A stretch of 64,000 nt of DNA from Ferrimonas balearica DSM 9799 (lineage in GTDB: Bacteria > Pseudomonadota > Gammaproteobacteria > Enterobacterales > Shewanellaceae). Location of the stretch: the NCBI RefSeq assembly GCF_000148645.1, contig NC_014541.1:1612001-1676000 (forward strand), read 5' to 3'. Below the pieces are notes generated by a model. The model made no database searches and was not told the DNA's origin. It worked only from the letters and a program-made list of their open reading frames with translations. This document shows, piece after piece, positions 1 to 64,000 of the stretch. Within the stretch, counting starts at the first letter, position 1; each line of letters opens with the position of its first letter. A program made the translations under genes and the position numbers.

Positions 1-2178
1 AAGCAGAGCGGGGCCCTTGAGGCAAAGGTCGACACCACTGCCTTGCCAGCAGTGTTCACCCAGGACGATGGCCTGACGCTTCTGGTCGTAGTTGAGCATC
101 GCAGGCAGGTTGGTTTGCCACTGGCCGTAAGGCGTACCGATGGCGCCATTGAGGACGGCACCTCGCCAGTAGCCGGCTTCCGGGTAGTAGTTCCCTCCCA
201 GCGCCAGCGCGGCATTGATCTCCCCGGACAGACTGATGTCTAGATCCTGACGCAGCCGGTTACCCAGGCCCCGCACCTGAACCGGCCCCAGGCGGGTGCC
301 AGCCAGATGCAGGTCACCGGTATTGAGGTTGAGTTGAGCCTGGTGGTCGCGGCGGGGCCAGTAGGCCAGCACCAGATCGGCGCGGTCGGTCAGGTACTCG
401 TCATATCCGGGTTTGCGCGAGCTCAGCACCAGATCCAGCTTGGGGTCGCCCACCGGGCCGGTCAGCTGCAGCGTGGCCTTGGCATCGCCGGACAGTTCCG
501 GCAGCCAGCTCGCCAGCGAGTCGGCGCGCAGGGTGCCATTCAGTGCCCATTCACCATCGACGATGGCGCCATTGAGCTTCAGGGTGGTTTGGTTGATGGT
601 CAGATCGAGTTGGTCGGCATCCCCCTGCCAGTCGCTGTTGAGCGCCAGCCCGCCCTGCAGCCGCAGCGGATAATCCCACAGCATGCCGGTCAGGTCGGCA
701 TTGTCGATGTCGATGGCCCAGCGATCCGGTTGGTCCTCAATGGCCTGGTAGTAGCCCTGGGTGCTGGCTTTGCCATCCAGTTGCAGGGTCAGGTCCGGGT
801 GGAGGTTGGACAGATCGAGATCGTCAGCGGTGATGCTGGCCTGCCAATCAAGCTGCTCGCCGTAGTTGAGGTGGCCCTGGAAACTGGCCTGGCCCAGATC
901 ACCGTCCACCTGCGCCTGCTGGACGGTCAGGGTGCCGGGGTGGTGTTCCACCGCGACCTGTACTTCGCCACTGGTGTAGCCAGCGGCACTCAGTTGGCCC
1001 TGAAGTTCAGCCCGTTGCTGATTCAGGTCGCCACTGGCGGTCAGACGGACGTTTTCCCCCTGATATTCCGCGTCACCCTGCAGTGGCCAGCGCAGCTGAC
1101 TGGCATTGAGGCTGAGCTGGAACGGCATCGAGGGCAGGCCCAATTCAATCTGGCCCTTGACATTGCCGGTCAGCGCCCCCTCGGTGTCGAGGGTGAAGCG
1201 CAGGTCGGTCAGTCGCTGCTCGGCGGTGGCGTGAACCTGATGGCCTGCCAGCTCCGGCAGCCAGAGCAGTTCGCCCATTTCGCCTTCCACTTCGGCATCG
1301 ATGCCATAGCCATCTTCGAAATCCATCCAGACCCGCCCGGTCAGCGAGGCCCAGTTATGGCGCACTTCGATATGGGGCAGGCTCAATACAGTGTGTTGCC
1401 AGCTACCAAGGAAGCTCAGGTGCTCGACCCGGTGATCCATCCAGCCCACCTGTACCCGGGCGTCCCGGGCCAGGGCCTGCTGCACGTCGATGGCAAAGGG
1501 CAGGTCAACCTCGGGCAGGTGTGCCATGGCCCAGCGTTCCAGTTCGTCACCGGTGGGGGCGGGCTGTACCGCCGGTTCGGCGTCGCCCTCATCGTCATCG
1601 CCCAGCGGGATGTTGATGTCGGCGCCGTCCAACTGCAGGCGCTCCACCGCAATGCGGGTACTGGCCACTTCGGCGGCGGCCCGCAGACGCACCGCCTTGT
1701 AGGTCATGTCGTTGACCCGGACATCAATATTGCGCAGGTCCAGGTTGTCACCAAGAATGCTGAAGGGCAGGCCCATGCCGGTGTAGCCATCGGGGCCGGG
1801 CTGTCGGGGTGGGGCGGGCGGTGCTTCCGGTTCGTCGCTGCCGCCGGCACCGATCTGGTCCGTGTCGATGGCCACACGGACCCCATCGATATCGAGGCCA
1901 TCGACGCAGATCTGTTTGTTGAGCAGGCAACCCAGCCGCCACTGGCCATCAAGGTGGTCAACCTCGACGTCGATGCCGGACATGGTAAAGCGCACGTCGC
2001 TCAGCTGCAGGCCGCGATTGATCTTGCCGCCCTGGTAGTTCAGCGACAGCCCCGGCACGGTGGCATCGGCGATGGCCGCCACCATCCGGCTGCCGACCGG
2101 AGTGCCGATCAGCAGCGCCAACAGCACCAGCAGTGCCAGGGGCAAAAAGGTGAGAATCAGCACAATGCGGCGGATCAT
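1..2178 (-). CDS. tamB: TamB, translocation and assembly module inner-membrane protein (partial, C-terminus off window)
   Basis: The minus-strand frame stays open from the ATG at 2178 to base 1 (726 codons), so the C-terminal part, including the conserved TamB/DUF490 domain, lies outside the window. Residues about 5-25 form one hydrophobic segment that would anchor the protein in the inner membrane. The rest reads as a long beta-rich periplasmic protein with repeated amphipathic strands and no catalytic motif, as expected of TamB, which spans the periplasm and works with TamA in envelope biogenesis and lipid transport. The start overlaps the tamA stop as ATGA, so the two are translationally coupled. 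The plus-strand open frame over this region is a high-GC shadow. Identification rests on the position after tamA plus the anchor and beta-rich pattern. Confidence 0.88.
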   Translation of the reverse strand, partial: MIRRIVLILTFLPLALLVLLALLIGTPVGSRMVAAIADATVPGLSLNYQGGKINRGLQLSDVRFTMSGIDVEVDHLDGQWRLGCLLNKQICVDGLDIDGVRVAIDTDQIGAGGSDEPEAPPAPPRQPGPDGYTGMGLPFSILGDNLDLRNIDVRVNDMTYKAVRLRAAAEVASTRIAVERLQLDGADINIPLGDDDEGDAEPAVQPAPTGDELERWAMAHLPEVDLPFAIDVQQALARDARVQVGWMDHRVEHLSFLGSWQHTVLSLPHIEVRHNWASLTGRVWMDFEDGYGIDAEVEGEMGELLWLPELAGHQVHATAEQRLTDLRFTLDTEGALTGNVKGQIELGLPSMPFQLSLNASQLRWPLQGDAEYQGENVRLTASGDLNQQRAELQGQLSAAGYTSGEVQVAVEHHPGTLTVQQAQVDGDLGQASFQGHLNYGEQLDWQASITADDLDLSNLHPDLTLQLDGKASTQGYYQAIEDQPDRWAIDIDNADLTGMLWDYPLRLQGGLALNSDWQGDADQLDLTINQTTLKLNGAIVDGEWALNGTLRADSLASWLPELSGDAKATLQLTGPVGDPKLDLVLSSRKPGYDEYLTDRADLVLAYWPRRDHQAQLNLNTGDLHLAGTRLGPVQVRGLGNRLRQDLDISLSGEINAALALGGNYYPEAGYWRGAVLNGAIGTPYGQWQTNLPAMLNYDQKRQAIVLGEHCWQGSGVDLCLKGPALL

Positions 2179-4283
2179 AATTCGGCTCCGATACTGATGT
2201 GGAGCATGGGGCTGGCATCGGGATCGGTAAAGCCGTAACCCACTTCAATCTTGATCGGACCCACCGGCGAGATCCAGTGGACGCCGCCCCCAAACGATGC
2301 CTCGAAGTCGATGGCGTCGGAGTCGTTGGTGTCAAAGGCGTTACCGCCATCAAAGAAGGCTGCCAGGCGCCAACTGGGCGTGAGGTAGTACTGATACTCA
2401 ATGGAGCCGACCAGCAGGTAGCGCCCCCCCACCAACAGTTCTGTGGTGCCGCCTTCGCCGTCGTCCACCGTGATTTTGGGGCCCAGCGACTGGTAGCTGA
2501 AACCGCGAATCGATTGGTCACCACCGGCGAAGAAGCGCAGTGAGGGCGCCAGTTCGAGCAGGTCCTCATCGGCGATGACGTTGATGCCGATGTCGGCCCG
2601 GGCGGTCAGGCGGTGGCGCTCTATCGGCGTATACACCGCCCGCAACTGGCTGCGGAAGCGGGTGATGCGCTGATCGGAGCCCCAAACGGTGTCGGCGTGT
2701 TCCAGCAGGTAGAACTGGCGCAGCCCGTCGGTGGGGTCGAGTGGCGGGCCCCGGCGCTGGGTGCGGCTGAAGCTGATGCCTGGCATCAGGTATTTGGCGC
2801 TGTGGTCCTGCGGGCCCTGCACCCAATCTTCATAGAGGAAACGGGCGGAGAGGGTGCGGGTCCAGCGGTTGCCCATCACGGTGCGCCGGCCAAAGCTGGT
2901 CTGGTACTGGCTGGAGTCGATGTCGCCAAACTCCTCTTTGCCGACACTGGCGTTGAACACCAGTTTGTCGTTGATCGGGTGATCAAAGGGGATGCGGTAA
3001 TCGAAGCTGAGCTTGGGGTTGACCTTGGACAGCTCCGCTTTGGTCTCCTGGCTGTGGCCGTGCCGGTTGACCACCGGGGTTCGCCAGGTGGTGGAGATGC
3101 GCGCTTCGGTGTCGGTGGCGTAACCCACACCCAGATCGATGGAGTGGCGGGGCGGGGGCGACAGCCCGGCCTCAATGGGGACGATGCCATCCACCGCCTG
3201 CTCCGGATGGGGCAACACTTTCACATCCTGGAAGTAGCCGGAGCCGAGCAGGGTACTGGTCAGTCGCGCAACCTGGTCCGCGTGGTAGGGGGTGCCGGGG
3301 GTAAAGGGCACCATCTCCTGCAGCAGTGAGGGTTTGAGCTCGGAAGACCAGAAGTTCACTTCCCCAAGGCGATAGCGACGGCCGCTGTCGTACAGCAGCA
3401 CCAGATTGGCTTTATTGGCATCCCGATCCACCTCAATACGGTGCTGCGCCATGCTGCCATCGAAGTAGCCACGAACCAGCCCCAGTGTTTGCAGGTCGGA
3501 TTTCAGTGTCTCGTACTTACCGTGATGAACGATGTCACCGGGCTGGATGTCGATGCGGTTAATGCGGTCGGTAAATGCGGGGTCATTGCGGGCATCCCCC
3601 TCCAGCAGGACGATCACCTCGTCGTAGCGCATCGGCTCCCCCCGGTCGACGGTCAGGGTCAGGATCCAGTTCGGGTCGGTGCGTTCCACCTTGGTGTTGA
3701 ATACCGCCTGGTAGTACCCCAGTGCCTGCATCGCTTCCTCGGCCTTGTCCTCCAGGGTAAACAGGAAGCTGGCCCGTTCGGCGGCGGTTTTGGGCAGTGG
3801 CGAGAGGTGGGCGCGCAGGTTTCGGGCCAGATTGCCCCGGACCCCTTCCACTTTCAGCTCCAGTCCCCCCTCTTTGACCTCCCGCTGCATGGCATCGCGG
3901 ACGGGGCGTCGGCGTTCAGAGGTGGCCTTGCCCTCCGTGGGCTCACCGGCGGCGAGAATCAACACCCAACGGCTGCCGATCTCCTCCAGTTTGGCGGTGA
4001 TGGGGCGGGCATCTTCGCCCAGAGCTTCAAGGCTTCGCTGGGCGGATTGTTCCGCCTCTTTGACAAAGTTGGGATCGGTCGGCGCCTGGCCATCCCACTG
4101 TGGCAGCAGGTCCACCAGACGTTTGCCCACCTCCTCCCCGAGTCCCACCACTTTAATGGTGAGATCGGCAACCGGATGGGGCAGCTCGGTGATGGGCTCC
4201 GGCGGTGCTTCTGCGGGGTCTGCCCAGGCCGGCGTCATCAGCATCAGCAACGCGGCAATGAGTAGGGGCAGGGCTCGAAGCAA
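2175..4283 (-). CDS. tamA: TamA, outer-membrane Omp85-family protein with an apparent extra POTRA domain
   Basis: TamA is the outer-membrane half of the translocation and assembly module. I chose the TTG start at 4283: GGAG lies 7 bases upstream and it opens directly into a signal peptide (cleavage near Ala21), giving 702 aa against about 577 in E. coli. The canonical first POTRA starts near residue 141, followed by two more and a 16-strand barrel; the loop-6 (V/I)RGF motif is at about 592-595. Residues about 41-115 look like an additional POTRA: they align by eye with residues 141-217, both opening I/L-K-V-x-G and both ending G-E-P after a W-[VI]-L strand. This explains most of the excess length. 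The gene overlaps tamB by four bases. TamA versus another Omp85 member is settled by the tamB partner. Confidence 0.93.
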   Translation of the reverse strand: MLRALPLLIAALLMLMTPAWADPAEAPPEPITELPHPVADLTIKVVGLGEEVGKRLVDLLPQWDGQAPTDPNFVKEAEQSAQRSLEALGEDARPITAKLEEIGSRWVLILAAGEPTEGKATSERRRPVRDAMQREVKEGGLELKVEGVRGNLARNLRAHLSPLPKTAAERASFLFTLEDKAEEAMQALGYYQAVFNTKVERTDPNWILTLTVDRGEPMRYDEVIVLLEGDARNDPAFTDRINRIDIQPGDIVHHGKYETLKSDLQTLGLVRGYFDGSMAQHRIEVDRDANKANLVLLYDSGRRYRLGEVNFWSSELKPSLLQEMVPFTPGTPYHADQVARLTSTLLGSGYFQDVKVLPHPEQAVDGIVPIEAGLSPPPRHSIDLGVGYATDTEARISTTWRTPVVNRHGHSQETKAELSKVNPKLSFDYRIPFDHPINDKLVFNASVGKEEFGDIDSSQYQTSFGRRTVMGNRWTRTLSARFLYEDWVQGPQDHSAKYLMPGISFSRTQRRGPPLDPTDGLRQFYLLEHADTVWGSDQRITRFRSQLRAVYTPIERHRLTARADIGINVIADEDLLELAPSLRFFAGGDQSIRGFSYQSLGPKITVDDGEGGTTELLVGGRYLLVGSIEYQYYLTPSWRLAAFFDGGNAFDTNDSDAIDFEASFGGGVHWISPVGPIKIEVGYGFTDPDASPMLHISIGAEL

Positions 4284-4541
4284 AGGGGGATCTCCAGTCT
4301 GACGGGGCGAGGGAGGCGCAATTAAGGTAATGATAATTCGAAAGTACCAAGTCGTGGAGGGGGGATTGAAGGTAAATTTGTATCTGTCGCATTTGCCTCC
4401 TGTTTGAAACGCCTTTTGGGTAAGGAAAGAGAACACGGTTTGAGGGCCAAGTTTGAGGACACCGGATGAGTACATAGTTTGGTAGGCCCGGTTTATGTCA
4501 CACTGCGGTCACGGAATCTTCCACGACAAGGACGCAACATC

Positions 4542-5567
4542 GTGAAATCGGCACTGCTGGCGGTGGCCCTGACCGCCCTGACCCTCTCCCCGGCTGCCCA
4601 AGCCAAACCGACGCCCATTGCCCTCGCCATCCACGGCGGCGCCGGCACCATCGACCCGGACAACATGAGCGAGGCCCAGCGTGAGGCGGTGACCGCCAAG
4701 CTGGACCAGGCATTGATGGCGGGATACGCGCTGCTGGAGCAGGGCAAACCGGCTTTGGATGCGGTGGAAGCCGCAGTAAGGGTGCTGGAGGACTCACCGC
4801 TGTTTAATGCCGGTGTTGGTGCGGTGTACACCTGGGATGAACGGCACGAGCTGGACGCCTCCATCATGGATGGGGCCACGCTGGAGGCGGGCGCTGTGGC
4901 CGGCGTCACGACGGTGCGTAACCCCATCTCGCTGGCACGCCGGGTGATGACTGACTCCGCCCACGTGATGCTGTCTGGCCAGGGGGCCGAGCAGTTTGCG
5001 CAATCCCAGGGTCTGGAGCAGGTGGCCAACAGCCACTTCGACACCGAGCGCCGGCTGCAGAGCCTGCATAAAGCCAAGGCGAAAATTCAGGCACAGGAAG
5101 CGGTCAGTCACCAGGCCGCCGTAGCGACACTGGATGACCACTACAAGATGGGCACCGTGGGCGCAGTGGCACTGGACCGAAACGGCAATCTGGCGGCGGC
5201 CACCAGCACCGGCGGCATGACCGCCAAGCGTTGGGGTCGGATTGGTGACAGCCCGGTCATTGGCGCGGGCACTTACGCGGATAACGACTCCTGTGCGGTG
5301 TCCGCCACCGGCCACGGCGAATTCTTTATTCGCTACAACGTGGCGGCGGACATCTGTGCCCGGGCCAAGTACCAGGGCATCCCCCTGGCAGCGGCCTCCG
5401 ATACCGTGATCAACCAACGCCTGGTGGCGGCGGGCGGTACCGGTGGGGTGATCACCGTCGACCCGCAGGGCCGGGTGGCGATGCCGTTCAATACCCAGGG
5501 GATGTACCGCGCCAGCATCGATGCCGAAGGCAATAAGACGGTTGCCATCTGGGGCACGTCGCAGTAA
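4542..5567 (+). CDS. iaaA: Secreted isoaspartyl peptidase / L-asparaginase (Ntn-hydrolase)
   Basis: This family removes isoaspartyl residues from peptides and hydrolyses L-asparagine after autocleavage into alpha and beta subunits. The GTG at 4542 has AAGGA nine bases upstream and starts a clear signal peptide (cleavage after A-Q-A near residue 21), so a periplasmic enzyme of 341 aa is predicted. The N-terminal H-G-G-A-G motif is at 31-35. The nucleophile is Thr205 in the context M-G-T-V-G-A-V, where cleavage would create the new N-terminus of the beta subunit. The glycine-rich substrate loop (S-T-G-G-M-T-A-K) follows. The frame is open further upstream to 4479, but that extension lacks a leader sequence. 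It is transcribed divergently from tamA. Confidence 0.9.
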   Translation: MKSALLAVALTALTLSPAAQAKPTPIALAIHGGAGTIDPDNMSEAQREAVTAKLDQALMAGYALLEQGKPALDAVEAAVRVLEDSPLFNAGVGAVYTWDERHELDASIMDGATLEAGAVAGVTTVRNPISLARRVMTDSAHVMLSGQGAEQFAQSQGLEQVANSHFDTERRLQSLHKAKAKIQAQEAVSHQAAVATLDDHYKMGTVGAVALDRNGNLAAATSTGGMTAKRWGRIGDSPVIGAGTYADNDSCAVSATGHGEFFIRYNVAADICARAKYQGIPLAAASDTVINQRLVAAGGTGGVITVDPQGRVAMPFNTQGMYRASIDAEGNKTVAIWGTSQ

Positions 5568-5677
5568 CCCGCCGTTCATTCGACCCGGCCGACTGCGGCA
5601 ATCGCATTTGCCACAGGGACATCGCGGTCGGGGCCGACTACCTTTATAGGGAGTCAACTGGCCCACTAGGGGGAAGG

Positions 5678-6094
5678 ATGGAATCGGTAAAAGTCATTGA
5701 TTATATGGAGCGTCACCCGGTCAAGCTGACGCCTGACACACCACTGTCCAGTGCCGTTGAGATGCTGCTGTCCAAAGGGCAGGCGGGGGCACCCGTAGTA
5801 GATGCGGAGTCACACCTGTTGGGCTTTATCTCGGAGCAGGACTGCCTGGCCAAGCTGCTGGAAAGCTCCTATCACTGCGACCTGACTGCCAAGGTCGAGG
5901 ATGTGATGCGCACAGATGTCCTGTCCACCACGCCGGATGATTCGGTGCTGTCGCTGGCGGAGATGATGCTGGGGCAGAAGCCGAAGATCTATCCGGTGGT
6001 GGAATCCGGCCGGGTTGTTGGCATCATCGATCGCAGCCGGGTGCTGCAGGCCATCGGTACCCACCTGAAGGTGTGTTTCCGTCACGCCGTCTGA
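5678..6094 (+). CDS. Stand-alone CBS-domain pair protein
   Basis: The 138-residue protein is almost entirely two CBS motifs (about residues 8-60 and 75-130), which together form a Bateman module that usually binds adenosine nucleotides. There is no catalytic or membrane domain, so it probably acts as a soluble sensor or partner protein. Its organisation, including the S-E-Q-D-C-L-A segment and the M-R-T linker between the motifs, resembles the C-terminal tail of the FocA-type channel encoded at 14115-15539, suggesting that the tail came from this family. It stands alone between the isoaspartyl peptidase and cysE and is followed by a hairpin. The ligand cannot be read from sequence. Confidence 0.85.
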   Translation: MESVKVIDYMERHPVKLTPDTPLSSAVEMLLSKGQAGAPVVDAESHLLGFISEQDCLAKLLESSYHCDLTAKVEDVMRTDVLSTTPDDSVLSLAEMMLGQKPKIYPVVESGRVVGIIDRSRVLQAIGTHLKVCFRHAV

Positions 6095-6118
6095 ACGCTG
6101 CCGCAGACGGGTTACTCA

Positions 6119-6143
6119 CAACGGCGCGGGAAACCGCGCCGTT
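6119..6143 (+). terminator. Hairpin after the CBS gene
   Basis: Perfect inverted repeat CAACGGCGCGG / CCGCGCCGTTG with a short GAAA-type loop, 25 bases after the CBS stop codon. The U-tract is poor, so its strength as an intrinsic terminator is uncertain. Confidence 0.6.
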
Positions 6144-6274
6144 GTTGTAGGTCGAATGGGATCACGTTTTGACAAAAAAGCATAAGTCCCACGGATTTGT
6201 TGTTAAGAAAATCTGCAATTCAGATGCGACTTTCCCTTACTATTAGGGGTTAGCGAAGTTCATGGAGAGTGACG

Positions 6275-7078
6275 ATGAGAGATCGGGTCTGGGAACAACT
6301 GCGCAGCGAAGCGGAGGTGATCACCCGCAGTGAGCCGCTGTTAACCAGTTACGTCCACACCTGCATTCTGAGCCACCGCAGTTTAGGCGGCGCACTCAGT
6401 TTTATCCTGTCCAACCAGATGGCTGACGAAGTGATGTCGGCGATGGTACTGAGAGAGTTGCTGGAGGGGGCGTATCACGCCGATCCCAACATCATCAATT
6501 GTGCCGCCCACGATATGGAAGCGGTGTACCACCGCGACCCGGCTGCCAAGAGTTTCCTCTCGGTGCTGCTCAACCTCAAAGGTTTCCAATCCATTCAGAC
6601 TCACCGTCTGGCCCATCACCTCTGGCACAACGGCCGGGAGGAGCTGGCGCTGTTCCTGCAAAGCCGCAACTCTCAGGTGTATGGGGTGGATATCCACCCG
6701 GCTGCCCGCATCGGTAAAGGGGTGATGTTCGACCACGCCACCGGCATCGTGGTGGGTGAGACCGCCGTGATTGAGGACAACGTCTCCATTTTGCAGTCGG
6801 TCACCCTCGGGGGCACCGGCAACGAATCCGGCGACCGTCACCCCAAGGTACGCAGTGGCGTGATGATCGGCGCGGGGGCCAAGGTGCTGGGCAATATCGA
6901 AGTGGGCGAGGGCGCCAAGATCGGCGCTGGCTCCGTGGTGGTCAACCCGGTACCGCCCCACGTTACCGTGGTGGGGGTGCCCGCCAAGATCATTGGCCGA
7001 CCCGGCTGCGACTCCCCCTGCGACACCATGGATCAGAGTCTGCTGGGTGTCGGCGCCGACATCGGCGCCGGGATCTGA
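6275..7078 (+). CDS. cysE: Serine O-acetyltransferase
   Basis: CysE transfers acetyl from acetyl-CoA to L-serine, the first committed step of cysteine synthesis. The 267-aa length matches the family. The N-terminal helical region (about 1-135) is followed by left-handed beta-helix hexapeptide repeats, with D-I-H-P-A-A, F-D-H-A-T-G and G-D-R-H-P motifs typical of the active site. ATG 6275 is favoured because GGAGAG lies five bases upstream; GTG 6269 would add two residues and would overlap that ribosome-binding site. The C-terminal tail beyond the helix is the region that normally binds cysteine synthase and mediates cysteine feedback inhibition. It is a single-gene unit with terminators on both sides. 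Confidence 0.95.
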   Translation: MRDRVWEQLRSEAEVITRSEPLLTSYVHTCILSHRSLGGALSFILSNQMADEVMSAMVLRELLEGAYHADPNIINCAAHDMEAVYHRDPAAKSFLSVLLNLKGFQSIQTHRLAHHLWHNGREELALFLQSRNSQVYGVDIHPAARIGKGVMFDHATGIVVGETAVIEDNVSILQSVTLGGTGNESGDRHPKVRSGVMIGAGAKVLGNIEVGEGAKIGAGSVVVNPVPPHVTVVGVPAKIIGRPGCDSPCDTMDQSLLGVGADIGAGI

Positions 7079-7097
7079 GCCCTTCACAACAGTCATC

Positions 7098-7121
7098 AGG
7101 CGGCCCGGGGCCGCCTTTTTT
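7098..7121 (+). terminator. Rho-independent terminator of cysE
   Basis: GGCGGCC...GGCCGCC stem followed by six T residues, 20 bases after the cysE stop. Confidence 0.88.
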
Positions 7122-7218
7122 GATCCAACACAACGTTGATCGCTGCTCAGCTTCTAGACTAAGACTCAGAACGGTAACCATTTTCCCGGGTTGCCGACTC
7201 AGGGAGCGAGGGGGATGC

Positions 7219-8691
7219 ATGGGGCAAAACATTCAAAAAACGGCCTTTACTGAGCAGGACCATGAACGCTTTGTCCAACGCATTAAAGCGGATATGGAAA
7301 CGCTGGAGGGGCTGCTCAACACACCGGGTTGGGGTGTTGGGCCCCGCACCATCGGCGCGGAACTGGAGTTGTACCTGACCGACCCAAAGGGGCGACCGGC
7401 GCGGCGCAATATGGAAGTGCTGGCGCTGGCCAAAGACCCCCTGCTGACCGAAGAACTCAACCGCTTTAACCTTGAATTCAACTGCCCCTACACCCTATGT
7501 CGGGGGCGTCCATTTGAGTGGCTGGGGCAGCGCATTGATGAGCGGCTGACCAGCCTTCGATCCTTGATCAAACCCCATCAGCTGGAGGTGACGCCCATCG
7601 GCATTTTGCCCACCCTTGTGGCGGAGGATTTTGGCCTAGCGTCGATGACGGACAGCCCCCGCTATCATGCGCTGACCGAGATCCTCTCCAAGCGCCGCGG
7701 TGGCCCCTTTCAGATCTGCATCCAGGGCAAAGACCGCCTGGTGATGAGCACCGATGACATGACTCTGGAGGGGGCCAACACCTCGTTTCAGGTTCATCTG
7801 AGGGTCAGTCCTGATGAGTTCGCCTCCTGGTACAACGCCGTCCAACTGGCCTCACCCTTTGTGTTGGCACTGGCGGCCAACTCACCGCTGTTTATGGGCC
7901 ACCGACTCTGGCACGAAACCCGGCTGCCGCTGTTCAAACAGTCCATCGATTGTCGCAACCTGTGCCGGATGACCTGGAATCCCCCCGCCCGGGTCTCCTT
8001 TGGCAAAGGCTATGTGCGCCACAGCGCCATTGAGCTGTTCCGCCAGGGCATCAGCCTGATGCCGGTGTTGCTGCCGGAGTGTGACGAACATGGCGGGGAC
8101 CGGCCGGGCCGTGGCCCGGCGCTGAAGGCGCTGCGCCTGCATCAGGGCACCGTCTGGAGCTGGAATCGGGCGGTGTATGATGACGCCGACGGCGGCCACC
8201 TGCGCATCGAACTGCGCAGCTTACCGGCCGGGCCCACCACCATCGATATGCTGGCCAATGCCGCGCTGGCCATCGGGCTGGCCTCGGCCCTGCGGCCCCA
8301 GATTGATCGCCTGATGGATCAGATCCCCTTCGAGTTTGCCGAGTACAACTTCTACCGTGCTGGTCAGTCGGGGCTGGGGGCGGACATGCTGTGGCCGGAT
8401 CAGGACGGCGTGCTTCGGGAGATGCCGCTGGACGCGTTGATGCCGTCACTGCTGGATCAGGCTGAGGCGGCGTTGCAGGAGATGGGCATCGACCCGGTCG
8501 AAGCGCAGCGCCTGATGGAGGTGCATCGGGCGCGTCTGGCAGCGGGGCAGAATGGTGCTCGCTGGCAACTGGGATGTCTGCAGGCGCTGGAGTCGACCCT
8601 GGGGCGACAGGCGGCGCTGGCGGAGATGTTTGCCCGCTACCGCCAACACAGCATCGAGGGGCGACCAGTGACGGAGTGGCCCTGTCCATGA
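7219..8691 (+). CDS. Glutamate-cysteine ligase family (GCS2-type) protein
   Basis: The 490-residue protein belongs by appearance to the GCS2-like carboxylate-amine ligases, which use ATP to join glutamate or a related acid to an amine. The N-terminal G-A-E-L-E motif (around residue 45) supplies the metal-binding acidic residues, and H-L-R-I-E-L-R-S-L-P further on is a second family hallmark. ATG 7219 has a purine-rich GAGGGGG upstream; the ATG four bases earlier is out of frame. The stop overlaps the start of the downstream zinc deacylase (ATGA), so one makes and the other may break, or process, an amide bond in the same pathway. The real substrate is unknown; it is not the standard proteobacterial GshA type. 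Confidence 0.8.
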   Translation: MGQNIQKTAFTEQDHERFVQRIKADMETLEGLLNTPGWGVGPRTIGAELELYLTDPKGRPARRNMEVLALAKDPLLTEELNRFNLEFNCPYTLCRGRPFEWLGQRIDERLTSLRSLIKPHQLEVTPIGILPTLVAEDFGLASMTDSPRYHALTEILSKRRGGPFQICIQGKDRLVMSTDDMTLEGANTSFQVHLRVSPDEFASWYNAVQLASPFVLALAANSPLFMGHRLWHETRLPLFKQSIDCRNLCRMTWNPPARVSFGKGYVRHSAIELFRQGISLMPVLLPECDEHGGDRPGRGPALKALRLHQGTVWSWNRAVYDDADGGHLRIELRSLPAGPTTIDMLANAALAIGLASALRPQIDRLMDQIPFEFAEYNFYRAGQSGLGADMLWPDQDGVLREMPLDALMPSLLDQAEAALQEMGIDPVEAQRLMEVHRARLAAGQNGARWQLGCLQALESTLGRQAALAEMFARYRQHSIEGRPVTEWPCP

Positions 8692-9701
8692 GCATCGAGT
8701 TTGATACCCAATGGCCCACGCAGGCCCAGCGCCAACGTGGCCTGCTGGAGTGGGTCAAGGCGCAGCCCCGCCCCTGCTGGCTGACCTGGCCGGGGCGGGA
8801 TCCCTCCCGCCACCGGGTGGTGGTGACCCTGCTGCACGGCAATGAACCCTCCGGTTTAAAAGCGTTGTGGACCCTGATGGCGTCCCCGCCCCAGTGCGCC
8901 GTAACCAGCCACTTCTGCATTGCCCACCTTGAAGCGGCCCGACTGGATGGCGGCTTTGTCCATCGTCACGCGCCAGGCCGGCCGGACCTGAATCGATGCT
9001 TCGGGCGGGCCGGACTGGGCTGGGAGTATGGGCTGGCACATGCGATCGCTGAGCGCATCCGGTCACTGCAACCGGAAGCGGTGGTCGATCTGCACAACAC
9101 CTCCGGCAGTGGACCCAGCTTTGCGGTCAGCATGGCGGACACCCCGGCGCACCGGGCCCTGGCCAGCCGCTTCACAGAGCGGATGCTGCGCACTCAGGTA
9201 CGGTTGGGAGCGCTGATGGAGCTGACCACCCCGCAAACCCCCATTGTCACCATTGAGTGTGGCGGTGCGATGGACCCCGCCTCCGACGAGGTGGCGCGGG
9301 CTGGACTGTTGCGTTTTCTGGCGGATGATCCGCTGCTGGATGAGCCCCGCGGGGCCTGGCCGCTGGAGGTGCTGCACCGTCCGGTGCGGGTACAGCTGGC
9401 GCCGGGTTGTCGCATCGATTACGGCGTTGGTCCGGTGGACGGGTGCGATCTTGTGTTGCCGCCGGACATTGAACAGTGCAATTTCGGCTGGCTGGATGGC
9501 GGCACCGAGCTGGGTTGGCTCGGTCCCGATGGGCTGGGGGCGCTGCGCCTGTCCGATGGCCTGGGCGAGCTGGCGGTGGAGCAGTGGTTTGTTGAGCGGC
9601 AAGGGCGGCTCTGTCTGCGTCAACCCGGCAAGCTGTTTATGATCACCAGCAACCCCAGCATCGCCCTGTCTGATTGCCTCTTTTATATGGTCAAGGCGTG
9701 A
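8688..9701 (+). CDS. Succinylglutamate desuccinylase/aspartoacylase-family zinc hydrolase
   Basis: An M14-like zinc amidohydrolase of 337 residues. Zinc ligands are visible as H50 and E53 in L-L-H-G-N-E and H136 in V-D-L-H-N-T; D-L-N-R at 100-103 matches the substrate-carboxylate arginine region, and E190 in T-I-E-C-G-G is the likely general base. The AstE/ASPA family removes an acyl group from an N-acyl amino acid. The ATG overlaps the stop of the GCS2-type ligase by four bases, so both are made from one message. The C-terminal third carries a beta-rich domain as in aspartoacylases. It lacks arginine-catabolism neighbours, so I do not call it AstE. Confidence 0.83.
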   Translation: MSIEFDTQWPTQAQRQRGLLEWVKAQPRPCWLTWPGRDPSRHRVVVTLLHGNEPSGLKALWTLMASPPQCAVTSHFCIAHLEAARLDGGFVHRHAPGRPDLNRCFGRAGLGWEYGLAHAIAERIRSLQPEAVVDLHNTSGSGPSFAVSMADTPAHRALASRFTERMLRTQVRLGALMELTTPQTPIVTIECGGAMDPASDEVARAGLLRFLADDPLLDEPRGAWPLEVLHRPVRVQLAPGCRIDYGVGPVDGCDLVLPPDIEQCNFGWLDGGTELGWLGPDGLGALRLSDGLGELAVEQWFVERQGRLCLRQPGKLFMITSNPSIALSDCLFYMVKA

Positions 9702-9705
9702 CTCG

Positions 9706-10824
9706 CTACAGCGCTTCTGTGTGGGTCAGGAACTTATACAGCTCGGTACCCTCCTGCACATTGGCGGAGGCGAAATGCAGCACCGGGATGGCGTCCGTGG
9801 GCACCGTGACCTCGGTATACAGCGGCCCATCCTGACCCAGCCGCTCATAGTGCCAGATCCGTGCGACAGGCGTGCCGGCGGGCACCGGCTCACCCAGCGG
9901 TGCCAGATACTCAATCTGGCCAGCGCAGGGGCTGTAGAGCGCCCGGTAGTTCGCCAGTGCACAGGCATACTGCGGCTCCGGCGCCACCTTATGGGTGCCC
10001 TCAGGCCAGCAGCCCTGACTCTCCAGATAGCGGGCAATCCCCGCCGCATCCCGCTCCGCCTGGTTTACATCCAGCTTCTCCTGACTGCCCAGTTCCAGGG
10101 TGAACGCGTCCACCGGCATCGGCAGTTCCCGCCCCAGTGCGGCCAGCCGTTGTGACAACTGCCACCAGGGGCTGAAGGCCGCCTCATCCAGTGCGCCACC
10201 AAAGTCGCTGGGCATCACGATATTGAGGGGGATATTAAAGCGGTGGGCGTTGGCCCGGGCGTAGTCCGGCACATACAGGTGGCGGGCGCTGATGGGACCG
10301 GTGTGCAGGTCCAGCACCACATCGGCGTCCACCGTCATCTGTTGCAACCGCAGGGCCAGCAGTTGCCCGGTTTTCAGGCCCCAGGGCGAGGCCAGCCGGC
10401 GGGCCAGTTGGGCTTTGAGGCGCTGGCGGAAGGCGGCACAAAGGGTCGCGTCGTCCGACGACAGATGGCTCTGACAGAAATCGTCCAGGTCGGCATTGTC
10501 AAAATGGTACTGACGGTTCCAGTTATCGCCACTGATGGGATCAAACCGGCCCAGGGTAAACTCGCCGCTCTTCTGGTTGATGCCGATGGGGTTGGCCATG
10601 GGCACCAGAATCAGCCGGCCACGGGGACGGTTGGCGCGACACAGTGCGAGCAGGCGCTCCAGTACCGCATTGCCCTGGATTTCGGCGCCGTGGATATTGG
10701 CCTGCAGATAAACGGTCGGGCCACCGGGGTGGCCCTCTACGGTAATTACTGGCACCCGAGCCAGCTCGCCACTGGGCTGCTGGCCCACATCAAGATGGGT
10801 GGTGGTGATCATCCCTTGATCCAT
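9706..10824 (-). CDS. Second succinylglutamate desuccinylase/aspartoacylase-family zinc hydrolase
   Basis: Another M14-type deacylase, 372 aa from ATG 10824 (the ATG at 10812 is also possible; neither has a strong ribosome-binding site). Zinc ligands H45 and E48 (I-H-G-A-E) and H174 (L-D-L-H-T-G) are present, N-W-N-R at 101-104 supplies the arginine, and E244 in T-L-E-L-G-S is the likely base. The C-terminal region (about 310-370) resembles a barrel-sandwich hybrid lid. It converges on the first deacylase with only four bases between stops and no terminator visible. The two proteins are only distantly alike, so this is not a recent duplication. The substrate is unknown. Confidence 0.82.
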   Translation of the reverse strand: MDQGMITTTHLDVGQQPSGELARVPVITVEGHPGGPTVYLQANIHGAEIQGNAVLERLLALCRANRPRGRLILVPMANPIGINQKSGEFTLGRFDPISGDNWNRQYHFDNADLDDFCQSHLSSDDATLCAAFRQRLKAQLARRLASPWGLKTGQLLALRLQQMTVDADVVLDLHTGPISARHLYVPDYARANAHRFNIPLNIVMPSDFGGALDEAAFSPWWQLSQRLAALGRELPMPVDAFTLELGSQEKLDVNQAERDAAGIARYLESQGCWPEGTHKVAPEPQYACALANYRALYSPCAGQIEYLAPLGEPVPAGTPVARIWHYERLGQDGPLYTEVTVPTDAIPVLHFASANVQEGTELYKFLTHTEAL

Positions 10825-10940
10825 TTCGAGAAAGCGTGGCCCAGTTGTAACACAGCAGGTGGCGCAATGGCCATCCGGATGGCTTTGATCAGAAACCCAA
10901 ACCCACCGCATTGCTGACAAAGCACGAGGGCACTTTTCCC

Positions 10941-10956
10941 TGTGACATTGATCACG
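10941..10956. promoter_or_regulatory. Candidate CRP-type site
   Basis: TGTGA-CATTGA-TCACG matches the TGTGA-N6-TCACA palindrome in nine of ten positions. It lies between the divergent deacylase (start 10824) and the hotdog-fold gene (start 11012), about 60 bases before the latter. Confidence 0.6.
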
Positions 10957-11011
10957 GCTTTGGGTAAGCTGGGGCGCAACAGGTATGACCAGTAATGCCA
11001 CAAGGAATGTT

Positions 11012-11509
11012 ATGTCGGACGCCAAATCCCATCACGATAATTACGTACTGCGCCTCTACCACAAACTGAAAAGCAAACCGCTGGGCGGTTGGCTGTTCAG
11101 TCGGGCGCTGGCCGCCAAGGCGCCCTATTTCAAAACCGTGGGCGCCACCATTACTGCCCTCGAACCGAACCGCTGTGAGTGCATCATCAAAAAGCGCCGT
11201 GCGGTGGAAAATCACATCGGTACGATGCACGTGATCGCCATCTGTAACGGCCTGGAGCTCTCCATGGGGGTGATGGCGGAAGCGTCGATTCCCAAGCATC
11301 TGCGTTGGATCCCGAAAGGCATGTCACTGGATTACACCGCCAAGGCGGGCAGCGACATTCGCTGTGTGGCGCGGGTCAAACCGGAAGATTGGAAACCCGG
11401 CGATCTCGATGTTGAGGTGGTGGCTTACGACGATCAGGACATTGAGGTGGTGCGCGGACGCATTCGCCTCTGGGTCAGCGAAAAGCCGGCCCGGGCTAAG
11501 GCGGCCTGA
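11012..11509 (+). CDS. Hotdog-fold DUF4442-type protein
   Basis: 165 residues with the layout of the DUF4442 branch of thioesterase-like hotdog proteins: a central N-H-I-G-T-M-H segment followed by a hydrophobic helix, then a beta-rich C-terminal half. These proteins are thought to act on acyl-CoA or related thioesters, but most are uncharacterised. ATG 11012 has AAGGA five bases upstream; the in-frame ATG at 10985 lacks one. The stop codon overlaps the next gene's start, so the two are cotranslated. A CRP-type palindrome sits about 60 bases upstream. Confidence 0.75.
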   Translation: MSDAKSHHDNYVLRLYHKLKSKPLGGWLFSRALAAKAPYFKTVGATITALEPNRCECIIKKRRAVENHIGTMHVIAICNGLELSMGVMAEASIPKHLRWIPKGMSLDYTAKAGSDIRCVARVKPEDWKPGDLDVEVVAYDDQDIEVVRGRIRLWVSEKPARAKAA

Positions 11510-12018
11510 TGGTGGAGGGGCTGGGCTGCAGCAACGCCCGCTTACGGGTGCATATGGGCAACCGCCCGCCGCTGATGCCCTTTACCGAACCCGATGGGGT
11601 GATGCCGCTGCTCGATGGCGACATCGCCCGCATCAGCCAGGCCGGGGGTAACGGCTGGCGCAAACTCTTCAGCGTTTACGCCAAGCTGGTGTGGGCGCTG
11701 CCGGACCGGCCCGTTGCGGCACGGCGCTGGAGCCGATGGCAGGATTACCGCGACGGCGCGCTGTTGCAGCCCGACAGTGACACTGCCTTGCTGTTCTCTG
11801 ATCCACAACCCACCCCGGAGGGGCTGCAGATCCTGATGGGCAAAAGCTTTGGACTGGCGGCGACGGGGCGGGCTGGTATCCCCTTGTGCTGGCTCGACGC
11901 CCACTTCGCCGTCAGTCCAGACAACCGCACCATTGTCTGTCCCTATTTTGACTACCGACAACTGACCAATGCGCGCATCGACACTTTGGTGACTTTGATG
12001 CGATCCCTCCATCACTGA
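11509..12018 (+). CDS. Conserved-looking hypothetical protein, coupled to the hotdog gene
   Basis: A soluble 169-aa protein whose ATG uses the last base of the upstream stop. I see no catalytic motif and do not recognise the family with confidence (it may belong to the DUF6942 group). The sequence has N-R-P-P-L-M-P near the N-terminus, W-R-K-L-F-S-V-Y-A-K-L in the middle and a D-Y-R-Q-L-T-N-A-R-I end. No signal peptide or membrane segment is present. Coupling with the hotdog gene is the only functional hint. Confidence 0.7.
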   Translation: MVEGLGCSNARLRVHMGNRPPLMPFTEPDGVMPLLDGDIARISQAGGNGWRKLFSVYAKLVWALPDRPVAARRWSRWQDYRDGALLQPDSDTALLFSDPQPTPEGLQILMGKSFGLAATGRAGIPLCWLDAHFAVSPDNRTIVCPYFDYRQLTNARIDTLVTLMRSLHH

Positions 12019-12104
12019 ACTTGATAACCGATTTCGATTCCCGGGTGGGCATGGCTCGCACAAGCCAGTAGAATGCCGCACCTTTTTTCGTTTTCGCTGT
12101 TGTT

Positions 12105-12890
12105 ATGCTGTCCGGTCGTCGCACTTCCCACGCCCACCCTCTCCTTCTTGCCATGTTGACCATGCTCACCGCTGGCCTCTGCGCCAGCCTCTATGTGGCC
12201 AGTGGCGGCGAACTGGAACATCAGGGCATCGGGATGCAATGGCTGGCACTGGCGTTTGCCACCCTGTTGAGCGGCTCCATGGTGCTGGGAGGCGAAATCG
12301 CCACCAGTACCGTCTCTCTGGGTACGCAAACCCTGATGTGGCAGCGTGTCCAGATAGTGGTAGGCAACCTGTTGGGGATCGCTCTTGCGCTTATCGGTGT
12401 GCACTTATTGAGCGGCGCACTGTGGCAAGAGGGTCAGTGGGGCGAGGAAGCGCTCCATGTCGCAAAGGAAAAACTGTCCTACGGGTTTTGGGAACTGGTG
12501 GCATTGGGAGCGCTCAGCAACTTGGGGTTGTGCCTGGCGATCTGGCTGAGCCGTATCGCGGATCAACCATCACTAAAATTGATGACACTGGTCGCCCCGA
12601 TCTGGTTGTTCCTCAATACCGGCATCGAACACGTGATGGTGAACCTGCTGCTGGTGCCGTTTGGCCTGGTAGTATTGCAGGGGGCCCCGGAGCCGTTCTG
12701 GCAAATGGCCTCCTGTGATCCCAGTGTCTTTGCCAGCCTCACCGTAACAAACCTGGTCTGCAACAACCTGATGCCAGTCCTGCTGGGCAACCTGGTGGGC
12801 GGCGGCGGTGTGGTGGGGCTGATCAACCTGTGGCTGGACCGGGGCAGTGACGACGCGCTGTGGCTGGAGTCGTTGGACGAGGATCGTTAA
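12105..12890 (+). CDS. Divergent formate/nitrite transporter (FNT) family protein
   Basis: 261 aa with six predicted membrane segments and the FNT layout: G-G-E-I-A-T-S in the second/third segment region, F-L-N-T-G-I-E-H before segment five and V-C-N-N-L-M-P-V-L-L-G-N-L near the end. FNT pentamers conduct formate, nitrite or hydrosulfide. Compared with the second FNT at 14115 the protein is shorter, has no cytosolic tail, and shows N-N in place of the usual H-N of the channel-histidine motif (here C-N-N-L, there V-H-N-L). Loss of the central histidine suggests altered gating or substrate. It converges on the LysR gene. Confidence 0.85.
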   Translation: MLSGRRTSHAHPLLLAMLTMLTAGLCASLYVASGGELEHQGIGMQWLALAFATLLSGSMVLGGEIATSTVSLGTQTLMWQRVQIVVGNLLGIALALIGVHLLSGALWQEGQWGEEALHVAKEKLSYGFWELVALGALSNLGLCLAIWLSRIADQPSLKLMTLVAPIWLFLNTGIEHVMVNLLLVPFGLVVLQGAPEPFWQMASCDPSVFASLTVTNLVCNNLMPVLLGNLVGGGGVVGLINLWLDRGSDDALWLESLDEDR

Positions 12891-12923
12891 AGCCGGGCCA
12901 GACGACCCGGCATTCAGGGGCAA

Positions 12924-13829
12924 TCAGGGGCGCAGCGAGCGGCGCTTCTGGATATGGCGGGCCTCCGCCATCAGGCAGTCGCGCAGCGGGTGCGGCGCAC
13001 TGTCGGCGCGCCAGATAAAGGAGAGGCGACGCTCCATATTCAGTTCCGGTACGTTCAGGCACACCAGTTCGCCCCGAGCCACTGCCGCTTCCACCTCAAG
13101 ATAGGGCAGGCAGCTCAGGTAGCTGCCTTTGGCCACCAGTGCACGCAGCACGCTGACCTGCTCATATTCATGGCGTACATTCAGATTTTCGATAAGCCCA
13201 TGCAGGGCGGAGTCGAAGATCGCCCGCGTACCGGCGCCGCGCTCACGCAGCACCCATTTGGCCTGCTCCAGTTGGGTCAGGCTGATGCGGTCCAGTTGGG
13301 CATAGGGGTGATGCTTTCCCGCCACCAGCGCCAGGTGGTCATTACACCAGGTGTGCTGGGCGATGCGGGCGTCATCGCAGCGCCCCTCAATCACCCCCAA
13401 CTGGAAGCGATGCTTCACCACACCCTCAATCACCGCCTCGGTATTGGCTACGTCCACTTTGACGTGGATCTCCGGAAAGTCATTATCAATTCGACTGATA
13501 AGCTCCGGCACCAGGTGCTCAGCACCGGTCTGGCTGGCGCCCAGACGGATCTCCCCACTCAACAGATGCTGCCCGGCAAAGCCCAGCTCAATCTGGCGGG
13601 CATCGCTGATCAGCGCCCGCGCCTTGGGCCGCAGCCATTGACCCCAATGGGTCAAAATCATCCGTTTTCCAATGCGTTCGAACAGCGGCTGGCCCAGCAT
13701 CTTCTCCAGCTGTGACAGCGACATGCTGGTTGCAGACTGGGTCAGCGCCAGCTTGTCGGCGGCCTGACTGACGCTGCCCAGGGTGGCGATTGCGTCAAAT
13801 ACCATCAACTGTTTCAGGGTGTATTTCAT
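12924..13829 (-). CDS. LysR-family transcriptional regulator next to focA
   Basis: 301 aa from ATG 13829. The N-terminal winged helix-turn-helix (residues about 3-60, with S-V-S-Q-A-A-D-K-L and S-Q-S-x-S-M-S-L-S-Q-L-E) is followed by a type-2 periplasmic-binding-like effector domain. The organisation resembles YeiE/CysB-like regulators. It is transcribed divergently from the leader peptide and FocA-CBS gene, and an inverted repeat typical of LysR operators lies in the shared promoter region, so control of the formate channel is the simplest inference. The inducer is unknown. The in-frame extension to 13919 lacks a family-like sequence. Confidence 0.88.
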   Translation of the reverse strand: MKYTLKQLMVFDAIATLGSVSQAADKLALTQSATSMSLSQLEKMLGQPLFERIGKRMILTHWGQWLRPKARALISDARQIELGFAGQHLLSGEIRLGASQTGAEHLVPELISRIDNDFPEIHVKVDVANTEAVIEGVVKHRFQLGVIEGRCDDARIAQHTWCNDHLALVAGKHHPYAQLDRISLTQLEQAKWVLRERGAGTRAIFDSALHGLIENLNVRHEYEQVSVLRALVAKGSYLSCLPYLEVEAAVARGELVCLNVPELNMERRLSFIWRADSAPHPLRDCLMAEARHIQKRRSLRP

Positions 13830-13948
13830 TTTGGGCCAGTGAGCTCTTTTGTGGGTTTGAGCCTGCTTCAACGGGATGCGGGCCAAAAGATCATGCCACA
13901 AGCGGGAGTAATGGCCCATTTCCCCACTACAAAACTGTGCACCCGGTC

Positions 13949-13963
13949 ATCAGCTCAACTGAT
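13949..13963. promoter_or_regulatory. Candidate LysR operator
   Basis: Perfect interrupted palindrome ATCAG-CTCAA-CTGAT between the divergent LysR gene and the focA leader, matching the T-N11-A pattern of LysR sites. Confidence 0.45.
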
Positions 13964-14064
13964 AGGGCATAGCAAAAGAATCAAATTTTTTTTCTCCCCA
14001 TTGGCTCGTAACGTGAATGGCGTCCGGAGTGGTTCCGGCAACCTGTGACCTAAGGAGCATTGCA

Positions 14065-14121
14065 ATGAAAAATCCAACCGCGCGCACAGCAAGCGTGCAT
14101 CAGGAGGGGTGTCCATGCTGA
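14065..14121 (+). CDS. Putative 18-residue leader peptide overlapping the focA start
   Basis: ATG 14065 is preceded by a strong TAAGGAG eight bases upstream and opens a frame of 18 codons ending at TGA 14119-14121. The stop overlaps the focA initiation region: the focA ATG is at 14115-14117, inside the last codons, and its own AGGAGGGG ribosome-binding site lies inside the leader. Such overlap is typical of translational coupling. The peptide (basic N-terminal part, ending E-G-C-P-C) has no recognisable function. It may be only a non-selected short frame, but the quality of the initiation signal argues against chance. Confidence 0.5.
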   Translation: MKNPTARTASVHQEGCPC

Positions 14122-15539
14122 GCCTGGTGGCGGAAAAGCCCAAGGGCGACCCGCTGTTGATGGCGGCCGAGAAGGCAGCACTGGCCAAAGCCAGCAAGCC
14201 GACCCGGGTGGCGTTCTCTCTCGCGGTTCTGGCCGGCATCTACATCGGTATCGCCTTTACCTTCTACATCACCGTGGTGACCGGCGCTGGCGATATGCCC
14301 TGGGGCATCAGCCGTCTGCTGGGTGGCCTGGTGTTCAGCCTGGGTTTGATCCTGGTGGTGGTGGGCGGTGCTGAGCTGTTTACCAGCACGGTGCTGACCG
14401 TGGTGCCCTGGGCTTCAGGCCGCTTGTCAGGCACTCGCATGCTGGCGCACTGGGGCCGCATCTACGCGGGCAACATCGTGGGCGCTCTGAGTCTGGTGGC
14501 GCTGCTGCTGATGGCCGGACAACCGGACCTGCTGGGTGGCCAGTGGGGCCTGAAAGTGATGTCCGTGGCCAGCCACAAACTGGAGCACACCTTTGCCCAG
14601 GCCGTGGCGCTGGGTGCCCTGTGTAACCTGCTGGTGTGCCTTGGGGTCTGGATGACCTTTGCCACCGACAACGCGGCGGCGAAAGCGGCCCTGGTGATCC
14701 TGCCGGTGGCGATGTTCGTCAGCGCAGGCTTTGAGCACTCCATCGCCAACCTGTTCCTGGTGCCGTTGGGGATTGCGATTTTCCAGCTGGCGGACGCCGG
14801 GTTCTGGAGTGCCGTCGGCGCCGACCCTGCCCAGTTTGCCCACCTGACCGTAGGCAACTTCATTGTTCACAACCTTATCCCTGTCACCCTCGGCAACGTG
14901 CTGGGTGGCGGCCTGTTTGTTGGCTTGTTCCATTGGTGGATCCATGGCCAACGCGATCCGATTGAAACGAATTCGACTGCACTGCAAGGAGTCCCAACCA
15001 TGACCAAGCCTCTGTCCCAAATGACCGCCGCCGACCTGGCCGATACCCAACCGCTGCTGGTGGCCCCGGAGGCCAACGTGGCCGAAGTCACCGCCCAACT
15101 GATGGCCCGTGGCCGTGGCGCCGCCCTGGTGGTGAAAGCCGGTGAGCCGATTGGCCTGGTGGACGAGCAGGACCTGCTGCAGGCTTGCTACCTGGCCAAC
15201 TTTGAAGACACCCAGTTTGTGCCGGTCGAACAGGCGATGCAGCCGGTGGCCTTTATCGTGGAAGCCGATGAGCGCATCACCAAGCTGGCCTGCCGCATGG
15301 CGGTGGACGAAGCCAAGATGTACCCGGTGAACGACGGTGGCTACCTGACCAGCTACAACATCGGCAGCCTGGAACAGCGCGCCAAGGATGCCACCCCGGC
15401 CGGTAACGCCATTGCTGTGGTGATGCAGGAAGGGCGTGTGATCGGTGTGGTCGAGAAGCGCAAGCTGCTGGCCCTGGTGACCGGCACCCTGGTGGAGCAG
15501 AAAGAGCAGGACGAGAGCAGCGAGAAAGAGGTGGCGTAA
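14115..15539 (+). CDS. focA: FocA-type formate channel fused to a CBS-domain regulatory tail
   Basis: 474 aa. Residues about 30-285 form a six-segment FNT channel with G-G-A-E-L-F-T-S, F-V-S-A-G-F-E-H and V-H-N-L-I-P-V-T-L-G-N motifs, including the conserved channel histidine; this is the formate channel of mixed-acid metabolism. Residues 296-474 are an extra cytosolic tail with two CBS motifs (G-L-V-D-E-Q-D and G-V-V-E-K-R-K), resembling the stand-alone CBS protein at 5678. At the junction an AAGGAG (14986-14991) stands eight bases before an in-frame ATG (15000), as if two genes had fused or the tail were also made separately. ATG 14115 is chosen over GTG 14109 because of AGGAGGGG five bases upstream. 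A leader ORF and divergent LysR gene precede it. Confidence 0.88.
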   Translation: MLSLVAEKPKGDPLLMAAEKAALAKASKPTRVAFSLAVLAGIYIGIAFTFYITVVTGAGDMPWGISRLLGGLVFSLGLILVVVGGAELFTSTVLTVVPWASGRLSGTRMLAHWGRIYAGNIVGALSLVALLLMAGQPDLLGGQWGLKVMSVASHKLEHTFAQAVALGALCNLLVCLGVWMTFATDNAAAKAALVILPVAMFVSAGFEHSIANLFLVPLGIAIFQLADAGFWSAVGADPAQFAHLTVGNFIVHNLIPVTLGNVLGGGLFVGLFHWWIHGQRDPIETNSTALQGVPTMTKPLSQMTAADLADTQPLLVAPEANVAEVTAQLMARGRGAALVVKAGEPIGLVDEQDLLQACYLANFEDTQFVPVEQAMQPVAFIVEADERITKLACRMAVDEAKMYPVNDGGYLTSYNIGSLEQRAKDATPAGNAIAVVMQEGRVIGVVEKRKLLALVTGTLVEQKEQDESSEKEVA

Positions 15540-15557
15540 CTGCCACGGTAAGATCAG

Positions 15558-15581
15558 AAAAGGGGCCGGGTGGCCCCTTTT
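15558..15581 (+). terminator. Terminator of focA-CBS
   Basis: AAAAGGGGCC-GGGT-GGCCCCTTTT hairpin with flanking A and T runs, 18 bases after the stop. Confidence 0.85.
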
Positions 15582-15719
15582 GGCGTTGGGGGGATGAGAT
15601 CAGTCCGGCATCAGTTTCCAGTACCGAGCAGGTGAATTCCCTATTCGGTTCCTTGATAATGCGCAGAACAGATTCAAGGCGTATCCCCAACGGATACCGC
15701 CATCGGGACAAAGCAGACA

Positions 15720-16193
15720 GTGATTCAGGTAAAGTGTTTTCGATTCGAGGTTGAATCAAAAATCAGGCAAGCGGATGTCGTCGGTTATTCCTTGGATGAA
15801 CAGTATCTCGATGTCAGGTTAACGGATGGCCGCATCGTTACGCCTTACCTTCATTTCATACCGACAGAAAATGACATTCCCCTGTTCGATCTGGTGGATA
15901 TGGTGGAAGGATGCATCGCGGATAGCTTCAATGTGAAAGCCTGTAGCGTGAGCCACAACGAAGATGACGTGTTTATCAAAAGTGCTTTCACCCTGGAGTT
16001 CGGTTTAGGCAGTTCGGCTGAACTGAAGGGCAATGTGCTCACCATTTCGCAAGATGACGGTGACTATCGATACGCTGTTGAAGCGTCATTCACGGAGGTC
16101 GATTCGCCCTCTTTCATCAAACCTGTCTCAGTGCAATCCGGTTCGTCGTCTGTGGTGGCGGCTAAAGCCAGTATTGAAGCGATGACCATGTAA
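15720..16193 (+). CDS. Hypothetical protein with DUF2442-like N-terminal part
   Basis: 157 aa if the GTG at 15720 is used; no convincing ribosome-binding site is visible, so the start is uncertain. The segment around residues 20-45 (A-D-V-V-G-Y-S-L-D then L-T-D-G-R-I-V-T-P) resembles small DUF2442-type proteins, in which a short beta-rich unit ends in a conserved P-x-x-x-F-P element. The remainder is beta-rich and acidic with no membrane segment. It lies alone between two hairpins. Base composition is lower in GC than the flanking genes, hinting at accessory origin. Confidence 0.6.
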   Translation: MIQVKCFRFEVESKIRQADVVGYSLDEQYLDVRLTDGRIVTPYLHFIPTENDIPLFDLVDMVEGCIADSFNVKACSVSHNEDDVFIKSAFTLEFGLGSSAELKGNVLTISQDDGDYRYAVEASFTEVDSPSFIKPVSVQSGSSSVVAAKASIEAMTM

Positions 16194-16347
16194 GCGTCGG
16201 CCGTTTCTACTTTGTGAGCGGATATGAAACGACGAGCAGCAGAACCCGTCGCTGACCAGATGCCCTGGCGGAGCTGAAAGGTCAGGGTGAAAGCATTGGG
16301 TGAAAGCACCGGGAACAAAGTGGCGCAACCGCTTTGGTTTAAAGCGT

Positions 16348-16370
16348 AAAGGGGCCAGTTGGCCCCTTTT
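16348..16370. terminator. Bidirectional hairpin between convergent genes
   Basis: AAAGGGGCC-AGTT-GGCCCCTTTT; serves the unknown gene on the plus strand (via read-through) and the RMF-like gene ending at 16394 on the minus strand. Confidence 0.75.
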
Positions 16371-16393
16371 GCATTGGGTCAGACGTGGCGCAA

Positions 16394-16846
16394 TCAGGCC
16401 GCAGGGGATTGACGCAGGCGGTAGAGGGCGCGGCGGTGTCCATCCATCCACTGTTTCGCATAGCGGGCCTGGCCCGGCTGCTCCGGCACAAAAGGGCAGG
16501 TCTCAGCAGATTCACCGTTCATCCCCGCATTCCAGCCCATATCGTGGGCCAGCTTGCCCCCTTTCAGCACCTCGTCAAAGAGTGGATTCATGGTGCGCGA
16601 CAACAGGCGACGGAACAGGCTGCCGGCCAGGTGCACCCCAATCACGATAAGGGTGCCGTACAGCAGCATCATCGGGATATTCCCTTGCCCCAGCAGATAC
16701 GCCGCGATGGCGCCCAGCATCATCGCCATGCTAACGACCCGGTCAAACTTTTTCCCTGCGCCGATTTTTGAGCCCATATAGAGACGCTCCAGCCGCTGAT
16801 GCTTAGCGGCAAGGGCGAAGTACTGCTGTTGTTCTTGTTCGGTCAT
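16394..16846 (-). CDS. Two-segment membrane protein with C-terminal RMF-like domain
   Basis: 150 aa from ATG 16846 (a GTG at 16897 would add 17 residues). Residues about 1-33 are polar with a coiled tendency, 38-52 and 57-76 are two closely spaced membrane segments, and residues about 100-143 look like ribosome modulation factor: A-H-x-x-G-[WY]-x-A-G-x-x-G-x-S-x-E-x-C-P-[FY], then W-x-x-G-x-R-x-A. E. coli RMF has the same spacing of A-H, G-Y-x-A-G, C-P-Y and G-W-R-E-A. RMF binds 70S ribosomes and promotes 100S dimers in stationary phase; here the domain would be held at the inner membrane. That role is inference. I do not know a named family with this arrangement. Confidence 0.7.
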   Translation of the reverse strand: MTEQEQQQYFALAAKHQRLERLYMGSKIGAGKKFDRVVSMAMMLGAIAAYLLGQGNIPMMLLYGTLIVIGVHLAGSLFRRLLSRTMNPLFDEVLKGGKLAHDMGWNAGMNGESAETCPFVPEQPGQARYAKQWMDGHRRALYRLRQSPAA

Positions 16847-16897
16847 CTCGTTGTTCTTCAGTGAATCCAGCAAGGTGCCGTCCGGCACCGTAAACAC

Positions 16898-17232
16898 AGG
16901 CGCTCTTTTACCACGGGTCGGCGAGAGTCCCTAGTGATTCGCGGATCTTTCAGAAGGAGAGGGTGGGTTTGGCGTAGCGTTGGCCTGTGGTCCAAGGAAA
17001 CCATGTGGATTCGAGTGATAAGGGCTTAACAGGGTTTATCAGAACACCCACTTAAGGAAAGGCGATTTCAACTCCTGTCAGGTGTATCAGGCAAGCCACC
17101 CTGCATCTAAGGCTACTGCATTGATTTAGCAATATTGGCTTGTTACGTTGGTCATCGCTTTTCAGGCATGAATACGTTCGTACCGCAGAATGAAATAAGC
17201 GATGTTGGTTATTGTGGCGTTAGGGAAACTCG
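16898..17232. other. Intergenic stretch before the accessory genes
   Basis: About 335 bases without a credible gene. It contains an inverted repeat CATCGCTT (17153-17160) / AAGCGATG (17188-17195) and ends in GTTAGGG (17219-17225), seven bases before the next start codon. Composition drops from the GC-rich neighbour to the AT-richer accessory stretch here, so it probably marks the left edge of acquired DNA. Confidence 0.5.
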
Positions 17233-17568
17233 ATGAGTAATCGTAACTGGGTCTGCTTCACTTGTCGGATAACGAACAGGAAATCTTCGCGATTTGTTGG
17301 CAGAGCGGTATGTCCGCAGTGCAGAGGTTCCCTCAGGTACCTTGGCTACAAGATACCGGTGCCTCCGAAGCATAAGGTTAAAGAATGGAAGAGACTTGAA
17401 TCTGACCTTGCACTCCAATCAAGGCAGTCCGAGTGCAGAAAATTCAGTTCAGGAATTCGAATGCGTCATGATTTAGAGCAAGAGTTGGTTAAGCTAAAGT
17501 GTCGTCCGGACAATCCAGGCATAAGAAAGCTGATTAAGCAGGTAGAAAGAAGACTTAAGTATGCCTGA
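17233..17568 (+). CDS. Small zinc-ribbon hypothetical protein
   Basis: 111 aa with C8-x2-C11 and C27-x2-C30 spaced like a zinc ribbon, followed by a basic, charged C-terminal half (many K/R, a helical E-L-V-K-L-K segment). The fold suggests nucleic-acid or protein binding, but I do not recognise the family. It starts seven bases after a GTTAGGG motif without a normal ribosome-binding site, and is followed at 42 and 38 base intervals by two more small plus-strand genes, so the three form a likely unit. Codon use is AT-richer than in the flanking housekeeping genes. Confidence 0.65.
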   Translation: MSNRNWVCFTCRITNRKSSRFVGRAVCPQCRGSLRYLGYKIPVPPKHKVKEWKRLESDLALQSRQSECRKFSSGIRMRHDLEQELVKLKCRPDNPGIRKLIKQVERRLKYA

Positions 17569-17609
17569 CAACAGCGTTATGGTTGGAAATTTCCTGAGGA
17601 ACGGGGTTT

Positions 17610-17864
17610 ATGTGGGATAAGTCAATTCCGAAGAGAGCACTAAGACTCTCATTCGGAGCGTCATGCATGATAGGTATTGTCATTCTGGTCCAGGCGGTAT
17701 TAGGAGGCGTCCAAGGAAGTGCGTCTGAAGTGGCTGTTCGGGCATTAATAGTATCGGCAGGGATCCCTTTTATTCTTTGGTTGTTCTTCGTTGTTTATCT
17801 TATCTTTAATCCGGATTTTGATGGCCATGAAAAACGTCGAAAGTTGAGTGACGATGGCAACTAG
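17610..17864 (+). CDS. Small two-segment membrane protein
   Basis: 84 aa with two hydrophobic segments (about 13-32 and 43-66), a short periplasmic loop and a charged C-terminal tail (H-E-K-R-R-K). GAGGAACGGGG precedes the ATG. Family unknown. It lies between the zinc-ribbon gene and the helical-repeat-like gene in the AT-rich accessory stretch and is probably cotranscribed with both. Confidence 0.6.
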   Translation: MWDKSIPKRALRLSFGASCMIGIVILVQAVLGGVQGSASEVAVRALIVSAGIPFILWLFFVVYLIFNPDFDGHEKRRKLSDDGN

Positions 17865-17901
17865 TTGTTCAACGGCTTTGGATAGAACAGGGAGGAAGTG
17901 A

Positions 17902-18318
17902 TTGAACATCTTCAGAAGCATTGCCATGTCATATAACTACTCAAAACTTTGGGTTAAGGCAGTCGAGCTTTCAGGTCTTAGAAGATATGATGAAGCCAAA
18001 TCAGTCTTGATTGAGATGGAAACATCAGGAGGTAAGGCAGACCTGGAGTATTGTCTACTAAGGGGTTTTATCGAGTACATGCACTGTAATCGAGATGGCG
18101 CAATAAGCTCGTTGAAAGCTGCTATTGAGAAAGCGAAGAAGTCAAAACGTCTTAATAGTCAAGAAAAGGGTTATTTGATCGCTTACGCAGAAGGTATGCT
18201 GAGAGAGTATGGAGTAATTCATTGTCAAGCAGACTACAGAACCATTAACCTAAAGAAGGTTCCATCTCATTTCAAAAGAAAGTATCCACTGACTGATCAC
18301 CCCGGCTGGAATGATTAG
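17902..18318 (+). CDS. Hypothetical protein with TPR-like helices
   Basis: 138 aa from TTG 17902, chosen because GGAGG lies six bases upstream; ATG 17926 is the alternative. The central part (L-x-x-Y-D-E-A-K then G-A-I-S-S-L-K-A-A-I-E-K-A) has the spacing of two tetratricopeptide-like helical hairpins, a protein-interaction fold. No signal peptide or catalytic motif is seen. Its stop codon lies inside the left arm of a long inverted repeat (18314-18457), the way cassette genes end inside an attC site. Confidence 0.62.
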   Translation: MNIFRSIAMSYNYSKLWVKAVELSGLRRYDEAKSVLIEMETSGGKADLEYCLLRGFIEYMHCNRDGAISSLKAAIEKAKKSKRLNSQEKGYLIAYAEGMLREYGVIHCQADYRTINLKKVPSHFKRKYPLTDHPGWND

Positions 18319-18457
18319 CCTAAACTCAGATCGCCATTAAATCACCAGATATAACGGCAGTTCATCAGGCGCAAGCGAATGACCGGGTTTGTGAGACTGA
18401 AGATATCTAAGCGATGCTCTCTGGTGGATGCAAGGGTGGGTGTCCAGTTAGGCTAAT
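18314..18457. repeat. Long imperfect palindrome resembling an integron attC site
   Basis: Perfect 10-base arms ATTAGCCTAA (18314-18323) and TTAGGCTAAT (18448-18457) flank an inner stem ATCACCAGA (18341-18349) / TCTGGTGGAT (18420-18429) that pairs except for one bulged G. The right arm contains GTTAGGC (18447-18453), the GTTRRRY consensus of integron recombination sites. Total length about 144 bases is at the upper end for attC. The left arm includes the upstream gene's stop codon. Confidence 0.45.
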
Positions 18458-18652
18458 TTATCAGCCAGATATACAGGGGCGCTATCGGTCAACTGCGTTC
18501 AGTCGAGGTAGCCCGCTGCTTGTCTGCTTCCGAGCAGTTAGCGACGATTAACTCTTCACTTGGTGGAGCATGGTGGTCGGCATAAAATATGCGTGGCACA
18601 AGCAATAGTCAGTCGAGCGATTGCTATCCTTCTACGGCGTCTTGTTATGCTT
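18458..18652. other. Gene-free stretch between convergent accessory genes
   Basis: Together with the palindrome to its left this makes about 335 bases without a gene. It ends at TTGTTATGC (18646 region) just beyond the stop of the minus-strand gene. No coding frame of note. Confidence 0.4.
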
Positions 18653-19087
18653 CTAGATATAAAACGACAGGATAAAGACCAACAGCACAGCAAAAAAAAT
18701 AGTATATAGCGGCATTTTCCTCGTTTTGTAACCTCTCAAACCAATAGGGTGGGTTGCCCAATTAGTTAATATCGTAGCCAACTTAAGCCTTTTCCTTACT
18801 ATCTTATTTCCACAAGAACGGTAGTGGAATTTTCTACTTAAAAATATTCCACCATAGTGTCGAAAATCATCCTCCAGTTCATGCTGCTTTTCAGCTATGA
18901 GATGTTCATTTTTTTCGATAGCTACTGTGACATTCAGCACAATTGATCCGTTGTCATTTTCTTTAATTGAACATTCGCTAGGACTCATACTCTGGTAAAC
19001 CTGCATAAACCCACCACGTGCTGAGTAGATGGACTGAAAAAGGAAGGAGTACCGAACCGATACTTTTCTACTTTTGGATTGGTCCAT
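18653..19087 (-). CDS. Hypothetical protein with C-terminal membrane anchor
   Basis: 144 aa in the AT-rich accessory stretch. The N-terminal two thirds are polar, with an E-K-Q-H-E-L-E-D-D-F helix; residues about 125-143 form one hydrophobic segment reaching the C-terminus, so the protein is probably tail-anchored. The ATG follows GTTATTAG directly and has no ribosome-binding site of note. No family recognised. Confidence 0.55.
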   Translation of the reverse strand: MDQSKSRKVSVRYSFLFQSIYSARGGFMQVYQSMSPSECSIKENDNGSIVLNVTVAIEKNEHLIAEKQHELEDDFRHYGGIFLSRKFHYRSCGNKIVRKRLKLATILTNWATHPIGLRGYKTRKMPLYTIFFAVLLVFILSFYI

Positions 19088-19224
19088 CTAATAACATGGC
19101 TCCGTGCTAAGGAAATATAAAGCCGCAATGTGTGGCGCATCAATGTGGGGCGCATCAATGCTTGGCTAAATTAGCGAAAAATGAGGATCGGAAAAGTTTT
19201 AGTCGCTCCATCATAATTGCCTTG

Positions 19225-19572
19225 TTAGGTAACTTTTGCGTGTCCAGTTTGAATTTGTTTTTTGATATAACTGTCGACGGCATCTTTCATGGTTTTATTC
19301 GGGTTCAATTGACAAAAATAGCCGATCGACATAATGAAATTCATGGCCTCTGGCATATGTTCAGGTGATTTGTTTTTTTCGAAAGTAACTCCTAAGCCAG
19401 TTAAATATCCTGCCCACCAGTTCTTGTAACCAAACTGCATATTGGGCAAGTTCTTATTTTTGCTATAGGAAGAACACTCAACACTCCCAAAAACTTGACT
19501 TTTTTCGGTTGCGCCGATTTTCATGGCAATAATGGATAGCATCATTAATATAAAACTTTGCACCAATCGCAT
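19225..19572 (-). CDS. Small exported hypothetical protein
   Basis: 115 aa with an N-terminal signal peptide (cleavage near A-M-K-I-G-A-T, residue about 22). The mature part has two cysteines (in V-E-C-S and Y-F-C-Q) that could form one disulfide and ends in an amphipathic helix (K-D-A-V-D-S-Y-I-K-K). This is the rough pattern of small periplasmic HdeA/Rap1a-like proteins, but the match is weak. It begins shortly after GTTAGGA on its own strand (19585-19579), much like the zinc-ribbon gene on the other strand. Confidence 0.55.
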   Translation of the reverse strand: MRLVQSFILMMLSIIAMKIGATEKSQVFGSVECSSYSKNKNLPNMQFGYKNWWAGYLTGLGVTFEKNKSPEHMPEAMNFIMSIGYFCQLNPNKTMKDAVDSYIKKQIQTGHAKVT

Positions 19573-20006
19573 TAAGTTTCCTAACGTTTATTAGATTGAG
19601 CCTGCAACGTACGAAACCTTGCAAGATGGCCATAAAAATCAGGCATGTGATGGCTTTAACCTAACTAATCCCAAGGACTTTGTGAAGGGCAAGGCTTACT
19701 GTCTCAACGACCGCTCTCCGCCCTTAAAACGACCGTTGGGCCAGTACCCGCCAATGACCCGAATGAGCACTAAAGCAGTCTTTCTCGCCAAGGACGCGGT
19801 GACAGTATTGTGGCGAGACTTGGCATACTGTCCTGATCGTGGGCTAAAACCCCACGCCACGTTGGGTTCGGCAGATCTCAGTCAGTGCCGCTCCGATAAG
19901 GGTGACCCCAATCCAATAAAAAAGCCCGCCAATCGGCGGGCTTTGTTGTGGTCGTTATCCATTCTGATGGATTTGCAGCGGGCACTTCAGTGAGGGCCCA
20001 TCCGCA
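19573..20006. other. Gene-poor right edge of the accessory stretch
   Basis: No convincing gene. An open frame over 19619-19993 has no ribosome-binding site and runs into a terminator, so I do not call it. A CGTGGG/CCCACG hairpin lies near 19850, and the terminator of the CNNM operon is at 19917-19944. GC content rises again towards 20 kb. Confidence 0.5.
19917..19944 (-). terminator. Terminator of the CNNM/CorC operon
   Basis: AAAGCCCGCC-AATC-GGCGGGCTTT with a run of seven A on the left, which reads as a U-tract on the minus strand, 60 bases beyond the last stop. Confidence 0.85.
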
Positions 20007-21023
20007 TCAGCTTTTCACGCTGCCGGGCAGAACCCGTTTCAGAATGTCGGCCAGGGTGACAATGCCAATCATCTGGCCCTCTTTGCGCACCACGGCAAGC
20101 TGAACACTGGCTTCACGCATCCGCGCCATCGCTTCGTACACCGGTGTGGTGGCGTCCAGCACAAAGGCTTTACGGGCAACCTCCTGAGCGGGGCGGTCGG
20201 TCGGCTCCATCAGGGTGTCACGGACGTGCACCACCAGCGGCTTCAGACCTTCGTTACCGAACACCAGAATGCGCAGGTGGCCGGAGGCCATGGCAGCGGC
20301 GCGCACGTCGGCGACGGTGGCGTTCTGATCCACATGGGCCATCACCTGACCTTCGGTCACCAGCGTCTCCACGGTGATGGAGCCGAGGTCGATCAGGCTG
20401 GACAGCTGGCGCTGAGTGTCGGAGTTCAGGGTACCGACTTTACCGGAGTGCTCCACCAGTTGGCGGATGGTGTCGATATCCCGGCCACCAACGGCCGCGC
20501 TGTCCACCGGCTCAACACCGGAGGCGCGCACCAGGCGGTTCGCCACGTGGTTAATGCCATTAAGCAGCGGACGCAGCGGCCAGACAAAGGCGCGGGCGAC
20601 GATGCCGATGGCCAGTGCGGAGCGCTCCGGATGGGCGATGGCCCAGGACTTCGGTGCCATCTCACCCACCACCAGGTGCAGGAAGGTGACGAAGAACAGC
20701 GCGAAGCCAAAGGCCGCGCCATCGGCCAGCCAGTACGGCAGGTCCATGGCGAGAAACACCGGGCCGAGCCATTGGTCGACGGCGGGCTTGGTAACGGCAC
20801 CCAGGGCGAAGGTACAGAAGGTGATGCCCAACTGGGCACCGGCCAGCATCATGGTGAGGTCGTTCATGCCACGCAGGGCGGCACGGGCCGAGGCGCTTTC
20901 AATCGCCATCTCTTCCAGACGGTGGCGGCGCGCCCCCAGCAAGGCAAATTCGATGATCACGAAGAAGCCGCTGAGGACGATAAGGGCCAGGGTCACCAGG
21001 GTGACAATCAATGGATCGTTCAT
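20007..21023 (-). CDS. CNNM-domain membrane protein with CBS pair, lacking the CorC_HlyC domain
   Basis: 338 aa. Residues about 1-190 form the CNNM (DUF21) membrane domain with the G-F-F-V-I-I-E-F-A-L-L start and the G-E-M-A-P-K-S motif; about 200-335 contain two CBS motifs. It ends there, without the CorC_HlyC transporter-associated domain found in its upstream partner. CNNM proteins are linked to magnesium, cobalt or sodium-dependent ion efflux and to membrane repair. The start overlaps the upstream gene by four bases, so the two are coupled and may form a heterodimer. Known families often encode such short and long forms in tandem. Confidence 0.88.
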   Translation of the reverse strand: MNDPLIVTLVTLALIVLSGFFVIIEFALLGARRHRLEEMAIESASARAALRGMNDLTMMLAGAQLGITFCTFALGAVTKPAVDQWLGPVFLAMDLPYWLADGAAFGFALFFVTFLHLVVGEMAPKSWAIAHPERSALAIGIVARAFVWPLRPLLNGINHVANRLVRASGVEPVDSAAVGGRDIDTIRQLVEHSGKVGTLNSDTQRQLSSLIDLGSITVETLVTEGQVMAHVDQNATVADVRAAAMASGHLRILVFGNEGLKPLVVHVRDTLMEPTDRPAQEVARKAFVLDATTPVYEAMARMREASVQLAVVRKEGQMIGIVTLADILKRVLPGSVKS

Positions 21024-22393
21024 TGTTCACCCTCCTCGCTGGGTTTCTCGACCAGTTTGACCCGCACCTCGGTGGGGACGTGTCGTTCAATGCGCAGGAC
21101 ATTGACCTCAAGTTGTCGCAACACAGGTTCTCCGGCCGCAAGCTCCGATGGGTCGATCGGCAAATCAATGGTGACGGTGTCGCCTTCGGCGGGCAGGGCA
21201 CCGCGCTGAGCAATCAACATACCGGCGATGGTTTCGATGTCGCCACGCGGCAGGTCGTAGTCGATGGCACGTTCCACCTCGTCGAGGTGCACGTCGCCCT
21301 CCATCAGCCAAGTGTTGTCGCCTTCAAAGACCACGGCGCTGGTTTCGGTGTCATGTTCGTCGGTGATCTCACCCACGATCTCCATGGCCAGGTCTTCGAT
21401 GGAGAGAATACCGGCGAAACCGCCGTACTCGTCGATGACACAGGCCAGCTGCGCGGTGGAGCTTTCCAGCTGTTTGAGCGCGTCGGGCAGTCGCATCAGG
21501 GTCGGCAGTACGGTGGCCGGGCGCATCACGGCGGCCACGGTGTCGTCCTGGTGGCCCGCTTCCATATGCGCCAGCACGTCAGCCAGGTGAACCACCCCCA
21601 CCGGGGCGTCGTCATCGTTCACCACAGGGTAGCGGGTATGCGCTTGCGCCATCAGCGCCAGCAGCTCGGTCAGGGTGGTTTCGGGTTCCACCCAGTCCAC
21701 TTGCGAACGGGGCACCATGGCGTGTTCCACGTCGCGTTCCGGGAAGTCCAGAATGCGGTCCATGATCAGGGACAGTTCCACCGGCAGGTCACCACTGTCG
21801 CGGGAGTTGGCGATGATGTGGTGCAGGTCCTCTTCCGAGGCGCTGACGTCCAGATCGTGCACAGGTTCGATGCGCACGGCGCGCAGCAGAATGTTGGCCG
21901 ACTTGTCGAAGAAGCTGATAAACCAGCCAAAGACGGACATGTAGATCAATGTAGAGCGCGCCAGCATCCGGGCCATGGGCTCGGGATTGGCGATGGCCAG
22001 GTTCTTGGGATAGAGCTCACCAAACACCATCTGCACCAGCATGGCGACCACAAGCGTGGTGATGGTACCGATGGTGGTGCCCGCTTCCAGAGACAGCCCG
22101 AAGCTTTGCAACAGAACCCCCATCGACTGCCCCACCAGAGGCTCGGCCACGAAACCCAACACCAGACCGGTCACGGTGATGCCCAGCTGGGCACCGGACA
22201 GCATAAAGCTGGTTCGCTTAGTCACGGAGAGGGCGCGTTTGGCCGCTTTGTCGCCGGAGTTGGCCAGGGTGGCCAGTCGTGCACGGTCCACCGCCATGTA
22301 GGCGAATTCCTGGGCAACGAAATAACCGTTGGCGGCGATGATAGCCAGAATAGTCAGAAGACCGAGAAGCAGGGTAAGGATGGGCTCAATCAT
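21020..22393 (-). CDS. CNNM/CorC-family (hemolysin-like) membrane protein
   Basis: 457 aa with the complete layout: CNNM membrane domain (about 1-200, with A-N-G-Y-F-V-A-Q-E-F-A and G-E-L-Y-P-K-N), CBS pair (about 215-340), and C-terminal CorC_HlyC domain (about 360-445, ending in a beta-rich L-E-V-N-V-L-R-I-E segment). Members take part in divalent-cation efflux or homeostasis. GAGAGG stands seven bases before the ATG. It is first of two genes; a terminator follows the second. A perfect CRP-type palindrome lies about 310 bases upstream in an otherwise empty stretch. Confidence 0.9.
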   Translation of the reverse strand: MIEPILTLLLGLLTILAIIAANGYFVAQEFAYMAVDRARLATLANSGDKAAKRALSVTKRTSFMLSGAQLGITVTGLVLGFVAEPLVGQSMGVLLQSFGLSLEAGTTIGTITTLVVAMLVQMVFGELYPKNLAIANPEPMARMLARSTLIYMSVFGWFISFFDKSANILLRAVRIEPVHDLDVSASEEDLHHIIANSRDSGDLPVELSLIMDRILDFPERDVEHAMVPRSQVDWVEPETTLTELLALMAQAHTRYPVVNDDDAPVGVVHLADVLAHMEAGHQDDTVAAVMRPATVLPTLMRLPDALKQLESSTAQLACVIDEYGGFAGILSIEDLAMEIVGEITDEHDTETSAVVFEGDNTWLMEGDVHLDEVERAIDYDLPRGDIETIAGMLIAQRGALPAEGDTVTIDLPIDPSELAAGEPVLRQLEVNVLRIERHVPTEVRVKLVEKPSEEGEQ

Positions 22394-22765
22394 GGTTGCA
22401 GCCTCTCTTGAGGGGATAAGGGCAAGAGGGGGCTACACATTCGATCCGATTGGGGGTCCACAAAGTATTCCTAAGTTACAAACAGGAAAAACAGTATATT
22501 TGAGCTGCGGTGATTTGGTCTACAGATATCATTCGTATGCAATGATGTGTTTTGATTTGGTATATTTTACAGTCACTTGGGTTGGTGCCTTTGTCAGTTT
22601 TGCATCATTGGGAGGCGAGAAAAGGCGAGTGTTAAGAAAATGAGGTCAATCCGTAACCGAACGGGCCCGCTGGGCCCCAGTTTTTTGAGGGGCTGTGTGT
22701 GATGTGACCAACCTCACAGCCCTGGTAACTGGCCCCAGAGCTTAAAGCCTGCCCGAGTGTGTGCG
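22394..22765. other. AT-rich intergenic stretch with an orphan plus-strand terminator-like hairpin
   Basis: About 370 bases without a credible gene (a 104-codon plus-strand frame here lacks initiation signals and begins inside the CNNM gene). It has a GGGCCC-GCT-GGGCCC hairpin followed by CAG and six T (22664-22687) on the plus strand, although no plus-strand gene lies upstream, and a CRP-type palindrome. Confidence 0.5.
22703..22718. promoter_or_regulatory. Candidate CRP-type site (perfect palindrome)
   Basis: TGTGA-CCAACC-TCACA, exact match to the CRP consensus arms. It lies between the stop of the SnoaL-like gene and the start of the CNNM operon on the same strand. Confidence 0.6.
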
Positions 22766-23227
22766 CTACTCGTGATACTTGCGGATAACCGCCACTTTGC
22801 CGTTTTCCATCTCAAGCAGCTCCATCATGGTGCTGGTGTACTCAATGGCTTGCTGGTTCTGGGGGTGAATCCCTTTGGCATGATGCCGGTAGCGAATGGC
22901 AATGGCGGAATCGTTAAAGACAAAGACGTCGAGCAGTTCGGCCTGGTATTCGGTGTGGGCGCCGAGGTAGAACGTCATCCCTTCACGCATGGCGGCTTTG
23001 CCATCCGGCAGGCGAGCGTCGTCGGTTTCCCAGGGCAGGTGAGTGTGGCCCACATCATCCATCAGCAGTGCCAGATAGGCTTCCAGGTCCTGCTTGCTGG
23101 CATCCGGCGCCTGGGTGGCGCTCATCGCCTGAAAGTAGCGCTGGGCGAAGGCGTGGAGGTCCGCAGAGGCCGCCATGGCGGATGGGACAATGAGCAGAAG
23201 CAGCGCCGTTACGAGGGCTTTTGCCAT
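22766..23227 (-). CDS. Exported SnoaL/NTF2-like protein
   Basis: 153 aa from ATG 23227, with AAGGAA six bases upstream; the frame extends to 23347 but that part is not leader-like. A signal peptide (cleavage at A-M-A-A near residue 19) leads into an NTF2-fold domain with Y-F-Q-A-M, Y-L-A-L-L-M-D-D-V, the central F-N-D-S-A-I-A-I-R-Y-R strand and an E-Y-T-S-T-M-M-E-L strand. Members are ligand-binding or isomerase-like; no catalytic assignment can be made. It is the last gene before the empty stretch. Confidence 0.75.
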   Translation of the reverse strand: MAKALVTALLLLIVPSAMAASADLHAFAQRYFQAMSATQAPDASKQDLEAYLALLMDDVGHTHLPWETDDARLPDGKAAMREGMTFYLGAHTEYQAELLDVFVFNDSAIAIRYRHHAKGIHPQNQQAIEYTSTMMELLEMENGKVAVIRKYHE

Positions 23228-23333
23228 GATGCTTTCCTTGTCTTTGGGCTGGGTGTCAGTCTTTGTCAGCGCGCTCTGGACTCCGGCTCCAACCACACCT
23301 TCGACATGACTAAGACCAGGTTGCCCGATGTCG

Positions 23334-24011
23334 TTATGAGCGATCAATAGAGAGCGTGGATGGATCCTCGGTTTTAATAAATACCGCCCGATAGTGGGTT
23401 AATCCACTGTCGTCAGTGATGACGCCGTCAAAGGTATGATTGTCATCAAAACCGGAAATCGACTTTAACCCTTCCGTCTCCCGCGCATCATTCACCGTGA
23501 TCTCTGCAAGGCAGATGAGCCCCCGGCAAAGTGCATTAAAGTCGGCAATGCCAGTCAGCGATAAGATTGCCTCATTGAGTGCTTGCTCTCGTTGATACGA
23601 CGCCAAGCTGCCCTCCATATGATTGAGGCGCTCAAAGGCGTGCTGAAGGGTTTCCGTCCGGAAGATCTGCTTAATGGTGGATTCATAAACCACGCCCTGT
23701 TCAGAGAGGAAGCTCCGGTTTAACGCCATCTCGCTGGCAAATGAGAGGACGGCAGGCGTCGCGCTTCCCAGAGGGGGGCGGTCATCTTTGGCACTGCTGT
23801 CGTTGCCCGGGCGCGGTGGAATGTGGCCTTGAGTTTGGTCGCTCTGGGATGGCAGCTCACGGTGACGGGAAAGGGCCGGTGCCGGGGTGCCAGAGGTTTC
23901 GGATTTTGGACGCGCTGAGGGCTGGCTCGGGTCAGAGATCAACACGGCGTAGGCCAGAACGGACAACAGTGCGAGCAAGGCTGAGGCGTAAACCGTCGGT
24001 TTGTTTATCAT
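23334..24011 (-). CDS. Membrane-anchored hypothetical protein
   Basis: 225 aa. One hydrophobic N-terminal segment (about 8-26) anchors the protein; residues 27-85 are proline- and serine-rich and probably unstructured; the rest is a soluble domain with a C-R-G-L-I-C pair of cysteines near residue 165 that could form a disulfide in the periplasm. I do not recognise the family. The next gene downstream on the same strand begins about 105 bases later. Confidence 0.6.
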   Translation of the reverse strand: MINKPTVYASALLALLSVLAYAVLISDPSQPSARPKSETSGTPAPALSRHRELPSQSDQTQGHIPPRPGNDSSAKDDRPPLGSATPAVLSFASEMALNRSFLSEQGVVYESTIKQIFRTETLQHAFERLNHMEGSLASYQREQALNEAILSLTGIADFNALCRGLICLAEITVNDARETEGLKSISGFDDNHTFDGVITDDSGLTHYRAVFIKTEDPSTLSIDRS

Positions 24012-24235
24012 GCAATCCCCAAAGTGACCATGGGCAACGGCCCCTATTCAAAAACGGATTCGGTGCGAAAGCCGGTTGTTCGACTTAACGCGTCGATGAT
24101 TTTGACTAGCCGGGACAGCGCTGCGCCATCAAGGGGAGTGAAGTGGTGAGAAAATCGGTGTGATTCATCAGCCCACGCCGGCAGAGAGGGCACACGACAG
24201 CAAACGATTGGGGATGGGCCACACCACAAGAACTC

Positions 24236-24268
24236 AAAAAGCCCGCACGGTATTCGTTGCGGGCTTTT
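24236..24268 (-). terminator. Terminator of yqhD
   Basis: AAAAAGCCCGCA / TGCGGGCTTTT hairpin; the left A-run is a U-tract on the minus strand, 28 bases beyond the yqhD stop. Confidence 0.85.
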
Positions 24269-24295
24269 GGTTGGCCGGTGTGCCGGTTCAGGGCA

Positions 24296-25456
24296 TCAGC
24301 TGTGGGCGTGCTCCAGAATGGCGCGGCTGACGTCCAGTGTCAGGTCACCGGTTTCGGAGAGGGCCACCATGCCGTGGGCTTCCAGCGCCTGCACCACGCT
24401 GTCGATCTGGTCGCGGCCAATGCCGTAATCGGCCAGACGGGTTTTCACCCCCAGCGACTCGAAGAAGGCGCGGGTTTTGGCGATGGCCGCGTCGATGCGT
24501 TCATCGTCAGTGCCTTCGGTGATGTCCCACACCCGCTCGGCGTACTGCAGCAGCTTGGCGCGCTTTTTGTCCTTGCGCAGGGCCCACAGGGAGGGCAGCA
24601 CGATGGCCAGGCTCTGGGCGTGATCAACGCCAAACAGGGCGGTGAGCTCGTGGCCAATCATGTGGGTGGCCCAATCGTGCGGTACGCCGGAACCGATAAA
24701 GCCGTTCAGGGCGCAGGTGGCGCTCCACATCAGGTTAGCGCGGGCGTTGTAGTTTTCCGGTTCCGCCAGAGTTACGGGGCCCACTTCGATGAGGGACTTC
24801 AGGATCCCCTCCGCGGTGCGGTCCTGCACCATGGCATCGGCGGGGTAGGTGACGTACTGCTCCACCACGTGAACAAAGGCGTCCACCACACCATTGGCCA
24901 CCTGCACCGGCGGCAGGGAGAAGGTGAGGCTGGGGTCCAGTACCGAGAACTGCGGGAACAGCAGCGGGCTCATCACCGGGAACTTACCGCCCTGGTAGGA
25001 CACCACGGCGCCCATATTCATCTCGGAACCGGTGGCGGGCAGGGTGGCGACGGTGGCCAGCGGCAGGGCGCGGTCGATGGGCAGCGGCGCAAAACCGTGC
25101 TGCAGCAGGGTGGCTTCATCGCCTTCAAACGGCACGGCAGCGGCGATGAACTTGGTGCCATCCATGACTGAGCCACCGCCAACGGCCAACAGAAAATCCA
25201 CCTGCTCGTCGCGGGCAATGTGCACCGCTTTCATCAGGGTGTCGAACTGCGGGTTAGGCTCGATACCGGCAAACTCCACCACGGTGCGGTTACCGAGACC
25301 GGCCAGCACCTTGTCGAGGGTGCCGAAGCGCTTAACGCTGCCGCCACCGTAGAGCACCAGAACCTTGGCATCCTGGGGCACCAGTTGGTCCAGCTCAGCC
25401 AGACGGTCCTGGCCAAAGACGATGTGGGTGGGGTTGCGGTAATCAAAGTTCTGCAT
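24296..25456 (-). CDS. yqhD: NADPH-dependent aldehyde reductase YqhD (iron-type alcohol dehydrogenase)
   Basis: YqhD reduces short-chain and toxic aldehydes to alcohols with NADPH. The 386-aa length matches the 387 aa of E. coli YqhD. The NADP-binding G-G-G-S motifs are at 37-40 and 93-96, and the metal ligands line up as D192, H196, H265 and H279. Phosphate-selective G-G-G-S-V-K at 37-42 fits the preference for NADPH. The AraC-type regulator on the opposite strand is of the YqhC kind, which activates yqhD in E. coli under aldehyde stress, so orthology is supported by context. A paralogue with the same ligands lies at 54305. Confidence 0.93.
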   Translation of the reverse strand: MQNFDYRNPTHIVFGQDRLAELDQLVPQDAKVLVLYGGGSVKRFGTLDKVLAGLGNRTVVEFAGIEPNPQFDTLMKAVHIARDEQVDFLLAVGGGSVMDGTKFIAAAVPFEGDEATLLQHGFAPLPIDRALPLATVATLPATGSEMNMGAVVSYQGGKFPVMSPLLFPQFSVLDPSLTFSLPPVQVANGVVDAFVHVVEQYVTYPADAMVQDRTAEGILKSLIEVGPVTLAEPENYNARANLMWSATCALNGFIGSGVPHDWATHMIGHELTALFGVDHAQSLAIVLPSLWALRKDKKRAKLLQYAERVWDITEGTDDERIDAAIAKTRAFFESLGVKTRLADYGIGRDQIDSVVQALEAHGMVALSETGDLTLDVSRAILEHAHS

Positions 25457-25630
25457 GAGATTGCCTCCGGGCGTTGAGTTGACTCCAGCTTAGCGTTTGC
25501 GGCGCAGGTTTAAATGGCACATACGGGCAAACTCTTGCCTAAAACGCTCACCGTGAACTTTTTTGTGCAATTGGCGGAGGGCTTGCCTTATGCTGGCTCC
25601 AATACACCAATTGTGGAGTTGTCCGGCCTG

Positions 25631-26503
25631 ATGAACGCGCTTGCTCAAGCCCTTGCCCCTCTCGCCCACAGTGAGGGCGTCAATACTACGCCCCTGCCCG
25701 GGGTCTGGATCTTTAAGGCCAGCGAATCCCGTCCGCGGGAACCGCTCTGCTACAGCCAGGGCATCATCATCATGGCTCAGGGCACCAAGCGGGTGCATCT
25801 GGATGAGCAGGTGTTTGAGTACAACCCGGACAACTATCTGGTGCTGACCCTGCCCATTCCTGCCGAGTGCGAAACCGTGGTAGAAGACGAGCCGATGCTG
25901 TCGCTGGTGGTGGACATCAACATCGGCGTGTTACACCAATTGGTGCGGCTGTTTGAGGAGCACCGGCAGGCGCCGGGCGAGGGCCGTATGGTGGAGGGGC
26001 GCAGCCTCTATGTCAGCCCGCTGGGCGAGAGTATGCAGGACAGCGCGGTACGGCTGGCGCAGGCGCTGGCGTCCCCGCTGCAGGCTGAGGCACTGGGGCC
26101 GGGACTGATCCAAAGCCTGCTCTACCACGCGTTGCAGGGCGAGCAGTCCGGCCCGTTATTTGCGTTGGCTCGTCACAACACCCATCTGGCCCGCCTGGAG
26201 CGTGCCCTGAGGCATATGCATGAGCATTACCAACAGAGCCTGGACATCGACCAGCTCGCAGCGATGGCCAACATGAGCCCCTCCACCTTTCACCGCAATT
26301 TTCGCCAGATGACGGCGTCATCACCGATTCAGTACCTGAAAAAGCTGCGCCTGACCCGCGCCCGCGAGTTGCTGCAGGATCGCGGACTGAAGGTGAAACA
26401 AGCGGCGGCCATGGTGGGTTATGAAAGCCCCACTCAGTTCAGCCGGGAGTTTAAGCGCTACTTCGGCGAAACGCCGCAACACTGGGCCGGGCAGGGCGCC
26501 TGA
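25631..26503 (+). CDS. yqhC: AraC-family regulator of the YqhC type
   Basis: 290 aa from ATG 25631. The first 155 residues are an AraC_N ligand-binding domain (P-L-C-Y-S-Q-G-I-I-I, then Y-L-V-L-T-L-P-I-P), and residues about 190-285 hold two helix-turn-helix motifs (L-A-A-M-A-N-M-S-P-S-T-F-H-R-x-F and A-A-M-V-G-Y-E-S-P-T-Q-F-S-R-E-F). YqhC activates yqhD in response to aldehydes. The divergent position next to yqhD, with the shared promoter in the roughly 175 bases between, supports the same role. An upstream extension to 25514 is open but lacks family similarity. Confidence 0.88.
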   Translation: MNALAQALAPLAHSEGVNTTPLPGVWIFKASESRPREPLCYSQGIIIMAQGTKRVHLDEQVFEYNPDNYLVLTLPIPAECETVVEDEPMLSLVVDINIGVLHQLVRLFEEHRQAPGEGRMVEGRSLYVSPLGESMQDSAVRLAQALASPLQAEALGPGLIQSLLYHALQGEQSGPLFALARHNTHLARLERALRHMHEHYQQSLDIDQLAAMANMSPSTFHRNFRQMTASSPIQYLKKLRLTRARELLQDRGLKVKQAAAMVGYESPTQFSREFKRYFGETPQHWAGQGA

Positions 26504-26590
26504 CTCTGGAACAAGCGGTAGGGTAAAGGGGAGTGTGACGGGTCTCGCGCTATTGCGATGTTCACGCCCTGAGCAAGTGTAAAGATCGTT

Positions 26591-26621
26591 GCGGATGTAA
26601 ATGCAAATAAATATCATCCGC
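26591..26621. promoter_or_regulatory. Candidate Fur box inside a longer palindrome
   Basis: TGCAAAT-A-AATATCA (26602-26616) matches the TGATAAT-N-ATTATCA Fur pattern in 11 of 14 positions. It is flanked by the inverted repeat GCGGATG (26591-26597) / CATCCGC (26615-26621). It ends about 30 bases before the receptor's start codon. Confidence 0.5.
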
Positions 26622-26649
26622 AAGAATCAATTCGATACTGTTTTTTACT

Positions 26650-28563
26650 ATGCCTGCCTACAAGCTGTCTCTTGCTCCCATTTCCGCTTTGTCGCTGTGG
26701 TTTACACCGGTTGTTGCTGCCAGTGAGCCGCCCAATGAAACCATGGTGGTCACCGCCTCGGGCTTTGAACAGGATGTGACTCAGGCCCCGGCCACCATCT
26801 CCGTGATTGGTCGTGAACAGTTTGAAAATCGGGCCTATCAGGACATCACTGACGTGCTGAAGGACGTGCCCGGCGTGGTTGTCACCGGGGGCGGCTCCCG
26901 TCAGGACATCAGCCTGCGCGGTATGCCCGCCCAGTACACCGCCATCCTGGTGGACGGGCGCAAACAGTCTGGGCGTGAATCCCAACCTAATGGCAGCGGT
27001 GGCTTTGAACAGGATTGGCTGCCGCCGCTGGACGCCATTGAGCGCATCGAAGTGGTGCGTGGCCCGATGTCCACGCTCTATGGCTCTGACGCCATCGGTG
27101 GGGTGATCAACATCATCACCCGCAAGGATTACGACCAATGGCAGGGCAACCTGCGGGTGGAAGCCACGCTGCAGGAGAACGCCGACTCCGGCAATCTCTA
27201 CCAGGGCCAGCTGCGCGCCAGCGGACCGCTGATTGAAGGGCTGCTCAGCGCCAGCCTTTACGGCACGTATCAGGAACGCAAAGAGGACGACATCGAGCGG
27301 GGGTACAGCGGCAAGGTGCTGAACAACTACCGCGGCTCCGCCTATCTGACGCCGTCTGAGCAGGACACCTTTACCCTGGAGTTTGCCCATCAGGACCAGA
27401 CCCGCGAATCCACCGCCGGGTTATCCCTGCCTGACCGCAACGACAGCAGCCAAACCGAGAACCGCCACCAGAGCTGGTCGCTGGCCCATGAGGGGCGCTA
27501 TGACAGTGTGATGGGACAAAGCTACCTGCAGCAGGAATCCACTGAGAATCTGGGGCGGGACATCACCATCACCAATTTCACCGCCAACAGCCAATGGACC
27601 CTGCCGCTGGACGCCCATTACCTGAGCCTCGGGGTGACCTGGCTGCGCAGCGAACTGGAGGACCACTCCACCAACATCAACGGTTCACAGACCGAGATCA
27701 GTAACGACCAGTGGTCGCTGTTTGCCGAAGACGAGTGGCTGATGCTGGATAACTTTGCCCTGACCGTCGGCGTGCGGGTGGATGACAATGAGCAGTTTGA
27801 TCTGCATGTCAGTCCCCGTATTTATGGGGTCTGGAGCCTCAATCATGCTTGGACGCTGAAGGGTGGGGTATCCACCGGTTACCGTGCTCCCGAGCTGCGC
27901 GAGATGGCGCCGGGCTGGGTGCAGGTGAGCTCAGGTGGCGACATCTACGGTAATCCGGAACTGAAGCCTGAGGTCTCTCTCAATAAAGAGATCAGCCTGC
28001 TGTACGCCGGTGAGCGCGGTCTGCAATCCAGCGTCACCCTGTTCCACAACGACTTCGAAGACAAGGTCACACTGGTGTCGTGCGACGCCGAGCGTTGCGG
28101 CGGCGATCCCGATGCCCGTCAGAACATCAATATCGACGAAGCGGTGATCTACGGCGCCGAGGCCGCGCTGGCGGTTGACCTGTTGGACAACCTCAGCCTG
28201 AGTGCCTCTTACACCTTTACTGAGTCTGAGCAGCGCTCCGGCGAGTTTGAAGGGCGCCCACTGACCCAGATCCCCCGTCATGTGTTCAGCACCAATCTGC
28301 AGTGGCGCCCCACCGAAACCCTGGGGGCCTGGGGCCGCGTTAACTTCCGTGGTGAAGAGAGCCAGCCGGTAAATGACTCCCGTCGGGCCATTGTGGCGCC
28401 CTCCTATGGTGTGCTCGATATCGGTGGCGACTGGCAGGTCACGTCCCGGGTAAAGCTGATGCTCGGCATCTACAACCTGACCGACAAAGCCATCGACTAC
28501 GACAACTACGGCTACGTGGCCGATGGCCGCCGCTACTGGCTGGCCGTTAACACCGAATTCTGA
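26650..28563 (+). CDS. TonB-dependent outer-membrane receptor (CirA/FepA-like)
   Basis: 637 aa. A signal peptide (cleavage near A-A-S at 24) is followed by a TonB box-like E-T-M-V-V-T-A, the plug domain (about 40-160, with V-P-G-V, L-R-G-M-P and I-E-R-I-E-V-V-R-G-P-x-S-T-L-Y-G), and a 22-strand barrel ending in the C-terminal aromatic residue F (N-T-E-F). The plug signature is of the catecholate siderophore/colicin receptor group. One C-x4-C pair lies in an outer loop near residue 477. A candidate Fur box just upstream suggests iron repression. It is followed eight bases later by an exported metallo-beta-lactamase-fold gene. Confidence 0.88.
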   Translation: MPAYKLSLAPISALSLWFTPVVAASEPPNETMVVTASGFEQDVTQAPATISVIGREQFENRAYQDITDVLKDVPGVVVTGGGSRQDISLRGMPAQYTAILVDGRKQSGRESQPNGSGGFEQDWLPPLDAIERIEVVRGPMSTLYGSDAIGGVINIITRKDYDQWQGNLRVEATLQENADSGNLYQGQLRASGPLIEGLLSASLYGTYQERKEDDIERGYSGKVLNNYRGSAYLTPSEQDTFTLEFAHQDQTRESTAGLSLPDRNDSSQTENRHQSWSLAHEGRYDSVMGQSYLQQESTENLGRDITITNFTANSQWTLPLDAHYLSLGVTWLRSELEDHSTNINGSQTEISNDQWSLFAEDEWLMLDNFALTVGVRVDDNEQFDLHVSPRIYGVWSLNHAWTLKGGVSTGYRAPELREMAPGWVQVSSGGDIYGNPELKPEVSLNKEISLLYAGERGLQSSVTLFHNDFEDKVTLVSCDAERCGGDPDARQNINIDEAVIYGAEAALAVDLLDNLSLSASYTFTESEQRSGEFEGRPLTQIPRHVFSTNLQWRPTETLGAWGRVNFRGEESQPVNDSRRAIVAPSYGVLDIGGDWQVTSRVKLMLGIYNLTDKAIDYDNYGYVADGRRYWLAVNTEF

Positions 28564-28571
28564 ACCGGACC

Positions 28572-29600
28572 ATGAACATGATGATGAAGATGACCCGTCC
28601 CTGGCTGCTGACTCCGATCTTGGCCGCACTGACCCTGGCCCCGGCGCAGGCAGAGCCCGCACTCAATGCCCAGCAGATGGCCGAGCGAGGCCTGCTGCAC
28701 GCGGATACGTTCAGTGGCATGGCCAATATCTGTGACCTGAGCAAGCCACTGAAAGTGGCCGGGCAGCGCCCGAAAAGTGGCGCGGATGGTACGTCCCGCC
28801 CGAAGCGGGAAAAGCGCCAGCGTCGCGATATCGCCCCCACCCAGGTGTTCGATAACCTTTACTACGTGGGCACCGGCTCCGTCGCCAGTTGGGTTTTGCA
28901 AACCTCTGAAGGACTGATCCTGATCGACGCGCTCCACAACAACGGCGAAGCGGAAGCCTATATTGAGGCGGGGCTGCGCACTCTGGGGCTGGACCCCAAT
29001 GACATTAAGATCCTGCTGGTGACCCATGGGCATGGCGACCACTACGGCGGCCAGGAGTATCTGGTGAAGCACTACCAGCCAAAGGTGGTGATGAGCGAGG
29101 CAGAGTGGCGCTATCTGGAGCAGCCGGTGCTGCCGGTCACCAATCCGCGCTGGGGCAAGCCGCCGCAGCGGGATGTGTCGGTCAACGATGGCGATACCCT
29201 CACCCTGGGTGACACCACCATTGCGCTGTATGTCACGCCCGGCCACTCCGATGGCACCCTGTCTTTGGTGTTTCCGGTACAGGACAACGGCACCACACAC
29301 ATCGCGTCGTTGTGGGGGGGAACGGGCCTGAACTTCGGCCCGATCGAGTCGCAGTTGATGCAGTACTCCGAGAACGCGGAGCGCTTCCGCCAGATTGCCA
29401 TCACCGCCGGGGCAGACGTTTTTCTCTCCAACCACCCGACCCGGGATGTCACCGCCGAACGCCTGCCGATGCTGGCGCAACGCGAAGTGGGCGAAGCACA
29501 CCCCTTTGTGCTGGGGGTGGAGCGGGCCAACCAGGTGTATGAGCTGCTGCGTGATTGCAGCCACGCCCAGGCCCTGAAAATTCAGGAATCGCGGCGCTAA
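28572..29600 (+). CDS. Exported metallo-beta-lactamase-fold hydrolase (B3-like)
   Basis: 342 aa. A signal peptide (A-P-A-Q-A, cleavage near 27) is followed by a basic linker (residues about 65-86) and an MBL domain with H-G-H-G-D-H at 152-157 and a P-G-H-S-D-G-T segment giving the third-site histidine. The sequence order resembles subclass B3 beta-lactamases, whose second site uses the motif's D/H residues. Whether it hydrolyses beta-lactams is unknown; many such genes are other periplasmic hydrolases. It shares a transcript with the TonB-dependent receptor (gap of eight bases), which suggests that it processes an imported ligand. Confidence 0.8.
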   Translation: MNMMMKMTRPWLLTPILAALTLAPAQAEPALNAQQMAERGLLHADTFSGMANICDLSKPLKVAGQRPKSGADGTSRPKREKRQRRDIAPTQVFDNLYYVGTGSVASWVLQTSEGLILIDALHNNGEAEAYIEAGLRTLGLDPNDIKILLVTHGHGDHYGGQEYLVKHYQPKVVMSEAEWRYLEQPVLPVTNPRWGKPPQRDVSVNDGDTLTLGDTTIALYVTPGHSDGTLSLVFPVQDNGTTHIASLWGGTGLNFGPIESQLMQYSENAERFRQIAITAGADVFLSNHPTRDVTAERLPMLAQREVGEAHPFVLGVERANQVYELLRDCSHAQALKIQESRR

Positions 29601-29640
29601 CGTTTTCAACCGATGCGTTTTCAACAAACGCGCCACCAAT

Positions 29641-29665
29641 AAAAACGCCCCGTTACGGGGCGTTT
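29641..29665. terminator. Bidirectional terminator between MBL gene and katG
   Basis: AAAAACGCCCC-GTTA-GGGGCGTTT between convergent genes. Confidence 0.82.
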
Positions 29666-29690
29666 GGGGTTGCTCACGGCGCGTCGGGTG

Positions 29691-31976
<2,286 letters not shown>

Positions 31977-32167
31977 TTAGGTATAGTTGAAAGCGTTTAA
32001 ATCGAACGGGAACAATCGACTCGAATAATCAATTGCCCTCTTCGGCTTTTTGAATTGCGTTTCTTGCGAGTGGGTCTGACTGACAGTCGAACAGAAGTGC
32101 ACGGGCGCACGGTTTTGTAAAAGCCACTGGTGTAAAGTTGCCATCCCTTTGTTTTGCTTTGGTCCCT

Positions 32168-33205
32168 ATGTTTACCTCACGCACTCGCCTTCCACATTTT
32201 GCTTGGCCCGCCAGCCCGGTTTTCCAGGTTGGGGCGTTGGTGGTGGTGCTGTTTCTGGTGCAGTGGGTGCCAGCAGAGGTTTGGGCGGCGTATCCGGAAC
32301 TGGCGATTACCCAGCGATTCCTCTGTGATGTGGCACCGCGCATCCTGTTGCTGTGCCTGATGTTGGCGCTGGTGCTGCACCTGCTGGAGCGGTCACTGTA
32401 CAAGCACCTGCAACGGGGTGGGGCGGTCAGGCTGCCCTTCAGCCTCAGTACCGGCCTGTTTGTGGTGCTGTTCGGTTGCAGCAAGCTGCTGATGCTGGTG
32501 CAGAGCCGCATCGATCAGTTCACCCGCGGCCAGCGGTTGGCGTTGTTGACCATTGCGCTCTCCAGTGCGGGTGGCCTTTCCAGCCTGGCGCTCTCCGCAG
32601 TGGGCTATCCGCTGTACCAGTTGCTGCTGGCCAACCTGTTGTTGACCGCGCTGATGACCCTGATGATGCTGCCGCTGATGGGGGGCGGACGTCAGGACAA
32701 TCTGCTGCTGCGTCCGGATAACGACACCCCTTTTAGAACCCGTTGCCTCGCGTTTCTGTCCGGCGGCAGCAAGTTGGTGGTGAACATGACTCTGGTGATC
32801 TCGGTGATGGAGTCGCTGCTGCAACGCTACCCCCTCGACAGCGTCAGTGTGAACCGGCTGGTGTGGTTGCCCGAGCGCTTCTTTACCGCCCTGGGGTTCA
32901 GCCCGGAATACACGCAGGCGCTGGCCTATCACTGGGTGGTGAAAAATCTGGTGAACCGGGATATGGCGATGATTGGCCTGGCGGAAGAGGGCTGGCTGTT
33001 CCAGATGCCAACGATAGAGCAGTTTCTGGTGGTGACCCAGTTTGTCAGCATCGTCGGGGTCAGCACGGTGCTGATCATCGGCCTGAACATCATCGCCATG
33101 TTTGGCCGCAAGGGCTGGCCGCTGTTCCGGCTGATGCCGCTGGCGGTGGTGCTGTCGACCCTGCTGCCGCTGGTGCCGGTGTTGCTGCTGACCGGCTGGC
33201 GCTGA
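32168..33205 (+). CDS. Multi-pass membrane protein of unknown family
   Basis: 345 aa from ATG 32168; a TTG at 32138 is also possible, and neither has a good ribosome-binding site. At least eight hydrophobic segments are visible with short loops and a central polar loop near residues 170-195. The late G-V-S-T-V-L-I-I-G-L-N-I-I-A-M-F-G-R-K-G segment is the most striking. I do not recognise a family or transport motif. It stands alone between katG and mltD with a terminator downstream. Confidence 0.7.
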   Translation: MFTSRTRLPHFAWPASPVFQVGALVVVLFLVQWVPAEVWAAYPELAITQRFLCDVAPRILLLCLMLALVLHLLERSLYKHLQRGGAVRLPFSLSTGLFVVLFGCSKLLMLVQSRIDQFTRGQRLALLTIALSSAGGLSSLALSAVGYPLYQLLLANLLLTALMTLMMLPLMGGGRQDNLLLRPDNDTPFRTRCLAFLSGGSKLVVNMTLVISVMESLLQRYPLDSVSVNRLVWLPERFFTALGFSPEYTQALAYHWVVKNLVNRDMAMIGLAEEGWLFQMPTIEQFLVVTQFVSIVGVSTVLIIGLNIIAMFGRKGWPLFRLMPLAVVLSTLLPLVPVLLLTGWR

Positions 33206-33266
33206 GCCCACGGGCGAGCGGCGATTCGCAGCGCAGACAGCCCGGGCGGTCCCCGATTTGAGAGAC

Positions 33267-33295
33267 AAAAAAAGCGGCCCTAAGGCCGCTTTTTT
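33267..33295. terminator. Bidirectional terminator
   Basis: AAAAAAAGCGGCC-CTAA-GGCCGCTTTTTT between the membrane gene and mltD, which converge. Confidence 0.9.
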
Positions 33296-33307
33296 CGTGT
33301 CTGGGTA

Positions 33308-34873
33308 TCACACCCGGGTCACGTCAACGTAGAGCTTGAGGCGTTGGCCCGGTTGCAGGTACTTCTGGCCCTGCAGTTGGTTCCAGCGCACCAGGTCTTT
33401 CACCGTCACGTTGAAACGCTGGCCGATGCGGGCCAGAGAGTCACCGCTGCGCACGGTGTAGGTGATCTGGCGCATCACCGAGCTCTTGGTCTGGGTTTCG
33501 CTCACGCGGTTTACCCAAATTACCAACTTGCGTCCGGGGCGCAGGGTATCGCTCGGTGCCATGCCGTTCCAGCTGGCCAGTTGAGCCACGGTGACGTTGT
33601 TGGCGCGGGCGATGGTCCACAGGGACTCACCGGAGCGCACGGTGTGCTCCGTCTTGTAGTCTGCACGTTTGCTGGACTGCTGGCGGGCCAGACGCTGATC
33701 AGCGCTGAACTCGTAGTCTTCCGGATCCTTGGCCGCCACTGGGATCAGCAGGGCCTGGCCCACGCGGATCAGGTTGCCATCCAGCTTGTTGACCGACTGA
33801 ATCACGCCAACACGGGTGTGGTACTTCTGCGCGATAACGCCCAAAGAGTCACCCGGTTTCACGGTATAGCGCACCCAGTTAACCCGCTTGGCGGAATCGG
33901 TGTCCGCCAGGGCCACGATAAAGCCATCGGCTTTTTCAACCGGCAGCAGCAGGGTGTGCGGGCCATCCGGCGCGGTGGACCAACGGTTGTATCCGGGGTT
34001 GAGCTTATGCAATTCGCCCACGGACATGTCCGCCAGATCCGCAGCGAAGGAGAGATCAATCTGGGAGCCCGCGTCCACCAGCTTCAGCGCCGGCTCATTC
34101 GGGATCGGATTCAGTTTGATGCCGTACTCGTCCGCGTTCTTGATCACGTCGGCCAGTGCCAGCAGCTGCGGCACGTAGCGCTCGGTCTCGCTGGGCAGAT
34201 TCAGGGCGAAGTAGTCGGTCGGCTTACCCGCTTTCTTATTGTTGCGGATGGCACGGAATACCCGGCCTTCGCCGGTGTTGTAGGCGGCCAGTGCGTAGTA
34301 CCAGTCGTTATGCAGCTTGTCGTGCAGGTACTCCATCATGTCCATGGCGGCGACGGTGGAGGCGTACACATCGCGACGGCCGTCGTACCACCAGTTCTGC
34401 TCCAGGCCAAAGTGGCGGCCCATCGGCGCGGTGAACTGCCAGATCCCGGCGGCGGCACCGTGGGAGTAAGCGAACACGTCGAAGGAGCTTTCCACGATCG
34501 GCAGCAGGGCCAGCTCGATAGGCAGGTCGCGCTTCTCAATCTCCTCAACAATCAGATACATGAACGGCGCAGCGCGCTGAGAGATGATGTTGAGGTGATT
34601 GGGGTTGTTCAGATACCACTTGCGGAAGCGTTCAACCCGGGCGTTGTCCGGGACGTCCATCGCCATCTGCGAGCGGATCCGCTCCCACACATCGGTGGGC
34701 GGCGGGGGCAGGGCGGGCTCTGCCGGTTTCGCTGCAACGGCAGCGTCCGGTGCCGGGCTGGCCTTGGCGGCATCCTGCTCCGGCTGGTTTGATTCAGGCT
34801 GGCTGGCCAGATTCAGACTCTGACAGCCGGTCAGCATCAAGGCTATGGCCAGGGCAGGCAGTGTTTTTTTCAT
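33308..34873 (-). CDS. mltD: Membrane-bound lytic murein transglycosylase D
   Basis: 521 aa. MltD cleaves the glycan strands of peptidoglycan to give 1,6-anhydromuropeptides. The lipobox L-T-G-C places the lipid on Cys17. The Slt-type lysozyme domain (about 95-225) has the catalytic E128 in I-V-E-S-S-F-D, followed by G-A-A-G-I-W-Q-F and A-Y-N-T-G-E-G. Three LysM peptidoglycan-binding repeats lie at about 343-386, 412-456 and 473-517, one more than the two of E. coli MltD. It lies divergent from nothing nearby and close to gloB, as in Enterobacteria, where gloB and mltD are also neighbours. Confidence 0.95.
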   Translation of the reverse strand: MKKTLPALAIALMLTGCQSLNLASQPESNQPEQDAAKASPAPDAAVAAKPAEPALPPPPTDVWERIRSQMAMDVPDNARVERFRKWYLNNPNHLNIISQRAAPFMYLIVEEIEKRDLPIELALLPIVESSFDVFAYSHGAAAGIWQFTAPMGRHFGLEQNWWYDGRRDVYASTVAAMDMMEYLHDKLHNDWYYALAAYNTGEGRVFRAIRNNKKAGKPTDYFALNLPSETERYVPQLLALADVIKNADEYGIKLNPIPNEPALKLVDAGSQIDLSFAADLADMSVGELHKLNPGYNRWSTAPDGPHTLLLPVEKADGFIVALADTDSAKRVNWVRYTVKPGDSLGVIAQKYHTRVGVIQSVNKLDGNLIRVGQALLIPVAAKDPEDYEFSADQRLARQQSSKRADYKTEHTVRSGESLWTIARANNVTVAQLASWNGMAPSDTLRPGRKLVIWVNRVSETQTKSSVMRQITYTVRSGDSLARIGQRFNVTVKDLVRWNQLQGQKYLQPGQRLKLYVDVTRV

Positions 34874-34957
34874 TGGTCAATCGCTCTAATTAGCCAATTC
34901 TCAGACCGAAGGATCCCTTTCAGTCGGCACAAAAAGGCGCACAGTGTACCCGTTTTG

Positions 34958-35719
34958 TCAGAACTTGTCTTTCCAGTGACGCAGGGCTGCAAAGCGCGCC
35001 ACACTATCGGATTCTGTGCCCTCTCGTTGGCTCAGGGCGGCCTTGACTGCGGCGGTATCGACCCGCAGGAAAGGATTGATGGCCCGCTCCTGGCCAATGG
35101 TGCTAGGCAGTGTCGGCAGCCCTGCCGCGCGCTGCGCCTCGCACCAGCGCCGATATTCCAACAGCGCCTCGTTGTCTGGCTCGACGGCACTGGCAAACGC
35201 CAGATTGGCCAGAGTGTACTCATGGGTGCAGAACACCCGGGTGTCCGCTGGCAAAGCGGCCAGCTGCGACAATGAGCTGTGCATCTGGGCGGCGGTGCCC
35301 TCAAACAGGCGGCCACAGCCGCCGCTGAACAGGGTGTCGCCACAGAACACCGCATTGTCGACGCAGTAACCCAGGTGATCGAGGGTGTGTCCGGGCAGGG
35401 CGATAACCTCCGCCGTCACCCCCAATCCGTCCAGTTCGACCTGTTGGCCGTGCTGAACACGCTGGGTCAGGCCCTGGATAACCGGGTTATCCGGCCCGAT
35501 GACGGGGATGGCTGCAAACGCGTTCCTTAACGTTTCAATGCCGTCGGTATGATCCCAATGATGATGGGTGATGAGGATGCCGCGCAGCTGCAGTTGCTGC
35601 TGCTCCAGGTGCGCCAGAACGGCGTCGGCGCTGCCGGGGTCCACCACCCAGGCCGCATTGTCACGATGTAAACACCAGATGTAATTGTCATTAAGTGCTG
35701 CAATTGGGGTGATCATCAT
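34958..35719 (-). CDS. gloB: Hydroxyacylglutathione hydrolase (glyoxalase II)
   Basis: About 253 aa. GloB hydrolyses S-lactoylglutathione to lactate and glutathione in methylglyoxal detoxification. The binuclear metal site T-H-H-H-W-D-H is at 51-57, with the later P-G-H-T-L-D-H, C-G-D-T-L-F-S-G-G-C-G and C-T-H-E-Y motifs in family order. GTG 35722, ATG 35719 and ATG 35716 are alternative starts that change the protein by one residue each. It is divergent from the yafS-like methyltransferase and next to mltD. Confidence 0.94.
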   Translation of the reverse strand: MMITPIAALNDNYIWCLHRDNAAWVVDPGSADAVLAHLEQQQLQLRGILITHHHWDHTDGIETLRNAFAAIPVIGPDNPVIQGLTQRVQHGQQVELDGLGVTAEVIALPGHTLDHLGYCVDNAVFCGDTLFSGGCGRLFEGTAAQMHSSLSQLAALPADTRVFCTHEYTLANLAFASAVEPDNEALLEYRRWCEAQRAAGLPTLPSTIGQERAINPFLRVDTAAVKAALSQREGTESDSVARFAALRHWKDKF

Positions 35720-35849
35720 CACAACGCGTTCCCATAAGAGTAGAGGATAGTGACCGGCTAGGTTACCTCAGAGCGAAATCAACCAAAAGGCGGTTGCTGG
35801 GTTGGGGTCAACTGGCTAGGCTAGGCAAAAAGGGCAACGGATAGGTGTA

Positions 35850-36623
35850 ATGCTGCGTCCCGCGTACAGCGAATCCCCCATTGAGCCGCCGCCAAGCTGG
35901 CAGGCGCTGCCTTACGGGGACTGGTTAAAAGAGCAGGTGGAATCCGGCCTCGACGAGTGGTGGCCGCGCATCTTCGGTTATCACCTGCTGAAGCTCGGCC
36001 CGCTGGCCGACACGCTGCCCACCCGGCTGTGCCCGGTGCCGCATCAGTTCGGGCTGGCCCCGCAGCGGGGTTCGGTGCGCGCTGAGCTGACCCGCCTGCC
36101 ACTGCAAAACGCCAGTATCGATGCCGCGCTGGTGCCGTTCTGTCTCGAATTTCAACAAGACCCCCACGCCCTGTTGCGGGAGCTGGACCGGGTGCTGATC
36201 TCCGGTGGTCACCTGGTTTTGGTGGGGTTCAGTGTGCTCAGCCCGCTGGCCTTCGGTTACCTGTGGCCGAAGCATCACCACCAATTTCCCTGGTCAGGGC
36301 GTTTATTTACCCCTGGCCGGGTTCACGACTGGCTCAGCCTGCTGGGCTATCGGGTGTTGAGTCACGAGAGTTTGGCCCACCACACGATGCTGTGGTCGCC
36401 GGAGAAGTTCCCAACCGCTCAGCGCTGGCTGGCGGATCTGGCCCCCGGGTTCGGCAGTGTGTACCTCATTGTGGCGCGTAAGATGGAAGCGCCGTTGACG
36501 CCGGCGCGTCAGCGTTGGCACCTGCGCCGTCCTCTGGTGGGCCAGCCGGTGCGTGAAGCGGTGGGACGGGAGAGCAAGCCCCAGGTGGCCGCGCGTCAGC
36601 GCAGCGACACCACCAAAGGGTAG
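35850..36623 (+). CDS. YafS-like SAM-dependent methyltransferase
   Basis: 257 aa. The position between gloB and rnhA is that of E. coli yafS. The middle part shows class-I methyltransferase motifs after the first one (L-P-L-Q-N-A-S-I-D-A-A-L-V, L-L-R-E-L-D-R-V-L-I-S-G-G-H-L-V-L-V-G), but I cannot find a clear glycine-rich motif I (the expected E/D-x-G-x-G) near the start. The protein may bind SAM weakly or be a degenerate member. The last 40 residues are basic and probably unstructured. The substrate is unknown. Confidence 0.78.
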   Translation: MLRPAYSESPIEPPPSWQALPYGDWLKEQVESGLDEWWPRIFGYHLLKLGPLADTLPTRLCPVPHQFGLAPQRGSVRAELTRLPLQNASIDAALVPFCLEFQQDPHALLRELDRVLISGGHLVLVGFSVLSPLAFGYLWPKHHHQFPWSGRLFTPGRVHDWLSLLGYRVLSHESLAHHTMLWSPEKFPTAQRWLADLAPGFGSVYLIVARKMEAPLTPARQRWHLRRPLVGQPVREAVGRESKPQVAARQRSDTTKG

Positions 36624-36632
36624 GGGAGCGAT

Positions 36633-37103
36633 TCAGCTTTTAAAGCCGCTGTCCGGCAACAGCTTGTCCCCCCCGGCCGCGGTGCGGGCCAGTTCATCGC
36701 AACGTTCGTTGTTCGGGTCACCGGCGTGGCCTTTCACCCAGTGCCAGTCAATCTCGTGACGGGCCACCTGTGCATCCAGTGCCTGCCAAAGGTCGACATT
36801 TTTCACCGGCTCTTTGGCGGCGGTTTTCCAACCGTTGCGCTTCCAGCCGTGGATCCACTGGGTTATGCCCTGGCGCAGGTACTGGCTGTCGGTGTACAGC
36901 GACACTTGGCAGGGTTCGGTCAGCAACGCCAGGCCCTGGAGGGCGGCCATCATCTCCATCCGGTTGTTGGTGGTGTGCTGGTATCCGTAACCAACTTCCT
37001 TGCGATGACGCTTGTAGATAAGGACAATGCCGTACCCGCCGGGGCCGGGATTGCCCAGGCAACTGCCATCGGTGTAAAGCGTTACGCGTTTTTTCTCTGC
37101 CAT
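36633..37103 (-). CDS. rnhA: Ribonuclease HI
   Basis: 156 aa; degrades the RNA strand of RNA-DNA hybrids. All catalytic residues are present: D12 (Y-T-D-G-S), E50 (R-M-E-M-M-A), D72 (T-D-S-Q-Y) and D136 (R-C-D-E-L-A), with H126 in the mobile loop (K-G-H-A-G). The basic protrusion ([11 protein letters not shown]) is as in E. coli. It is divergent from dnaQ with about 80 bases between starts, the classical arrangement. Confidence 0.97.
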
Positions 37104-37185
37104 GCCCTTGCTACCATAACCAGCAAAGCGACCCTACTGGCCGCGAAAGCCGGACAGTATACCCATTTGTCTTGTCGGAAAAACT

Positions 37186-37908
37186 ATGACTCAAGCTGCT
37201 GATCTGCGACAGATCGTGTTCGATACCGAAACCACTGGTATGAATCAGGGCGCCGGCCCTCACTACCTTGGCCACAAGCTGATTGAGATTGGCTGCGTTG
37301 AACTGATCAATCGTAAGCCCACCGGCCGCACCTATCACGTCTACATCCAGCCGGACCGCCCGGTGGATGAAGAGGCGATTCAGGTGCACGGCATCACCGA
37401 TGAGTTTCTGGTCGGTAAGCCCCGTTTTGGGGAGATCGCCGAAGAGTTTTTCGAGTTCATTCGCGGCGCAGAGCTGATCGCACACAACGCGAACTTCGAT
37501 ATCGGCTTTATCGACTACGAGTTCGAGATGCTGGGCCGTTTTGGCAAGCTAGAAGACCACTGCAGCCTGGTGGACACCCTGCAACTGGCCCGGGAGAAGA
37601 AAAACCGCGGCGAGATCCAGGGCAACCTCAACCTGGATGCCTTGTGTCGTTTCTACGGCATCGACAACTCCCATCGTACCCTTCACGGCGCATTGTTGGA
37701 TGCCGAGATCCTGGCGGACGTGTTCCTCTACATGACCGGTGGCCAGGTGAAGATGAACTTTGGCTCCGGTGACGGGGATGCCGGCGGCATTATCCGCCTG
37801 CCCGAAGATCGTCGTCGCACTAAAGTCGTGCTCGCTACGGCCGATGAACTGGACAACCACACTAAGCGCATGGAGCTGGTTTCAGATGCCATTTGGCTGC
37901 GCCACTGA
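37186..37908 (+). CDS. dnaQ: DNA polymerase III epsilon subunit (proofreading exonuclease)
   Basis: 240 aa. DnaQ is the 3'-5' proofreading exonuclease of the Pol III core. DEDDh residues are complete: D13 and E15 (F-D-T-E-T-T-G), D105 (N-A-N-F-D-I-G), H167 and D172 (L-H-G-A-L-L-D-A-E). The C-terminal tail (about 190-240) after a glycine-rich linker is the part that binds the alpha subunit. It is divergent from rnhA and followed seven bases later by a TIGR03503-like gene. Confidence 0.96.
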   Translation: MTQAADLRQIVFDTETTGMNQGAGPHYLGHKLIEIGCVELINRKPTGRTYHVYIQPDRPVDEEAIQVHGITDEFLVGKPRFGEIAEEFFEFIRGAELIAHNANFDIGFIDYEFEMLGRFGKLEDHCSLVDTLQLAREKKNRGEIQGNLNLDALCRFYGIDNSHRTLHGALLDAEILADVFLYMTGGQVKMNFGSGDGDAGGIIRLPEDRRRTKVVLATADELDNHTKRMELVSDAIWLRH

Positions 37909-37915
37909 ACGACCG

Positions 37916-39199
37916 ATGTCTCGCCTTATCAGGGCGTTTGGATTGACCGGATGGTTGGCTCTGTTCGCGTTTAGCGCTCAGGCGGAGCTGACCCCGCAAA
38001 CCACCGAGTTACTGGATAACCGCTTTCGCATCGACCACGCGATTGACCAGATCACCATCCTGGCTCAGCGCGCGCCGGGCAGTGCCCCCGTGGTCGTGGT
38101 GAAGCCGGATGGCAGCAAATGGTATGCCCACCGTCACCCTGACAGCGTCACCTGGAACGCCACCCAAAGCAGCGACCTTATCCGCATCAACAACCCCACT
38201 CCCGGCCCGTGGCAGCTGGTTGGGGAGGTGGTGGATGGCTCTGAACTGCGGCTGATGAGTGAAGTGGCGCTGCGCCATGACCCGTTGCCGGAGCGGGTCT
38301 ATCGCGGTGAGCGGGTAAAGCTGACCGCAGAGCTGCTGGGAGATGACGATCGCATCGTCATGCGTGACTTTGAGGCTCAGCTGGACTGGAGCATGAGCAT
38401 CCGCAGCGCCAATCGCCCCGGCGATGAAAACTTCGGCGCCGGCCCCTTTATGATCGGCGCCTACCACGACGGTGGCAAAGGTCTGGATGAGGTGCCCCAC
38501 GATGGCATCTTCACCTCCAATCTCGACTTCAACTACCCGGCGGGCCTCTATCGCTACAAGATGGCGGTCAGTAATGAGGTGTTCCACCGTGAACTGACCG
38601 GGGAGATCGAGATTCTCCCGCAACCGGTGCGCATCGCTCTGGTGGAACTGCCCAGCGGCGAAACCAACCACTCTGAACTGACCATTACCCTCGAGCCGGA
38701 CGTGACGCCGGAGAACCTTCATCTGGACCTCGCCATTGAAACCCCGGACCAGAGTCGCTATCAGCTGTCGATAACACCGACTGAGCCGGTGCAGCAGATG
38801 CCGCTGCCCATGGTCAGTGCCTATGGCAACTACCGCATTGAGGGGGAGGCCGCTGGCACCCGCTACGACGGGGTCGAGTTTTTCCTGTCGTTGCCGGAGC
38901 TGGCGTTCTACGTCGCTCCGCCACCGCCGCCGCCGCTCTCCGCAGAGGAGATGGCCGCCATTGCCCTGCGCGAAGCCCAGGAGCGCGAAGCCAGTGCCCG
39001 AACCCGGGTGATCTGGACGGTGGGGGCGGTCAATATTCTTCTGCTGGTGGTGGGGGCTGCCATCCTGATTGTCTGGCGTAAACGTCAGCGCCTCTATCAG
39101 GAGTTGATGGCGATGCCGATCGAGCCTCAGGAACTGACGCCGGATCAGGTTGACCTGACCCAGTTTAGCCCGGACGACGGGGCCGGAACCCAGCGATAA
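37916..39199 (+). CDS. TIGR03503-type envelope protein
   Basis: 427 aa from ATG 37916, seven bases after dnaQ; the frame extends upstream only as overlap with dnaQ. A signal peptide (A-F-S-A-Q-A, cleavage near 23) is followed by a large beta-rich periplasmic region, a proline run (A-P-P-P-P-P-P) near 340 and a single membrane segment (about 365-385), leaving a charged cytosolic tail. The layout matches the uncharacterised family TIGR03503 of Shewanella and Vibrio relatives. It lies in one direction with dnaQ and just upstream of the tRNA-Asp array. Confidence 0.82.
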   Translation: MSRLIRAFGLTGWLALFAFSAQAELTPQTTELLDNRFRIDHAIDQITILAQRAPGSAPVVVVKPDGSKWYAHRHPDSVTWNATQSSDLIRINNPTPGPWQLVGEVVDGSELRLMSEVALRHDPLPERVYRGERVKLTAELLGDDDRIVMRDFEAQLDWSMSIRSANRPGDENFGAGPFMIGAYHDGGKGLDEVPHDGIFTSNLDFNYPAGLYRYKMAVSNEVFHRELTGEIEILPQPVRIALVELPSGETNHSELTITLEPDVTPENLHLDLAIETPDQSRYQLSITPTEPVQQMPLPMVSAYGNYRIEGEAAGTRYDGVEFFLSLPELAFYVAPPPPPPLSAEEMAAIALREAQEREASARTRVIWTVGAVNILLLVVGAAILIVWRKRQRLYQELMAMPIEPQELTPDQVDLTQFSPDDGAGTQR

Positions 39200-39263
39200 C
39201 AATTGCCTTTTTAGGGGTTTGGCGAAACTTTGTCTATTCAGACCATGTTTTTATAAAAATCGG

Positions 39264-39292
39264 TTGACGCTATCAGGCCCCGTCCGTAATAT
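39264..39292 (+). promoter_or_regulatory. Sigma-70 promoter of the tRNA-Asp cluster
   Basis: TTGACG (39264-39269), 17-base spacer, TAATAT (39287-39292), followed by a GC-rich GCGCC discriminator as in stringently controlled stable-RNA promoters. Start of transcription would fall near 39299, about 35 bases before the first tRNA. Confidence 0.8.
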
Positions 39293-39334
39293 GCGCCTCG
39301 TTCTCGGGGCCAAGGGCAACGGGGGCGATAGCGC

Positions 39335-39411
39335 GGAGTGGTAGTTCAGTTGGTTAGAATACCGGCCTGTCACGCCGGGGGTCGCGGGTTCGAGTCCCGT
39401 CCACTCCGCCA
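39335..39411 (+). tRNA. tRNA-Asp (GTC), copy 1
   Basis: 77 bases with CCA encoded. The seven-base acceptor stem GGAGTGG/CCACTCC closes; anticodon loop CTGTCAC carries GTC; T-arm GGGTTCGAGTCCC is intact. It is very similar to E. coli tRNA-Asp. Confidence 0.97.
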
Positions 39412-39468
39412 TTAATTTGCGACTTCTGATGTTTTCGGGAGTCAGGCGAGAGCAGCGCAAGCGCTGCG

Positions 39469-39514
39469 GGGTCGCGGCCGAAGCTCGGCGCGTTGAGTCC
39501 CGTCCACTCCGCCA
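39469..39514 (+). pseudogene. tRNA-Asp 3'-end remnant 1
   Basis: GGGGTCGCGG, then a foreign insert of about 14 bases, then GTTGAGTCCCGTCCACTCC GCCA. This is the T-arm and acceptor end of tRNA-Asp with an interrupted variable/T-arm and no 5' half, so it cannot fold as a tRNA. Confidence 0.75.
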
Positions 39515-39586
39515 TTAATTTATGCTCCTCGGAGCAACAGGGCATCGGAATCGCAACCCGGTGAGCTGTCTAAACCAGTTTGGTGC

Positions 39587-39663
39587 GGAGTGGTAGTTCA
39601 GTTGGTTAGAATACCGGCCTGTCACGCCGGGGGTCGCGGGTTCGAGTCCCGTCCACTCCGCCA
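39587..39663 (+). tRNA. tRNA-Asp (GTC), copy 2
   Basis: Identical to copy 1 over all 77 bases; starts exactly 252 bases after it. Confidence 0.97.
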
Positions 39664-39720
39664 TTAATTTGCGACTTCTGATGATTTCGGGAGTCAGGCG
39701 AGAGCAGCGCAAGCGCTGCG

Positions 39721-39766
39721 GGGTCGCGGCCGAAGCTCGGCGCGTTGAGTCCCGTCCACTCCGCCA
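39721..39766 (+). pseudogene. tRNA-Asp 3'-end remnant 2
   Basis: Same structure as remnant 1 (GGGTCGCGG, insert, GTTGAGTCCCG and acceptor end), 252 bases further on. It shows that tRNA, spacer and remnant were duplicated together. Confidence 0.75.
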
Positions 39767-39838
39767 TTAATTTGCGCTCTTAGGAGCAACAGGGCATCGG
39801 AATCGCAACCCGGTGAGCTGTCTAAACCAGTTTAGTGC

Positions 39839-39915
39839 GGAGTGGTAGTTCAGTTGGTTAGAATACCGGCCTGTCACGCCGGGGGTCGCGGGTTCGAGTC
39901 CCGTCCACTCCGCCA
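39839..39915 (+). tRNA. tRNA-Asp (GTC), copy 3
   Basis: Identical to copies 1 and 2; again 252 bases after the previous one. Confidence 0.97.
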
Positions 39916-39987
39916 TTAATTTGCGCTCTTAGGAGCAACAGGGCATCGGAATCGCATCCCGATGAGCTGTCTAAACCAGTTTAGTGC

Positions 39988-40064
39988 GGAGTGGTAGTTC
40001 AGTTGGTTAGAATACCGGCCTGTCACGCCGGGGGTCGCGGGTTCGAGTCCCGTCCACTCCGCCA
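39988..40064 (+). tRNA. tRNA-Asp (GTC), copy 4
   Basis: Identical 77 bases, but only 149 bases after copy 3: the spacer lacks the 103-base segment with the remnant. Its 3' end opens the first unit of the 181-bp tandem array. Confidence 0.97.
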
Positions 40065-41250
40065 TCTTTACGAGAAGCCTGTCCCGAAAGGGACAGGCTT
40101 TTTTGTGCTTGGAGCGCGGACGGTTCAGTGTTGCGTGATAGCGAGGTACCACAACCCATCCCTGGTGCCCCCCTCCGCTCGGCATCCCTGCCTCGCGCTC
40201 AAGTACTGCGTTGCTGCGCAACGGTCACTTTCGCCCACTCCGCCATCTTTACAAGAAGCCTGTCCCGAAAGGGACAGGCTTTTTTGTGCTTGGAGCGCGG
40301 ACGGTTCAGTGTTGCGTGATAGGGAGGTACCACAACCCATCCCTGGTGCCCCCCTCCGCTCGGCATCCCTGCCTCGCGCTCAAGTACTGCGTTGCTGCGC
40401 AACGGTCACTTTCGCCCACGCCGCCATCTTTACGAGAAGCCTGTCCCGAAAGGGACAGGCTTTTTTGTGCTTGGAGCGCGGACGGTTCAGTGTTTCGTGA
40501 TAGCGAGGTACCACAACCCATCCCTGGTGCCCCCCTCCGCTCGGTATCCCTGCCTCGCGCTCAAGTACTGCGTTGCTGCGCAACGGTCACTTTCGCCCAC
40601 TCCGCCATCTTTACAAGAAGCCTGTCCCGAAGGGGACAGGCTTCTTTGTGCTTGGAGCGCGGACGGTTCAGTGTTGCGTGATAGGGACGTACCACAACCC
40701 ATCCCTGGTGCACCCCTCCGCTCGGCATCCCTGCCTCGCGCTCAAGTACTGCGTTGCTGCGCAACGGTCACTTTCGCCCACGCCGCCATCTTTACAAGAA
40801 GCCTGTCCCGAAAGGGACAGGCTTTTTTGTGCTTGGAGCGCGGACGGTTCAGTGTTTCGTGATAGCGAGGTACCACAACCCATCCTTGGTGCCCCCTTCC
40901 GCTCGGCATCCCTGCCTCGCGCTCAAGTACTGCGTTGCTGCGCAACGGTCACTTTCGCCCACTCCGCCATCTTTACAAGAAGCCTGTCCCGAAGGGGACA
41001 GGCTTCTTTGTGCTTGGAGCGCGGACGGTTCAGTGTTGCGTGATAGGGACGTACCACAACCCATCCCTGGTGCACCCCTCCGCTCGGCATCCCTGCCTCG
41101 CGCTCAAGTACTGCGTTGCTGCGCAACGGTCACTTTCGCCCGCGCCGCCATCTTTACAAGAAGCCTGTTCCGAAAGGGACGGGCTTTTTGTGCTTGGAGC
41201 GCGGACGGTTCAGTGTTTCGTGATAGCGAGGTACCACAACCCATCCCTGT
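40054..41250 (+). repeat. Seven-copy 181-bp tandem array built on the tRNA-Asp 3' end
   Basis: Units begin at 40054 (inside tRNA copy 4), 40235, 40416, 40597, 40778, 40959 and 41140, exactly 181 bases apart. Each starts with the tRNA-Asp end CCACTCCGCCA or a one- or two-base variant, then a hairpin terminator (AAGCCTGTCCC-GAAA-GGGACAGGCTT), then about 130 conserved bases. Units alternate in small differences (GTTGCGTGATAGGGA versus GTTTCGTGATAGCGA; the CACGCC and CACTCC junctions), and units 4 and 6 are alike, so a 362-bp dimer was duplicated. The last copy is degenerate. Long open frames over the array shift with each unit and are not credible genes. Confidence 0.93.
40075..40104 (+). terminator. 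Terminator of the tRNA-Asp cluster (first of seven)
   Basis: AAGCCTGTCCC-GAAA-GGGACAGGCTT plus four further T, 11 bases after tRNA copy 4. The same hairpin recurs at about 40256, 40437, 40618, 40799, 40980 and 41161; in the units at 40618 and 40980 the T-run is interrupted by C, which should weaken it. Confidence 0.9.
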
Positions 41251-41352
41251 GGGATCCCTCCTGTCGGCATCCTTGTCTCTACCTCACCGAACTGCGATGC
41301 GTTGCATTGGTTCCGGTTCGCCCCCTGTGGGATCCCTCCCGTCGGCATCCCT
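41245..41352 (+). repeat. Short direct repeat beyond the array
   Basis: CCCTGTGGGATCCCTCCTGT (41245 region) and CCCTGTGGGATCCCTCCCGT (41322 region), each followed by CGGCATCC, are about 77 bases apart. The segment resembles the middle of the 181-bp unit, so it looks like decayed array. Confidence 0.6.
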
Positions 41353-41540
41353 GCCTTCACCTCGCCGGAAGGCGGTAGCTTGCATCAGTAAGTGGCTCTG
41401 GCTGCTCTGGCCGGAAAATTTCCCGACAGATCGAGTTGATATGGCCGCTGTTGTGACTAAGGTTTAGAGCGGACCCAAGGCCGTAACGGGGGACCATACC
41501 AGCGCAGAAGCGCTGCGATCAGACCATATGGAGGTGGTCA

Positions 41541-42815
41541 ATGAAGGTGAGGGCCAAGGTCACCATCTTATTTTCGTTTTTGCTCACCGCAGCAATTGCC
41601 AACACCTACTTTATCTTCGCGCTGGATCAGCAAGGCGAGGAGAAGCGGCGTAGGGTGGCCCATACCCATGAGGTGATTCTCGAATCGGAACGCCTGTTGG
41701 GGCACCTTGTTGATGCGGAAACCGGCCAGCGTGGCTACCTGCTCACCGCGAATGCGGCCTACCTGGCTCCCTACCATCGAGCCCTGAGCGCCATCTCCAC
41801 CAAACAGAATCGGCTGAGTTTCCTCACCGCAAAGGATCCACAGCAGCAGGCGCTATTGCGGCAGATTGACCGCAGCATAGCCCTCCAGCTGCAGGAGCTG
41901 AAGGCCACTATCGAGCTCAATGCTGCCGGTGAGCAGACCATCGCCATGAAGGTGATGTCGTTAAATCAGGGCAAATACTTTATGGACGACATTCGCCGCC
42001 AGATGCGCCGCTTTGCCAGCCACGAGCGGGAACAGTTGGCGCTGCATCAGGGCGAATTCAACCAGTACCGGGTGGAGATTAAGACCCTGATCTACGCCGA
42101 GTTCGTGTTCTTTATCTGTCTGGCGCTATTCACCTTTTTCTTTCTGCGCAACAGCCTGTTCTCGCGCCTGTCGGTGTTGTTGAACAGCGTTGAGAAGATC
42201 AAAGACGGCAAGGTCGTCAGTCAGGCGGAGTTGCAGTCAAACGATGAGATCAGCCTGCTGATGGATGCCTTTGTGGACCTCAGCTATCGGGTGAACCAGC
42301 GTGAGCGGGTGCTGGAGTTTAAGGCCCATCACGATGAGCTGACCGGTTTGAAGAATCGACTGGCGCTGCGGGAGGATCTCGAAACGGCGCTGGAGCAACT
42401 GAAGCAGGACAAACTGGCGTTGCTCTTTATTGACGTCAATGGACTTAAAAGCCTGAACGACAGCAAAGGTCACGATTATGGTGATGCCTTGCTGTGTGAA
42501 ACCGCCTGTCGCCTGCAGGCCAGCGTCCGGGACACCGACGTGGTTTATCGCATCGGCGGTGACGAGTTTATCGTCCTGTTGAAACACATTAAGGCGGTGT
42601 CGGACGTCGACCGTGTGCTGAGCAAGATGCACCGCAGCTTTATCAAACCCATGACCTACAACGGTGCCATCGTGCCCCTGTCCGCCAGTGTGGGCATTGC
42701 CATTGCCCCGGACGATGCCGCCACCGCTGAAGCGCTGATCACCTTTTCTGATAGCGCGATGTATCACGCCAAGCTCAGCGGCAATGCGGGATTCCGCTAT
42801 CACCGGCCCTCTTAG
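41541..42815 (+). CDS. Diguanylate cyclase with CHASE3-like periplasmic sensor
   Basis: 424 aa; makes cyclic di-GMP from two GTP. An N-terminal membrane segment (about 7-27) and a second one (about 183-203) bracket a helical periplasmic domain with the D-A-E-T-G-Q-R-G-Y-L-L-T motif of CHASE3 sensors. A HAMP-like linker follows, then the GGDEF domain (about 260-420) with an intact G-G-D-E-F at 339-343 and an inhibitory I-site R-x-x-D at 330-333, so the enzyme should be active and product-inhibited. GGAGGTGG precedes the ATG. It stands alone after the repeat array. Confidence 0.92.
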   Translation: MKVRAKVTILFSFLLTAAIANTYFIFALDQQGEEKRRRVAHTHEVILESERLLGHLVDAETGQRGYLLTANAAYLAPYHRALSAISTKQNRLSFLTAKDPQQQALLRQIDRSIALQLQELKATIELNAAGEQTIAMKVMSLNQGKYFMDDIRRQMRRFASHEREQLALHQGEFNQYRVEIKTLIYAEFVFFICLALFTFFFLRNSLFSRLSVLLNSVEKIKDGKVVSQAELQSNDEISLLMDAFVDLSYRVNQRERVLEFKAHHDELTGLKNRLALREDLETALEQLKQDKLALLFIDVNGLKSLNDSKGHDYGDALLCETACRLQASVRDTDVVYRIGGDEFIVLLKHIKAVSDVDRVLSKMHRSFIKPMTYNGAIVPLSASVGIAIAPDDAATAEALITFSDSAMYHAKLSGNAGFRYHRPS

Positions 42816-42915
42816 TTGGACCAATGCAAACGGCGCTTCATCGGCCAGATGGATCGCACTGCAGATAACGTGGGCTTATCGCCTACGGACGGTGCCTGTG
42901 AATCTGTGATGAACC

Positions 42916-42945
42916 AAAAAAAGCCCGCTATTACAGCGGGCTTTT
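42916..42945. terminator. Terminator between the cyclase and aspA
   Basis: AAAAAAAGCCCGCT-ATTAC-AGCGGGCTTTTT between two convergent genes; A-run and T-run serve both directions. Confidence 0.88.
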
Positions 42946-42965
42946 TGTGTTGTGCACTGAGGCCA

Positions 42966-44384
<1,419 letters not shown>

Positions 44385-44462
44385 TTTTTATTTACATCAA
44401 TATGAGGCCGGGGGAGAGGCCTAATAAAGAGAAACCGCGCTCGGCTGAACGCGGCTGGGAAA

Positions 44463-44789
44463 TTAACGGCGACTGTCGAGGTCGACCATGGTCACCAGCA
44501 ACTCCTGGTAACTCATGTCCAGATCCTTGGCCAGGTTGATCAACTTGGCTTTGTAGGTCTGCACTTGCTCCTGCTTCTTGGCGGCCTCACGGCGCTCATT
44601 CAGCATCTCGTCAATCACTTCCTTGAAGGTTTCGAGCTGCTTGTCCGACCATGCCAGCTCGTTCAGAAACGCGCGCATCTGCGATTTAGACCGGGTGGCA
44701 GAGTTCAATTCACCCGCCTTGCTTGGTTTTTCTTGTTCCAGTTCAACTAACGCGGATCGAAAAGCGGCTTCCAGCTGGGCATTGCTCAT
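44463..44789 (-). CDS. Small helical hypothetical protein
   Basis: 108 aa, almost wholly alpha-helical and highly charged, with a likely coiled coil in L-E-T-F-K-E-V-I-D-E-M-L-N-E-R-R-E-A-A-K-K-Q-E-Q. The C-terminal L-A-K-D-L-D-M-S-Y-Q-E-L recalls the linker region of H-NS-type proteins but no DNA-binding W-x-G-x-G-R motif is present. Function unknown. It is followed by a CCGCG/CGCGG hairpin with a T-rich tail before aspA. Confidence 0.65.
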   Translation of the reverse strand: MSNAQLEAAFRSALVELEQEKPSKAGELNSATRSKSQMRAFLNELAWSDKQLETFKEVIDEMLNERREAAKKQEQVQTYKAKLINLAKDLDMSYQELLVTMVDLDSRR

Positions 44790-44917
44790 AGAGTCAGGGC
44801 TCTCTTTTTCAATAAGAAATGAGGTACTTGGTCTTCCATGACTCTAATTGTAGTTGGCTTCCTGCCTGAATATAGGTCAAGTATCATAAAGCAGTTTATT
44901 TGATGCGCAACGCTTTA

Positions 44918-45133
44918 TTAGCGCCAACCCATGCGCCACAGGTCGGAATCTTCCAGTGATTCGCGCGCCAACTCAAACTCCCGGCCGTTGTGTACGCCCT
45001 GAAGCACCACCTTTGTCACCTCTCCCTGGGAATCGGTCAGGGTGCCAGTGACCACAAAGTGCGTTTCATCGTGAAAGTGGGCATTGCTGGTCCACTTTGA
45101 CAGCAGCAGGTCTTTGGATGAGAACACGTTCAT
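44918..45133 (-). CDS. TIGR02450-family small protein, last gene of the photolyase operon
   Basis: 71 aa. L-L-L-S-K-W-T-S, E-T-H-F-V-V-T-G and the terminal D-L-W-R-M-G-W-R are the marks of the small tryptophan-containing TIGR02450 family, whose function is unknown but which often lies near photolyase genes. It starts three bases after the DUF2878-type gene and is the last of five closely packed genes. Confidence 0.82.
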   Translation of the reverse strand: MNVFSSKDLLLSKWTSNAHFHDETHFVVTGTLTDSQGEVTKVVLQGVHNGREFELARESLEDSDLWRMGWR

Positions 45134-45136
45134 GGC

Positions 45137-45634
45137 TTACCTCCCGTGGGCAATGGGCGATACGGTGGTGAACAGCGCCCGGCATAATGGAAACAGCGCG
45201 GCCCAGCCAACACCGATAATGATGACACCCAATGCCGTGGTGGGTGCCAACTGCAGGGCCCCAAACTGGACCCCGAGAAAATAACCCAACGCGCCGATGA
45301 CGCCACCAACCAGCGCCAGCGCCCAGGGGGAACGCGGCAGCCGCTGGTGGCAAGCGGCCAGGGTCAGGCCGAATCCCACCCACAACAAGGCCAGATGGAT
45401 GGGCATTGCCACCGGACTGCCGGTGAGGCTCAGCACTTGCTGCTGTATCAGCAGGCCGTCAAACGCCATACCGATGGCGGCAATCGCCAATCCACCCAGG
45501 CGCCAACCGCGGGCACAGGCCACCATGGCAACGGTCGTGAGGGCTTGCCACAGCAGCGTATCCTGCTGGCCGAACACCGCCAGTGCCCAGTTGATGTCGA
45601 ACAGCACCAGCACCGCAATCAGACGGCGGTTCAT
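45137..45634 (-). CDS. DUF2878-type membrane protein
   Basis: 165 aa with five or six membrane segments and an early D-I-N-W-A-L-A-V-F-G-Q motif, typical of the DUF2878 family. These uncharacterised inner-membrane proteins are found in light-response clusters with photolyase. The start overlaps the SnoaL-like stop by four bases. A position inside the photolyase operon suggests a role in the response to light or singlet oxygen; this is inference. Confidence 0.8.
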   Translation of the reverse strand: MNRRLIAVLVLFDINWALAVFGQQDTLLWQALTTVAMVACARGWRLGGLAIAAIGMAFDGLLIQQQVLSLTGSPVAMPIHLALLWVGFGLTLAACHQRLPRSPWALALVGGVIGALGYFLGVQFGALQLAPTTALGVIIIGVGWAALFPLCRALFTTVSPIAHGR

Positions 45635-46071
45635 GGTGACATTCTCGCTTTCAGCCAGCGGGTCGCCGGACCCAGTACCGGCACTTGCTCATACAGCATC
45701 TGACCCATATCAAAGTAGTCGCGATGGTGGGTAATCAAGCCCTCCTGACAGCGTAGCTCACTGATGCCTTCAACCCGCACCGGTTTACCGCCTGCCAACT
45801 TGGGGTGGCGCAGGGTCATCACCCAGGGCTGGGCCCAGTGGGGCGGCGTGCCGATGGGAACGCCCAGCTCGAAGTGACACTCATCAACGTTCTGGTACAG
45901 CGTTGCCAGGTGGGCTTTAAAGCGGTCGCGACCATGCAGTTCACCACTGGGATCGGCGAACACCACGTCCGGGTGGTACAGGGTATCCACCTGATCGAGG
46001 TGGTCCCGCCCCAGGGTTTGCCATACCCGGGCAAACGCTTCTACCGGGCCTTCCGGGATCCTATGAAGCAT
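45631..46071 (-). CDS. SnoaL/NTF2-like protein of the photolyase operon
   Basis: 146 aa from ATG 46071, which lies inside the last 11 bases of phrB. The NTF2-like fold is recognised by H-P-D-V-V-F-A-D-P-S-G, G-R-D-R-F-K-A-H-L and the D-Y-F-D-M-G end. No signal peptide. Close relatives occur in the same position in Shewanella and Vibrio photolyase clusters. Function unknown. The longer open frame to 46362 is only overlap with phrB in another frame. Confidence 0.85.
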   Translation of the reverse strand: MLHRIPEGPVEAFARVWQTLGRDHLDQVDTLYHPDVVFADPSGELHGRDRFKAHLATLYQNVDECHFELGVPIGTPPHWAQPWVMTLRHPKLAGGKPVRVEGISELRCQEGLITHHRDYFDMGQMLYEQVPVLGPATRWLKARMSP

Positions 46072-47431
46072 GGCGGGTCTCCTCCATCTGTTGTTTGAAC
46101 TGAGCGGTAAAGCGGGCGGTCTGCGCTTTGTGGTCGACCATCGGCGCCGGATAATCCGGGGCCAGCAGGAAGGGGCCGCCTTTGTGCAACTGCCGCGCAG
46201 GGACTTCCGCCAGCTCCGGCACCCATTGGCGGATGTAGTCACCGTCCGGGTCGAAGCGTTCACTCTGCCGGTAAGGGCTGAAACTGCGGAAGTAGGGCGC
46301 CGCATCGGCACCGCATCCCGCCGCCCACTGCCAGCCACCATTGTTGCTGGCCAGATCGCCATCCACCAGCTGTTGCATAAAGTACGCCTCGCCGAGGCGC
46401 CAATCGATGTGCAGATCCTTCACCAGGAAGCTGGCGCACAGCATCCGCACCCGGTTGTGCATCCAGCCGGTGGCGTTGAGCTGCCGCATGCCCGCATCCA
46501 CCAACGGAAAGCCGGTGCGCCCCTGTTGCCAACGGCGCAACCACTCATCATTGGCTTCCCACCGTGCCTCCTTGGCCGGGAACAGCGCATCATGCCTGGA
46601 CAGGCGGGCGTGATGATAAAGCAGGTAGCGGTAAAACTCGCGCCACAGCAGCTCATTCAGCCAGCTTTGGGCACCCTCTCCGTCAGCCTGCTGACTCAGC
46701 GCGTGGGCGGCTTGTCGGGGTGAGAGTACCCCGGCGGCAAAGTAGGGAGAGAGGGCAGAGGTGCCCGCTTTGGCAGGCCAGTCACGGTCATCGTGATAGG
46801 CGCTGAGACGCTGCTGGCAGAACCGTGCCAGAGTCCGGGCGGCAGCCTGCTCTCCGGCGGGCCACAGAAGATCGACGGTCTCAGACCACGCATCATCGGC
46901 CTGGAGCGGCGGTTGGGCGGCCTGAGGTTCGGGCGCTGGCAGCGGCTGCGGCGGAGCCATCCATTGACGGCAGCGGCGGGCAAAGGGCGTAAACACCTGG
47001 TACAAGCCACCCTGGCCGGTGGTGATGGCGCTGTAATCCACCAGGTTGGCGTCGGCGTAGCGGTGCAGCGGGACCGGCAGTTGGTCTGCCAGTTTCTGCT
47101 CCAGCGCGCGTTCGTTGACGCCCAGGCCATGATGGCAGTGTACGGCGCCGATACCGGCCTCGTTGCACAGCGCACCAAGGCGGGCTGGGATGTCGTCAAA
47201 GTGCTCGCACCGCCACACCGTCAGGGGGATGCCCAACCCCGCCAGCGCTTCACGCAATGCCTGCACATTGGCGTAGTGCCATTGCGCTTTGCGTGGACCG
47301 CAGTCGTGCAACTGCCACTGCTGCGGCGAGGCAATATAGAGCGCTACCACCGGCTCACCCCTCTGGGCAGCGGCGAAGAGTGCCGGGTGGTCATGCACCC
47401 TCAGGTCGTCACGGAACCATACCAGTTGCAT
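46061..47431 (-). CDS. phrB: Deoxyribodipyrimidine photolyase
   Basis: 456 aa. PhrB repairs UV-made cyclobutane pyrimidine dimers with blue light. The N-terminal Rossmann domain (M-Q-L-V-W-F-R-D-D-L-R) binds the antenna, and the C-terminal FAD domain has the W-x-N-E-L-x-W-R-E-F-Y segment, V-D-A-G-M-R-Q-L, W-M-H-N-R-x-R-M and N-N-G-G-W-Q-W-A-A-G-C-G motifs with the electron-transfer tryptophans. The gene is seven bases downstream of the ybgA-like gene and overlaps the SnoaL-like gene. Confidence 0.95.
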   Translation of the reverse strand: MQLVWFRDDLRVHDHPALFAAAQRGEPVVALYIASPQQWQLHDCGPRKAQWHYANVQALREALAGLGIPLTVWRCEHFDDIPARLGALCNEAGIGAVHCHHGLGVNERALEQKLADQLPVPLHRYADANLVDYSAITTGQGGLYQVFTPFARRCRQWMAPPQPLPAPEPQAAQPPLQADDAWSETVDLLWPAGEQAAARTLARFCQQRLSAYHDDRDWPAKAGTSALSPYFAAGVLSPRQAAHALSQQADGEGAQSWLNELLWREFYRYLLYHHARLSRHDALFPAKEARWEANDEWLRRWQQGRTGFPLVDAGMRQLNATGWMHNRVRMLCASFLVKDLHIDWRLGEAYFMQQLVDGDLASNNGGWQWAAGCGADAAPYFRSFSPYRQSERFDPDGDYIRQWVPELAEVPARQLHKGGPFLLAPDYPAPMVDHKAQTARFTAQFKQQMEETRHAS

Positions 47432-47437
47432 GGGGCC

Positions 47438-48382
47438 TCACAGGTGATAGCGCAGCGCCAGGTGCTGCGGGTGAGGCTGCAGATAATGCTGCTCCTCAAT
47501 GTAGGGTTTGGGATAGCGCTTCAGCAGGCTCTGCAGCAGGGTGATCGGCGCCATCAGAGGCAGTTGCCCGTCGTGATAGGCGAGGATGGTCTCATGCAGG
47601 TGCTGTCGCTCTGTGGTGTCCAGTTCGCGCTTAAAGTAGCCACCAATGTGTTGCAGAACATTGGTGTGGTTGCGACGGCTGGCCGGTTTGGCCAGTGCGT
47701 GCATCATGCGCTCACCGTAGTAGGCCAGGCGCTCCGCCATCGGGCGCTCACGGCTGATGGCGATGTAGCGGCCCAGCTCCCGGTAGGTGGCCTGGTTGTG
47801 GGCCATCAGCAGCAGCTTGTGGCGGCGGTGGAAGGCGAGCAGTTGGTGTTCGCCCGGCTCGCTGGCCACCAGTTCCTGATAGGCGTGGTAGACAAACACG
47901 CGAGTAATGAAGTTTTCCCGCAGCGGGATGTCATTGAGCCGGCCATCCTCCTCTACCGGCAGCAGCGGGTAGGCTTCCATCAGGGCGGCGGTAAACAAGC
48001 CACGGCCGTTGTGGCGCGCGCCGTTCTGTTGTTCGTTCATGACCCGGACCCGCTCCATACCGCAGCTGGGCGACTTGGCACAAACGATGTAGCCGGAAAG
48101 GCCAGCCAGGTTGGGCAGAGTTCGCTCATTAAAGGCCTGCATGGCATCGGTGTGGTCGATGTGATTTTTATCGTCCATCAGACGAACGCTTTCACCAATC
48201 TCCCGCAGGCGGATAGTGGGGCGGGGCGTCCCAAGGCCCATGCCCATCTCAGGGCACAACGGCTTCATATCAAAGATGTTTTTCAGAGGACCATCGACGA
48301 AACCGGACCGTTTGTGTCCACCGTCGAATCGCACTTCCTGGCCTACAATACAGGCACTTACTCCCACTTTCGGCATCGTCAT
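47438..48382 (-). CDS. YbgA-like DUF523-DUF1722 protein
   Basis: 314 aa from ATG 48382 (GGGG six bases upstream; 48418 and 48376 are alternatives). The N-terminal DUF523 domain (about 1-145) has conserved cysteines in V-S-A-C and C-A-K-S-P-S-C-G-M; the C-terminal DUF1722 domain (about 190-310) is YbgA-like. E. coli ybgA also lies directly before phr. The cysteines suggest a metal or Fe-S site; tRNA thiolation-related activity has been proposed for DUF523, but nothing here proves it. First gene of the five-gene photolyase operon. Confidence 0.86.
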   Translation of the reverse strand: MTMPKVGVSACIVGQEVRFDGGHKRSGFVDGPLKNIFDMKPLCPEMGMGLGTPRPTIRLREIGESVRLMDDKNHIDHTDAMQAFNERTLPNLAGLSGYIVCAKSPSCGMERVRVMNEQQNGARHNGRGLFTAALMEAYPLLPVEEDGRLNDIPLRENFITRVFVYHAYQELVASEPGEHQLLAFHRRHKLLLMAHNQATYRELGRYIAISRERPMAERLAYYGERMMHALAKPASRRNHTNVLQHIGGYFKRELDTTERQHLHETILAYHDGQLPLMAPITLLQSLLKRYPKPYIEEQHYLQPHPQHLALRYHL

Positions 48383-48507
48383 AACGCACCCCGTCAGCTC
48401 AACTTCGTCTCTATCCATAGTGCTTACGCTTGCGGGGTTAATGTTAGATCAGTCAGGATGAGCCTCAGTAACGTTTTTATCACCAAATCAATCATTTCAG
48501 GAGTGTT

Positions 48508-48996
48508 ATGATGTTGGATCTGCTGCCGGACCTGTGCGACGCCCACCCGGATGTGGTGCGTCTGTTTCCTCCCATTTTTCGCCAGTTTGGCGGCAAACGG
48601 ATCTTCCACGGTCCGGTGGTGACGCTGCGCTGTCCCGAGGACAATTCGTTGGTACGGGAAGCGGTGGCGGAGCCGGGGCAGGGCAGAGTGTTGCTGATTG
48701 ATGGTGGCGGCCTGGCCCGTCGTGCGCTGCTCGGCGATATGCTGGCCGAGAAAGCGGTGGCCAACGGCTGGAGCGGCATCGTGGTGTTTGGCTATGTGCG
48801 TGATGTCGCGACGCTGGCAACCCTGGATTTGGGGGTTCAGGCACTGGGTGCCGTGCCGATGAAAACGGAAAAACGCGGCCTGGGCGACCGGGACGTGGTG
48901 GTTGAGATCGACGGGATACGTATCCAGCCCGGCGATTATCTTTATGCGGATGACAACGGGGTGCTGGTGGCACCCCATGCGTTGCCACTGCCTTAA
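48508..48996 (+). CDS. rraA: Ribonuclease E activity regulator RraA
   Basis: 162 aa, the usual length. RraA forms a trimer that binds and inhibits RNase E. The G-G-G-L-A-R-R-A-L-L-G-D segment, N-G-W-S-G-I-V-V-F-G-Y-V-R-D and D-Y-L-Y-A-D-D-N-G-V-L-V are family hallmarks. AGGAG stands a few bases before the double ATG. It is divergent from the photolyase operon and followed by the AsmA-family gene with 23 bases between. Confidence 0.94.
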   Translation: MMLDLLPDLCDAHPDVVRLFPPIFRQFGGKRIFHGPVVTLRCPEDNSLVREAVAEPGQGRVLLIDGGGLARRALLGDMLAEKAVANGWSGIVVFGYVRDVATLATLDLGVQALGAVPMKTEKRGLGDRDVVVEIDGIRIQPGDYLYADDNGVLVAPHALPLP

Positions 48997-49019
48997 TACT
49001 GGACAGGAAATCGAACACG

Positions 49020-50852
49020 ATGAAAGTGATTAAATGGTTACTGCTGGGTCTGCTGACCGTGGTAGTCGTACTGACGCTGTATCTGGCGTTCTTCTTCGAT
49101 CTCAACAGTTTTAAGGGCCCCATCGCCGATAAGGTTAAGCAGGCGACGGGACGTGAGCTGGTGATTGGCGGTGATATTGGCTGGTCGGTTTACCCCACAC
49201 TGGGGCTGGAACTGGCCCAGGTGCAGCTGGGTAACCTGCCCGGTGAGCAACTGCCGCCGCTGTTGAGCGTTGAGCAGGCGTCGGTCGGGGTGGCACTGCT
49301 GCCGCTGCTGAAGCGCGAGCTGCAGGTCGAAGAGCTGGCGGTTTCCGGGGTGCACCTGGAGCTGGTGACTCTGGCGGACGGGCGCTCAAGCCTGACCGGG
49401 TTGGGCGGTGAAGGCGCTGCCAAGCCCAGTGAGGCGGCCCCGGCAACGGACAGCAGTGCGGCGGCGCCCAAGCGCTGGGTCCTTGGTCACCTTGCGGTGA
49501 ATGACCTGACCATCCACAACGACAACCGCGCCGCCGGTGCGGATCAGACTCTGGCCATCAAACAACTGGAATTGGCCCGCATTGAACCGGAACGCGCCGC
49601 GCCACTGCGTCTGCAGGTTGAAGTAGGGGATGGCGATTTGGCCGTTTCCACTCAGGCAGAAGCGATGTTGACAGTGTCTGCCGATTTCAGCCGGTTCCAG
49701 ATCGATGACTGGCGCCAGCAACTGGAGGCCAAGGGCAGTGCGATTGGCGCACAACCTCTGGCGTTGTCGCTGGCCTGGGACGCAGACCTGAATCTGGCCG
49801 AGCAGCAGTTTGTGGTGACCAACCTGGAGTTCAAGCTGGCGGACTTTATCCTCAACGGGGAAGCCCAGGCCAACCTGGCCGGGGTGCGTCCAGCCTTCCA
49901 ACTGACGGCCAAAGGCAATGCGCTGAATCTCGACCCCTGGCTGCCCGCGGACATTGCGGACAAGGGGACGGACAAGTCGGAACCGGCACCTGAATCGGCC
50001 CCCGCGCCGCAGGAGGAGCCGGACCTGAGCGCCATGAAACTGCTGGATCTGGATGCGGACCTGCACCTGGGCGCGCTGAAAGCCCGCGGCATCGAAGCGG
50101 AAGACCTGGCCCTGAAGCTGCGCCTTAACGCTGGTGTGCTGACCCTGGAAAACGCCAGTGGTAAAGCCTTCGGCGGCCAACTGACCGCCAAGGCGAGTCT
50201 GGACGGTACTGCCACTCCGGCGCGCTACAGCTTTGATCAACGCATCGAGCACCTCTCCATCCAGCCTATGCTGAAAGCGTTGGCGGATACCGATCTGCTG
50301 GCCGGCACCGGCGAATTCTCGCTGAAAGGCAAAGGACAGGGGCTGACCGGAAAAGCACTGAACAACCTGACCGCCACCGGTGCCCTGGCACTGGAGGATG
50401 GGGCGGTGTATGGCGTCAACGTGGCGCAGATGATCCGCGAAGCCGAAGCCAAGCTGAAAGGGGACTTCAAAGCGGAGGTGGCGGAACAGAAAACCGACTT
50501 CTCTAACTTCCACACCCAACTGGTGATTGAAGACGGCACCCTGGGCACTCCGGGCCTGAAAATCGCGTCTCCACTGCTGCGCATTGAAGGGGATGGTAAG
50601 GTGGCGATTGAGCCACAAACCCTGGATTACCAGTTGGTGGTGGCGCTGGTGGGCAGCCTGGAAGGGCAGGGTGGCAAAGGGCTGGATGAGCTCAAGGAGA
50701 TCCCAATCCCACTGTCCATCTCCGGCCCGATTACCAACCTCTCCTATGGCCTGGATACCGATGCGCTGCTGAAGGGCAAGCTGGACCAGGAGAAGGACAA
50801 GCTGGAAGAGAAACTGAAAGACAAACTGTTTGAACGACTGGGGAATTTCTGA
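49020..50852 (+). CDS. AsmA-family envelope protein
   Basis: 610 aa. One N-terminal membrane segment (about 5-25) anchors a large periplasmic beta-rich protein with an AsmA N-terminal domain and an AsmA_2-like C-terminal part (about 430-580). AsmA-like proteins, with TamB and YhdP, are thought to carry phospholipids between the membranes. A basic/proline segment (S-E-P-A-P-E-S-A-P-A-P) near residue 325 joins the halves. The last 30 residues are a charged helix (K-L-D-Q-E-K-D-K-L-E-E-K). It is coupled to the following lipoprotein gene by a one-base overlap. Confidence 0.87.
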   Translation: MKVIKWLLLGLLTVVVVLTLYLAFFFDLNSFKGPIADKVKQATGRELVIGGDIGWSVYPTLGLELAQVQLGNLPGEQLPPLLSVEQASVGVALLPLLKRELQVEELAVSGVHLELVTLADGRSSLTGLGGEGAAKPSEAAPATDSSAAAPKRWVLGHLAVNDLTIHNDNRAAGADQTLAIKQLELARIEPERAAPLRLQVEVGDGDLAVSTQAEAMLTVSADFSRFQIDDWRQQLEAKGSAIGAQPLALSLAWDADLNLAEQQFVVTNLEFKLADFILNGEAQANLAGVRPAFQLTAKGNALNLDPWLPADIADKGTDKSEPAPESAPAPQEEPDLSAMKLLDLDADLHLGALKARGIEAEDLALKLRLNAGVLTLENASGKAFGGQLTAKASLDGTATPARYSFDQRIEHLSIQPMLKALADTDLLAGTGEFSLKGKGQGLTGKALNNLTATGALALEDGAVYGVNVAQMIREAEAKLKGDFKAEVAEQKTDFSNFHTQLVIEDGTLGTPGLKIASPLLRIEGDGKVAIEPQTLDYQLVVALVGSLEGQGGKGLDELKEIPIPLSISGPITNLSYGLDTDALLKGKLDQEKDKLEEKLKDKLFERLGNF

Positions 50853-51397
50853 TGCAAGCGAAGCTGATGGCGGCAACCGCCGCCCTGTTACTGACCGGCC
50901 TGGCGGGTTGTGCCGAGTCCAGCGCCAGCGCGGCACCGACCGCAGCGGCCAACACTGCCCCGGCCCCGAGCGTGGTCGGCGGCCAACTGAAACCGGCCAA
51001 TGGCGCGGTTTACCGGAGTTCGGAGGAGCAAGCGGTGCAGGCAACACTGGAAGTGGCAGAGCGTTGGTCCCGCTCAGTGGGGGGCGAGATTGCGTTGGTG
51101 CTGACCAACACCAGCAGTTCGTCGGTTCAGTACACCATCGCCTCCGGCATGCTGGCGGACTTTATGCTCAGCAAGGGCAAAGAGGTGGTGTGGCGTTATT
51201 CCCAGGAGATGATGTTCACTCAGGCGCTGGGCAAGTTAACCCTGGCCCCGAACGAAACCCGCATCGTGAAGGCGCGGGTCTCCGGAAACGCCCTGTCACG
51301 CCTGAATCCGGGCCGCTATACCGTCAGTGCGATGGTGAACACCCATCCGAAAGACGCCGGCCCGGCCATTGCGCCGGTGATGGTGAACCTGGACTGA
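50852..51397 (+). CDS. Lipoprotein with BsuPI-like domain
   Basis: 181 aa. The lipobox L-A-G-C places a lipid on Cys20; a low-complexity A/T/P linker follows (to about 45). Residues about 70-160 match the BsuPI (intracellular proteinase inhibitor) beta-sandwich pattern: L-V-L-T-N-T-S-S-S-S-V, then F-M-L-S-K-G-K-E-V-V-W-R-Y-S and M-F-T-Q-A-L-G-K-L-T-L-A-P-N-E. Family members inhibit a subtilisin in Bacillus; here the protein is an envelope lipoprotein cotranslated with an AsmA homologue, so a structural role is likelier. Cytosolic protease inhibition is unlikely. Confidence 0.75.
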   Translation: MQAKLMAATAALLLTGLAGCAESSASAAPTAAANTAPAPSVVGGQLKPANGAVYRSSEEQAVQATLEVAERWSRSVGGEIALVLTNTSSSSVQYTIASGMLADFMLSKGKEVVWRYSQEMMFTQALGKLTLAPNETRIVKARVSGNALSRLNPGRYTVSAMVNTHPKDAGPAIAPVMVNLD

Positions 51398-51401
51398 GCC
51401 C

Positions 51402-52100
51402 TCAGAACAGCAGAAACAGGCCCCAGCACCCGTAGACCACGACAGCGGGCAGGGCCGCAATCAACAGCGCCTGGCCCTGGGCAATCCGGGTCCAGGCGCG
51501 GATCCCTGAGTAGTACAGCCAGATCTTCCACGGCAGTACCAGCGAAAGGGCCTCCGCCAATCCCATACCCGCATGCCCCACCGGCAGGTCCAGCACCCGG
51601 TTCAGACTCAGTGGTGACATGGCACCGGGGCTGATTTCACCGCTGCTGAACAACACCCACACCAGCGCCACCAGGCTGGGCACCAGCACCACCAGGTTGC
51701 ACCACCAGGTCAGCCCGAACCAATCCCCGAACCCCTGAACATTGTCATCGTCCACCAGGGTCATCTTGGCCAGGTAGAACGCCATCAGCGCATTGGCCAC
51801 CAGCATACCGAGGAGGCCAATCGACAGCTGTGCCGTCAGCATTCGGCCCATGGTCATCTCCGCCAGCACCGTGGCGCGGTCTTTGGATGGCATGGACTGG
51901 AGAGTGGGTTCCAGCATCTGGGACTGATACCAGGCCCAGTCCACGTTGTTGAAGTAGAGGGTCTGCACCAGACAGAACGCCACCATAATCAGCACAAAGG
52001 GGATCCAGGACAGGCCTTTACGAGTTTTTAACTCCTGATAGATGGGCAGGGGCTGCCACAGGGATTGCCAAAGGGCTTGAGGGAAAGTGAGTGCTGACAT
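51402..52100 (-). CDS. Yip1-type membrane protein
   Basis: 232 aa from ATG 52100 (AGGA nine bases upstream; the frame reaches 52127). About five membrane segments lie after a short cytosolic N-terminus with P-Q-A-L-W-Q-S-L-W-Q-P, the usual start of bacterial Yip1-family proteins. Function unknown. It converges on the lipoprotein gene with four bases between and is divergent from the ABC exporter, from which it may be co-regulated. Confidence 0.78.
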   Translation of the reverse strand: MSALTFPQALWQSLWQPLPIYQELKTRKGLSWIPFVLIMVAFCLVQTLYFNNVDWAWYQSQMLEPTLQSMPSKDRATVLAEMTMGRMLTAQLSIGLLGMLVANALMAFYLAKMTLVDDDNVQGFGDWFGLTWWCNLVVLVPSLVALVWVLFSSGEISPGAMSPLSLNRVLDLPVGHAGMGLAEALSLVLPWKIWLYYSGIRAWTRIAQGQALLIAALPAVVVYGCWGLFLLF

Positions 52101-52229
52101 GAAAGGACATCCTATTTCCTGAGACATTTCAGCATGGTAAATGGCTTTTTACGATTTTTATATACTTTTAATCGGTTCGACCTGCTAGCTTTGTGCCCCT
52201 GAGAATTTGGCCGAACAGGAAGATCGACC

Positions 52230-53060
52230 ATGATTGAGATTCGTGGCTTAAGCAAGCGCTTTGCCATCCACAATCCCAAAGAAGCCGCCGAGCAGGAGGG
52301 GGAGCCGGATCCCCGTCAACGCGGGCGGTTTTTCCACTCCGTTGAGTCCGTCCACCTGACCTGCGAACCCGGTCAGGTTGTGGGGCTGGTGGGCCCCAAT
52401 GGTGCCGGCAAAACCACCACCTTGCGGTTACTGTCCGGGGTACTGAAGCCGGATGGCGGCAGTATTCTGGTGGAGGGGGAAGACCTGCACCGCAATGGCG
52501 ACAGTGTGCGCCGGAAAATCGGCTTTATCTCGGCCACCACCGGCCTCTATGAGCGTCTGTCGGTGCAGGAAAACCTGCTCTATTTTGCCCGGCTGTACGG
52601 CCTGGATAAGCGCGACAGCATGGCGCGGGTGGAGGAGCTGTGTGAGCAGCTCGACCTCGGGCTGTTCCGACATCGTCGCCTGATGGACCTCTCGTCGGGG
52701 ATGAAGCAGCGCGCCAATATTGCCCGTGCCGTCATCCATCGCCCGTCGGTCATCATCTTTGATGAGCCCACCACCGGGCTGGACATCATGTCCACAGAAA
52801 CCGTGATCGACTTTATCAAGATGCAGCGTGATGCCGGCCTGCCGGTGATCTTCTCCACCCACCATCTGGAGGAGGTCAGCCTGCTGTGTGACCGTTTGTC
52901 GGTGATCGTGCAGGGCCACACCCGTTTCGATGGTCCGCTGGAAGCGTTTGCCGGTGGCCGCGATACCACCGCTATCCGCCACCGCTTTATGGCGCTGAGT
53001 CAATCAGGCCAGGACGCCGCACTCGAGGAGGGAATCGATGATTGCGCTGATATGGCTTAA
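52230..53060 (+). CDS. ABC transporter ATP-binding protein (NatA-like)
   Basis: 276 aa. Walker A G-P-N-G-A-G-K-T-T is at 55-63, the signature L-S-S-G-M-K-Q-R near 155 and Walker B I-I-F-D-E-P-T-T-G-L-D near 175, followed by the switch histidine in S-T-H-H. The insert at 15-35 (acidic, E-Q-E-G-E-P-D-P-R-Q-R-G-R) is unusual. The partner permease overlaps its last 23 bases. NatA/NatB-type exporters extrude sodium or drugs; the substrate here is unknown. Confidence 0.9.
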   Translation: MIEIRGLSKRFAIHNPKEAAEQEGEPDPRQRGRFFHSVESVHLTCEPGQVVGLVGPNGAGKTTTLRLLSGVLKPDGGSILVEGEDLHRNGDSVRRKIGFISATTGLYERLSVQENLLYFARLYGLDKRDSMARVEELCEQLDLGLFRHRRLMDLSSGMKQRANIARAVIHRPSVIIFDEPTTGLDIMSTETVIDFIKMQRDAGLPVIFSTHHLEEVSLLCDRLSVIVQGHTRFDGPLEAFAGGRDTTAIRHRFMALSQSGQDAALEEGIDDCADMA

Positions 53061-54240
53061 AGAGATGCGCGAGGTGCTGCGCGACAAGAAAACCCTGTGG
53101 TTTGTTGTGTTGTTCCCCACCGTGCTGTTACCGGCGCTGATGGGTGGCGCCATCTATGTGGGCGCGTCCAGCGTTAAGCAGGTTTATGAGTCGGACTTGC
53201 GTTTCCAGCTGGTGGCCCCCGAGCCGTGGCGTGGCGAGATCGCCGAAGCTCTCACCAATGGCGAGCGACTGGTCTGGGATGATCAGGTGCAGGTGTCCAA
53301 CCGTGAGCAGTTCGACGCCGCCATCAATGAGGGGGTTCTGGAGTTTGTGCTGGTGGTGCCTGACGATTTCAGTGCCACCGCTTCGGAAGTCAGCCAGTGG
53401 CAGTTGTACTACAACCAGGCCGATGATGTGGGCCAGTTCGATCGCATCCATCAGGCGCTGCAGCCGCTGTTTGAGCAGTGGCAAACCGAGCACCGTAACG
53501 CCTGGAACCTCACTGAATCTCAGGTACAGGTACTGAAACAGGCGGTGGAGCTGGAGCAGGTTGGCGTGGCCGACCAGCGCGAGTTTATCGGCGAAAAGGT
53601 CGGTGGCTTCCTGCCCTACGCCCTGCTGCTGTTGTGCCTGATGGGGGCGCTGCTGCCGGCGCTGGACCTGGGCGCCGGAGAGAAGGAGCGCGGCACTCTG
53701 GAGACACTGTTGATGGCGCCGGTCAGTAAGACCACGGTGGTGATGGCCAAGTTTATGGTGATCGCCATCTGCAGCCTGACCGTGGCACTGCTGACCATGG
53801 CCAGCGGTGTGGTCTGGTCGCTGGTGCTGGGACAGGTGTTTGCCATCGAGATGCTGGTGGAGGCGATCAGCACCATCGGGATGATGGACCTGGTGTTGAT
53901 CCTGCTGCTGCTGTTGCCCATCGCCATGTTCTTTGCGGCGTTGCTGCTGGCGGTGTCGTTTTACGCCCGCACCTACAAAGAGGGGCAGAACTATGTGGCG
54001 CCGCTCAACTTCGTGGCCATCCTGCCCGCCATGGTGGCGCTGTTTCCCGGTATTACCCTGACCAGCACGCTGGCCTGGATCCCGCTGGTGAACGTGACCC
54101 TCGCCAGCAAGGCGCTGCTTAAGGGCACCTTTGACTACTGGCAGCTGATGCCGATCATGGCCAGCAATACCCTGCTGGCGGCCTTGTTGTTGGCGTTCTG
54201 CGTCAAATGGTGCTCCCGAGAGCAGGTGTTGTTCCGTTAA
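53038..54240 (+). CDS. ABC transporter permease (NatB-like)
   Basis: 400 aa. One N-terminal membrane segment (about 20-42) is followed by a large extracytoplasmic domain (about 45-190) and at least five more membrane segments. The G-A-G-E-K-E-R-G-T-L-E-T-L-L motif near 215-228 is the coupling element of the ABC-2 family, characteristic of NatB/YhaP-like exporters. The gene overlaps the ATPase gene by 23 bases. It ends 20 bases before a strong terminator. Confidence 0.9.
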   Translation: MIALIWLKEMREVLRDKKTLWFVVLFPTVLLPALMGGAIYVGASSVKQVYESDLRFQLVAPEPWRGEIAEALTNGERLVWDDQVQVSNREQFDAAINEGVLEFVLVVPDDFSATASEVSQWQLYYNQADDVGQFDRIHQALQPLFEQWQTEHRNAWNLTESQVQVLKQAVELEQVGVADQREFIGEKVGGFLPYALLLLCLMGALLPALDLGAGEKERGTLETLLMAPVSKTTVVMAKFMVIAICSLTVALLTMASGVVWSLVLGQVFAIEMLVEAISTIGMMDLVLILLLLLPIAMFFAALLLAVSFYARTYKEGQNYVAPLNFVAILPAMVALFPGITLTSTLAWIPLVNVTLASKALLKGTFDYWQLMPIMASNTLLAALLLAFCVKWCSREQVLFR

Positions 54241-54258
54241 TGCACGGACACCGCCGAT

Positions 54259-54290
54259 AAAAAACGCCCCCGATATGGGGGCGTTTTTTT
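54259..54290. terminator. Bidirectional terminator
   Basis: AAAAAACGCCCCC-GATAT-GGGGGCGTTTTTTT between the ABC permease and the YqhD paralogue. Confidence 0.9.
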
Positions 54291-54304
54291 GTGGCTGCTG
54301 AGGC

Positions 54305-55447
54305 TTACTCCGCTTTGCGGATGATGGCGTCGACGGTGTGCAGGTCGACATCACGCTGATGGCCCAGGCGGGTCATGCCGTGGCCCTCCAGGGCGGTCAG
54401 CACCTGCAGCAGCACGTCGTTCTTATCGAGCTGGTAATCCCCCAGGCGGGTGCCGACCCCAACGCTGCGGAACAGGTTTTCGATGATGTCGATGGTGCGG
54501 TTGGCGATGCCATCGCCCTCCAGGCCAAACACATTGCGACCCATCTGGGTCAGCTTGGCCTCCTTCTGGGCCAGGCAGACCCGCAGCAGGGCCGGGTGCA
54601 CCAGAGCCAGGGTCTGAGCATGGTCGAGACCATACAGCGCGGTAAATTCGTGGCCAATGGCGTGGGTGGCCCAGTCGTGGGGGACGCCCACCCCAATCAG
54701 GCCGTTCAGCGCCTGGTTGGCGGTCCACATCAGGTTCTCCCGCCACTCCAGGGTACGACGCTGGTCAAACTGGCCAGCCAGCACCACCAGATTGCGCAGC
54801 AGGGCCTCGGCAAAGCCATCCTGCACCATGGCACCGGTGGGAACCGTCAGGTACTGCTCGCAGATGTGCACAAAGGCGTCCACCAGGCCGTTGGCCAGTT
54901 GCCGGTCGGGCAGGGAACTCATGGTATCCGGGTCGAGCACGGCAAACACCGGAAACACCGCGGGGGCCAGGAAAGAGCGCTTTTCGGCGGTAGCGGTGCG
55001 GCTGATCACCGCGGCGGCGTTGGACTCGGAGCCGGTGGCTGGCAGGGTCAGAATGGCGCCCAGAGGTAGGGCCTGGCGCACCTTATGCTTGCCGCTGAGA
55101 ATGTCCCAGCCATAGCCCTCGTAACAGGCCGCCGCTGCCACGTACTTGGTGCCATCCACCACCGAGCCGCCGCCCACGGCGAGCAGGAAATCAAACCCCT
55201 CGTCCTTAACCCGGGCCACCGCTTTATCCAGCGTCTCTACCGTCGGATTGGGCTCGATGCCGGCAAACTCGGCCCACTGGTGTGCCTTCAGGGCCTCGGC
55301 CACCTGGTCGTATACGCCATTGGCCTTAATGGAGCCGCCACCGTACAGCACCAGTACCTTGGCGTCCCGGGGGATCAGGCGAGCGACGCTGGCAATCTGG
55401 CCGCGGCCAAACTGGATCTGGGTGGGGTTATGAAAGGTGAATTGCAT
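54305..55447 (-). CDS. Iron-type alcohol dehydrogenase, YqhD paralogue
   Basis: 380 aa from ATG 55447, with GGAG seven bases upstream. Metal ligands D190, H194, H262 and H276 and the G-G-G-S motifs at 37-40 and 92-95 line up with the YqhD at 24296, and large parts of the two proteins agree by eye (V-P-H-D-W-A-T-H, G-H-E-F/L-T-A-L). It is a separate gene without an AraC-type neighbour. NADPH-dependent reduction of aldehydes is likely; the substrate range may differ. A terminator lies beyond its stop, shared with the ABC exporter. Confidence 0.88.
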   Translation of the reverse strand: MQFTFHNPTQIQFGRGQIASVARLIPRDAKVLVLYGGGSIKANGVYDQVAEALKAHQWAEFAGIEPNPTVETLDKAVARVKDEGFDFLLAVGGGSVVDGTKYVAAAACYEGYGWDILSGKHKVRQALPLGAILTLPATGSESNAAAVISRTATAEKRSFLAPAVFPVFAVLDPDTMSSLPDRQLANGLVDAFVHICEQYLTVPTGAMVQDGFAEALLRNLVVLAGQFDQRRTLEWRENLMWTANQALNGLIGVGVPHDWATHAIGHEFTALYGLDHAQTLALVHPALLRVCLAQKEAKLTQMGRNVFGLEGDGIANRTIDIIENLFRSVGVGTRLGDYQLDKNDVLLQVLTALEGHGMTRLGHQRDVDLHTVDAIIRKAE

Positions 55448-55540
55448 AGGGCGCTCCGAGTCATCTTGGGCACTGGCCCGACGTCTGATAAGGACTCGAT
55501 TGTGCCTGCGAGCAGGCAGGCTTTCCAGCACCATGATCAC

Positions 55541-55566
55541 TAAAAGCCGCCCTGTTGGCGGCTTTT
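55541..55566 (-). terminator. Terminator beyond the Mpo1-like gene
   Basis: AAAAGCCGCC-CTGTT-GGCGGCTTTT, about 15 bases beyond the Mpo1-like stop on the minus strand. Confidence 0.8.
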
Positions 55567-55580
55567 GCAGCAGTCAGTGG

Positions 55581-56060
55581 TCAGGCTTGGGCGGCGGGGC
55601 GGTAGGGGATGCCCAGCTTGCGATAGATAAAACTGAGCAGCCAGATGGGGCCGATCAGCAGGAACTGGATGTCCTCGAAGAAGCTGGGCTTCTTGCCCTC
55701 AATCTTGTGGCCGATGAACTGGAAGATCCACGCCACCACAAACAGCGTCAGGGCACTCTGCCACAGGGGGATGGCCAGAGTTGCCTGATGCCACAGGATG
55801 ATGCCGACCATGGAGGCAGTGACCCCGACCATGCCGATGGCCAGATTGCGGGACAGACGCCAGTAGAACAGCAGGCTGATGACAATCAGTACCAGAGCCA
55901 GATTCAACAGCGGCTGGCCCGGCAGATGCACCTCCCACAGCAGCGCCAGTACCGTCCACATAATGATCGGCACGCAGATCCAGTGGATGGTTTTATTGAT
56001 GGGGTTCTGGTGGCTGACACCGTAGGCGTTGAGCCATTGTTGGATGTTCTTATCAAGCAT
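55581..56060 (-). CDS. Mpo1-like (DUF962) membrane protein
   Basis: 159 aa with four or five membrane segments. Y-G-V-S-H-Q-N-P-I-N-K-T-I-H-W-I-C-V-P near the start and Q-F-I-G-H-K-I-E-G-K-K-P-S-F-F near the end are marks of DUF962/Mpo1; yeast Mpo1 is an iron-dependent dioxygenase that shortens 2-hydroxy fatty acids. Bacterial roles are not established. A perfect CRP palindrome lies 33 bases upstream of its start, in the region shared with the divergent LysR gene. Confidence 0.85.
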   Translation of the reverse strand: MLDKNIQQWLNAYGVSHQNPINKTIHWICVPIIMWTVLALLWEVHLPGQPLLNLALVLIVISLLFYWRLSRNLAIGMVGVTASMVGIILWHQATLAIPLWQSALTLFVVAWIFQFIGHKIEGKKPSFFEDIQFLLIGPIWLLSFIYRKLGIPYRPAAQA

Positions 56061-56092
56061 GCGGATCTCCCGTCCGGGTTCGGTCTGCCGTG

Positions 56093-56108
56093 TGTGACTT
56101 GGATCACA
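56093..56108. promoter_or_regulatory. Perfect CRP-type palindrome
   Basis: TGTGA-CTTGGA-TCACA between the divergent Mpo1-like (start 56060) and LysR (start 56151) genes; could act on either or both. Confidence 0.7.
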
Positions 56109-56150
56109 CCCTAATCCGCTTTAACCTAAGAATCCAATGACTGTTTTTCA

Positions 56151-57074
56151 GTGAAAGCAATGATGGATATTCATGAGTTGGCGCCCCAGCGCATCGACCT
56201 CAACCTGTTCCGCATCTTTGTCGCGGTGGCAGAGAGCGGCTCCACTGCCGCCGCCGCACGGCAGCTGCACCTGACCCAATCGGCGGTTTCCCACGCATTG
56301 GGGCGGTTGCGCAGCCAACTGGGCGATCCGCTGTTTGTTAAGCAGGGCCGCAACCTGGTGCTGACGCCCCATGGTCGCGCCATGATCCCCCAGGTGCAGT
56401 TGGCCCTCTCCACTCTGGCCCAGTGCCGGGTGCAGCCCGGTGAATTTGACCCGGCCAGCGCCGGTTTGGAGTTTCACCTTGGCTTTCGCGACATTCTTGA
56501 AGCGATGCTGCTGCCGCCCCTGATGTCGAGGCTGGACGAACTGGGCTCTGGCCTGCGCTTTACCAGTGCCCGCGTGCGCGGCAGTGAGCTGGAGGAGAAG
56601 CTGAAATCCGGCGAGCTGGACCTGGTGGTGGATATGGAACTGCCGGTCAGCGAGGCGATCTCCAGTGCGGCGTTTCGGGCCGAACCGTTGGTGGTGATGG
56701 TGGGGCCGTCCCATCCGGCCTTTGCGAGTGGGGCGTTAAGCGAGGCCGATTATGTGGCGGCAGAGCATGTTCTGGTGACCCTGGAGCCCAGAGAGCGCGC
56801 CTTTGTTGAGCAGCGGATGCAGGGCGTTGGCAGCCGCCGGGTGGTGCGGCTGCACTGCCATACCTATTTTGCTGCGGCTTCGGTGGTGGCCAGCACGTCA
56901 CTGTTGCTGACCATGCCCGCCACCTACGCCAATACCCTGGCTGGATTGCTGGGGCTGAAAGTCCTGCCCCTGCCATTTCCCTGTGAGCCGCTGCCGGTGC
57001 GGCTCTATTGGCGCCGGGCCAACTCCGATGAGCCGTCCATCCAGTGGCTGATCCACACCATCCGGTCGCTCTGA
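56151..57074 (+). CDS. LysR-family transcriptional regulator
   Basis: 307 aa. The helix-turn-helix (about 18-62, S-T-A-A-A-A-R-Q-L-H-L-T-Q-S-A-V-S-H-A-L) is followed by an effector domain of the NodD/LinR/TfdR-like kind (L-D-L-V-V-D-M, then the long-range Y-L-Y-W-R-R-A-N end). ATG 56151, 56160 and 56163 are alternatives. It is divergent from the Mpo1-like gene and converges on the TrmO-like gene. Target and inducer are unknown. Confidence 0.88.
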   Translation: MKAMMDIHELAPQRIDLNLFRIFVAVAESGSTAAAARQLHLTQSAVSHALGRLRSQLGDPLFVKQGRNLVLTPHGRAMIPQVQLALSTLAQCRVQPGEFDPASAGLEFHLGFRDILEAMLLPPLMSRLDELGSGLRFTSARVRGSELEEKLKSGELDLVVDMELPVSEAISSAAFRAEPLVVMVGPSHPAFASGALSEADYVAAEHVLVTLEPRERAFVEQRMQGVGSRRVVRLHCHTYFAAASVVASTSLLLTMPATYANTLAGLLGLKVLPLPFPCEPLPVRLYWRRANSDEPSIQWLIHTIRSL

Positions 57075-57077
57075 CGC

Positions 57078-57551
57078 TCAGCCAAAACGGCGGTCAGAGA
57101 GGGTCTCAGTGGGTTTCATGCCGCGCTCATACCAGCCATCCCGGGTGGCCGGGATGTTGTCGAACGCCTGGATATAGGGTTTGACGTCAATGATGGGGGT
57201 GCCGTCGAGCAGGTCGATGCCGCGCACATGAATGACGTTATCGACGATGCGATCGATCGCCACGATGCTCAGGCCGATCGGATTCGGACGTTTGGGGGAG
57301 CGGGTGGCGAAGATGCCGCGTTCAACGGTATCGAGAAAGGGGGTCACCTTGAGCGCGCCCGGCTGGCTGCGGTGCAGATGGAACAGCACATAGATATGGG
57401 AAAACTCATGCAGGTCATCCAGTCCTTCTGCGTATTGCGGCGTGATCACCAGCTGACCCTGGTTGTCGGTCAACCCTGCGCCCTGAATGGGCATGTTGGC
57501 GATGTCGGAGTAGGGGGTTTCGGCGTGGCCGATGGCCTGGAACTGGATCAT
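57078..57551 (-). CDS. Short TrmO/TsaA-like tRNA methyltransferase
   Basis: 157 aa. TrmO methylates N6 of t6A37 in tRNA-Thr. The R-S-P-K-R-P-N-P-I-G-L-S motif near residues 84-95 and D-L-L-D-G-T-P-I-I-D-V-K-P-Y are the hallmarks of the UPF0066 fold. E. coli TrmO has about 235 aa; the C-terminal domain is missing here, as in short archaeal and some bacterial members. Whether the same tRNA is modified is uncertain. It converges on the LysR gene. Confidence 0.85.
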   Translation of the reverse strand: MIQFQAIGHAETPYSDIANMPIQGAGLTDNQGQLVITPQYAEGLDDLHEFSHIYVLFHLHRSQPGALKVTPFLDTVERGIFATRSPKRPNPIGLSIVAIDRIVDNVIHVRGIDLLDGTPIIDVKPYIQAFDNIPATRDGWYERGMKPTETLSDRRFG

Positions 57552-57877
57552 GGGGGCTCCTGTTGGGGGAAAGCCTCAGGGTAGGCAATGGCCGCCACTC
57601 TGAGTGGGTGATGCCGCACACTTTGCTGATTCCATCCCAACAAGGACGGCAGGCTGTGACCTGTGGCGTAAATGAAACGAATTCAGTAATGCCGATGTAG
57701 AGCATCAGGGGCAACTTTGTGATCGAAAAGGCTGAGAACTCGTGATCGATAGGGCATGATGAAGGCGCCTCAACCGAGGCAGTCCATATGATGAAGCGGT
57801 CGCAAACAGGACGATCGCAGCACCGGTTGGCCACTATACTCAACCGGGCCTGAACAAGAGCGGAGCAACGCCCTAAT
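57552..57877. other. Promoter stretch of adhE
   Basis: About 325 bases without a gene. It holds half-sites such as TGTGACC (57655 region) and GTGATCG twice, but no complete CRP or FNR palindrome. The adhE ribosome-binding site GGAG lies about 15 bases before the ATG. Confidence 0.5.
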
Positions 57878-60484
57878 ATGAGTGAACACACCGAGCTGGA
57901 CGCCCTGGTGGCGCGGGTAAAAGCGGCCCAGGAGGCCTTTGCCAGTTACAGTCAGGAGCAGGTGGACGCCATCTTCCGAGCCGCCTCATTGGCCGCCGCA
58001 GACGCGCGCATTCCCCTGGCCATGATGGCCGCCGAAGAGACCGGAATGGGGGTGGCGGAAGATAAGGTGATCAAGAACCACTTTGCCTCCGAATACATCT
58101 ACAACAAATACCGCGATGAAAAGACCTGCGGTGTACTCAGTGAAGACGAGGCGTTCGGCACCATGACCATCGCCGAACCGGTTGGCATCGTTTGCGGCAT
58201 CGTGCCCACCACCAACCCCACCTCCACTGCCATCTTTAAAGCCCTTATCTGCCTTAAAACCCGCAACGGCATCATCTTCTCTCCCCACCCCCGCGCCAAG
58301 CGTTCGACCTGTGAAGCGGCCCGCATTGTGCTGGAAGCGGCCGTCAAAGCCGGGGCGCCGAAGGACATTGTTGGCTGGGTGGCTGAACCTTCCGTCGCCG
58401 CCTCCAATGCCCTGATGCGCCACGACGACATCGCCCTGATCCTGGCCACCGGTGGCCCCGGCATGGTCAAGGCGGCTTACTCCTCCGGCAAGCCCGCCAT
58501 TGGCGTGGGGGCCGGTAACACCCCGGTGGTGATCGACGATTCGGCGGACATCAAGCAGGCGGTGGCCTCCATCCAGTTGTCGAAAACCTTTGATAATGGG
58601 GTGATCTGCGCCTCCGAACAGGCGGTTGTGGTGGTGGACAGCGTGTACGACCAGGTGCGCGAACGCTTTGCCAGTACTGGCTCCTACGTACTGAGTGCCG
58701 AAGAGTGTGAGCGCCTTAAGTCGGTGATCCTGAACGACGGCCACCTCAACGCCGACATCGTTGGCCAACCGGCGTGGAAGATTGCCGGGATGGCCGACAT
58801 CACTGTACCTAAGAGCACCAAAATCCTGATTGGCGAAGTGAGCAGCACCGGGCTGGAAGAGCCCTTTGCCCACGAGAAACTGTCGCCGGTTCTGGGCCTC
58901 TACCGGGCATCCGATTTCGAGGACGCGGTAGTTAAAGCCGAGGCGCTGGTGGCGCTGGGGGGCATCGGCCACACCTCGGTACTCTACTGTGACCAGGACC
59001 TGCAGAAGGAGAGGGTGCTGACCTTTGGCCAGCGCATGAAGACCGCCCGCATCCTGATCAACACCCCGGCGTCGCAGGGCGGCATCGGCGATCTCTACAA
59101 CTTTAAACTGGCGCCCTCCCTGACCCTGGGCTGCGGCTCCTGGGGCGGCAACTCCATCTCCGAGAACGTGGGCCCCAAACACCTGATCAACACCAAAACC
59201 GTGGCCAAGCGGGCGGAAAATATGTTGTGGCATCGACTCCCTGAAAAGATCTATTTCCGTCGCGGCGCGCTGCCCATTGCGCTGGAGGAACTGAAAGGCA
59301 AATCCCGGGCGCTGATCGTCACTGACCACTACCTGTTCAACAACGGCTACTGTGATCGGGTGCTGGAGATCCTCAAGGGCATGGGCCTGGAAACCGAGGT
59401 GTTCTTCGAAGTGGAAGCGGACCCGACTCTGGCCATCGTGCGCAAGGGGGCGGCGCTGTGCCAGAGCTTCCAGCCGGACGTGCTGATTGCGCTGGGCGGC
59501 GGCTCACCAATGGATGCGGCCAAGATCATGTGGGTGCTGTACGAATACCCGGAGACTCAGTTCCATGACCTGGCTCTGCGCTTTATGGACATCCGCAAGC
59601 GCATCTTCCAGTTCCCAAAACTGGGCCAGAAGGCCGAGTTCGTTGCCATCCCCACCACCTCCGGCACCGGTTCGGAAGTCACCCCCTTTGCGGTGGTGAC
59701 CGACGACAGCACTGGCCAGAAGTATCCACTGGCGGACTATGAGCTGACGCCCAATATGGCGATTGTGGACCCGGATCTGGTGATGAACATGCCCGCGTCA
59801 CTGACCGCATTTGGCGGCATTGATGCGGTCACCCACGCGCTGGAAGCCTACGTCTCCGTGCTCGCCAACGAGTACAGCGATGGCCAGGCGCTGCAGGCGC
59901 TGAAGTTGTTGTTTGCCCATCTGCCCGAGAGCTACCACAAGGGCGCCGCTGCGCCGAAGGCCAAAGAGAAGGTGCACAATGCCGCCACCATCGCCGGCAT
60001 CGCCTTTGCCAACGCGTTTCTCGGCATCTGCCACTCCATGGCTCACAAGCTGGGCTCGGAATTCCATCTGGCCCACGGCCTGGCCAACGCCCTGCTGATC
60101 AGCAACGTCATCCGCTACAACGCCACCGATGTGCCCACCAAGCAGGCGGCGTTCAGCCAGTACGACCGGCCTACCGCACTGTGTCGTTACGGTGAGATTG
60201 CAGACCATCTGGGACTGGGCGGCAGTGACAACGCCGAAAAGGTGGAACGCCTAGTGGCGGCCATCGACGCGCTGAAGGCGGAGTTGGACATTCCCGAGTC
60301 GATTCAGGCCGCCGGGGTGCCGGAAGCGGAGTTCCTGGCCCGCCTGGATGAGCTGGCCATCGAAGCGTTTGACGACCAGTGTACCGGCGCCAACCCGCGC
60401 TTCCCGTTGATCAGTGAACTGAAGCAGCTGTTGCTGGACAGCTACTACGGCCGCCCCTACCGGGAGAACGGAGATAACGCCTAA
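57878..60484 (+). CDS. adhE: Bifunctional acetaldehyde-CoA/alcohol dehydrogenase
   Basis: 868 aa. AdhE reduces acetyl-CoA to acetaldehyde and then ethanol in fermentation. The N-terminal aldehyde dehydrogenase half has the catalytic C244 in N-G-V-I-C-A-S-E-Q, and the linker leads into the iron-type alcohol dehydrogenase half (from about residue 455) with the G-G-G-S motif and metal-binding D-A-V-T-H-A-L-E-A-Y and H-S-M-A-H-K motifs. The interdomain region needed for spirosome assembly is intact. It is a single gene with long 5' region. Together with FocA and AspA it points to anaerobic growth. Confidence 0.97.
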   Translation: MSEHTELDALVARVKAAQEAFASYSQEQVDAIFRAASLAAADARIPLAMMAAEETGMGVAEDKVIKNHFASEYIYNKYRDEKTCGVLSEDEAFGTMTIAEPVGIVCGIVPTTNPTSTAIFKALICLKTRNGIIFSPHPRAKRSTCEAARIVLEAAVKAGAPKDIVGWVAEPSVAASNALMRHDDIALILATGGPGMVKAAYSSGKPAIGVGAGNTPVVIDDSADIKQAVASIQLSKTFDNGVICASEQAVVVVDSVYDQVRERFASTGSYVLSAEECERLKSVILNDGHLNADIVGQPAWKIAGMADITVPKSTKILIGEVSSTGLEEPFAHEKLSPVLGLYRASDFEDAVVKAEALVALGGIGHTSVLYCDQDLQKERVLTFGQRMKTARILINTPASQGGIGDLYNFKLAPSLTLGCGSWGGNSISENVGPKHLINTKTVAKRAENMLWHRLPEKIYFRRGALPIALEELKGKSRALIVTDHYLFNNGYCDRVLEILKGMGLETEVFFEVEADPTLAIVRKGAALCQSFQPDVLIALGGGSPMDAAKIMWVLYEYPETQFHDLALRFMDIRKRIFQFPKLGQKAEFVAIPTTSGTGSEVTPFAVVTDDSTGQKYPLADYELTPNMAIVDPDLVMNMPASLTAFGGIDAVTHALEAYVSVLANEYSDGQALQALKLLFAHLPESYHKGAAAPKAKEKVHNAATIAGIAFANAFLGICHSMAHKLGSEFHLAHGLANALLISNVIRYNATDVPTKQAAFSQYDRPTALCRYGEIADHLGLGGSDNAEKVERLVAAIDALKAELDIPESIQAAGVPEAEFLARLDELAIEAFDDQCTGANPRFPLISELKQLLLDSYYGRPYRENGDNA

Positions 60485-60515
60485 ACTGTGGGGCAGGTAG
60501 CAGAGTCCGGCCTGA

Positions 60516-60531
60516 CGTGTTCTGGATCACA
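60516..60531. promoter_or_regulatory. CRP-like half-conserved site
   Basis: CGTGT-TCTGGA-TCACA: the right arm is perfect, the left has three of five bases. About 85 bases before yjdM. Confidence 0.35.
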
Positions 60532-60615
60532 GACAGAACGGCGGGGCTCTGGCATTATCCCGCCTCATTTTTTTCCCGGCCCGCGGTGGGCTGGGATGAA
60601 TAGAAAGGTATCAAC

Positions 60616-60963
60616 ATGAGTGGCTTGCCAAACTGCCCCAAATGCAACTCCGAGTACACCTACGAAGACGGCACCATGTTCGTCTGCCCGGAGTGCGCCC
60701 ACGAGTGGTCTAAGGATGCGGCGGGCGACGCCGATGACGAGGACGTAAAAGTGGTTCGCGATGCGGTCGGCAACGTCCTGCAGGACGGCGATACCGTCAC
60801 CGTGATCAAAGACCTCAAGGTCAAAGGTTCCTCCACCGTGGTTAAGGTGGGCACCAAGGTGAAAAACATCCGCCTGGTGGACGGTGACCACGATATCGAC
60901 TGCAAGGTACCGGGCATTGGTCCGATGGGCCTGAAGTCCCAGTTCGTTAAGAAAGCGGACTGA
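60616..60963 (+). CDS. yjdM: PhnA/YjdM-type zinc-ribbon protein
   Basis: 115 aa. The N-terminal zinc ribbon C7-x2-C10 / C24-x2-C27 (L-P-N-C-P-K-C and F-V-C-P-E-C) and the beta-barrel C-terminal half ([15 protein letters not shown]) match YjdM, once named PhnA; despite the old name it is not a phosphonatase. Function in phosphonate use is doubtful. GAAAGGT precedes the ATG. It is followed by a strong terminator. Confidence 0.92.
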
Positions 60964-60982
60964 GTACGTCATCCTGAAGAAG

Positions 60983-61006
60983 CCGCCCCTTGGGGCGGTT
61001 TTTTTT
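60983..61006 (+). terminator. Terminator of yjdM
   Basis: CCGCCCC-TTGGGGCGG stem with eight T, about 20 bases beyond the stop. Confidence 0.9.
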
Positions 61007-61141
61007 GGGCCTTTTTCCCGGCGGCTTAACTTTCAATTAAGTCGAAACCGCACCCCGGGATAGGCACACTGTGCGCCGATCAAACACGGGGCCGAATGGA
61101 GTGGGCCTCGATACCCCATTTCCTTTGACCGGAGTATCGTT

Positions 61142-61969
61142 ATGACCGCCCTGAAATTCGCGCTTCCCGCTTTTGCTGCCTTGGCCCTGATGGGATGCAG
61201 CAGTGATGACCCTCAGTACCCCGAACCGGAACATCCGATCATGCCGGCTCCGGAATCCCCGATTGAGCCGGACAAGGACAACCCGATTGAGGCGGTACCG
61301 GGTCATCCCATCGAAGATGTGGAGGGGGATTGGGTGGCGCCGGATCTGGCGATGCTTGGCCCCGCGTTGATGATCCCCTCTGCCGATGGCACTGAGTTTG
61401 TCCTGCGCTTTGTTGACGGCCAGCACGTGCGGGAAGAGGCCTTCGTCACCGAACTGTTGCCCACCAACCTGAATCAGGCGCCACAGGAAGCGAGCATCCG
61501 TTACCTCACCAAAGAGGGTGATGCCATCGATTGGGAGCGACTGATGCGCGCCCAGTGGGGCGTGATCGCGGAATACACCGTGAACAGTCAATTTGGTGGC
61601 ACCTGGCTGCGGGCCCAGCCGGAGCGTGAACTGATCCTGCCTGGCGAAGTGGTGGCGGACCGTCAGATGCTGGCGTTTGAGCACCTCGGCGCACAGGACT
61701 ACAGCGTCGAGGCCAGCATTAAGGGCATCAGTGGCGCCGGCAACATTGCCTCGCCGGACTGCCACCTGATGGGGCAGTTGCACCGTCGCGTTAACGACGC
61801 CGGTTACATTGGTGAACTGGTGGGTGCCAGCTGCGTTAACCACAACGAGCAAACCGACGTACAGGGTTACATTGTTGCCCGCACCATTGACGGTGAGGTG
61901 TCGATTCAGTTGCATGCAGAGTTGCATCGCAGCGGCAAGCCGGTGATTTACTACGGTGGCGATTTCTAA
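61142..61969 (+). CDS. Lipoprotein with proline-rich repeated stalk
   Basis: 275 aa. The lipobox L-M-G-C puts the lipid on Cys19. Residues about 25-60 are a run of four short repeats of the type [EP]-x-[HSN]-P-I-[ME] (E-H-P-I, E-S-P-I, D-N-P-I, G-H-P-I), which would form an extended stalk from the membrane. A beta-rich globular domain with two cysteines in its last third follows. I do not recognise the family. The -1 Ser-Ser after Cys19 favours outer-membrane sorting (no aspartate at +2). Confidence 0.78.
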   Translation: MTALKFALPAFAALALMGCSSDDPQYPEPEHPIMPAPESPIEPDKDNPIEAVPGHPIEDVEGDWVAPDLAMLGPALMIPSADGTEFVLRFVDGQHVREEAFVTELLPTNLNQAPQEASIRYLTKEGDAIDWERLMRAQWGVIAEYTVNSQFGGTWLRAQPERELILPGEVVADRQMLAFEHLGAQDYSVEASIKGISGAGNIASPDCHLMGQLHRRVNDAGYIGELVGASCVNHNEQTDVQGYIVARTIDGEVSIQLHAELHRSGKPVIYYGGDF

Positions 61970-61994
61970 TCACCTTGCTCGCACAAATCGTTTC

Positions 61995-62027
61995 AAAAAA
62001 AGCCCGGACTGAGTTCCGGGCTTTTTT
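61995..62027 (+). terminator. Terminator of the stalk lipoprotein gene
   Basis: AAAAAAAGCCCGGA / TCCGGGCTTTTTT hairpin, 26 bases beyond the stop. Confidence 0.9.
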
Positions 62028-62383
62028 GTATATTGCATAACGAAAGGTGAAATGAAAAATATTACTTCACCCTATGCGTTTTCTTATTGAATTGGAATCT
62101 GAGTTCCATTCAGTTATGCATAACTGGGAAACAAAAAATTTCGAATTGGAGATAATGGCAAAGCGTTGTCACATTTGTTGTGGTACTGCGAAGTGAGCTG
62201 GATCACGTGTACATTTTCATTGTCTCAAGTTATAAATTTCGCGACGCGAAAGTTAGGGGTGCCTTCAAAATTTTAAGGAGTTGTTTCTTTTACCCGGGCA
62301 ATAGTGTGATCTGTGTTTGAGTGTGTTCGACAGTCTTTGCGCATTATTCTGCTCAATTGAATCGAACGCCACGGAACCCGGTA
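62028..62383. other. AT-rich leader of the LysR gene
   Basis: About 355 bases without a gene; an AAATTTTAAGGAG at 62270-62282 resembles a ribosome-binding site, but only a short frame follows it. A CRP-type site lies within. Confidence 0.5.
62193..62208. promoter_or_regulatory. Candidate CRP-type site
   Basis: AGTGA-GCTGGA-TCACG keeps GTGA-N6-TCAC intact (eight of ten arm positions). About 175 bases before the LysR start. Confidence 0.55.
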
Positions 62384-63346
62384 ATGAAACTCGACCAACT
62401 CAGCTACAGCCAGCTGAAAGTGCTGATGGCGGTATACAAACATGGCCAGGGCCATCAGGCCGCTAACGAACTGGGCATGACCGCCTCATCCGTCAGCCGG
62501 ACCCTGAAAGGGTTGCGCGACATCTTCAAAGACGCGCTGTTCGTTCGCCGCAGTTGTGGCCTGATCCCCACTGACAAAACCGAGCAACTGATCCCGCTGG
62601 TAAAGAAGCTAGTGGACCAGTACCAGCAGATTGAGCAACACCACTCAGTGTTCAGTCCGGAAGAGTCCGGCGGCCAGTTCACCATTCTTGCCTATGACGA
62701 GTTTGTCTACGCGGTTCAGAAGGTGGTGAATGAGCACATCCTCAATGAAGCCCCCAACCTGAAATTCGAAATTCGCACCCTCAGCCACGACTGCACCGCT
62801 GAAGTGGCCAATGGCGACATCGATTTTATGGTGGTGTACGAAGGCTTTGAGGGGAAAGGGCTGAACTGGGACATGTTTTCCGAGACCGGTGACCTCTACA
62901 TCCTGGCCAACAGCGAGCACCCCATTCTCGATGCCCAGGTCGACCTCAGCACCCTCAGCCGCTATCCGCTGCTGGAGCTGGACAACTACAACGACCTGAC
63001 CTGTCCGCTGCTGGTGAACCTGTGCCGGGAACTGGGCTTTGAGATGGAGGTGGCCGGCTACACCGACAGCGTCGCCACCGCGATGCGCCTGCTGGCGCAA
63101 TCCAACGCCGTCACCCTCAGCTGCAACCAATTCACCCGCCAGTTTGTGGACATGATCCAGGGCGTCGATTACGTCCGACTGCCGGACCATCTGGCTAAGA
63201 AAATCCGTGAATACCGTCGAACCGATCGCGATATCGGTAACTATATCCTTTACGGCGATATCAATAATTCAGCTTCGTTTAATTGGGTCAAATCGAAATT
63301 GACCTACGGATTAGAAAAGGAGTGGAGACTCGCTTCCCTGAAATAA
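62384..63346 (+). CDS. LysR-family regulator upstream of the DsbI-type oxidase
   Basis: 320 aa from ATG 62384. The winged helix (about 8-66) carries G-H-Q-A-A-N-E-L-G-M-T-A-S-S-V-S-R-T-L-K; the effector domain is of the less common kind seen in Shewanella regulators of anaerobic respiration, but I cannot name a close family. It precedes the small membrane protein and the DsbB/DsbI-type gene in the same direction, with about 90 bases between, so regulation of these genes or of the unseen genes downstream is likely. A CRP-type site lies upstream. Confidence 0.86.
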   Translation: MKLDQLSYSQLKVLMAVYKHGQGHQAANELGMTASSVSRTLKGLRDIFKDALFVRRSCGLIPTDKTEQLIPLVKKLVDQYQQIEQHHSVFSPEESGGQFTILAYDEFVYAVQKVVNEHILNEAPNLKFEIRTLSHDCTAEVANGDIDFMVVYEGFEGKGLNWDMFSETGDLYILANSEHPILDAQVDLSTLSRYPLLELDNYNDLTCPLLVNLCRELGFEMEVAGYTDSVATAMRLLAQSNAVTLSCNQFTRQFVDMIQGVDYVRLPDHLAKKIREYRRTDRDIGNYILYGDINNSASFNWVKSKLTYGLEKEWRLASLK

Positions 63347-63437
63347 ATCAACACCCCGTAGTAACAATAAAATTTGCACTTTGGCCCTGTCTTCTGTCAG
63401 GGCCACGGGAACCCTTTAACCAAAATTGAGGTACACA

Positions 63438-63605
63438 GTGGAATTCTTACTCTTCTGTATCGCTGCCTACGCCGCCTATCTGGTGCTGAAAAAGCCCGAA
63501 AAAGAGGCCCTGGCAGACCGTTTGCTCTTTGCCTGTATGGGACTGAGCTTGTTTATCTGGATCATGATGTCCTGGGGCATTTTGATGCCCATCGGCAACT
63601 ATTAA
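63438..63605 (+). CDS. Small Dba-like inner-membrane protein (55 residues)
   Basis: GTG 63438 (GAGG upstream) opens 55 codons to TAA 63603-63605. The protein has two membrane segments (about 2-17 and 30-50) joined by a short charged loop (K-K-P-E-K-E-A-L-A-D-R). It lies 12 bases before the DsbB/DsbI-type gene. In Campylobacter jejuni a small membrane protein named Dba is encoded directly before dsbI and both are made from one message. Similar size, topology and position support the same role; sequence similarity was not tested. Confidence 0.7.
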   Translation: MEFLLFCIAAYAAYLVLKKPEKEALADRLLFACMGLSLFIWIMMSWGILMPIGNY

Positions 63606-63617
63606 CGAGGAGCGCTC

Positions 63618-64000
63618 ATGCAAGCCCGTGACGCAATTTTTAATAAGCTGGCCTCGTTTGCCTCAGTGGTCATTATGGCCCTGCCGGTGGGGATCGCCTG
63701 CTTTATCTTTGGTTTCCTGATGAAGGATAACCCCTGCGCCTTCTGCTGGCAGGAACGGACCGCCATGATCCTGGTGGCACTGACCGCCCTCTACATTGTG
63801 CGCTTCGGCCTCAAACCCAAATACATCGGTGCGCTGGTGTGGCTCGGCATCTACGGTGCCTGGATGGCCTCCGTACACACCTCCATCAACCTCGGCAGCG
63901 ACATTGGCCAGGGTTTCTCCGTCAAGATCATGGGCGCGCACACCTACACCTGGGCGTTGCTGGTGTTCGTGGTGGTGCTGGTGGTTGTGGCCGCGCTGAT
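63618..64000 (+). CDS. DsbB/DsbI-type disulfide oxidase (partial, cut by window end)
   Basis: 128 codons are visible from ATG 63618, which has GAGGAG upstream. N-P-C-A-F-C-W-Q-E-R at residues about 39-48 is the first periplasmic C-x2-C of DsbB/DsbI, and four membrane segments can be recognised (about 14-35, 50-62, 70-86, 108-127). The protein passes electrons from a periplasmic DsbA/DsbL-like partner to quinone. The group with a small upstream protein (DsbI) often serves a single dedicated client such as arylsulfate sulfotransferase; the client would lie beyond the window. Confidence 0.8.
   Translation, partial: MQARDAIFNKLASFASVVIMALPVGIACFIFGFLMKDNPCAFCWQERTAMILVALTALYIVRFGLKPKYIGALVWLGIYGAWMASVHTSINLGSDIGQGFSVKIMGAHTYTWALLVFVVVLVVVAAL

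Follow-up and report, generated by a model that had tools for sequence, protein, structure and literature searches.

A 181-bp tandem array behind the tRNA-Asp genes of Ferrimonas balearica: probable remains of decayed tRNA-Asp copies, joined by a structured element, R1

A tandem array of 181-bp units follows immediately on four tRNA-Asp genes in Ferrimonas balearica DSM 9799, within the window analyzed here (64,000 nucleotides of contig NC_014541.1, from position 1,612,001). The array occupies window positions 40054-41250, comprises six full units and a partial seventh, and is confirmed as a feature of the assembled sequence. Its most probable origin is a row of tandem "tRNA-Asp + terminator" copies that decayed, were invaded by a separate structured element (here termed R1) and were then amplified; the row would now provide serial transcription stops and, on read-through, RNAs resembling those of the E. 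coli rtT repeats. No earlier report of the array or of R1 was found in the open-access literature searched. The features of the region are as follows.

39264..39292, plus strand: sigma-70-like promoter upstream of the first tRNA-Asp (9/12 matches)
39335..39411, plus strand: tRNA-Asp (GTC), copy 1
39488..39514, plus strand: repeat of the tRNA-Asp 3' end (tRNA positions 50-77), lying between tRNA copies 1 and 2
39587..39663, plus strand: tRNA-Asp, copy 2
39740..39766, plus strand: repeat of the tRNA-Asp 3' end, lying between tRNA copies 2 and 3
39839..39915, plus strand: tRNA-Asp, copy 3
39988..40064, plus strand: tRNA-Asp, copy 4, whose final 11 bases open unit 1
40054..40234, plus strand: unit 1 (terminator stem 40078-40097; R1 at 40153-40236, minus strand)
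40235..40415, plus strand: unit 2 (terminator stem 40259-40278; R1 at 40334-40417, minus strand)
40416..40596, plus strand: unit 3 (terminator stem 40440-40459; R1 at 40515-40598, minus strand)
40597..40777, plus strand: unit 4, equal to unit 6 (terminator stem 40621-40640; R1 at 40696-40779, minus strand)
40778..40958, plus strand: unit 5 (terminator stem 40802-40821; R1 at 40877-40960, minus strand)
40959..41139, plus strand: unit 6, equal to unit 4 (terminator stem 40983-41002; R1 at 41058-41141, minus strand)
41140..41250, plus strand: unit 7, partial (terminator stem 41164-41183)
41238..41323, minus strand: R1 module closing the array, of another subtype, nearer to the R1 of the other two tRNA-Asp loci
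41326..41407, minus strand: further R1 module, weak and decayed (25.6 bits, E 0.04)

The seven unit starts are spaced exactly 181 bp apart, and TRF gives a period of 181 with 6.6 copies and 95% match, in agreement with the initial annotation, which had described seven units opening with the last 11 bases of tRNA-Asp or a near copy; unit 7 is incomplete, running one base out of register after about 41187 and losing its likeness at about 41250. The opening 11 bases are CCACTCCGCCA in units 1, 2, 4 and 6, CCACGCCGCCA in units 3 and 5, and CCGCGCCGCCA in unit 7. Two more copies of the tRNA-Asp 3' end, absent from the initial annotation, sit between the tRNA-Asp genes. Across units 1-6 variation is confined to 11 of the 181 columns, and its distribution follows the proposed 362-bp dimers: mismatch is 3.76% at a lag of 181, 1.52% at 362, 3.68% at 543 and 2.49% at 724, so that the value at 362 is under half of those at 181 and 543. 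The longest exact repeat at lag 362 measures 234 nt, and units 4 and 6, previously said to look alike, are identical over all 181 bp. The description of variants alternating from unit to unit is correct from unit 2 onward; strict alternation begins there because unit 1 is mixed, combining GTTGCG with AGCGA.

A terminator had been assigned to each unit, and a scan written for this analysis does find a terminator-like hairpin followed by a T run on the plus strand in 7/7 units (0.34 per mononucleotide-shuffled region), while also passing four on the minus strand. A standard terminator scan that applies a different rule reports none in the region against 3.4 expected; this zero, we think, comes about because that rule allows T-run bases to be counted in the stem. 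The promoter-like site ahead of the first tRNA-Asp is the sole one on either strand of 39200-41560, a single count that is within chance (0.4 expected by shuffling), and the same scan shows no sign of a promoter belonging to the array itself. Protein coding by the array was considered and rejected: the period is not divisible by three, and long frames that cross units are by-products. The antisense ORFs over the tRNA genes, too, are presumably spurious frames.

The origin proposed here draws on the relatives. Behind tRNA-Asp genes of congener G001 are tandem tRNA-Asp pseudogenes of 209 bp x 2.9 and 220 bp x 4.9, and behind a tRNA-Asp gene of G011 similar pseudogenes of 176 bp x 3.2; single tRNA-Asp pseudogenes occur in G010 and at a third locus of G001. 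They retain anticodon arms and D-arm remnants and contain small inserts beside the D-arm, some also in the T-loop, and their units open with the tRNA end and a terminator as do those of the present array. R1 matches are lacking in G001, G011 and G010. The junction found in F. balearica is of a kind seen in G264 (of genus g2), whose tRNA-Asp pseudogenes hold R1 between CGTCC and GCCA. Because the congener arrays are tRNA-Asp pseudogenes with terminators, the 11 bases are best read as the remnant of whole tRNA copies; the earlier suggestion that the array was seeded by the 3' end of tRNA-Asp is thereby upheld as to the tRNA link, and not as to a mere seed. These congener forms suggest more widely that arrays of this sort are formed as tandem tRNA genes decay.

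The array would then be a row of strongly decayed copies of a tRNA-Asp gene with its intrinsic terminator, ending a four-gene operon, as the relatives display and as may be supposed here. In each copy the tRNA body would have been lost or overwritten, and three parts would be left: the acceptor/CCA end, the terminator and an R1 insert that meets the tRNA 3' end with one of its own ends. The 181-bp unit would then have been multiplied by unequal recombination, in part as 362-bp dimers; the pattern itself is plain, and the mechanism is the likely one behind it. Laboratory work has observed bacterial tRNA gene copies arising by tandem duplication, although the duplicated segments there measured 45-290 kb (PMC7661048). 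In the tRNA-Asp operon, transcription would normally stop at terminator 1, the later terminators serving as serial fail-safe stops; rare read-through transcripts would carry CCA-ending units, as in E. coli rtT, and tRNA-processing enzymes may release these units as small RNAs. R1 is a separate structured element, which in relatives lies at duplicated tRNA ends and in one case follows the remains of a 5S rRNA copy.

Several observations bear on how far this scheme can be carried. In 7/7 units a tRNA 3' end is followed by a trailer and a terminator of its own, while none has a recognizable tRNA body. Anticodon arms are present in L355-L359 and L286 and number zero in the present array. Descent from whole tRNA copies rests on the relatives because no tRNA body is detectable here, and we infer that the array represents a late stage of tRNA copy decay. 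The stretch that follows the terminator has no significant likeness to the tRNA 5' half (p 0.21-0.26), and compared with the inverted tRNA 3' arm it gives p of about 0.65; likeness to the inverted arm appears in 9/20 other array units at p < 0.05 (mononucleotide shuffles, uncorrected). Global alignment with unit 2 gives 49.5-77.0% identity for six units from other species or loci. The dnaQ-tRNA-Asp locus is common to 8 of 14 genomes (G000, which is F. balearica, G001, G003, G004, G006, G007, G010 and G011). The proposed count of copies per genome at this locus yields 6.6 in F. balearica, two in G007 (188 and 181 bp) and none in G001 and G011, with G010 reading N. The pseudogene arrays of G001 and G011 thus sit at tRNA-Asp loci other than the dnaQ one, which counts against the proposed descent. 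It also counts against serial termination that the later units would be transcribed rarely, and R1 is antisense to the tRNA, an orientation that an RNA role within the tRNA transcript would not predict.

A mirror image of these 3'-end arrays exists in G010, where at L133 the intact tRNA-Ser(GGA) gene is preceded by three hairpin-bearing repeats, spaced about 125 bp apart and each made of the leader and the opening 21 nt of the tRNA.

The array is one of several tRNA-end repeats in its genome, the assembly of which is a single contig. A DNA search with one unit length (40065-40245) returns 18 matches, all at four tRNA loci: the present array, two further tRNA-Asp genes (L019, L020), which by eye come after a 5S rRNA gene, and tRNA-Ser(TGA) (L021). 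With 35 further stretches around tRNA clusters, 39 stretches were examined in all; they include tRNA 3'-end repeats with other inserts behind tRNA-Pro(GGG) (two loci), Ser(GGA) and Met, and 26 occurrences of an 83-bp module, at 5 of the 39. A scan of genome contigs for a 16-mer from the junction gave scattered single matches among the matches listed. The E. coli tyrT rtT repeats have been known mainly as a single case, and it is of some consequence that the same arrangement stands in one genome behind Asp, Ser, Pro and Met tRNAs. The tRNA gene set of F. balearica is itself very large (120 Rfam matches; 121 by ARAGORN in the stretches taken), with long arrays of Lys x9 and Met(CAT) x9 and a 22-gene Glu/Val/Ala cluster.

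R1 was modeled from 17 copies as a covariance model of 86 positions, read on the strand opposite the tRNA. The element is 86 nt long, folds into three hairpins and has a consensus beginning GGGCGA; on the whole F. balearica genome the model has 26 matches up to E = 0.1 (best 150 of 2357 candidates scored), all at five tRNA loci. The statistics rest on 121 matches, 109 of them distinct, which come from 65 stretches in the own genus and others, overlapping duplicates being left out. Standard pairs fill 92.9% of pair cells compared with 66.3% after shuffling, 21 of 22 pairs are changed on both sides (20 of 22 on the first, smaller set), and the covariation score is 0.549 versus at most 0.064 for slid partners, figures that come from an alignment fitted to the model and so favor it. 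R1 is a real structured element with strong covariation. It is of interest that such an element is tied to tRNA ends in several families and matches no Rfam family at threshold in the stretches scanned; weak Thr_leader matches (E 0.14-0.7) overlap some units.

Among 60 relatives, the own genome included, 20 match R1 at E <= 0.001 (up to 74 candidates per genome scored): F. balearica, nine of 13 other species of its genus, nine of 13 of genus g2 and one from another family. In the order as a whole at least 19 of 394 genomes match at E <= 1e-4 (11 candidates per genome scored), from five families including its own. Within the genus, 64 of 76 copies in the stretches covered are downstream of a tRNA (Asp 56, Ser-TGA 8), 59-1174 nt away and on the opposite strand; 10 of the 76 are in stretches without an ARAGORN tRNA, and two are upstream of tRNA-Trp near contig edges. 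The ARAGORN-negative stretches are L124, behind 5S rRNA, and five others at contig edges. At L124 (G012; 1300-1680) a decayed 5S rRNA 3' end behind a terminator, recognized by eye, accompanies the R1 module, and 5S genes may therefore undergo the same process as tRNA genes.

Outside the genus the picture differs. Eleven of 45 copies are upstream of a tRNA by 21-31 nt, on the tRNA's own strand, and two more are upstream of tRNA-Ala, scored as downstream of a nearer tRNA-Glu; four lie downstream of a tRNA and on the other strand, and the remaining 28 are in stretches that contain no tRNA. The upstream copies come after a duplicated tRNA 5' end that reaches the D-loop GG, with Lys (six copies), Val, Arg, Met, Phe and Ala represented in three other families. 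In genus g2 most copies are away from tRNAs, and several lie within larger hairpins. The orientation of R1 toward the tRNA piece that it touches is constant on either side of the gene. These counts include tandem copies, and hence are not independent events, and they derive from a part of the loci in R1-matching genomes; the tRNA-linked share outside the genus was 17/33 on 51 stretches and is 17/45 on 65. A finding of the same array unlinked to tRNA genes had been named as grounds for discarding the tRNA connection; tested on R1, it yields the 64 tRNA-linked copies of 76 within the genus, and single copies away from tRNAs do occur in genus g2 and elsewhere, among the 28 with no tRNA in the stretch. 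R1 also occupies the last CRISPR repeat at L090 (genus g2, with Rfam support) and L283 (another family, by eye). In these two stretches R1 directly follows ..GCAGCTC(AG) / GCAGCTTAG, a sequence similar to the AGCTCAG motif of the tRNA D-arm.

This distribution is the ground for a rival reading in which R1 is a MITE-like mobile element that inserts after GG in the loops and ends of stable RNAs, the arrays being by-products formed with target duplication. We regard that reading as a serious candidate, at somewhat below even chances. It is favored by the presence of R1 in four other families of the order, by the duplicated 5' ends, by the CRISPR and 5S locations, and by a strand rule under which downstream copies are antisense (64 in the genus, 4 elsewhere) and upstream copies outside the genus are sense (11, plus the two at tRNA-Ala). 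Against it are the 28 copies outside the genus that have no tRNA in their stretch and the lack of a defined, consistent target-site duplication; within the genus, moreover, R1 is confined to tRNA/5S loci, which local amplification would equally produce. A broader form, offered tentatively, treats R1 as an undescribed family that inserts after GG at stable-RNA ends and loops and makes arrays of tRNA copies, RtT arrays being a parallel product. It would cover tRNAs, 5S rRNA and CRISPR repeats together with the placement of the R1 5' end against the tRNA piece. Were R1 insertion the true explanation, "tRNA-end repeat arrays" would be a general class across the order instead of an E. coli oddity.

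Descent from tRNA-Asp copies, the reading preferred here, must also be weighed against membership of the array in the RtT family proper (Rfam RF00391), in which case small RNAs would be cut from the tRNA-Asp transcript and act in amino-acid stress. This we consider rather unlikely. The layout is admittedly that of E. coli tyrT: tandem units directly behind a tRNA, each with the tRNA 3' end. In MG1655, behind tyrV, the repeats measure 178 bp x 3.1 with a 19-nt tRNA-Tyr end, values that support the initial annotation in naming E. coli tyrT/rtT as the closest known case, and RF00391 scores 133.8-137.5 bits (threshold 45) on the three E. coli units. In the genus the model stays below threshold, on the tRNA strand, at Ser-TGA units of G003 and G004 (24.3 and 23.7 bits) and at the Ser-GGA unit of F. 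balearica (22.3), with E values of 0.8-2.5 for 22 kb against all 4227 families. Of 295 genomes across the order, 68 have a match at E <= 0.01, with 42 over threshold, and 23 of 25 loci fetched (the best match per genome) have a same-strand tRNA upstream (Tyr 11, Ser-GGA 7, Pro-TGG 4, Ser-TGA 1). RtT RNAs of Actinobacillus are described upstream of tRNA-Asn and tRNA-Lys genes, and those of A. pleuropneumoniae are reported to give Northern signals (PMC4986893).

The Asp array itself, however, has no RF00391 match up to E = 1 in 39200-41540 and so falls short of the 45-bit threshold. When the family is searched alone on the whole genome, a single match appears up to E = 10, at the Ser-GGA unit (E 0.11), and none at the Asp array among the best 150 of 205 candidates scored; with E. 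coli set aside, 3 of 13 control genomes likewise have a match at this E = 10 cut. R1 compared with the E. coli rtT region reaches at best 4.8 bits, which is no match. A scan for an rtT-like stem plus TGAGAA passes no Asp unit; perfect 8-11 bp stems exist in the Ser-GGA and E. coli units, and the scan, which demands such a stem, also passed four unrelated stretches. In rough alignments with a poor 3' strand, three features are common to the Ser units and rtT: the tRNA T/acceptor arm in inverted copy, a hairpin that starts with UGAGAA, and the tRNA end. RttR is tabulated as having no effect in a screen of E. coli sRNAs (PMC4606813), and one survey includes rttR among REP-hosting sRNAs (PMC12306157). 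The array is filed as a variant of the rtT kind, outside the RtT family because it has no RtT match. The suggestion that it arose independently accordingly holds for the Asp array and is weakened by the Ser units, which match RtT weakly in the right place and on the right strand; that RtT itself lies behind several tRNA types also counts against a fully independent origin.

The protein CsrA prefers hairpin loops of the (N)GGA type, and a transcribed R1 might serve as a binding decoy for a CsrA-type protein, almost all of its loops being of this form. Hairpin 2 has a GGGA, TGGA, GGA or AGGA loop in 84 of 109 distinct copies, and hairpin 3 does in 93 of 109. On the R1 strand G-U cells exceed A-C cells by 71 to 25 (64 to 21 on 94 rows) when two loop-closing pairs are dropped, an exclusion chosen after the data had been seen; with all 22 pairs the ratio is 72 to 60 on 109 rows and 65 to 56 on 94. 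The G-U excess, visible at first in a few rows, was therefore set aside as proof of the transcribed strand, being weak and nearly vanishing with all pairs. Given further that R1 is antisense to the tRNA operon, that the minus strand of 39200-41560 shows no promoter-like site and that separate CsrB-like genes exist, such a decoy is improbable. The CsrB-like RNA matches, all below gathering score, are at G000:C1:1032402-1032692 and 1033041-1033316, which are neighbors, and at the distant 4212175-4212458.

Seven neighboring ORFs were compared with Pfam, giving RNase H, an exonuclease (DnaQ-like), CHASE3-GGDEF, a fumarase-like lyase, a methyltransferase and two unmatched. The tRNA-Asp operon (region 36633-42815) thus lies near RNase H and DnaQ-like genes; E. 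coli aspV is likewise near dnaQ. The CHASE3-GGDEF gene that follows the array is found at E <= 1e-60 only in F. balearica and one other of the 14 genomes in the genus. Since tRNA 3' ends are common integrase targets that are duplicated on integration, the array might be taken for island remnants left when elements integrated in tandem at a tRNA attachment site, a reading that is very improbable and was rejected: none of the seven ORFs matches an integrase, no plasmid or phage collection match was obtained at E <= 1e-5, the units are of 181 bp with a terminator each, and the congeners have tRNA pseudogenes instead. It is important to emphasize that R1 and the congener forms together make the origin of the array, and its possible RNA products, directly testable.

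Among known systems, the array most resembles the tyrT/tyrV rtT repeats (rttR; RF00391) of E. coli, which are also tandem repeats of about 180 bp behind a tRNA, each holding the tRNA 3' end. Both have a structured interior, with a tandem-GA motif seen by eye in R1 and reported for RtT (PMC7657543). They differ in the tRNA (Tyr versus Asp), in the core sequence, with no RtT match to the array, in the terminator-like hairpin present in every unit of F. balearica, and in copy number (6.6 versus 3.1). The RtT-type units behind Ser-GGA and Ser-TGA likewise carry pseudo-3' ends, scoring 22-24 bits with RF00391 in the genus and, behind Ser-GGA in other families, over threshold; their inverted T/acceptor arm and UGAGAA hairpin start were not found in the Asp units. 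REP or GTAG-tagged palindromes (on REP classes see PMC3733652 and PMC3686654) and other small dispersed repeats are like R1 short and hairpin-forming, and R1 is partly dispersed in genus g2, whereas R1 has 86 nt, three hairpins and frequent placement at tRNA ends, and its consensus, starting GGGCGA, has no GTAG or CGTC tag at the hairpin foot. The congener tRNA-Asp pseudogene arrays (L355-L357, with the single L358 and L359) share with the present array the tRNA-Asp site, a start of CCACTCCGCCA plus terminator and a similar period (176-220 bp against 181 bp), and differ from it in that their tRNA body is still recognizable and their genomes are without an R1 match.
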